This document shows, in pieces, positions 1 to 27,837 of a DNA stretch of 27,837 bases. A program made the translations under genes and the position numbers. The stretch comes from a virus. Location: the IMG/VR virus record IMGVR_UViG_3300020055_000120, positions 1-27,837 of that record. The stretch is one strand, 5' to 3'. The number at the start of each line of letters is the position of its first letter. The stretch's first letter is position 1. The notes beneath the pieces were generated by a model, which did no database searches, had not been told where the DNA came from, and worked only from the letters and a program-made list of their open reading frames with translations.

Positions 1-258
1 CCGATGACGACCCGATGGGTGTTATCGCGAATATCATGGAGCGCGTGCAGTTACACGATGCTGGTGGCTCTTTGATAGTGAAATATGACCCGATGGATGC
101 ATACGACATGCAACGATTAGGAAACGAAGTTGGCGTATCCAGCGCGACTGTTCGCGCGATTGCTATGTCGCTTGGTGATTGGGGCGTCATAGCGAAATCT
201 TTTAACACGACGCCCGATGTCGTTCGCGCTATCAAGAGGTCTTGCGGGGGTGCGTTGA

Positions 259-266
<8 letters not shown>
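1..266 (+). CDS. Partial helix-turn-helix protein, candidate small terminase subunit
   Basis: The reading frame is open to the left edge, so the gene is 5'-truncated; the first visible in-frame ATG at 15 need not be the real start. The visible part holds two consecutive helix-turn-helix-like segments, around MQRLGNEVGVSSATVRAI and WGVIAKSFNTTPDVVRAIK, a pattern suited to DNA recognition. It ends in an ATGGTTGA overlap with the next gene and lies one gene upstream of the large terminase. In tailed viruses the small terminase usually precedes the large subunit and binds the packaging site through such a domain. The small-terminase assignment is inference from position and fold type only; it could equally be a regulator. 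No oligomerisation or portal-binding region can be judged in the truncated piece. Confidence 0.5.
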
Positions 267-2040
<1,774 letters not shown>

Positions 2041-2046
2041 TGGCGT

Positions 2047-3447
2047 GTGTCCTCGCTCTCCCTTGAAGCAATTGAAGAAATTGACTTTGAGGTAGCGAAG
2101 CGCGACTTCAAGTTTTTCTTTGAAGAGATTCTTGGGTTTCAACTTTCATGGCATCACGAGCAATGGTTCAACAACCTTGAATCGCGTAAGCGGTATTGTG
2201 TTAAAGCCGCGCGTGACCACGGTAAGTCAACGCTGTTCCTCGGCTACATGCTTTGGAAAACGGCGTTCAACCCAAAGACAAAAGCCGTGTTGATTTCGCA
2301 CAGTCTGCATCAGTCCATCCACCACATGCGCACACTCAATGATTTGATTGACAGCGTTCCTTTTCTCGCGAAAATGAAGAAACCCGATTCGTGGTCCAAG
2401 ACTTTCTTTGGTTTTAGCAACGGTTCAAACATCAGCGCAAAGTCGGTCGGTGGTGCTATCCGTGGTATCCACCCCGACCTCATTCTTTGCGACGACATTC
2501 TGTGGGGAACGACGGACACCGAACTCGCTCGCGTTGCTTCGTGGTTTTACGAAGTCCTTGTGCCGACGCTTCACCACACCTCCAAACTGATGATTGTCGG
2601 CACACCATTTACACCAACTGACCTTTACACCGAACTTGAATCGCGCGAAGGTTATCTCGTTGAAACCTACCCCGCCATCAACGCGAAAGGCGAAGCGTTG
2701 TGGCCCGAACGATGGGACTTGGAGTCACTTGATGCTCGTCGTAATGACATGCCCGCCATTGCGTTTGCGCGCGAATACCTGTGTGAACCGATGGATGATG
2801 TGAGCAGTCTTTTCCCCTCAACCATTCTCCAAGCCGCGAAAGACACAACACTCAAGTTGATTGAGCGTGAAGTTGGCGACCCCGACGACCAATACTTCAT
2901 CGGTTGGGACCCCGCTATTTCATCCGACCGCGCGGCTGACTACACCGTGATGGTGGTGCTTCGTCGCCCATCCACCAATCCCGAACTGCTTGAGTTGGTT
3001 CACGCGATTCGTAGAAAGAACATGGACTTCCGCACACAAATCACCGAGATTCAACGATTGAATGCAAAGTTCAATCCCGATGTCATTGAACTTGAGGCGA
3101 ACAACTTCCAGCGCGTCTTTGCAACTGAATTGCGCGCGGACACCGACCTTCCCATCAAGACCTTCATTTCCACACGCCAACGCCGTGAGTCGCTTCTCAT
3201 GGGTTTGGTGTTGCGCTTTGAGAAAGAGCAAATCCGTTTGCCGTGGGGTGATGACCGTTCTCGCACGCTCATGTCCGAACTTGAGCGCGAACTGCTGATG
3301 TTCGGTATGAGCAAAAAGGGACGGCTTGACAGCATCGGTCGGCACGACGACTTCGCTATTGCGCTCGCATTAGCGCATTGGGCCACCACGGAGTTCCGCG
3401 AACGCATCGTGGACTTGGATGAAATCATGGAGGGGTTGATAGATTGA
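2047..3447 (+). CDS. terL: Terminase large subunit (packaging ATPase and nuclease)
   Basis: This is the DNA-packaging motor that docks on the portal, pumps DNA by ATP hydrolysis and cuts concatemers. The ATPase domain shows Walker A RDHGKST (K60) and a Walker B hydrophobic run ending in D149-D150 (LILCDD). A GTPF segment near residue 185 fits the coupling motif. The RNase H-like nuclease shows GWDPAISSDRAADYT with D288, an acidic pair in VIELEANN (E348/E350), and a C-terminal GRHDDFAIA with D434/D435. The length of 466 aa is normal. I chose GTG 2047 because the ATG at 2040 opens only a few codons and GGTGAT lies just upstream. All catalytic motifs appear intact. Confidence 0.97.
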   Translation: MSSLSLEAIEEIDFEVAKRDFKFFFEEILGFQLSWHHEQWFNNLESRKRYCVKAARDHGKSTLFLGYMLWKTAFNPKTKAVLISHSLHQSIHHMRTLNDLIDSVPFLAKMKKPDSWSKTFFGFSNGSNISAKSVGGAIRGIHPDLILCDDILWGTTDTELARVASWFYEVLVPTLHHTSKLMIVGTPFTPTDLYTELESREGYLVETYPAINAKGEALWPERWDLESLDARRNDMPAIAFAREYLCEPMDDVSSLFPSTILQAAKDTTLKLIEREVGDPDDQYFIGWDPAISSDRAADYTVMVVLRRPSTNPELLELVHAIRRKNMDFRTQITEIQRLNAKFNPDVIELEANNFQRVFATELRADTDLPIKTFISTRQRRESLLMGLVLRFEKEQIRLPWGDDRSRTLMSELERELLMFGMSKKGRLDSIGRHDDFAIALALAHWATTEFRERIVDLDEIMEGLID

Positions 3448-3477
3448 TTTATCCTTTCAGCGAATGGGGTTTTTGAG

Positions 3478-3660
3478 ATGAGTTGCGAATGTGATTTGTG
3501 TGTAGGGACCGATGCCGCGTTTGGCTACCTTGAGAAGAAACTGTGTCCCGAAGGCAAAGCCGCCGCAAAAAAGAAGTTCAAAGTGTATCCAAGCGCGTAT
3601 GCGAATGGATGGGCTGTTCAATACTGTCGTGGCAAGTTTAGGGGGAAGAAAAAGAAATGA
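3478..3660 (+). CDS. Small basic Cys-containing protein with PSAYAN motif
   Basis: A 60-aa protein with an N-terminal cysteine cluster (CECDLC) and a lysine-rich body containing KKFKVYPSAYANGWAVQYC and a Lys-rich tail. I recall the PSAYAN pattern from small proteins of many marine tailed viruses, where it is annotated as a domain of unknown function. The high positive charge suggests nucleic-acid or capsid binding, but no function is established here. Translation is coupled to the next gene through an ATGA overlap. It lies 30 nt after the large terminase and is the first of a run of basic small proteins. Confidence 0.8.
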   Translation: MSCECDLCVGTDAAFGYLEKKLCPEGKAAAKKKFKVYPSAYANGWAVQYCRGKFRGKKKK

Positions 3661-4136
3661 CGGTTGAGAAGAACTTGAACCGTTGGTTCAAGGAGAAGTG
3701 GGTGGATGTTTCGCGCACAGGTAAGGATGGTAAGCATCCTCCGTGTGGCCGAAGCAAAGCCAACACTTCCAGCAAGGGTTACCCGAAGTGTCGCCCATCC
3801 GTCAAGGTTTCAAGTAAGACCCCCAAGACCAGCGGCTCTATGTCAGCAGGTCAAAAGCGCGCGGCTACCAAACGCAAGCGTAGCAAAAAGCAGGGTGTAG
3901 GCGGAAAGCCCACTATCGTTAAAGCGATGGACAATGCGTGGGTGTTCATGAAGGGGCGCAACGACCGTGGCGACTATCCACCATGCCCTACACCGAGCAA
4001 AGACCCGTATCAAGACCCGTATCAAGCGCAATACGCCGCGAAGAGGCAAATGGAATACGCGCGACAAAGAGGTGAGCAACTTTTCCTTACAACATACCCA
4101 TGCGTATGCGGGTATCATCATTTGACGAGGGGTTGA
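3657..4136 (+). CDS. Basic protein with PCGRS / YPKCRPS module and internal AW motif
   Basis: A 159-aa protein. The N-terminal ~80 residues (LNRWFKEKWVDVSR, then PPCGRSKA, YPKCRPS, KTPKTSG, KRAATKRKRSKKQ) match a small basic virus module that I remember as a domain of unknown function (DUF5872-like, not verified). It contains two Cys and many Lys/Arg, so nucleic-acid binding is plausible. At residues 88-100 it carries VKAMDNAWVFMKG, a variant of the Trp motif found in other proteins of this window. The C-terminus contains a short tandem repeat (DPYQDPYQ), a CVC pair and histidines. It overlaps the previous gene by ATGA and is followed after 1 nt by the next gene. Function unknown. Confidence 0.82.
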   Translation: MTVEKNLNRWFKEKWVDVSRTGKDGKHPPCGRSKANTSSKGYPKCRPSVKVSSKTPKTSGSMSAGQKRAATKRKRSKKQGVGGKPTIVKAMDNAWVFMKGRNDRGDYPPCPTPSKDPYQDPYQAQYAAKRQMEYARQRGEQLFLTTYPCVCGYHHLTRG

Positions 4137-4137
4137 C

Positions 4138-5013
4138 ATGACAGAATACGAATACATTATGCACGAGCCAATCACCGCCGAAGAGTTGGCGGTAGTGAAT
4201 GACAATTGGTGGATTTTTCTTAAAGGAAACGCTAACTCACGGGGAGAACCCGAAATGGGGGGTTTTAAGGGCGTTCCCGATACGGGTGGAACATTACACC
4301 CCGCATTGAGTCATTTTGGCGCATTTTCACACCCTGTTTCGGAAAACAGAACAGACAAAGCACACATCAAGTGGGACCCATACATGAGTGGTATGGACCC
4401 CAAACTGCAACAACAAGTCTATGACAAACAAAACTCGCGTGCTGTTTTTGGTCGCGCGCCTCGTCCCGATGCGGGGGAGGTGATGGGTTTAGAGCAAGGT
4501 TTCAACAATCCAACCCTTTCAAGAGGACAGAAAATGCGAGCAAATCTTGCGAACAAATTGGCTCAAACACCTCAAAGAGATGCCTTTAAGTTACTTCCCG
4601 AATATGACCCAAACAGTTTGATGGTGCGACCGGAGTTTGACCCTGTTATACAACAGCAAAAACAGCAAGGCTATCCTATCAACACAAGTGAACCCATGCC
4701 TCACGCTTGGAGTGAACTGCTCAAAGAAAGTAAGCGCGACCCGCGCCTTGAGCGCGCGGGTGTGGAAGGCTACAACAAGCCCAAGCGCACCCCTAACCAT
4801 CCCAAGAAGTCCCACATCGTGGTGGCTCGGTCGGGTGGAAAGACCAAGACGATTCGCTTTGGTGAACAGGGTGCGAGCGTTGCTGGTAAACCAAAGGCTG
4901 GTGAATCCGCGCGGATGAAAGCAAAGCGTAAGTCATTCAAGTCGCGACACCGAAAGAACATAGCGCGTGGTCCGATGAGTGCCGCATATTGGGCGGATAA
5001 GGAGAAGTGGTGA
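4138..5013 (+). CDS. 291-aa protein with two AW-type motifs and a basic C-terminal module
   Basis: This protein has two variants of the recurrent Trp motif: VVNDNWWIFLKG (residues 19-30) and EPMPHAWSELLKES (185-198). The middle is Gln/Asn/Pro-rich. The last ~75 residues are strongly basic and look conserved (HIVVARSGGKTKTIRFGEQG, KRKSFKSRHRKN, MSAAYWADKEKW). I have seen this C-terminal pattern in many marine virus proteins of unknown function (DUF6321-like by memory, unverified). The start ATG follows the previous stop by 1 nt. The protein lies between the terminase and the portal. A virion DNA-binding or scaffold-associated role is possible, but no enzymatic residues are recognisable. Confidence 0.82.
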   Translation: MTEYEYIMHEPITAEELAVVNDNWWIFLKGNANSRGEPEMGGFKGVPDTGGTLHPALSHFGAFSHPVSENRTDKAHIKWDPYMSGMDPKLQQQVYDKQNSRAVFGRAPRPDAGEVMGLEQGFNNPTLSRGQKMRANLANKLAQTPQRDAFKLLPEYDPNSLMVRPEFDPVIQQQKQQGYPINTSEPMPHAWSELLKESKRDPRLERAGVEGYNKPKRTPNHPKKSHIVVARSGGKTKTIRFGEQGASVAGKPKAGESARMKAKRKSFKSRHRKNIARGPMSAAYWADKEKW

Positions 5014-5180
5014 TGCCTCGCAAACATTACGATGTTTTCAAGCACAGGGTGCGGACGAAGTTGCCGAAGCGCATTCGTTATGCAACGGTGTGTCGTAGGT
5101 GTAAAAAAGCGACAACCCAATCCGATAGGTGCTTAACATGTCAAATTGATTTCGCAACATGGTGGGGGCGAGCGTATTGA
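5013..5180 (+). CDS. Small zinc-ribbon protein (55 aa)
   Basis: A short gene that fills the gap between its neighbours. ATG 5013 overlaps the upstream TGA by one base (TGATG), preceded by AAGGAGAAG as a strong ribosome binding site. The protein is basic at the N-terminus and contains C27-x2-C30 and C40-x2-C43 (VCRRCKK and RCLTCQ), the four-cysteine pattern of a zinc ribbon. It ends in TWWGRAY. Small zinc ribbons bind nucleic acid or stabilise protein contacts; the role here is unknown. Its 3' end overlaps the next gene if that gene starts at 5159. Confidence 0.8.
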   Translation: MPRKHYDVFKHRVRTKLPKRIRYATVCRRCKKATTQSDRCLTCQIDFATWWGRAY

Positions 5181-6568
5181 TTGATTTGTCGGACTCCAAT
5201 TTGTTCAGCGACAATCCGTTGTTGAAGAATGTCATTGAGGGTCCGACATTTGGTGATGCACCCATGCCTGTGTCTCAAGGGCAGGGTGAAGCCAACGCAA
5301 ACCCTACACCTCCGCGCCCTAACGAAGTAGAGGAAGAAGAAAAAAAGAAAGAGATGGCGCGGGAAGTTGCTCAACAACTCAAGCGTTCTCTTCCCGACGG
5401 CGGATGGTTTCAGTCCATGTTTGGTCGCGGTGCTGGGGATTTGGTGAAAGACCTCCGCATGGCGCGGCGCGAAAACAAAGACATGCGTGAAGCCATTGAC
5501 CATGCGATTGATGCTATACGCATTGCAAAAAAACAGGAAGTAGAGGCTACACTTCAATCAATTGATTGGATTGCAAAGCACGAATCTACTGTTCGGAACT
5601 TAGGGGTAAGCGAACGCGATTTAATCGCACTTCGCAAACACGGTCAAACGCGCGAATACGCACTTCGTCGCGCCTGTGTGCAATGGGAAAAAGCCAACGA
5701 CACCATCAGCAAGTTGCTCTTAATTGATGGTGACTTTAACGAAGAGCAACGGCAGATGTGGGTTGACGCGCAACAACTGAAAAAGAATGCAAAAAAGGAG
5801 TGGCGAAACAGTCTGCATTCGGTTGACAATATCAAAAAGACCGATGCGATTTTTTTGACAAAAGCCGCGACGGTGCTTGAAGAACGCGGACCATTACCTG
5901 CGAGTGAAGTTTTTGTGAGCATGGAAAACACCAAGCATCTTTCAATACCGCAACTGAGCGCACTTTTCAAAATGCATGGTGTGGAATACGATATTGAAAA
6001 GGTCGGCGCAGGGTGGGGTATTGTTCGTGACAACACCGTGATTTTCAAGGATGTGTGGGCGTATGCCGCTGGCTTCCTTGACGCTGATGGCTACATCACC
6101 ATCACCAAACGACTTGAGCCGCGCGCTGGTTTTATCGCAACAGGCGAGCGAGGGAAGTTGCATTGCGAACAATTGCACAAAGCCCTCGGCTGTGGTGTGT
6201 TACAAACCGATTTGAAAATCCATAAGAACAGCCGACGCACTCAACACCGTCTTCAATTTTATAGCGAAGACGACCTGCGCAAACTGATGAAAGGTATCCG
6301 ACCACACCTCCGCATGAAGAAGGGGCAAGCGGGTGCTGTGCTTGAATTGCTTGATTTGCGCGGTCGGAAAACTGACATTATCAAATCGCGTCGCGATGAA
6401 TTGTATCGCATCGTCAAATGGTTGAATTGGAAGGATGTTCCGGACAAGCGAGAAGAATTGCTTAAGGAGTGGAACATTGATGAGGCGGGAGTGCGTGCGA
6501 TGTTCAGTCGGGATGGTGAAACCCTTCGTCTCCTTGACGACGCTGACCGACTTGTGGAGATGATGTGA
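5159..6568 (+). CDS. Coiled-coil / winged-helix-like / LAGLIDADG-domain protein
   Basis: A 469-aa protein immediately upstream of the portal. Residues ~50-220 are helical and charged, including a probable coiled coil (ARRENKDMREAIDHAIDAI). Residues ~225-290 look like a winged helix (TKAATVLEERGPLPASEVF, LSIPQLSALFKMHGV). Residues ~300-415 begin with YAAGFLDADGYITI, the signature of a LAGLIDADG domain (GFLDADG at 305-311). Only one LAGLIDADG motif is visible, so activity would need a homodimer or the fold serves only for DNA binding. No intein splice residues or split host gene are seen. The start is uncertain: ATG 5159 overlaps the previous gene by 22 nt, while TTG 5177 has a GGGGG tract 10 nt upstream and overlaps its stop by TTGA. 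Confidence 0.85.
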   Translation: MVGASVLIDLSDSNLFSDNPLLKNVIEGPTFGDAPMPVSQGQGEANANPTPPRPNEVEEEEKKKEMAREVAQQLKRSLPDGGWFQSMFGRGAGDLVKDLRMARRENKDMREAIDHAIDAIRIAKKQEVEATLQSIDWIAKHESTVRNLGVSERDLIALRKHGQTREYALRRACVQWEKANDTISKLLLIDGDFNEEQRQMWVDAQQLKKNAKKEWRNSLHSVDNIKKTDAIFLTKAATVLEERGPLPASEVFVSMENTKHLSIPQLSALFKMHGVEYDIEKVGAGWGIVRDNTVIFKDVWAYAAGFLDADGYITITKRLEPRAGFIATGERGKLHCEQLHKALGCGVLQTDLKIHKNSRRTQHRLQFYSEDDLRKLMKGIRPHLRMKKGQAGAVLELLDLRGRKTDIIKSRRDELYRIVKWLNWKDVPDKREELLKEWNIDEAGVRAMFSRDGETLRLLDDADRLVEMM

Positions 6569-8406
6569 TGGCCGAAGAACAAGGCTTAGTTGGCCGTTTT
6601 TTATCGTCGCTAACGCGACCTTTCAATCGCCGAACGACTCCGGAACCGCAAATGCCGCTTTGGAAAACGGGCATCCAAGAACCTGTTCTCGTTCAAGGTG
6701 TATCCATCCCCGCGCTTTACGCTACCGTTCAAGAATCCATTATTCTTCGCACAACCATCAACACGCTATGTCAAGAGATTTTTCGTCGCGGCTATTATTG
6801 GGAGAAGAAGTTTCACAAGAAATGCACCAACTGCGAAGAAGAATATCAGCACGATACGGTGAGCCAATGTCGCATTTGCGGTCAAGAAGAGTTTGAAAGC
6901 CCCGACGCTGACCAAATCCTTTACCCGCGCTGGTTGATGAAACAACGCAACAGCATGGACCAATCCTTTATTGAAGTGATGAAAGAGATTGAGTGGGATT
7001 TGGACATTGTTGACGACGCGTTCCTTCTGCTCATCAAGGAGTATTTCATTGACCCCAAGAGTGGTGAAATTGAGTTCTTCCGCATCAAAGAGTTGGTGCG
7101 CGGTGACCCTACTTTCATGCGCATTGTGGCTGACAAGGCAGGTAAGCGCGGAGGACGATACCTCCTGTGTCCTGTGCATCGCGACAAGACCTATCCTCAC
7201 AACGGCGACCACAAAAAGTGTGAACTGTGTTCACTCCCCTTACAGGATGTCCACTACATCAACACCGCTGGTAGTGGAAAGACGCAATACTACATTGATG
7301 GTGAAGTGTTGCACCTCTCCAAGTTCAATCCATCAAAACTCTACGGTCGTTCACCTGTCGCCAGCATGTGGAGACAGGCGCAATCACTCACCGCGATGGA
7401 CAATTACATCTACCTCGCATATCAAAAGCGTCGCATTCCTCGTGGTGTTCTTGCTATCACCACCGACAACATTCAGTCAACTGCATCGTTTTGGAAAGGC
7501 GCAGAAGAAAAAATGGAGCGCGACCCTCACTACATCCCGAAGGTTGGTGTTGAGTCGGCCACAGGACGCGGTAAAGTTGAGTTTGTCCGCTTTATGGATA
7601 GCCTTGATGAGATGCAATACGCACAAGTTCGCGACGAAATCCGCATGCGTATCGCCGCTTTCTACGGCGTATCCAATGTGTTTATGATGGACGCGGGTAA
7701 ATCGGGCGGACTCAACAACGAAGGTATGCAAATCCTCGTGACCAATCGTGCGGTTGAATCGGGTCAAAAGTTGTATTCGCGTGAATTGTTCCCACGATTG
7801 CTTGAGCAAATGGGTGTTCATGATTGGTCGCTTACGCTTTATCCGAACGAAGAAGAAGATGAAATCACGCGTCTTCGTCGCGACGAGCAAGAAGTTAACA
7901 TCGCACAGCGCATGCAAGCACTTGGATTCCAGCCGGAATTGACTGAGGATGCTGGACGCGATATACGCTTCGTCTACAAGAAACCCGACCCACAAGAAGC
8001 CGCCATGCAACAGCAGGGTGGCGCGATGGGCGGTATGCCTCCGGGTGGCGGTATGCCTCCGGGTGGCGGTATGCCTCCACCTATGCCGCCGGGGGGCGGC
8101 ATACCTCCACAGGGTGGGGGTCCGATGATGCCTCCGGGGGCAGGGCTTCCCCCCGGAGGCGGAGGGCCTCCACCTCAAGGCGGCGGTCAAATCATGATGA
8201 TGGAGAAAGCCATCGGCCTCGGTGAAAGCACAGGTCAACGCGACCGCGGTCCTGCACCTATCAGTTCCGAAACTCATCAATCCGGCGCACCTTCCACCAA
8301 GAAAAATCAACGCGGTGCGAAAAAATCACCTATTGAAGAGGCTCTTGATAGCGTTCAAGCCGCGAAAGACCCAACTTCAAAACAGAAAGAAAGCGGTTTC
8401 CAATAG
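6568..8406 (+). CDS. Portal protein with two zinc-site-like clusters
   Basis: The portal dodecamer sits at one capsid vertex and is the DNA channel and terminase dock. Position downstream of terminase, size (612 aa) and portal-like segments (LSKFNPSKLYGRSPVASMW, then TAMDNYIYLAYQKRRIPRG, and GGLNNEGMQILVTNRAVESG) support the call. Unusual are two Cys/His clusters, C86-x2-C89 with C101-x2-C104 and C201-x2-H204 with C218-x2-C221, each suited to one zinc ion. From about residue 478 the protein has a Met/Pro/Gly-rich repeat tail, then a Lys-rich end. ATG 6568 overlaps the previous TGA (TGATG) and follows GGAGATGAT; the upstream in-frame GTG 6565 is less likely. Confidence 0.9.
   Translation: MAEEQGLVGRFLSSLTRPFNRRTTPEPQMPLWKTGIQEPVLVQGVSIPALYATVQESIILRTTINTLCQEIFRRGYYWEKKFHKKCTNCEEEYQHDTVSQCRICGQEEFESPDADQILYPRWLMKQRNSMDQSFIEVMKEIEWDLDIVDDAFLLLIKEYFIDPKSGEIEFFRIKELVRGDPTFMRIVADKAGKRGGRYLLCPVHRDKTYPHNGDHKKCELCSLPLQDVHYINTAGSGKTQYYIDGEVLHLSKFNPSKLYGRSPVASMWRQAQSLTAMDNYIYLAYQKRRIPRGVLAITTDNIQSTASFWKGAEEKMERDPHYIPKVGVESATGRGKVEFVRFMDSLDEMQYAQVRDEIRMRIAAFYGVSNVFMMDAGKSGGLNNEGMQILVTNRAVESGQKLYSRELFPRLLEQMGVHDWSLTLYPNEEEDEITRLRRDEQEVNIAQRMQALGFQPELTEDAGRDIRFVYKKPDPQEAAMQQQGGAMGGMPPGGGMPPGGGMPPPMPPGGGIPPQGGGPMMPPGAGLPPGGGGPPPQGGGQIMMMEKAIGLGESTGQRDRGPAPISSETHQSGAPSTKKNQRGAKKSPIEEALDSVQAAKDPTSKQKESGFQ
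8033..8187 (+). repeat. Pro-Gly-Met coding repeat in portal tail
   Basis: GC-rich direct repeats with a unit close to GGTATGCCTCCGGGTGGC occur three times in a row and then degenerate. They encode MPPGGG, IPPQGGG, LPPGGGG and similar units. The region is probably disordered in the protein. Confidence 0.9.
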
Positions 8407-8412
8407 GTTAAA

Positions 8413-8440
8413 GTGGTGAAGCGTCCTCGTCGGACGCATG
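8413..8440 (+). promoter_or_regulatory. Shine-Dalgarno, hairpin spacer, ATG translation initiation site
   Basis: GTGGTGAAG (8413-8421) resembles the ribosome binding sites used elsewhere in the window but lies about 17 nt from ATG 8438. The intervening bases 8421-8437 form a perfect hairpin: 6-bp stem GCGTCC/GGACGC with loop TCGTC, ending exactly at the ATG. Folding would bring the ribosome binding site to a normal distance, as known for T4 genes 25 and 38. There is no U-tract, so a terminator is unlikely. Confidence 0.6.
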
Positions 8441-8782
8441 AGCCTGTTGCAGAAGATGGACCCGATGGTGCGCAAACTTGAAACTTCGTTGAGTGAGTTT
8501 AAGGTCGCGCTCGCAAACAACGACCTTGTTTCAGCCGAACAATTCCTACGAAGCATTCAACAAACCAGCGATTATCTCGCAGATGATGTAGGTCAAATCT
8601 ACAAGGCACAAACCGGACAGAATGACCGCATTCTCGGTGTCAACGATGTGTATGCTGGCGGTGCGCCTGTCATGCAATTCAACAGCACGCAAGGTGTTAT
8701 CGCGAAATCGGGCGACCGTCCAATGGGTTACATTGGTCCCGACCGAATCGGTAGCCACTTCAAGAAGCAAGGACAGGTGTGA
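8438..8782 (+). CDS. Small head-region protein (114 aa)
   Basis: Family not recognised. The N-terminal half (about residues 5-60) is predicted helical and amphipathic (MVRKLETSLSEFKVALANND), and the C-terminal half is Gly-rich with YIGPDRIGSHFKKQGQV at the end. It lies between the portal and the giant protein, in a group of three short genes with coupled translation. It could be a head-assembly or ejection accessory protein. No catalytic motif is visible. The start at ATG 8438 is the first in frame after a stop at 8417, and initiation probably depends on the hairpin spacer upstream. Confidence 0.8.
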   Translation: MSLLQKMDPMVRKLETSLSEFKVALANNDLVSAEQFLRSIQQTSDYLADDVGQIYKAQTGQNDRILGVNDVYAGGAPVMQFNSTQGVIAKSGDRPMGYIGPDRIGSHFKKQGQV

Positions 8783-9129
8783 GCGTGACCGAAGAGTCCG
8801 ACGCTATGACGCTGATGAAGGCACTCATCAGCAAAATGGAAACGATGGATGCTGAAATCATCGCGATGCGAAAAAGCATGGATAGTCCGCAGTTGTTGCT
8901 CAAGCGCGCTGGGTTTGTCCGAGCCAGCACTCCCGCTAACGAGGATGTTTGGGGTGACCCACTTCGTGGTGACCGAGATGCCGTTATCAGCAAAGCCGCC
9001 GCCGCAATTGACGACGCGGGTATGAGCATGCCCGTTTCAAACGAAGAATGGCACGAAATGTCATGGGAAGAAATCCACAAAATGGCTGACACAGCCGCGC
9101 TGGTAGAAGGAAGGAGGATTGACCAATGA
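8779..9129 (+). CDS. Small protein with C-terminal MSWEEIH motif
   Basis: A 116-aa protein. Its first ~35 residues are helical (LMKALISKMETMDAEIIAMRK, possible coiled coil), and its end carries EWHEMSWEEIHKMADTAA. This closely resembles the C-terminus of the protease-scaffold protein in this window (ANMSWDDVHRLAGKAL), suggesting the two bind the same partner, most simply the capsid protein or portal. The middle segment VWGDPLRGDRDAVISKAAAAI is helical. GTG 8779 overlaps the previous stop (GTGTGA); GTG 8785 is an alternative start. A scaffold- or assembly-related role is inference. Confidence 0.8.
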   Translation: MSVTEESDAMTLMKALISKMETMDAEIIAMRKSMDSPQLLLKRAGFVRASTPANEDVWGDPLRGDRDAVISKAAAAIDDAGMSMPVSNEEWHEMSWEEIHKMADTAALVEGRRIDQ

Positions 9130-9473
9130 AACCAATGAAAGTTGAGGCAGGGCAGAACGCGCCCGATGTTGACGAACTTCTCAAAGAAGCAAACGAACTG
9201 ATGGCGAAAGCCGAGGCAAAGTTTGGTTCCGAACAAGGCGATGCTTTTGAGCGCGTTAACGGTGTTGAGAAAGTCAAACCCGGTTACTATCACACCAACC
9301 AACAACTCATCCAAGTTGAGGATGTGAAAAATACCGGCGCGAAAAAGGAAGAAGGTAAGTTGACGACCCATTCCGGTTTTCCAAATGAACTCTACATGCG
9401 CGAAAACAAAGCCGGTGACAAGTCCGACAAGAACCCTCAATCCGCTTATACGGGAGCCACCGATTATTATTGA
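9126..9473 (+). CDS. Small hydrophilic protein (115 aa)
   Basis: Family not recognised. It starts with an ATGA overlap on the previous gene. An acidic helix (residues ~14-34, VDELLKEANELMAKAEAKFG) is followed by a hydrophilic, Lys/Asn-rich region ending YTGATDYY. The position, in the short-gene cluster between portal and giant protein, suggests a head or scaffold-associated role. Its stop codon is part of the ribosome binding site of the next gene (TGAGGTGGTGA). Confidence 0.78.
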   Translation: MKPMKVEAGQNAPDVDELLKEANELMAKAEAKFGSEQGDAFERVNGVEKVKPGYYHTNQQLIQVEDVKNTGAKKEEGKLTTHSGFPNELYMRENKAGDKSDKNPQSAYTGATDYY

Positions 9474-9484
9474 GGTGGTGAAGT

Positions 9485-12400
9485 GTGCGTGAGGATGCGT
9501 TGCTTTATCATCAACGCGTTGTGAATGAGTTCGCTAACGCGCTCATCAACAAGCATGATGCTCGCGATGAGGCAGTCAATGTTTTGTTGAGTGCAAACAA
9601 CTTGGAGAATGAAGGATACACGCGTATCATTTTCAAAAAGGAGGCGGAAGAATACCTCAAGCCACATTTGGAAGTCAAAACTCCCACGGCGAAAGGTATG
9701 GAGAGGATATTCTCTACGCGAAGCACGCGTCACGAAGCCGCACCCGTTCGTCATCATCGTCACCGAGAGCAGTTTGACGATAAGAAATGGGTCAAAGCGA
9801 TGGAAGAAGGTAACGAGTCGGCAATTGACGCGATGGTGCGACGATACATCGCTTTTCGCTTTCAAAACACCATCCCCAATGTGCAAGAGCGTGGAAAGGA
9901 TATTGTTGGCTCTCACTCCAAGTTCAAAACGCTCAACTTGCATCCTTCGCGAAAAGGAGAAGTTGCTTACGGTGAAAAACCACTATGGCAACATTTGATG
10001 AAATACCTTCACGGTGGCGGTGGCGAGAACGCTTTGCGACTTCACAAAGCGATGGTTAAAACCGCTGAAAACATGAATCCTATGCTCAAACAACCTCACT
10101 TGTTCAGCAATTGGCGCGGTAACAACGCATCAATCATGGAGTTTTACCGTCGCGGTAAGGAAGACTTCATCAATGCCTTTGCCGAACGCTACGGTAAAAA
10201 TCACCCTCTTCTCTCTTCAAACGCGCTTGACGAGTTTTATTTGAGACAAAAGCATTGGGAGAATGAAGGCATACCTCGTCAAGAAGTGATGGACATTCTT
10301 TACGATGAGAACGGTAGACCTCAAATGAGTGGTCAAAAAGGAAAATCACCTGTTGAAGTATTGCGCGAATTAGCAGACCAATACCACGACCGGCGAAGAA
10401 AGCCATTACAGGGTGAAGCCAACTTTGGGCGCGTCGGAGATGACGCCTACCGTTTGGGTATCGCGATGCTTCCTTACGATGACATTTACAAAATCCAACG
10501 ATGGATGTTGGAAACCGGCGGTGGTATGAACGAAGAAGGCAACATTGATGATTCGGTTATCAACAAAATCCTCGGTCCCGATGCGCGCGGTTACATGGCT
10601 CATCATGCTTTTCTTATGGATAACATGTTGAACACGCTTTACGCTGGTGGTGCTGAACGGAATGGTATGAGTCACAATCTACCTAATCGTTTCTTGGAAA
10701 AAGCGCGAGAAAAAGTAGTTCAAGACATTGAACAAAAACACAACGATTTGCGCAACAGGTTGCTCAAGAATAATTGGGGCGCGTTGAACGAAGACACTTT
10801 AGCAGACGCGTTTGAAGGATTTGATTTTAGCACAGCGTTGGAACGATATGAAGAAAAAAACGGCGATGCCGAAATCATCCCCGATGGTGGCCCTTTTCCT
10901 TATATTGACCACAACGAATACGGGACTTTTGTTTACTTGACTGACAGCATACCCGATATGAAAAATCTCATCGGTAACAATTTTTTCAATCAAGAAGAAT
11001 TAAGCGACCTTATTGAGCGTTCTGTTACGGCGTATGGAACAAAAGAATACGCAGATTTGCTTCGCCAATCAGTTAACAATTACACACACACTCACAATGT
11101 AGATGATGAGTTTGACATGTTGGATGAGCCAGCCATTGGTGAAGAACAATTGACACCTCTCGGTATCGTTATGCAAGGCGTTGGCTCTCACAGGGGTAAC
11201 GCTGATGGCGAGTCGGGTGATTTTCAAGTTGCATACGACAGCAGTATGCCGAACCTTCTTTTCGCGCCTTTACAAGAGCGTGCTTTTTTGATGCCGAGGC
11301 GAGGTGAACGACGCGGTGCAGGGAGAAACAGAACCGTAGAACAACAGGATGAGTTTGACCCCAAAAAGGATGTAGACGGAGAGTTGCGCGTAGATTTGGT
11401 TAACACAATGGAGCGTTACGGTATTGAAAATCAAGACGATTACTTGGCGCAATACGACGCTGGAAACACGGTGAAACTTGATGTGCCGCGAGAAGACTTG
11501 ACTACACAAGATGCCGCGGAGCGTTTCATCAATCCTCACACAGCCGAAGAGAAGCCCGACTCATTACCGGACCCGCGTTCTCAATTGGAAGCGTTTGTGA
11601 AGGACATGCCTTCTCCCAAAACACCAGCAACGCGCGGGTTGAACTCATTTTACATGGCGCACAGCAACAACCTTGATGTCTCCATGAAAGACCACATTGG
11701 TTTTTTCAGTCTTGATGGAATACCCCTTCAAGCATTAGAAACCGCATTGAAAACACCGATGTTTTCAACACGCAAAGGGAGGATAGGTTCTCAATCAAAC
11801 GGAAGACGGACCTTGTTAAATCGGAAGCAATTACCCAATGATTACAACGCAGAAGGTGCGCGACAAATAGGAATCACTCCGAACAATTTGTCACAAGAAG
11901 ACAAAATGCTGATTGACGCGTTGGTTCTTGGCTCTCATCACCCACTTCATCAACACGATGATGATTCACTCAACTTGTTTAACGCGTTGATGGACGCGAA
12001 GAAAGGAGAACGATTGAAATTGATTCAAGAAGGTAACCACAAGGATGTGATTGGATACGCAGGGAGAAGTGGTAAAGACTTGATGAGTGAGATATTGCGC
12101 GAAGCCGATGAGCCATCTCATTTCGCGATTTATCACAAAGAAGACTACGATAAACACGCTCAAAAATTGCTTGACTTTTCTCAACCTTACAGCATCCCCG
12201 AAGCGCAAGTCAAAGGTATTCGTTCGCGCAGACGACTCATTCAAGAAATTAAAGCACTTGACCAGCGTTACAAGGAGGCTTTCAACGCGGGTGATTTGCA
12301 ACGACAAGGTGAATTGAACGAAGAAATTGAAAACATGCTGAATGATAAAGACAATGTTGTTGGTTATCGCGAACACGAAGACGGCCTATCCGCTCTTGTT

Positions 12401-15400
12401 GTAGGTCCAACACCAGCGTATATCGCTTCACAACATCTCGCCATGTTGTCGCGCGCGTTTCAATTGGCTCGCAACAACGGAGATGAAGACGCACAAGAAC
12501 GAATTGAAAAAAGAATGATGGAAGTTCGTCAAGCGTCGCCGTCGTATGAGAGTGGTGAAATTGAATTGAACAATCACGAAACGCGAATGAGCAATATGTT
12601 TGATACTTTGCGCGGTGTTGAAAAAATCTACAAGGTTTTAGTCAACGGTATTGAAAAAATAAAACCCGGCGTTTATTCAAAAGACAATCGTGAAGCCCAC
12701 GCCGCGACCGCCTACACCCTCAAACTCGCGGAGCAAATACTCACGCTTTCTCCCGACGAAAAAAGAAAGTTGTTCAGCGGTCAAAACAACATACAAATGG
12801 GAGGCATAAAAGCGTCGTTTGATTTGTCACCGGATGAAATTGAAGAGTTGGTGGACTTGGGAGCGGTAAGACCGACTCACGGTCAATCATCCTTTGAGGC
12901 TGAAAAAATGGTGGATTCTGTTTTTGGTGGCGAACAACCCAAAGGTCACCAAGTGCTTTCCCGTCTCGCGGGAGACTCAGCCAATTTCATTTCTCAAGAC
13001 GAATTGGATATTTTTGAGAAAATCATCGCGAATGTTGATGAAGCGAGTAAGAAGCAGGGTATCAGTTGGGAAGATGCTTTTGTTGCTCGTTACGCACCAA
13101 TCAATGTAGACGGAGAACCCATCACAGGGACAGGGCGAAGTGAAGTGTATGGTTACCTCGGCATAGGAAAAGACCGCTCTCTTGGTAATTTTCAATATAA
13201 CGAAGGTGGTGTATTCCACGGTAATGAATATACTCGGAGTGGTGGTGAAAGCGTTTTTGACAAAAAAGGCAATCCCATCAACTTACAAAAAGAGCGCGAA
13301 GCCATTTTCAATCTGCTTAATAACGCAAACATTCAAACGCGAGAAGGAAGTGACACGGCTTTGGATTTCAAACGAATGAAGTTTTTTAGAAACAACAAAC
13401 CAAACTACAAAACGGTGATGAACTTCAACAAACTTTCGTCGTTGCGAAACCTCGCTCATTTACTTAATGATGAAACAAAGACTCGGATTTTAGCCAAATC
13501 AAGCATGGTTGACGAAAAAGTCCCGTTGGGCGGTTACGACTTCAAAAACGCGCCTGTGTTTCCTGTTCACACAAGCGCGGCGAAAAAGTTTGATTTTGGT
13601 CTACCGACGCATCTACCTTTCCAAGTGAGGACAGATTCATTCAAAAACGGAAAGTTGTTTTTAGAGGACGAGGATGTTCACACCTACAACCCCCCTTCCC
13701 CACAACAACTCTACATCAGTCCCAACATGATGCGGCGCGTTAATCCAAATCTACAACCTCTTACCGATGGTCAGCGCGGTGACAAATACTTCCCAACATA
13801 TCGTTCGTTTGAGAATGAACCAAATCACAACCAAAGGCTCGGTCAGTCTGTAAATCAAGCAATGATGATGGGAACTGAAAATCTACAATCAACCGACCCA
13901 ATGTTGTTTCACTATTCGTCTCACATCCTTGATGTCGCGCTTGACGATACCTTGCTCATCAAAGAAGACGGAAAGCCTCAACCTGTCAAGTTCATGCATC
14001 GGATATTTGACTTAGACGACATGCAACATCTGCGCGGATTCACAGGCGATTGGGTCATATCGCTCTACCCGCAAGGTGAACATGTTATCGCGACCAAAGA
14101 CAAAAAAGGCATTACGGCATACGGTGTTGACGGAGAGGTGAAGTTGGATGAGGCTATTTTGGAGGAAGCGGATAAGGTCTACGAGAAGGACTTCACGGTT
14201 CACGCGGTTCTTCATGATGGATTGATGACCGTCATTGATTTGCTCAAGACGGCGGACGAAGACACGCACAACATGCCGACGAAAGACCGCATACGCCACC
14301 TTCGCGCTCAATACGAGTCCAGCGAACACATCAAAATGCCCGAACCCATCAACACCAAGCGTAGCGATGACGAAGGGTTGCAAACCGCGATTGATGGTCT
14401 GCAAAAAGAAAACAACGATGTTGACATTCTTCTTCGCGATGCTAACGCCACCTACATGAAAGGCGAGTCGCGTCATCCAAAATGGGTGTTGTTGAGCAAA
14501 GAGAAAATGGTGGATGTCATCATCCTCTCCGCATCCGGCACAACCTACGGTATCGGTGTCGGACCGTTGATGCACCCCGAACATTATGGGAAGCGCGCAC
14601 AGCAAGTTGGTGAAGAACACTACATGAATGTGGGTAGCGCGAAAGGGCCACGAGGATTAAAGGTGGGTGATTTCGCTACGGTGCGTTGCACAGGTGTCAG
14701 CGCATCAAACAAAGAGCATCCACTCTACCGAATACGCTCGGCGAAAATCACCGATAATGAACCGTTCGCGGCCAACAGCGTAGAAACACTCGCTATCATG
14801 TCGGGTGAACATCATGTTCCTCAACAGGTGTCCATGAAGAAAGGCAACATCACCATTCACTTCCCTGCGTTTGATGATGAGGTGATTTGTAAAACGAGCA
14901 AAGAGAACGGCTTGTGGTATGTTGAGCCGCGCTCATCTGTGTGGGGTAACGACTACCTCGTGCGATTAGCGCGGGACCAAGAAGCGTATTGGATAACAAA
15001 AGCGGCTTGGTTGTTGAAAGAAGAGGATGTTGAAGAACCCGAATACGATGAAGTTGAACCCGAACCTCCCGCTGGACACTCCAAGAAACGAAAGCATGTG
15101 TTGGAGGAAGAAGAAGAGGTCATCAAGCGTGGACTTGAATTGGCGGAGCGCGGATTGGAACATCTCGCCAAAGAGAAAATCACCAGCACCGGTGTGCAGG
15201 GTTTGGGTATCGGATATGCAACCCCCGACGAACATCCGCGCGGACCTACTCAAAACATCAACGATGAAACACTCCCCGATTTTGACCCTGCGGCGCGAGC
15301 CGATGATGAGTTGAAACCAGCCACGGCAAAAAAAACCAAGCGACTGCGAAGCACAGAAGGCGAAGAAGCGCGTCTTGAAGACGAGGGTGTTATCGCGATT

Positions 15401-15427
15401 GACAGGGGTTCCCTTGATATAGCATGA
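9485..15427 (+). CDS. Giant 1980-aa protein with degenerate DNA-ligase-like C-terminal region
   Basis: This is the longest gene, set between portal and protease where MuF-type or ejected proteins often lie. Residues 1-~1450 are hydrophilic and not recognised. From ~1500 to ~1790 the order of motifs resembles an ATP-dependent DNA ligase. GFTGDWVISLYPQGEHVIA (from ~1518) fits motif I and following strands, with Gly in place of the catalytic Lys. FTVHAVLHDGLMTVIDLL fits motif III. VDILLRDANATYMKGE (R1651) fits motif IV with Arg for Lys, and HPKWVLLSKEK (W1667) fits motif V. GLKVGDFATVRCTGV (from 1724) fits the OB fold. A literal KEDG at 1493-1496 lies upstream. The end is acidic with a Glu-rich helix. 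Start GTG 9485 follows GAGGTGGTGA. The ligase call is by eye; activity is doubtful. Confidence 0.9.
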   Translation: MREDALLYHQRVVNEFANALINKHDARDEAVNVLLSANNLENEGYTRIIFKKEAEEYLKPHLEVKTPTAKGMERIFSTRSTRHEAAPVRHHRHREQFDDKKWVKAMEEGNESAIDAMVRRYIAFRFQNTIPNVQERGKDIVGSHSKFKTLNLHPSRKGEVAYGEKPLWQHLMKYLHGGGGENALRLHKAMVKTAENMNPMLKQPHLFSNWRGNNASIMEFYRRGKEDFINAFAERYGKNHPLLSSNALDEFYLRQKHWENEGIPRQEVMDILYDENGRPQMSGQKGKSPVEVLRELADQYHDRRRKPLQGEANFGRVGDDAYRLGIAMLPYDDIYKIQRWMLETGGGMNEEGNIDDSVINKILGPDARGYMAHHAFLMDNMLNTLYAGGAERNGMSHNLPNRFLEKAREKVVQDIEQKHNDLRNRLLKNNWGALNEDTLADAFEGFDFSTALERYEEKNGDAEIIPDGGPFPYIDHNEYGTFVYLTDSIPDMKNLIGNNFFNQEELSDLIERSVTAYGTKEYADLLRQSVNNYTHTHNVDDEFDMLDEPAIGEEQLTPLGIVMQGVGSHRGNADGESGDFQVAYDSSMPNLLFAPLQERAFLMPRRGERRGAGRNRTVEQQDEFDPKKDVDGELRVDLVNTMERYGIENQDDYLAQYDAGNTVKLDVPREDLTTQDAAERFINPHTAEEKPDSLPDPRSQLEAFVKDMPSPKTPATRGLNSFYMAHSNNLDVSMKDHIGFFSLDGIPLQALETALKTPMFSTRKGRIGSQSNGRRTLLNRKQLPNDYNAEGARQIGITPNNLSQEDKMLIDALVLGSHHPLHQHDDDSLNLFNALMDAKKGERLKLIQEGNHKDVIGYAGRSGKDLMSEILREADEPSHFAIYHKEDYDKHAQKLLDFSQPYSIPEAQVKGIRSRRRLIQEIKALDQRYKEAFNAGDLQRQGELNEEIENMLNDKDNVVGYREHEDGLSALVVGPTPAYIASQHLAMLSRAFQLARNNGDEDAQERIEKRMMEVRQASPSYESGEIELNNHETRMSNMFDTLRGVEKIYKVLVNGIEKIKPGVYSKDNREAHAATAYTLKLAEQILTLSPDEKRKLFSGQNNIQMGGIKASFDLSPDEIEELVDLGAVRPTHGQSSFEAEKMVDSVFGGEQPKGHQVLSRLAGDSANFISQDELDIFEKIIANVDEASKKQGISWEDAFVARYAPINVDGEPITGTGRSEVYGYLGIGKDRSLGNFQYNEGGVFHGNEYTRSGGESVFDKKGNPINLQKEREAIFNLLNNANIQTREGSDTALDFKRMKFFRNNKPNYKTVMNFNKLSSLRNLAHLLNDETKTRILAKSSMVDEKVPLGGYDFKNAPVFPVHTSAAKKFDFGLPTHLPFQVRTDSFKNGKLFLEDEDVHTYNPPSPQQLYISPNMMRRVNPNLQPLTDGQRGDKYFPTYRSFENEPNHNQRLGQSVNQAMMMGTENLQSTDPMLFHYSSHILDVALDDTLLIKEDGKPQPVKFMHRIFDLDDMQHLRGFTGDWVISLYPQGEHVIATKDKKGITAYGVDGEVKLDEAILEEADKVYEKDFTVHAVLHDGLMTVIDLLKTADEDTHNMPTKDRIRHLRAQYESSEHIKMPEPINTKRSDDEGLQTAIDGLQKENNDVDILLRDANATYMKGESRHPKWVLLSKEKMVDVIILSASGTTYGIGVGPLMHPEHYGKRAQQVGEEHYMNVGSAKGPRGLKVGDFATVRCTGVSASNKEHPLYRIRSAKITDNEPFAANSVETLAIMSGEHHVPQQVSMKKGNITIHFPAFDDEVICKTSKENGLWYVEPRSSVWGNDYLVRLARDQEAYWITKAAWLLKEEDVEEPEYDEVEPEPPAGHSKKRKHVLEEEEEVIKRGLELAERGLEHLAKEKITSTGVQGLGIGYATPDEHPRGPTQNINDETLPDFDPAARADDELKPATAKKTKRLRSTEGEEARLEDEGVIAIDRGSLDIA

Positions 15428-15445
15428 AATAAAGTCGGGGGAGCA

Positions 15446-16879
15446 ATGGCGATTCTCGCGGCCCCCACTTCTTCCTCGGACCCCATCATTTTGAAGGGGT
15501 TCGGCGATGATTTGGTTGTTGCTGGATACGCGTCGGTTGAGATGGTTGACAAGCAGGGTGACCTCATCACCCGCTCGGCACTCAAAGACGCGTTCGGCAA
15601 GTTCATGAAAGCCGATGGTTTTCGCAATGTGCAACTTGCACACTCCAACATCCAAGTGGGAACGGTCATTCCTTCCTACACCGATTCATCCGGTCGCATG
15701 TGGAAGTCCGAAGTGGACGACACCGGTATGTTTGTTGTTATCAAACTACGCGGCGACATTGAGAAGGCGCGTGAAGTGGCTTCGGAAATCCGCAAAGGGA
15801 ACCTGCGCTCGTTCTCCATTGGCGGTCAAGCCTTTGAGCGCGTCAACAAGAGCGACCAAACCCGCGGAGACTACCGCGAAATCCGTCGTATGGAACTCCA
15901 TGAGGTCACGATTTGCGAGAAGGGTATCAACCCCGAAGCACAATTCCGCATCCTCAAGGAAGACACAGGTGATAACATGACCAACACAATGAGCGAACTG
16001 CAAAGCGTCCTTGAACGCTTGTCAAAGAAACTTGACGAGAAAGACGAGGATAAGAAAGACAAAGAGTCCAAAGACAAGGGTCTTGATGACCTTCTTGACA
16101 CGAAAGACATTGACGATGACGGAAACGAAGAAGAGTCGTTGATGGATGCTCGTGAGGATAAGAAGGAAAAGAAACCTCCCATGATGGAGGACAAAGAGAC
16201 AGGCTTGTATGCGGACGACGAAGACGACGAAGACGACGACGGAGATGACAAAATGAGCAAAGGAAACGATATGATTACGAGCGACTACCTGTTGTGGTTG
16301 GAGCAGACCGCGAAGAGCGCAGGTTTTGACCCGCTCGCGGCTCGCGACCACTTCAACAAGGGATACGGACCGGGTGAATCCGGCTACGACCACCGAGGGC
16401 AAGGTTCCCTTGAGGGTGCTGGCGAAGACGATTCCGGCAAGCGACCCCAGCCCAACTTTGGCTCCGCGCCATCGGGCAACAAGAATGTCATCAAGGGCGA
16501 CTACCTCAACGCGAACAATGTTTCGCAATCCGAGATTGAAGCCGCCTACGAGGTGTTCAAAGCCGCGGCCACCGAGCAACAATTCAAGACCGACTTGAAC
16601 AGCCACTTCACCGACCGCTTCCTCAAAGAGCAAAAGGCCGAGGCTGACGCAATCGCCAAGGCCAACTTTGACGCTCGCGAACCGATGGTTGAGTTGCAGA
16701 AGGCTGTTCTCGCGCTCAACGACCGAATCAACAACATTGGGTCGGAGACTTCCACCATGATTGCAAAGTCCGCTGGACGAGCAACCGTTACCATTCCCGA
16801 AACTGCTGACCTTGCAAACATGTCGTGGGACGATGTTCACCGACTTGCTGGTAAAGCACTCAAAGGAGGGGAATACTGA
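15446..16879 (+). CDS. Prohead maturation protease fused to scaffold
   Basis: The N-terminal ~170 residues are an HK97-type (herpesvirus assemblin-like, S78/U35) prohead protease: VVAGYASVEMVDKQGDLI, the catalytic His in VQLAHSN (H66), and the catalytic Ser in LRSFSIGG (S124), then MELHEVTICEKGINPEA. Residues ~180-270 are a long Asp/Glu/Lys-rich helix typical of internal scaffolds. The remaining ~200 residues form a second conserved-looking part ending NMSWDDVHRLAGKALKGGEY, which probably contacts the capsid protein. In this fused architecture the scaffold directs capsid assembly and is then digested. ATG 15446 follows GGGGGAG. The stop overlaps the capsid gene start (TGATG). Confidence 0.95.
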   Translation: MAILAAPTSSSDPIILKGFGDDLVVAGYASVEMVDKQGDLITRSALKDAFGKFMKADGFRNVQLAHSNIQVGTVIPSYTDSSGRMWKSEVDDTGMFVVIKLRGDIEKAREVASEIRKGNLRSFSIGGQAFERVNKSDQTRGDYREIRRMELHEVTICEKGINPEAQFRILKEDTGDNMTNTMSELQSVLERLSKKLDEKDEDKKDKESKDKGLDDLLDTKDIDDDGNEEESLMDAREDKKEKKPPMMEDKETGLYADDEDDEDDDGDDKMSKGNDMITSDYLLWLEQTAKSAGFDPLAARDHFNKGYGPGESGYDHRGQGSLEGAGEDDSGKRPQPNFGSAPSGNKNVIKGDYLNANNVSQSEIEAAYEVFKAAATEQQFKTDLNSHFTDRFLKEQKAEADAIAKANFDAREPMVELQKAVLALNDRINNIGSETSTMIAKSAGRATVTIPETADLANMSWDDVHRLAGKALKGGEY

Positions 16880-18045
16880 TGGCACGAAATTATGTAAGAA
16901 CAGTTCAAGACATGGAGCGTTACTACTACGGTGGGGCTTCTCAAACCGGATACACCTACGGTGCAGGTGACATTTTGAAGGCTGACGCGCCTTTGTTGTC
17001 CACCACCGCGGGAACCTATCAAGCAATCTATGGCCGAAAGGTTTGGTCGCAACTCAACCAAGAGTTCAACGCCTTCTCCATTCTACCCAAGAAGCCTTGG
17101 GAGCGAAGTGGATGGCGCATCCTCACGGAGCGCGCTTCGTTCACGAAGGGTGGCGGCATTGCCGAGAACGGCGTTCTTCCCGACACCTCCAAGCCGGAGT
17201 TCCTCCATGTGGCCGCAAAGCCCAAGACCATCGCGCACACTTTTGACTTGTCCGAAGTGAGCATGTTCCTTTCCGACAAGGACGACGGTATGGGCGATGT
17301 GCGCTCCGTGTTGAAGGAAGAAATGGGTAAGCATCACGCTGAACACATCAACCGAATGCTCTTGCAGGATGTCACCACCACCGCAGGCAACGACTTTGAA
17401 TCGCTTGACCGAATCACTTCCGACCCTGCCGTGATGACCACCACTCAAGCAGGTGTTGACTTGCTCACCGACCACGACATGTATTCCATCACTCGCGATG
17501 GTTCCGCCGCTTTCCACAGCGCGGAAGTGGATGTTGGTGGCGACGCTTCAACTGCCGCGACCAACCGCAACTTGTCCCTCAACCAACTTGACGGATTGTT
17601 CCAACAGATTTGGACTCGTGGTGGTAACCCGAAGGTCATGCTGACGGGCTACGACACTTTGATGCGCGTTCAGCAATTGCTCCAATCGCAACAGCGGTTC
17701 ATGGACTCCAAGCGCGTGACCCCCACCTTCAACGGTGTGAAGGGTGTTCCCGGTCTTGAGGCTGGCTTCATCGTCGCAACCTACAACGGCGTTCCAATGA
17801 TTCCAACGAAGGACATGCCCGATGACACGGCAACCGCCAGCGGTTCTCTTTCGCGCATCTACTACTTGGATACGGACTACCTGTGGTTCCAAACTGCAAT
17901 CCCAACGCAATACTTTGAATCCGGTATTGAAACGGGTGACCCATTCGCGATTAACCGTCTTGGACAAGAGGGGCTTTACCGAACGATGGGCGAACTTTGG
18001 TGTTCGTTCTTTGGCGCAAGCGGGAGCATTCGCAACCTACAATGA
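16879..18045 (+). CDS. Major capsid protein, HK97 fold
   Basis: Placed directly after the protease-scaffold gene, with the strongest ribosome binding site of the window (AAAGGAGGGG, 16861-16870). The 388-aa length and pattern fit an HK97-fold coat protein: an N-terminal arm (MARNYVRTVQDMERYYYGG), then TKGGGIAENGVLPDTSKPE and MGKHHAEHINRMLL for the spine helix, and a C-terminal IETGDPFAINRLGQEGLYR strand region. Codons favour C-ending forms (aac, gac, ttc, acc), as expected for a highly expressed gene. It assembles the icosahedral head and is presumably processed by the upstream protease; no cleavage site can be assigned. Confident by context and composition, though I did not align it. Confidence 0.92.
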   Translation: MARNYVRTVQDMERYYYGGASQTGYTYGAGDILKADAPLLSTTAGTYQAIYGRKVWSQLNQEFNAFSILPKKPWERSGWRILTERASFTKGGGIAENGVLPDTSKPEFLHVAAKPKTIAHTFDLSEVSMFLSDKDDGMGDVRSVLKEEMGKHHAEHINRMLLQDVTTTAGNDFESLDRITSDPAVMTTTQAGVDLLTDHDMYSITRDGSAAFHSAEVDVGGDASTAATNRNLSLNQLDGLFQQIWTRGGNPKVMLTGYDTLMRVQQLLQSQQRFMDSKRVTPTFNGVKGVPGLEAGFIVATYNGVPMIPTKDMPDDTATASGSLSRIYYLDTDYLWFQTAIPTQYFESGIETGDPFAINRLGQEGLYRTMGELWCSFFGASGSIRNLQ

Positions 18046-18060
18046 AGGAGATGATGAAAA

Positions 18061-18522
18061 ATGGCAACAACGAAAGATAACCGAGGAATCCGATATGTGT
18101 GTAGCGGAACGGCTACGACTACCGTGAACTTTGACATTGAATTGCAAGCAGGCGCGAGCAACAACGACAGCACGACATGGCTGGCAGGTGGAGCCGGGAC
18201 TTACCCCGGAACTCTTACGCCTTTTGAGCCACGACAGGCTGACGGCACGAACTCGTCTCAAAGCCCGCGATTGATTGGTCTTACGATGAGTTCTGCTCTT
18301 GCAGAAGGCGACACGCTATCGCTCTCCAACGACCCAACGCAAGACGCAGGTGGCGCAGGTATCACAACCATTCTTGGTGTTTACACATCGCAGGTTGACG
18401 CGACCGCTTCTCTTGGTGTGAGCAAGACCGCCGCGCTTGAGTTGACCTTTGATATTGAACTGACCAGCGACGGCACAACCAACGATACGACGGGTGCTGA
18501 ACTGCTTCTCATCGTGGTTTGA
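18061..18522 (+). CDS. Beta-rich small protein, candidate head decoration protein
   Basis: A 153-aa protein right after the major capsid gene, with AAGGAG upstream. It is rich in Thr, Ser, Gly and Ala, has alternating hydrophobic residues typical of a beta sandwich (ATTTVNFDIELQAGAS, LELTFDIELTSDG) and no Cys. FDIEL occurs twice, perhaps marking two related halves. Decoration or cement proteins often sit here, but this is inference from position and composition. Its stop codon forms part of the next gene's ribosome binding site. Confidence 0.82.
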   Translation: MATTKDNRGIRYVCSGTATTTVNFDIELQAGASNNDSTTWLAGGAGTYPGTLTPFEPRQADGTNSSQSPRLIGLTMSSALAEGDTLSLSNDPTQDAGGAGITTILGVYTSQVDATASLGVSKTAALELTFDIELTSDGTTNDTTGAELLLIVV

Positions 18523-18532
18523 GGTGTTCTTC

Positions 18533-18907
18533 TTGCCTACGATTACCTACCGAGGACCACGACGCGCTGGCGCGAACATGGGTTCTTTGGGTTGGTGGAG
18601 TTGGGGTCAACCGCGTGAAGTTAGCGCGGAGTGGCTTGAGTCTTACAGGTCATCCTTTGAGAACAACAAAGAGTTTCTCATTGAAGGCTTCGCTTACGAA
18701 GCCGCGACCGTGGACACAGGCAACGACGGCATCCCCGACATGGGATGGACGAAAGGCGACATTCTCGCGTGGATGGAAGAAGAGGGGATTGAATCCTCTT
18801 CCCTGTCCACCAAGAAAAAGTTGCTCGCGGCAATTGACGCGCACCTTAACCCCACCGAAGACTCTATGAACGAGGCAGAAGAAGCAGAACCAACAGGAGA
18901 TGAATGA
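18533..18907 (+). CDS. HeH/LEM- or SAP-like helical protein with TTG start
   Basis: I place the start at TTG 18533, because GAGGTG (18521-18526) lies 6 nt upstream and the protein then begins PTITYRGPRRAG; the ATG at 18494 lies inside the previous gene. The 124-aa product has a Trp-rich segment (LGWWSWGQPREVS) and, at residues ~72-105, WTKGDILAWMEEEGI plus STKKKLLAAIDAHL. This two-helix pattern resembles HeH/LEM or SAP domains that bind DNA or nucleoprotein. The C-terminus is acidic. Genes with such domains are common just after the capsid gene in tailed viruses, as head-completion or DNA-contact proteins. Function is not proven. Confidence 0.82.
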   Translation: MPTITYRGPRRAGANMGSLGWWSWGQPREVSAEWLESYRSSFENNKEFLIEGFAYEAATVDTGNDGIPDMGWTKGDILAWMEEEGIESSSLSTKKKLLAAIDAHLNPTEDSMNEAEEAEPTGDE

Positions 18908-18908
18908 T

Positions 18909-19160
18909 ATGGCATTTGTAAGCGATAACAGACCCCACACTTTGGGCGACTTGATTGTGATTACCGGAACCGTCGCGAGCGGCGACACTTCCGCTGATTT
19001 GAGCGATTTTCTTAGTGAAGTTCTTATGGTGACGGTTGTGCCTAACGCCGCCGCCGCCACTCCACTTGGATGCGCGATTGATACCACTACCGCAACAATC
19101 GTCCGATTTACCAACCCCGGTGCAAGCGGCGGTCGTTTGATGGTCTTCGGCAAGCGATGA
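18909..19160 (+). CDS. Small beta-rich protein (83 aa)
   Basis: Family not recognised. ATG 18909 is preferred over ATG 18900, because AGGAG at 18895-18899 is properly spaced only for the former. The protein is small and hydrophobic-rich with Ala/Thr (LGDLIVITGTVASG, LMVTVVPNAAAATP), suggesting a compact beta structure. It belongs to the post-capsid group and may be a decoration or virion surface protein. Its TGA is fused with the GAGGTGA ribosome binding site of the next gene. Confidence 0.8.
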   Translation: MAFVSDNRPHTLGDLIVITGTVASGDTSADLSDFLSEVLMVTVVPNAAAATPLGCAIDTTTATIVRFTNPGASGGRLMVFGKR

Positions 19161-19171
19161 GGTGATTCACC

Positions 19172-19345
19172 TTGTCCGACACAAAAGTGTTTGAGTTCAC
19201 ACCCAACGAAGGGTGCGAGACAGGCGCGAGTGTGGCCGGTGGCGTGCAGAAGGTCCTTGACGACTACACCAGCGGGAAGACGGTTGAGGGTATCACCTCT
19301 TACACCATGCAGGGCAACCTCTATGTCGTAGTCGTCACCTCGTGA
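19172..19345 (+). CDS. Small beta-rich protein (57 aa), TTG start
   Basis: This frame is open from TTG 19172 to TGA 19343-19345 and fills the space between two clear genes. GAGGTGA (19159-19165) lies 6 nt upstream, and the downstream stop is fused to another GAGGTGA. The product, beginning MSDTKVFEFTPNEGCETGAS and ending QGNLYVVVVTS, has alternating hydrophobic residues and one Cys. Size, spacing and signals make it a likely real gene, despite the lack of an ATG start. The function is unknown; a small virion protein is plausible given its neighbours. Confidence 0.75.
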   Translation: MSDTKVFEFTPNEGCETGASVAGGVQKVLDDYTSGKTVEGITSYTMQGNLYVVVVTS

Positions 19346-19355
19346 GGTGAGCGAC

Positions 19356-19622
19356 ATGGACTTGAGCGAACTGCAACGCCTTGAGAAACAAGGCTGGCGT
19401 AAGGCCGAAGAGTCAATGGTTAAGACCGATGAGCGCGACAAGTTGAAGGGTGTTGTCAAGCGTCAAAACATGAAGACGCGCAACATCCGAGACATCGTGA
19501 ACATCGGTTCCGGCACGCGTTGCCGCTTCTGCGGCATGCTCCACTTTTGCTACCTTGAGCGATGCGGCGCGTGTAAGAAACCAATGCACTACAACCTTGC
19601 AAAAACCGAAGAGGTGATTTGA
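19356..19622 (+). CDS. Zinc-ribbon protein (88 aa)
   Basis: ATG 19356 lies 5 nt after GAGGTGA (19344-19350); the in-frame GTG at 19347 is inside that site. The N-terminal half is charged and helical (DLSELQRLEKQGWRKAEES). The C-terminal half has C56-x2-C59 and C70-x2-C73 with an extra Cys at 65 and a nearby His (RCRFCGMLHFC, RCGACKKPMHYN), which looks like a zinc ribbon. It lies among head-completion genes. Nucleic-acid binding or a structural zinc site are both possible. Confidence 0.82.
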   Translation: MDLSELQRLEKQGWRKAEESMVKTDERDKLKGVVKRQNMKTRNIRDIVNIGSGTRCRFCGMLHFCYLERCGACKKPMHYNLAKTEEVI

Positions 19623-20521
19623 TGGTGAGATTGAGCGGTGATATTGATGGAGACGATAATGACGACACTCGTATCAAACCCATGACGGGAAGTAGACACG
19701 CTGATACAGCGCAAATTAAAATCATTGGAGACAAACGCGTTCCTGTTGCGTTAGCACGAGGAAAAGCAGGTTTAGCGGCGGAACCTCACACCTGCTCGGA
19801 TTGCGGCGGAACCGTCGCGAGTGGAAATGGAAAAACAGCGTGCGTGAATTGTGGCCTTGAACACCATCCCGGTTCAGCGGCTTTTGATGAGGCTACCGAA
19901 CATTACATGGGAGGCGAAAAGCAATACCTTCCCGAAATGCCGAACCAAGTTGATTTTCAAGCGGTAGGAGATGTAGGGAGTGGGGGAAGCATGAACATGA
20001 CTGCAACAGGAGAAGGTCGTCGTTTCTTGACCGATGACGAATCCGCGACTCAAGCGACTGATTTTTCTTATGAAGGAGCAACGGGTCGTAGAGGAACACC
20101 CACTTTTAGGAACATACCATTCAAGGGCATTTTTCAAAGAAGTGAAAATCCAATGGATATGGCTTGGCGTTTGCTCAAAATGACGCCCGAAGAAATGGAG
20201 GCCGCTGGTTTTCATGAAGCCGCCGCACAGATGCGTGCAATGCAAGCAGAAGAAGAGCGCGTCCGTCAACAGGCTCAAGCACAGGCTCCAAAAGAAACAC
20301 CTCGCGTTCAACAATACGACCTCCAATTAGCGCGACGACGAGCGCAAGAAGAGTTTGAACAAAAACTCCGTCGCGCTCGCAAAGACTCACGCGGTGGTAG
20401 AGTTGACCACCTGTTCCCCGACATACACGCTTTCCACCAAGAACACGGAAGACTACCTAAAATGCCGAAAAACTTGAAAAACAGGTTCCTTGAATATCGC
20501 GCGAGAATGGAGGATGAGTGA
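19622..20521 (+). CDS. Zinc-ribbon protein with NPM-AW motif (299 aa)
   Basis: ATG 19622 overlaps the previous TGA by one base, with GAGGTGAT upstream. A zinc-ribbon-like site is formed by C58-x2-C61 and C74-x2-C77 (CSDCGG, CVNCGLEHHPG). Near residues 174-187 lies ENPMDMAWRLLKM, the recurrent Trp motif of this window, followed by a Gln/Ala/Glu-rich helix (EAAAQMRAMQAEEERVRQQ). The basic C-terminus (VDHLFPDIHAFHQEHGRL, MPKNLKNRFLEYRARMEDE) suggests a small helical domain. Codons are more mixed than in the capsid gene. Function unknown; it sits just before the connector and may be a virion or head-maturation protein. Confidence 0.82.
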   Translation: MVRLSGDIDGDDNDDTRIKPMTGSRHADTAQIKIIGDKRVPVALARGKAGLAAEPHTCSDCGGTVASGNGKTACVNCGLEHHPGSAAFDEATEHYMGGEKQYLPEMPNQVDFQAVGDVGSGGSMNMTATGEGRRFLTDDESATQATDFSYEGATGRRGTPTFRNIPFKGIFQRSENPMDMAWRLLKMTPEEMEAAGFHEAAAQMRAMQAEEERVRQQAQAQAPKETPRVQQYDLQLARRRAQEEFEQKLRRARKDSRGGRVDHLFPDIHAFHQEHGRLPKMPKNLKNRFLEYRARMEDE

Positions 20522-22101
20522 TGCCGACCGTATTCCAAACAGGTGAGCGCGAAGGTCGTCCTCTCTTCCCCGACAGGCTTTACTACACATCCGCACAAAA
20601 GGTTGCTGACATTCTTCAAATCCCATTCCCCGACCCTGTTTACTTGGCCGCAGAAGACGGCTCTACCCATGTTGACATTTCCCCCGCAGACTACCGATTG
20701 GTTGGCTTTGAAGTAGGTGATACGATTGAAATTACCAGCGATACCGAAATGGGTGAAGAGCGAACTATTACAAGCGTTGCTCGCGCTTCCGGCAATGTTC
20801 GTCTTTCGTTTGCTGATGCTTTAACAGGAGACTACACGACGGCTGATAACGCGCAGGTCCAAAACCTTCAATCGTTCACGAACGGCAAACGCAAAGGGGT
20901 CACGAAAGCGCAGGTTGAAACACTCATCCTCCGCACCCAAGACAAAATTGACAACCTCACGAACAACGCATGGCGACCTATGTTGCAGACGGCTGAATAC
21001 CTCAACTTTGACACCTACAAGCCCTACCGTCGTCGCTACTACACCGACTATGTGGGTTCTGTCCCGCTAATGTTCCGCAACGCGCAACAGATTCTCCGTC
21101 TTGAGATTTGGCAGGGTGCTGACTATCGCGAGATTGCCGCGGCTGAAATCCGCCTCAAGGTGGATGACTTCACGCAATTGACGGCTGATACCGATAAGGT
21201 CTTCTTATGCCCCGGTGGTGGCGGTGTGGCGACGCTGACGGTTGGTGAGGGGACATCTAAGTTTCGCGCGCAGTTTGATAATGTCAGCACCGCTCAACAA
21301 CTCGCTGACCTCATCAACAAGGATGCGCGCAAAGGTAAATCAGCCACGCTGTTTAGCCCGTCGTTTGCGTTTGAAGACATCACCGAGACTGACGGCACAA
21401 CCACCGCAAATGTGCATCACGAGTTCATGGCTTCTGCGAACGCTGACTACGGTGGCGGTCAACTCAAAATCACCTCCATGCGTCGTGGTGAGGCTGGCGA
21501 GAACGCCACCTATGCATGCACCTCCGACGGCATCACCTTTACCGGCGCGACCAGCACCGATGTGAAAGTGGTGTCATCCACCGCAACCACCATCGTCGTC
21601 AATAGCGTGTCGGGATTGGCTCCCTACGGTATCATCAACATAGGAAGCACTTACGGCTACTACACCAGCATCAGCGGCACAACGCTCAACGGCGTGACTG
21701 ACCTCGTAGGCGACATCAGCGCGGCGGCAGTTGCCGATGCAACGCTGAATCAAAAGAAGTTCAAAATTGATTATGTAGGCACGACCACAGGTGACGAGGC
21801 TCGTCTTCGCGATTGGTGGGCTGACTACGACATGGGTGTGATTTACTTCAACAACTCCTACCCTTACTTCTCATGGAACGCCGTCAAGGTGTCCTATGTC
21901 TACGGAGAGCGGTATGTGGAGAAAGCCATTGAGGACATCTGCACGAAGTTAGTTGCGATGGATTTGATTCTGTCCGATGACCGTAGCGTGTTGTTGCCCG
22001 AAGGAACGCAGAATGTAGACTTGGGTAGTAAGTATCAGTTGTTCAAAGCGCAAGTGGCTGAAGCCCTACCGCGCTACACAGAAGTGATGACGGTGTTGTG
22101 A
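20521..22101 (+). CDS. Head-tail connector protein with beta-rich insertion
   Basis: ATG 20521 overlaps the previous TGA. The segment near residues 125-160 (KGVTKAQVETLILRTQDKID, NNAWRP) and the C-terminal helices (YVEKAIEDICTKLVAMDLIL) resemble the alpha-helical gp6/gp15-type head-tail connectors that form a ring below the portal. Between them lies about 250 residues of Thr/Ser/Gly-rich, strand-like sequence (TATTIVVNSVSGLAPYGIIN, GSTYGYYTSISGTTLNGV), so a beta domain seems inserted in, or wrapped around, a connector core. At 526 aa it is far longer than usual connectors (about 100-200). Position between capsid and tail genes agrees. Alternative: a neck or collar protein. Confidence 0.78.
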   Translation: MPTVFQTGEREGRPLFPDRLYYTSAQKVADILQIPFPDPVYLAAEDGSTHVDISPADYRLVGFEVGDTIEITSDTEMGEERTITSVARASGNVRLSFADALTGDYTTADNAQVQNLQSFTNGKRKGVTKAQVETLILRTQDKIDNLTNNAWRPMLQTAEYLNFDTYKPYRRRYYTDYVGSVPLMFRNAQQILRLEIWQGADYREIAAAEIRLKVDDFTQLTADTDKVFLCPGGGGVATLTVGEGTSKFRAQFDNVSTAQQLADLINKDARKGKSATLFSPSFAFEDITETDGTTTANVHHEFMASANADYGGGQLKITSMRRGEAGENATYACTSDGITFTGATSTDVKVVSSTATTIVVNSVSGLAPYGIINIGSTYGYYTSISGTTLNGVTDLVGDISAAAVADATLNQKKFKIDYVGTTTGDEARLRDWWADYDMGVIYFNNSYPYFSWNAVKVSYVYGERYVEKAIEDICTKLVAMDLILSDDRSVLLPEGTQNVDLGSKYQLFKAQVAEALPRYTEVMTVL

Positions 22102-22105
22102 TAAT

Positions 22106-22435
22106 ATGAATCCGATGAATCATGCATGGAGATTGTTGAAAGAGGAAAAAAAGTTGAACCTGTTGCAACGCATTCAACTTGAAGGTCAGCAGAACCAGCG
22201 ACCTGTCAATTACGGCGCGAGGGAGTGTCCATGCGGTAGCGGTCTTCGGAGTCTTGATGTAGGCCATTTTTACCCTAACGAAATGAGATGCAAATTGTGT
22301 CATGAGCGAAAAATGGAGGAATACATGCAATCCAACATGCCTCATATTGAGCAAGGATTGGACCAGCAGGGCTATTCAATGAATGACCCCAACGCATTCC
22401 CGCAACAACAACAATTCCAAACACAAAATGAGTGA
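22106..22435 (+). CDS. Small protein: N-terminal NPM-AW motif plus zinc-finger-like site
   Basis: A 109-aa protein starting MNPMNHAWRLLKEEKK, so the recurrent Trp motif is at its extreme N-terminus. It is followed by C41-x-C43, H54 and C62-x2-C65 (ECPCGSG, MRCKLCHERK), likely a zinc site, and a Gln-rich tail. Only 4 nt separate it from the connector gene, and the ribosome binding site is weak (GTGATAAT), so translation may depend on coupling. Function unknown. Confidence 0.8.
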   Translation: MNPMNHAWRLLKEEKKLNLLQRIQLEGQQNQRPVNYGARECPCGSGLRSLDVGHFYPNEMRCKLCHERKMEEYMQSNMPHIEQGLDQQGYSMNDPNAFPQQQQFQTQNE

Positions 22436-22712
22436 TGACATGAAAGAAGCAATCAAGAAAGCCATTGCGAAGGCTCTTATGGAGCCTGTCAAGCAAGCGC
22501 GTGAGAACAGCGTGTTTAGCGACAAAGGTCGCATTTTCCTTGACGCCAACGCGAGTGCATACGGAGCGGCTGTCAACAGCGAAGGAGAGTTGATTGACGC
22601 GAACGGAAAAGTCATGGACGAGTCAAGTCCCGAATACAAGAACATCGTTGCTTTGGCGAAGAAACAAGCACGCGCACAATCCGCAATAGGGAGGGATATT
22701 ATTGGCTCTTGA
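22428..22712 (+). CDS. Small helical protein (94 aa)
   Basis: I start at ATG 22428 (MSDDMKEAIKKAIAKALMEP), which overlaps the previous gene by 8 nt (ATGAGTGA); ATG 22440 is an alternative. The N-terminal ~30 residues form an amphipathic helix. The middle (GRIFLDANASAYGAAVNSEG) could be a small beta unit, and the C-terminus is helical and basic. It lies between connector and tail terminator genes and may be a neck accessory protein. Family not recognised. Confidence 0.75.
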   Translation: MSDDMKEAIKKAIAKALMEPVKQARENSVFSDKGRIFLDANASAYGAAVNSEGELIDANGKVMDESSPEYKNIVALAKKQARAQSAIGRDIIGS

Positions 22713-23142
22713 ATCCGTTGAACTCATCAAGAAAATCCTTACGGATAATTGGAATCGCGGCAACACGAATCAACGCACACCTATCGTTGAGGACATCACT
22801 ACTGTTGAGGCTGGTCGCGGTAAGCGTCTTGACCTCACCAACAAAGACGCTATCCTCCTTTACGAAACAGTCCACAACGAAGAGCAACCCGAAGTGTTCT
22901 ACGACTTTGTTCACACGCGAATCAACATCACCGTTGACGCGCGCACCATGAACGGTCGTAGCCACCTCATGAAAATGGAGGATGAGGTTCGTCGTATCGT
23001 TCACAGTCAGCGCAAAGGCGATGGCGCGAACTTTGACCGATTACTCTATAAGATGCGAACTGACCTTTCGGACCGGACAAAGCGACTCCACAGGATGACC
23101 TTCCAAGTTGAAATCGTTATATTCTCGGAACTCATCGCGTAA
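22702..23142 (+). CDS. Probable tail terminator / tail completion protein, TTG start
   Basis: TTG 22702 is preceded by GGGAGG (about 22690-22695), which supports this unusual start and an 11-nt overlap with the upstream gene. The 146-aa length, the ELIKKILTDNWN start, the central strand FYDFVHTRINITVDARTM and the following helix MKMEDEVRRIVHS fit the alpha/beta layout of HK97 gp10 / lambda gpU-type tail terminators. Such proteins cap the tail tube and dock it to the head. It lies directly before the major tail protein gene, the expected position. Assignment is by layout and context, not by alignment. Confidence 0.75.
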   Translation: MALESVELIKKILTDNWNRGNTNQRTPIVEDITTVEAGRGKRLDLTNKDAILLYETVHNEEQPEVFYDFVHTRINITVDARTMNGRSHLMKMEDEVRRIVHSQRKGDGANFDRLLYKMRTDLSDRTKRLHRMTFQVEIVIFSELIA

Positions 23143-23162
23143 GACAGGGCGGGGCGAAAAGC

Positions 23163-25103
23163 ATGGTATCAACAGTTTACAAAGGCGACTTATCCGAAGT
23201 CACATTCGGCAAAGAGTGCGGCATTGTTCTCGCGCATGGTTCGTTCGGCGGATTGGTATTTACAACCGACGCGGCGGGAACAGGCATCACATTTAGCGGT
23301 GCAACGGCGGGTTTCTTCTCAACCGGCTCACTTCTCCGCTACCCTGCCGGAATGCTCGTTGGCAGTCAACTTCGCGTCATCGGTGCTGGTAGTTTTACCG
23401 ACGATGACAATGCTACCAAAGGGCATGTTTACACCATCGTCGCGAACGAAGGAGCCACGCTCACGGTTTCTCCCGCGATGAAAGAAGTGTCTACTGCATC
23501 TACATCGGGTGATGAGTTGCTTATTGACACGGTAGGAACACCAACGATTGACACAGGCATGACTTACAACGCTCAAGCCGCCTTATCCGACGAGTCTGTT
23601 CTTACCGACCAATTTATCGGCCTCGCGGCGACCGTCTCACTCCCCGAAACGAAAGTGGAAGTGCGACGCTCGCACATCGTCGGTGTAGGCCGTGATGTTG
23701 TCATCCAAGAACCACAGCGATTCTCCAATGAGGGTGGGTCAATGGAAATGATGATGAACAGCGCGCGCTGGCTCTACTACTCGCTTGGTCGCGAGGTCAT
23801 TGATGTTCCCAGCACGCTGATGACCGACCCCAGCGGACACACCAAGAAAGACATCGCCGCGGGTGATACCTATGTTGCTTTCACAGGAACGATGACCGGA
23901 AAGCCGGACCCCGGTGATTACATCATTATCGCGGACGGCACAACGGTTGCCTTCCCAAAAGACACCCCTGCCGCCGTTTCCGGTGCAGTATGGGGTGCAG
24001 ATGGCACAGGCGTAGATATGGAGAATGTTGAACGAAACGAGATTCGTCAAGTGTTGTATGTTGACGAAACGCTCACCGAGCGCAGAATCCATGTTGACGA
24101 ACCATTCTATTTCAGTCACGCGCTTGGCAACTACACCATCAAGCGTTTGAAGTATGAAGCGACAAACACAACCAACGGTTCGCCGAACTTTGAAGTCGGC
24201 GCGGCCAACTACGGAACCATCACCAACCGACAGGAGCGTTTGCTCTTCTCCGGTGCTACACTCCCTTCTTTTGCGATTGAATCAAGCATTCGCACTCGTA
24301 ACACCGGTTCATACAACGCCAACACGACGGATGCATTGGCGAACGAAGCCGCACCCGGTTCGGCATCGGACAGCAAACAACTTACGCGCGTTTGGAAAGG
24401 ATGCAAAGTGAAGGACTTCTCACTCGCGGCTGACGCAGATGCAGAAGTCAAATTGAGCATCAACTTTGACGCGCTCTACTGCTACACCGACACCGGTCGT
24501 CTTGAGAACTCCGACAAAGGCGACCGCTACACCGCGCACCGCATGTTTGAGAACACCGCGAACTCCACAGTCAACCGCAAGAAGGCTGGCATCGCGCCCA
24601 ACACCGAGAAGCCATTCTTCTTCTACAACGGGCAAATCAGTTCGTTTGGCGTCAACATCGCGCAGGTCACAAACTTTGCTTTGAGCGGCAACAACAACAC
24701 CGAAGCCATCTACACGATTCGCGGCAACAGTCAAGCCGAAGACCGCAACACCGCTGGCGATTCGCTTGAGCAAATCCCCTTTGGTGGTTCGCGCAACGCC
24801 AACCTCATGATTGAAAAGACGATGGAATACGAATTGTCCATGACCGTCATCGCAAGTGACCCCTTGATATGGCACGAGTTCCGAACCAACCGAACGCATG
24901 AGTTCACCGAACCTATTACACTTACGCTGACAAAAGCCGGTAAAGGTTCAAACCGCGAAGAAGTCATCATCGTCGTTGACGACTACATCATTTCGGAGGC
25001 CCCTCTCCCTATCCCCGAAGACAAGGGTGTTATCAAGAGTGAGTTGAAAATCATGCCGAAACATGTGCGCGTGATTTCGCGCGATGCTTTCTTGCACATG
25101 TGA
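23163..25103 (+). CDS. Major tail (tube) protein
   Basis: A large beta-rich protein between the terminator candidate and the G/G-T chaperones, the standard place for the tail tube subunit. It is rich in Thr, Gly and Ala, with regular strand patterns (VYKGDLSEVTFGKECGIVLA, ITFSGATAGFF, YTIKRLKYEATNTT) and a C-terminal section with RTHEFTEPITLTLTKAGKG. At 646 aa it is about twice a typical tube protein; the segment around residues 250-320 (TMTGKPDPGDYIIIADGTTV) may be an inserted beta domain exposed on the tail. A major-tail function is strongly supported by context. No enzymatic motif is seen. Confidence 0.85.
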   Translation: MVSTVYKGDLSEVTFGKECGIVLAHGSFGGLVFTTDAAGTGITFSGATAGFFSTGSLLRYPAGMLVGSQLRVIGAGSFTDDDNATKGHVYTIVANEGATLTVSPAMKEVSTASTSGDELLIDTVGTPTIDTGMTYNAQAALSDESVLTDQFIGLAATVSLPETKVEVRRSHIVGVGRDVVIQEPQRFSNEGGSMEMMMNSARWLYYSLGREVIDVPSTLMTDPSGHTKKDIAAGDTYVAFTGTMTGKPDPGDYIIIADGTTVAFPKDTPAAVSGAVWGADGTGVDMENVERNEIRQVLYVDETLTERRIHVDEPFYFSHALGNYTIKRLKYEATNTTNGSPNFEVGAANYGTITNRQERLLFSGATLPSFAIESSIRTRNTGSYNANTTDALANEAAPGSASDSKQLTRVWKGCKVKDFSLAADADAEVKLSINFDALYCYTDTGRLENSDKGDRYTAHRMFENTANSTVNRKKAGIAPNTEKPFFFYNGQISSFGVNIAQVTNFALSGNNNTEAIYTIRGNSQAEDRNTAGDSLEQIPFGGSRNANLMIEKTMEYELSMTVIASDPLIWHEFRTNRTHEFTEPITLTLTKAGKGSNREEVIIVVDDYIISEAPLPIPEDKGVIKSELKIMPKHVRVISRDAFLHM

Positions 25104-25118
25104 GGTGAACGAAATGAA
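25097..25118 (+). repeat. 22-bp direct repeat at gene junction, copy 1
   Basis: Identical to 25587-25608. It spans the last Met codon and stop of the upstream gene, the GAGGTGA ribosome binding site and the start ATGAA of the downstream gene. Core: TGAGGTGAACGAAATGAA. Confidence 0.95.
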
Positions 25119-25593
25119 ACCAATAGATGAAGCATGGGCGTTGTTGAAAGCGCGCCCCGAAATACAAGCACACCTACAAGGAACGAGTCAGCCAAGAACG
25201 GGAGGCACGATACCTCAACAGTTGGTGCGACGCCCCGGAGAAACCTACGATGACACAGGCAACACGCGACCCGCTGGTGCAATACACATGCGTAGATTCG
25301 GAAATCACCAAATGAGGGGAGGCCACCCGGAGCGTGCGCAACGCCCATCCGTCGGTAATGAACGCTCATTCCAAACATCGGCTTACACAGGACAAGAAGA
25401 GTCAGCGATTTCGCGACCACCAAAACAGGGTTTCTTGGACCGAAGACGCGATGCAAAACAACAGCGTTTGGCTCAACGAGCAGAACAAACGGGAGCGGGT
25501 GCAGACTACCGTCAAGCATTCCCGATGAATCCCACCGGCTCAAGTGTTTTTGAGCCGTCTGCATCAACGATGCAACAAATCCAACGCATGTGA
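25114..25593 (+). CDS. Small protein with N-terminal KPI-AW motif (159 aa)
   Basis: ATG 25114 lies 6 nt after GAGGTGA (25102-25108). The protein begins MKPIDEAWALLKARPEIQA, the recurrent Trp motif at its N-terminus. The rest is hydrophilic and rich in Arg, Gln, Gly and Pro without hydrophobic core signals, so it is probably disordered (RRDAKQQRLAQRAEQTG). It ends near ASTMQQIQRM. The gene lies between tail tube and chaperone genes. Function unknown; the N-terminal motif is the only element shared with other proteins here. Confidence 0.8.
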   Translation: MKPIDEAWALLKARPEIQAHLQGTSQPRTGGTIPQQLVRRPGETYDDTGNTRPAGAIHMRRFGNHQMRGGHPERAQRPSVGNERSFQTSAYTGQEESAISRPPKQGFLDRRRDAKQQRLAQRAEQTGAGADYRQAFPMNPTGSSVFEPSASTMQQIQRM

Positions 25594-25608
25594 GGTGAAC
25601 GAAATGAA
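25587..25608 (+). repeat. 22-bp direct repeat at gene junction, copy 2
   Basis: Exact copy of 25097-25118, again spanning stop codon, ribosome binding site and the start of a gene that opens with the Trp motif. Confidence 0.95.
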
Positions 25609-25756
25609 TCCGATGGTTGATGCTTGGACAATTATTATCAAAGGCAACGGCTGTGACGAGTGCGGCAAAAGTGGTTGCCGCGCGAAGATGTGTTGCGATA
25701 ACTGCGGGAAGAACAAGTGTTCCGAATGCATGGAGAAGCAAGGCGGGTGTGCTTGA
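25604..25756 (+). CDS. Tiny Cys-rich protein with NPM-AW motif (50 aa)
   Basis: ATG 25604 lies after the repeated GAGGTGAACGAA leader. The protein begins MNPMVDAWTIIIKGNG, then carries nine cysteines (17, 20, 25, 30, 31, 34, 39, 42, 49) in CDECGKSGC, MCCDNCG and CSECMEKQ. This is a dense zinc-finger-like module that could hold two metal ions. It overlaps the next gene by TGATG. It shows the motif fused to a minimal zinc domain. Function unknown. Confidence 0.82.
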   Translation: MNPMVDAWTIIIKGNGCDECGKSGCRAKMCCDNCGKNKCSECMEKQGGCA

Positions 25757-26181
25757 TGAAGTCCGACATGCACATTGGAGGTAACCGCGCGTTGCGTATT
25801 CGTGCGGTTGCAGAAGGCGCATTCATCGCTGAACCCGTTGACGAAGTGTTCAATCCCGAAGCCGCCAAGACTGACGGCAACCCATTTCCCGAAGAACAGC
25901 AAACGGAAGAGCAACCCGTTGAAGTTGACGAACCCAATTACGAGTCCATGACCGTTGACGAACTCAAAGCCCTGCTACGGGCGCGAGGTCTACCGGTCAC
26001 AGGCACAAAGGCGGAACTCATTACCCGCCTTACCGAAGCCGATACCCCCTCCGAAGAGGCAGTTGAAGCCGAGGTCGTCGCTCCCTCCGAAGAGGCCGCG
26101 ACAAGTGATGAGGGAGTAAGTGATGACAATGCCGAAAATAGCGGACCCGATGAGCCTCTTGGTGAACAGCCAAGCGGTTGA
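25756..26181 (+). CDS. SAP-domain protein (141 aa)
   Basis: ATG 25756 overlaps the previous TGA. Residues ~62-95 (YESMTVDELKALLRARGLPV, GTKAELITRL) match a SAP domain, a helix-turn-helix-like DNA-binding module. The N-terminal part (MHIGGNRALRIRAVAEGAF) is probably a small beta unit. The regions flanking the SAP domain are acidic and Pro/Glu-rich, thus disordered. It sits between the tail tube and the tail chaperones, where virion DNA-binding would be unexpected; the SAP module may instead bind protein. The 3' 59 nt overlap the next gene. Confidence 0.85.
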   Translation: MKSDMHIGGNRALRIRAVAEGAFIAEPVDEVFNPEAAKTDGNPFPEEQQTEEQPVEVDEPNYESMTVDELKALLRARGLPVTGTKAELITRLTEADTPSEEAVEAEVVAPSEEAATSDEGVSDDNAENSGPDEPLGEQPSG

Positions 26182-26491
26182 GCATGAAATACGAGCAGAC
26201 GAAAACGACCCCGATGTGGTTGTAAAAGTGTGGGTGAAGGAACTTTCCTTCATGCAGTTGCAAGAAGCAATCAAAACTTTTGTCAACATCACCACCGAAG
26301 GTTCAGTTGACATTGACCTCGCGAACTATTGGAAATACATGTTCGCCGAGGCTATTGACAAAACTGAACCGCGTCTCACCATTCCGCAAATGTTGTCGCT
26401 ACGGCCATTCATCGCGAATCAAATCACCGCGTTGTTGCCTCAACCTCAAGACTTGCTGGCTAACCCTTTAGTGGATGGGGCGACCGAATAG
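26123..26491 (+). CDS. Tail assembly chaperone G-like protein
   Basis: ATG 26123 follows AGGGAG (26111-26116); ATG 26129 is an alternative. The product has 122 aa: an N-terminal strand pair (EIRADENDPDVVVKVWVKEL), then helices (FMQLQEAIKTFVNI, IDLANYWKYMFAEAID, LRPFIANQITALL), similar in layout to gpG-type tail chaperones. It lies directly before the -1 frame T extension and the tape measure gene. In lambda-like tails, G and G-T bind the tape measure and recruit tube subunits, and are absent from mature virions. Assignment rests on layout plus the frameshift signal. Confidence 0.85.
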   Translation: MTMPKIADPMSLLVNSQAVEHEIRADENDPDVVVKVWVKELSFMQLQEAIKTFVNITTEGSVDIDLANYWKYMFAEAIDKTEPRLTIPQMLSLRPFIANQITALLPQPQDLLANPLVDGATE

Positions 26492-26757
26492 AGGAAGCAT
26501 ATCAATTTCTCAAAAAACCGTCGCCCGACCTTGAATACGGTTTCAACGCGGCGGCATACTTTGTAGCCAAGCATTATGGAATCAGCATTCAACAAGTGTG
26601 GGATATGAGCATGAGCGCGTTTGAAACTTCGTTTATATGGGCGAACGCGGCTGAACGCGTCAAAGCCGACGAGTATGAAAAAGCGACCGATGGAGCAAAG
26701 AACAAGACACGCGTAGGCTCAACACACGGACCGATGCCGTTTAGCGAGGGATGGTGA
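26123..26757 (+). CDS. Tail assembly chaperone G-T fusion through -1 ribosomal frameshift
   Basis: The frame ending at TGA 26755-26757 opens only after a TAA at 26461-26463, has no usable start until ATG 26614, and begins exactly at the heptamer CCCTTTA (26464-26470). In the G frame this reads C CCT TTA, so both tRNAs can re-pair on CCC TTT. The fusion has 116 residues of G (to Leu encoded at 26468-26470) plus 95 residues of T starting SGWGDRIEEAYQFLKK, 211 in total. The T part is helical (EYGFNAAAYFVAKHYGI, MSMSAFETSFIWANAAERV). Exact start/stop coordinates are given as an envelope; the T part alone is 26470-26757. A clear stimulatory RNA structure is not obvious. Confidence 0.85.
26464..26470 (+). 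promoter_or_regulatory. -1 ribosomal frameshift slippery site CCCTTTA
   Basis: A perfect X XXY YYZ heptamer in the phase required by the G frame. It lies 7 codons before the G stop and at the first possible position of the open -1 frame. Confidence 0.85.
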
Positions 26758-26758
26758 A

Positions 26759-27837
26759 ATGGCCGAAGACATTGATGCAGTCAACGCGAAACTTGACGGG
26801 CTAATCGCTACTCTTGAAAAAGCAGGTCACATCAGTTCTCAAAGTTCAAAAAAGTTCGGCCTTGTTGAAAAAAATCTCGGAAAATGGAAAAGCACAATCA
26901 AAAACTCACCGATTGGAAAAATGGTTAAATCAATGCAGACATGGGGCAAAGCGACAAAAAATGTCATCAAAATCACAGGCCAAAATGTAACCATGAGCGA
27001 TACCCAAAAGAAAGAACATCGCAAAGGTATGACGGTGATGCAAAAACTTGTTGCCGCCACCATCGCGCATGGTGTCGCGCAAAAAATAAGCAATAAAGTT
27101 CTTCAAACCGCTAACAACCGTTTTACGCGTCTAATGACAACGGCGTTTTCGTTGGTGAGTATTTTCCTCATCGTTGGATTTGCGCTGGCCGCATTGTCCA
27201 TTGCCTTTGAGGGCGCAAACAGTCCGGTCCTCAAGTTTACAGAAGACATGGGACCGTTGCACGACGCAATGCAGGGGTTGTTAATCGTCATCACAGGTGA
27301 AGGTGATGAAGGCGGTTTAGCGTCTATGCTTGATGTCCTCGCGGCGGCATTTGTGACCGCGGGTATATCCTCCCTTGTTCTTGGAGGGACCGTTGGTGTT
27401 ATTGTCGGAGCCATCGTCCTTGCAGTAGGTGCGGCGCGCATATTCTATAACGAGTTTGATAATGTTTACGCGGCTATTGGTGTAGGTATTGGTGTCTTTG
27501 TGACACTCATCGGAACACTCATGATGGTTAAAAAAGTGTTTGCGTTGATGAAAGCAGGTAGTGCTATCGCTATCAAAGGCACAGCAGGTGCGGTAGTTGC
27601 GGGTATCGGTCTTGTCATCGCTGGTGTTGCTGGACTCGTAGCGTTTGCGATGGGTGCTGGTGAAGGCATCAAAGGTGTTTTTCTTGGTATCATCAGCGCG
27701 CTTCTTGTGTTTGTTGGTCTTTTCATCGCAGGTGTAGGTCTTCCAATTGCCGCTGTTATCGCTCTTGTGTTGTTTTTGGTTGCAACCGTCATTCGTTATC
27801 GCGATGAGATTTTAGCGGGTCTTTCTTTTGCATTCAA
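26759..27837 (+). CDS. Tape measure protein, N-terminal part (truncated by window end)
   Basis: The frame opens at ATG 26759, 1 nt after the T stop with GGTGAA upstream, and runs off the right edge; 359 codons are visible. The N-terminal ~120 residues are charged and helical (DAVNAKLDGLIATLEKAG). From ~residue 124 there are six or more long hydrophobic segments (AFSLVSIFLIVGFALAAL, GGTVGVIVGAIVLAVGAA, LLVFVGLFIAGVG), typical of tape measure proteins, which fix tail length and are thought to enter the cell membrane during infection. The location after G/G-T is diagnostic. The true length and the C-terminal domains cannot be seen. Confidence 0.9.
   Translation, partial: MAEDIDAVNAKLDGLIATLEKAGHISSQSSKKFGLVEKNLGKWKSTIKNSPIGKMVKSMQTWGKATKNVIKITGQNVTMSDTQKKEHRKGMTVMQKLVAATIAHGVAQKISNKVLQTANNRFTRLMTTAFSLVSIFLIVGFALAALSIAFEGANSPVLKFTEDMGPLHDAMQGLLIVITGEGDEGGLASMLDVLAAAFVTAGISSLVLGGTVGVIVGAIVLAVGAARIFYNEFDNVYAAIGVGIGVFVTLIGTLMMVKKVFALMKAGSAIAIKGTAGAVVAGIGLVIAGVAGLVAFAMGAGEGIKGVFLGIISALLVFVGLFIAGVGLPIAAVIALVLFLVATVIRYRDEILAGLSFAF

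Follow-up and report, generated by a model that had tools for sequence, protein, structure and literature searches.

The two overlapping ORFs G and T are best read, by far, as a programmed −1 ribosomal frameshift of the phage lambda type, in which a short product G and a longer fusion G-T would be made, and we hold this reading with high confidence. The window, that is, the whole stretch of DNA analyzed here, comprises 27,837 bases of a viral record and carries tailed-virus structural genes. The frameshift, which the earlier note had proposed from the letters of the window, is supported by a conserved slippery heptamer, a conserved −1 ORF, a switch in the phase of substitutions at the heptamer and a fold of G that resembles that of a chaperone.

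An In-Phase Heptamer at the G/T Overlap

ORF G, the tail assembly chaperone, spans positions 26120–26491 on the plus strand, its start being uncertain (GTG at 26120, ATG at 26123 or ATG at 26129). ORF T, which is expected to form the C-terminal portion of G-T, occupies the −1 frame of the same strand (26464–26757) and is open from 26464 to a TGA at 26755–26757; the two ORFs overlap by 28 bases. At the 5′ end of the overlap is the heptamer C CCT TTA (26464–26470, plus strand), which has the X XXY YYZ phase that had been claimed for it, the codons of G being AAC CCT TTA. The 0-frame stop of G, a TAG at 26489–26491 (plus strand), is at +28 counted from the heptamer start in 25/25 close rows, and the ATA codon of the T frame that supplies this stop is mostly kept (same codon in 0.95 versus 0.62 expected). 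In the window a −1-frame TAA lies directly 5′ of the heptamer (26461–26463, plus strand), and here the −1 frame does open at the heptamer as the earlier note had it; as a general feature this did not stand, the stop being present in only nine of the 25 close rows.

A search of both strands of the window gave a single CCCTTTA. In-phase X XXY YYZ sites were found 31 times per 6797 codon positions of the 11 main ORFs, and we estimate that one such site would fall in a 28-base overlap by chance in about 3–4% of cases. The heptamer in the overlap is therefore not rare enough by itself, and it is its conservation that decides. No tRNA genes were found in the window.

The Junction Is Conserved among Relatives

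The first searches yielded 14 T loci and 21 G loci on 24 contigs, some of which were found from both sides, and the junction reads CCCTTTAG in all 35 loci. A profile search then gave 97 relatives of G; we analyzed the best 80 of them, which all lie on separate contigs (the T loci L142–L151 were left out). In every one of these best 80 of 97 a −1 ORF extends for at least 80 codons beyond the G stop, and in none does a +1 ORF reach that length. A single continuous frame, which would have spoken against the frameshift, occurred in 0/80 relatives. Nothing was found in favor of an error in sequencing or assembly, or of decay of the gene; the break is identical in 80/80 contigs, which leaves this explanation a negligible probability.

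Alignment of the heptamer in related genomes bore out its conservation, as C CCT TTA or C CCT TTG is present at the junction in 53 of the best 80 contigs. These comprise CCCTTTA with the G stop at +28 (27/80), CCCTTTG with the stop at +28 (18/80) and CCCTTTG with the stop at +10, directly after the heptamer (8/80). Other in-phase heptamers were observed in 21/80 contigs (GGGTTTT in 16, GGGGGGG in five), and the remaining six are without one. In L113, L116, L117, L120, L121 and L136 the −1 arrangement is kept without a classical heptamer, and a quartet U UUU or G GGG was seen by eye. When the contigs were clustered at 90%, C CCT TTR was found in 34 of 47 clusters (18 with CCCTTTA and the stop at +28, 11 with CCCTTTG at +28 and five with CCCTTTG at +10).

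In a tree of 51 hand-picked rows of the 80, the rows that lack C CCT TTR (14) form one clade, E (support 100/100), and the CCCTTTA label requires three gains or losses. CCCTTT is kept in 37/37 tree rows outside clade E, with TTR as the Leu codon in each, and the wobble base 5′ of CCT is thus C in every one of them. No synonymous change was seen in the codons CCC and TTT (32 sequences), and the peptide PFSGW is invariant in 17/17 close rows.

Slippage of the transcribing polymerase on the C and T runs could likewise give mixed frames, since it is also repeat-based and also leads to a −1-type product. The runs here are just three bases long, however, whereas known sites of transcriptional slippage have longer single-base runs. 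Such stuttering also needs no codon phase, whereas one phase was found in the 53 of 80 contigs, a figure for which in-phase sites alone were counted. We consider transcriptional slippage very improbable.

Coding Changes Frame at the Heptamer

The phase of substitutions was analyzed in 16 rows of group A, with L024 and L029 left out for indels. Mismatches in these 16 rows peak at codon position 3 of G as far as the heptamer, and 3′ of the heptamer they peak at codon position 3 of T, already at +28 to +120. At bases 0–8, the first two positions of the T codons carry no mismatches. Judged from this pattern of substitutions, T-frame coding is visible from +28, ahead of the first T start in the window.

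This bears directly on whether translation of T begins independently, by reinitiation or at an unusual start codon past the G stop, in which case there would be no fusion. In the window, the T frame has no ATG, GTG or TTG before a GTG at +132, and so the earlier remark that T lacks an early start holds for the window; it does not hold for relatives at large, as in 7/25 close rows a start codon is present in the T frame within 50 bases of the heptamer, where T begins, and one row (L019) has an upstream TTG. These seven rows are what an independent start has in its favor. Against it, coding in the T frame is already visible in the window before any start that this frame contains, PFSGW is invariant in all of the close rows scored for it, and the conservation of the heptamer would be left without a reason. 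An independent start of T is very improbable, and the −1 frameshift that joins G to T remains the preferred reading.

G Resembles a Tail Assembly Chaperone

Sequence profiles of the G family gave weak matches to phrog_1749 (best 0.00079) and PF16459 (best 0.0018), in 11/17 members each, and PF16459 was matched in 5/20 of a wider G set. The G of the window itself gave an E-value of 0.2 with phrog_1749 and matched no Pfam family. Its AlphaFold2 model (mean pLDDT 86.5) matched in BFVD an unnamed viral protein (E 5.8e-9, TM 0.85) and, from Haloarcula hispanica tailed virus 2, the tail assembly chaperone (E 5.0e-6). The model also aligns (VIA) with yqbN at Z 6.4 and with the HK97 chaperone at Z 4.5; both values are under 8 and may reflect a common arrangement or middling noise. 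A Foldseek search of the model against the PDB gave no match at E 0.001. Overall, the predicted structure of G resembles the fold of a tail assembly chaperone.

T matched no named family, its only matches being weak ones to PHROGs of unknown function, and it was modelled as a helical protein (mean pLDDT 80.7). Neither G nor T gave a tblastn match at E 1 in the phage collection. Near the end of T, the codons CGC GTA (Arg-Val, 26710–26715) show no synonymous change across 18 group A rows. GCGTAG is seen again in four rows of group B, and the site in the window lies nearly 50 bases 5′ of the next gene.

The next gene (26759–27837, plus strand), which runs off the window, is presumed to encode the tape measure and is named so by position, a search for families having given no convincing match. 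In six relatives a long ORF of 567–593 aa begins 2 to 11 bases past T. On the other side of G, the ORF at 23163–25103 (plus strand) is presumed to encode the tail tube protein, with a match to PF18906 (E 0.0049, 17 bits) that is below the curated cut-off of 27. Three further ORFs of the window have features of their own. The ORF at 25717–26181, which overlaps the start of G, has a SAP domain (PF02037, E 1e-16). The ORF at 5159–6568 includes the stretch AYAAGFLDADGYI, which was read by eye and which we take to be a LAGLIDADG-like motif, and it has no Pfam match. A run of more than 10 glutamines is found in the ORF at 259–2040.

How Ribosomes May Slip

In the mechanism that we propose, most ribosomes would read G and stop at 26489–26491, producing the short chaperone. 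In a minority, the Pro and Leu tRNAs on CCU UUA would slip back one base to CCC UUU, and these ribosomes would continue in T to form G-T, with the predicted junction ...N-P-L-S-G-W.... By analogy with phage lambda, G may coat the tape measure and G-T may also recruit tube subunits, and the slip rate would fix the ratio of G to G-T. UUA represents 7.5% of 535 Leu codons, and this rare codon in the A site, along with an RNA structure past a 7-base spacer, may aid the pause.

A variant within this explanation is that the Pro tRNA alone slips, from CCU to CCC, after which UUU would be read as Phe and the junction would be N-P-F-S. It is consistent with the T frame reading PF at all 53 C CCT TTR sites and with the six distant relatives in which only a single-codon quartet was seen by eye. 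On the other hand, the Leu codon is TTR in every tree row outside clade E, as a slip by two tRNAs requires, although a constraint on the amino acid could also explain this. We think the Pro-only slip unlikely, giving it a minor share of the frameshift explanation, and favor the slip of both tRNAs.

A Possible Downstream RNA Stimulator

In many rows of group A, the group of the window, the 60 bases 3′ of the heptamer can form an outer helix around an inner hairpin, with a spacer of ~7 bases. In the window the arms of the candidate outer helix are GGGCGAC (26478–26484), which follows the heptamer after a 7-base spacer, and GTCGCCC (26520–26526), and those of the candidate inner helix are GAGGAA (26491–26496) and TTTCTC (26506–26511), all on the plus strand. 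All 18 group A rows, which are related and not independent, fold better in this region than the mean of their own synonymous recodings (mean z −1.8), 10 of the 18 at 0.05 or below. Other stretches of T in group A have z between −0.55 and +0.62. Stretches of G fold alike, with a mean z of −2.08 at −240 to −180 (18/18 negative) and of −1.57 and −1.11 nearby.

When the proposed pairs were placed on the alignment, 75.6% of cells could pair, versus 71.0% in shuffles and 31–50% when the pairs were slid, and the covariation score of the proposed structure was greater than in all 500 shuffles. Pairs changed on both sides showed no excess over shuffles (213/500 were as high), and RNAalifold returned no consensus structure for group A, gapless or aligned, or for group B, gapless. 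In group B the mean z was −1.1 (14 rows), with little or no structure in 7/14 (z above −0.6). An upstream stimulator resembling a Shine-Dalgarno sequence was looked for by eye only, and none seemed conserved.

In group C (L068–L075) the 0-frame stop is directly 3′ of the heptamer. A five-pair hairpin with a GAAA or GAGA loop is found there six bases past the heptamer (five rows used of eight contigs). Within G itself, a hairpin GTGAAGGA-loop-TCCTTCAT at 26231–26256 folds in 17/18 group A rows and has two synonymous compensatory double changes (L021 and L022); among 17 rows of other groups, a weaker form occurs in L065 and L067.

Support for a downstream RNA structure as a stimulator is mixed, and we regard it as possible. 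A more specific proposal is that in uncultured marine archaea the ribosomes slip at C CCU UUR, where the A-site codon is eukaryote-like, and are helped by a downstream RNA structure that differs by clade, namely two helices in the group of the window and a GNRA hairpin in another group. We would give this proposal slightly less than even weight. If this is true, Archaea would have a −1 frameshift system stimulated by RNA structure, and its natural variants could be compared.

A Probable Archaeal Virus

The MCP and the portal each match 11 records of the phage collection, and in both cases all 11 are archaeal viruses, several of them duplicates. TerL was considered as an indicator of host and set aside; its best matches are Bacteroides phages, with haloviruses lower. 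Among 14 long relatives chosen, a chaperonin was found in 10 and PolB in eight. The chaperonins were typed in four of the 10 relatives, and all were best as thermosome, one of them above the curated cut-off. In the contig of L111 (G010), the PolB match at 27584–28504 is broken by eight stop codons.

According to PMC5332604, all 18 clade 1 genomes of marine group II viruses have thermosome genes, and other clades have GroEL. PMC8651126 places the MCPs of Druskaviridae among MCPs from marine viruses of archaea, magroviruses and others. The MCP and portal matches, together with the thermosome and PolB genes of the relatives and the published grouping of MCPs, thus point to a magrovirus-like virus of Poseidoniales as the likely source, other marine archaea being possible hosts; that the host is archaeal is most likely. 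The only cellular match, L152, carries the same heptamer and is in a MAG called Cytophagaceae. We take it to be a misbinned viral contig, as the MCP and portal match archaeal viruses only.

Relation to Known Frameshift Systems

Programmed frameshifting in Archaea is known from very few cases, according to PMC8211752. A −1 chaperone frameshift has already been reported for four haloarchaeal viruses, and the records of HVTV-1, HCTV-5 and HCTV-1 agree with this. In the literature that we searched, mostly excluding subscription papers, we found no report of a −1 frameshift in the present clade or of its site, nor one that linked a magrovirus with ribosomal frameshifting. What is new is this clade and the site C CCU UUR, and possibly a downstream RNA structure. 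Dozens of uncultured, probably archaeal viruses share one conserved site. Both this site and the position of the stop vary naturally among them, and there is a candidate stimulator, so that the causes of slippage by archaeal ribosomes become testable. For annotation, G and T in these viruses should be joined.

The likeness to phage lambda is in the arrangement, that is, two overlapping ORFs between a presumed tail tube gene and a presumed tape measure gene, with a −1 slip, close to where the first ORF ends, that would give a short and a long product. The slip site of lambda is G GGA AAG, whereas that here is C CCU UUA, and the host here is most likely archaeal. The magroviruses (order Magrovirales, viruses of Poseidoniales), set beside our viruses by description, are similar in that many of the long relatives have a chaperonin and PolB and in that the MCP is akin to that of haloviruses. 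The same heptamer, CCCUUUA, with a proposed downstream structure, was once proposed as the CP/RdRp site of giardiavirus, although that is a eukaryotic dsRNA virus with other genes; in PMC8230311, this site was unsupported in that paper's own strains. HVTV-1, HCTV-5 and HCTV-1 (Druskaviridae) have a related MCP and portal and a joined −1 chaperone CDS 5′ of the tape measure, but they have shift sites of their own, GGGAAAG, GGGAAAG and GGGAAAC, respectively.
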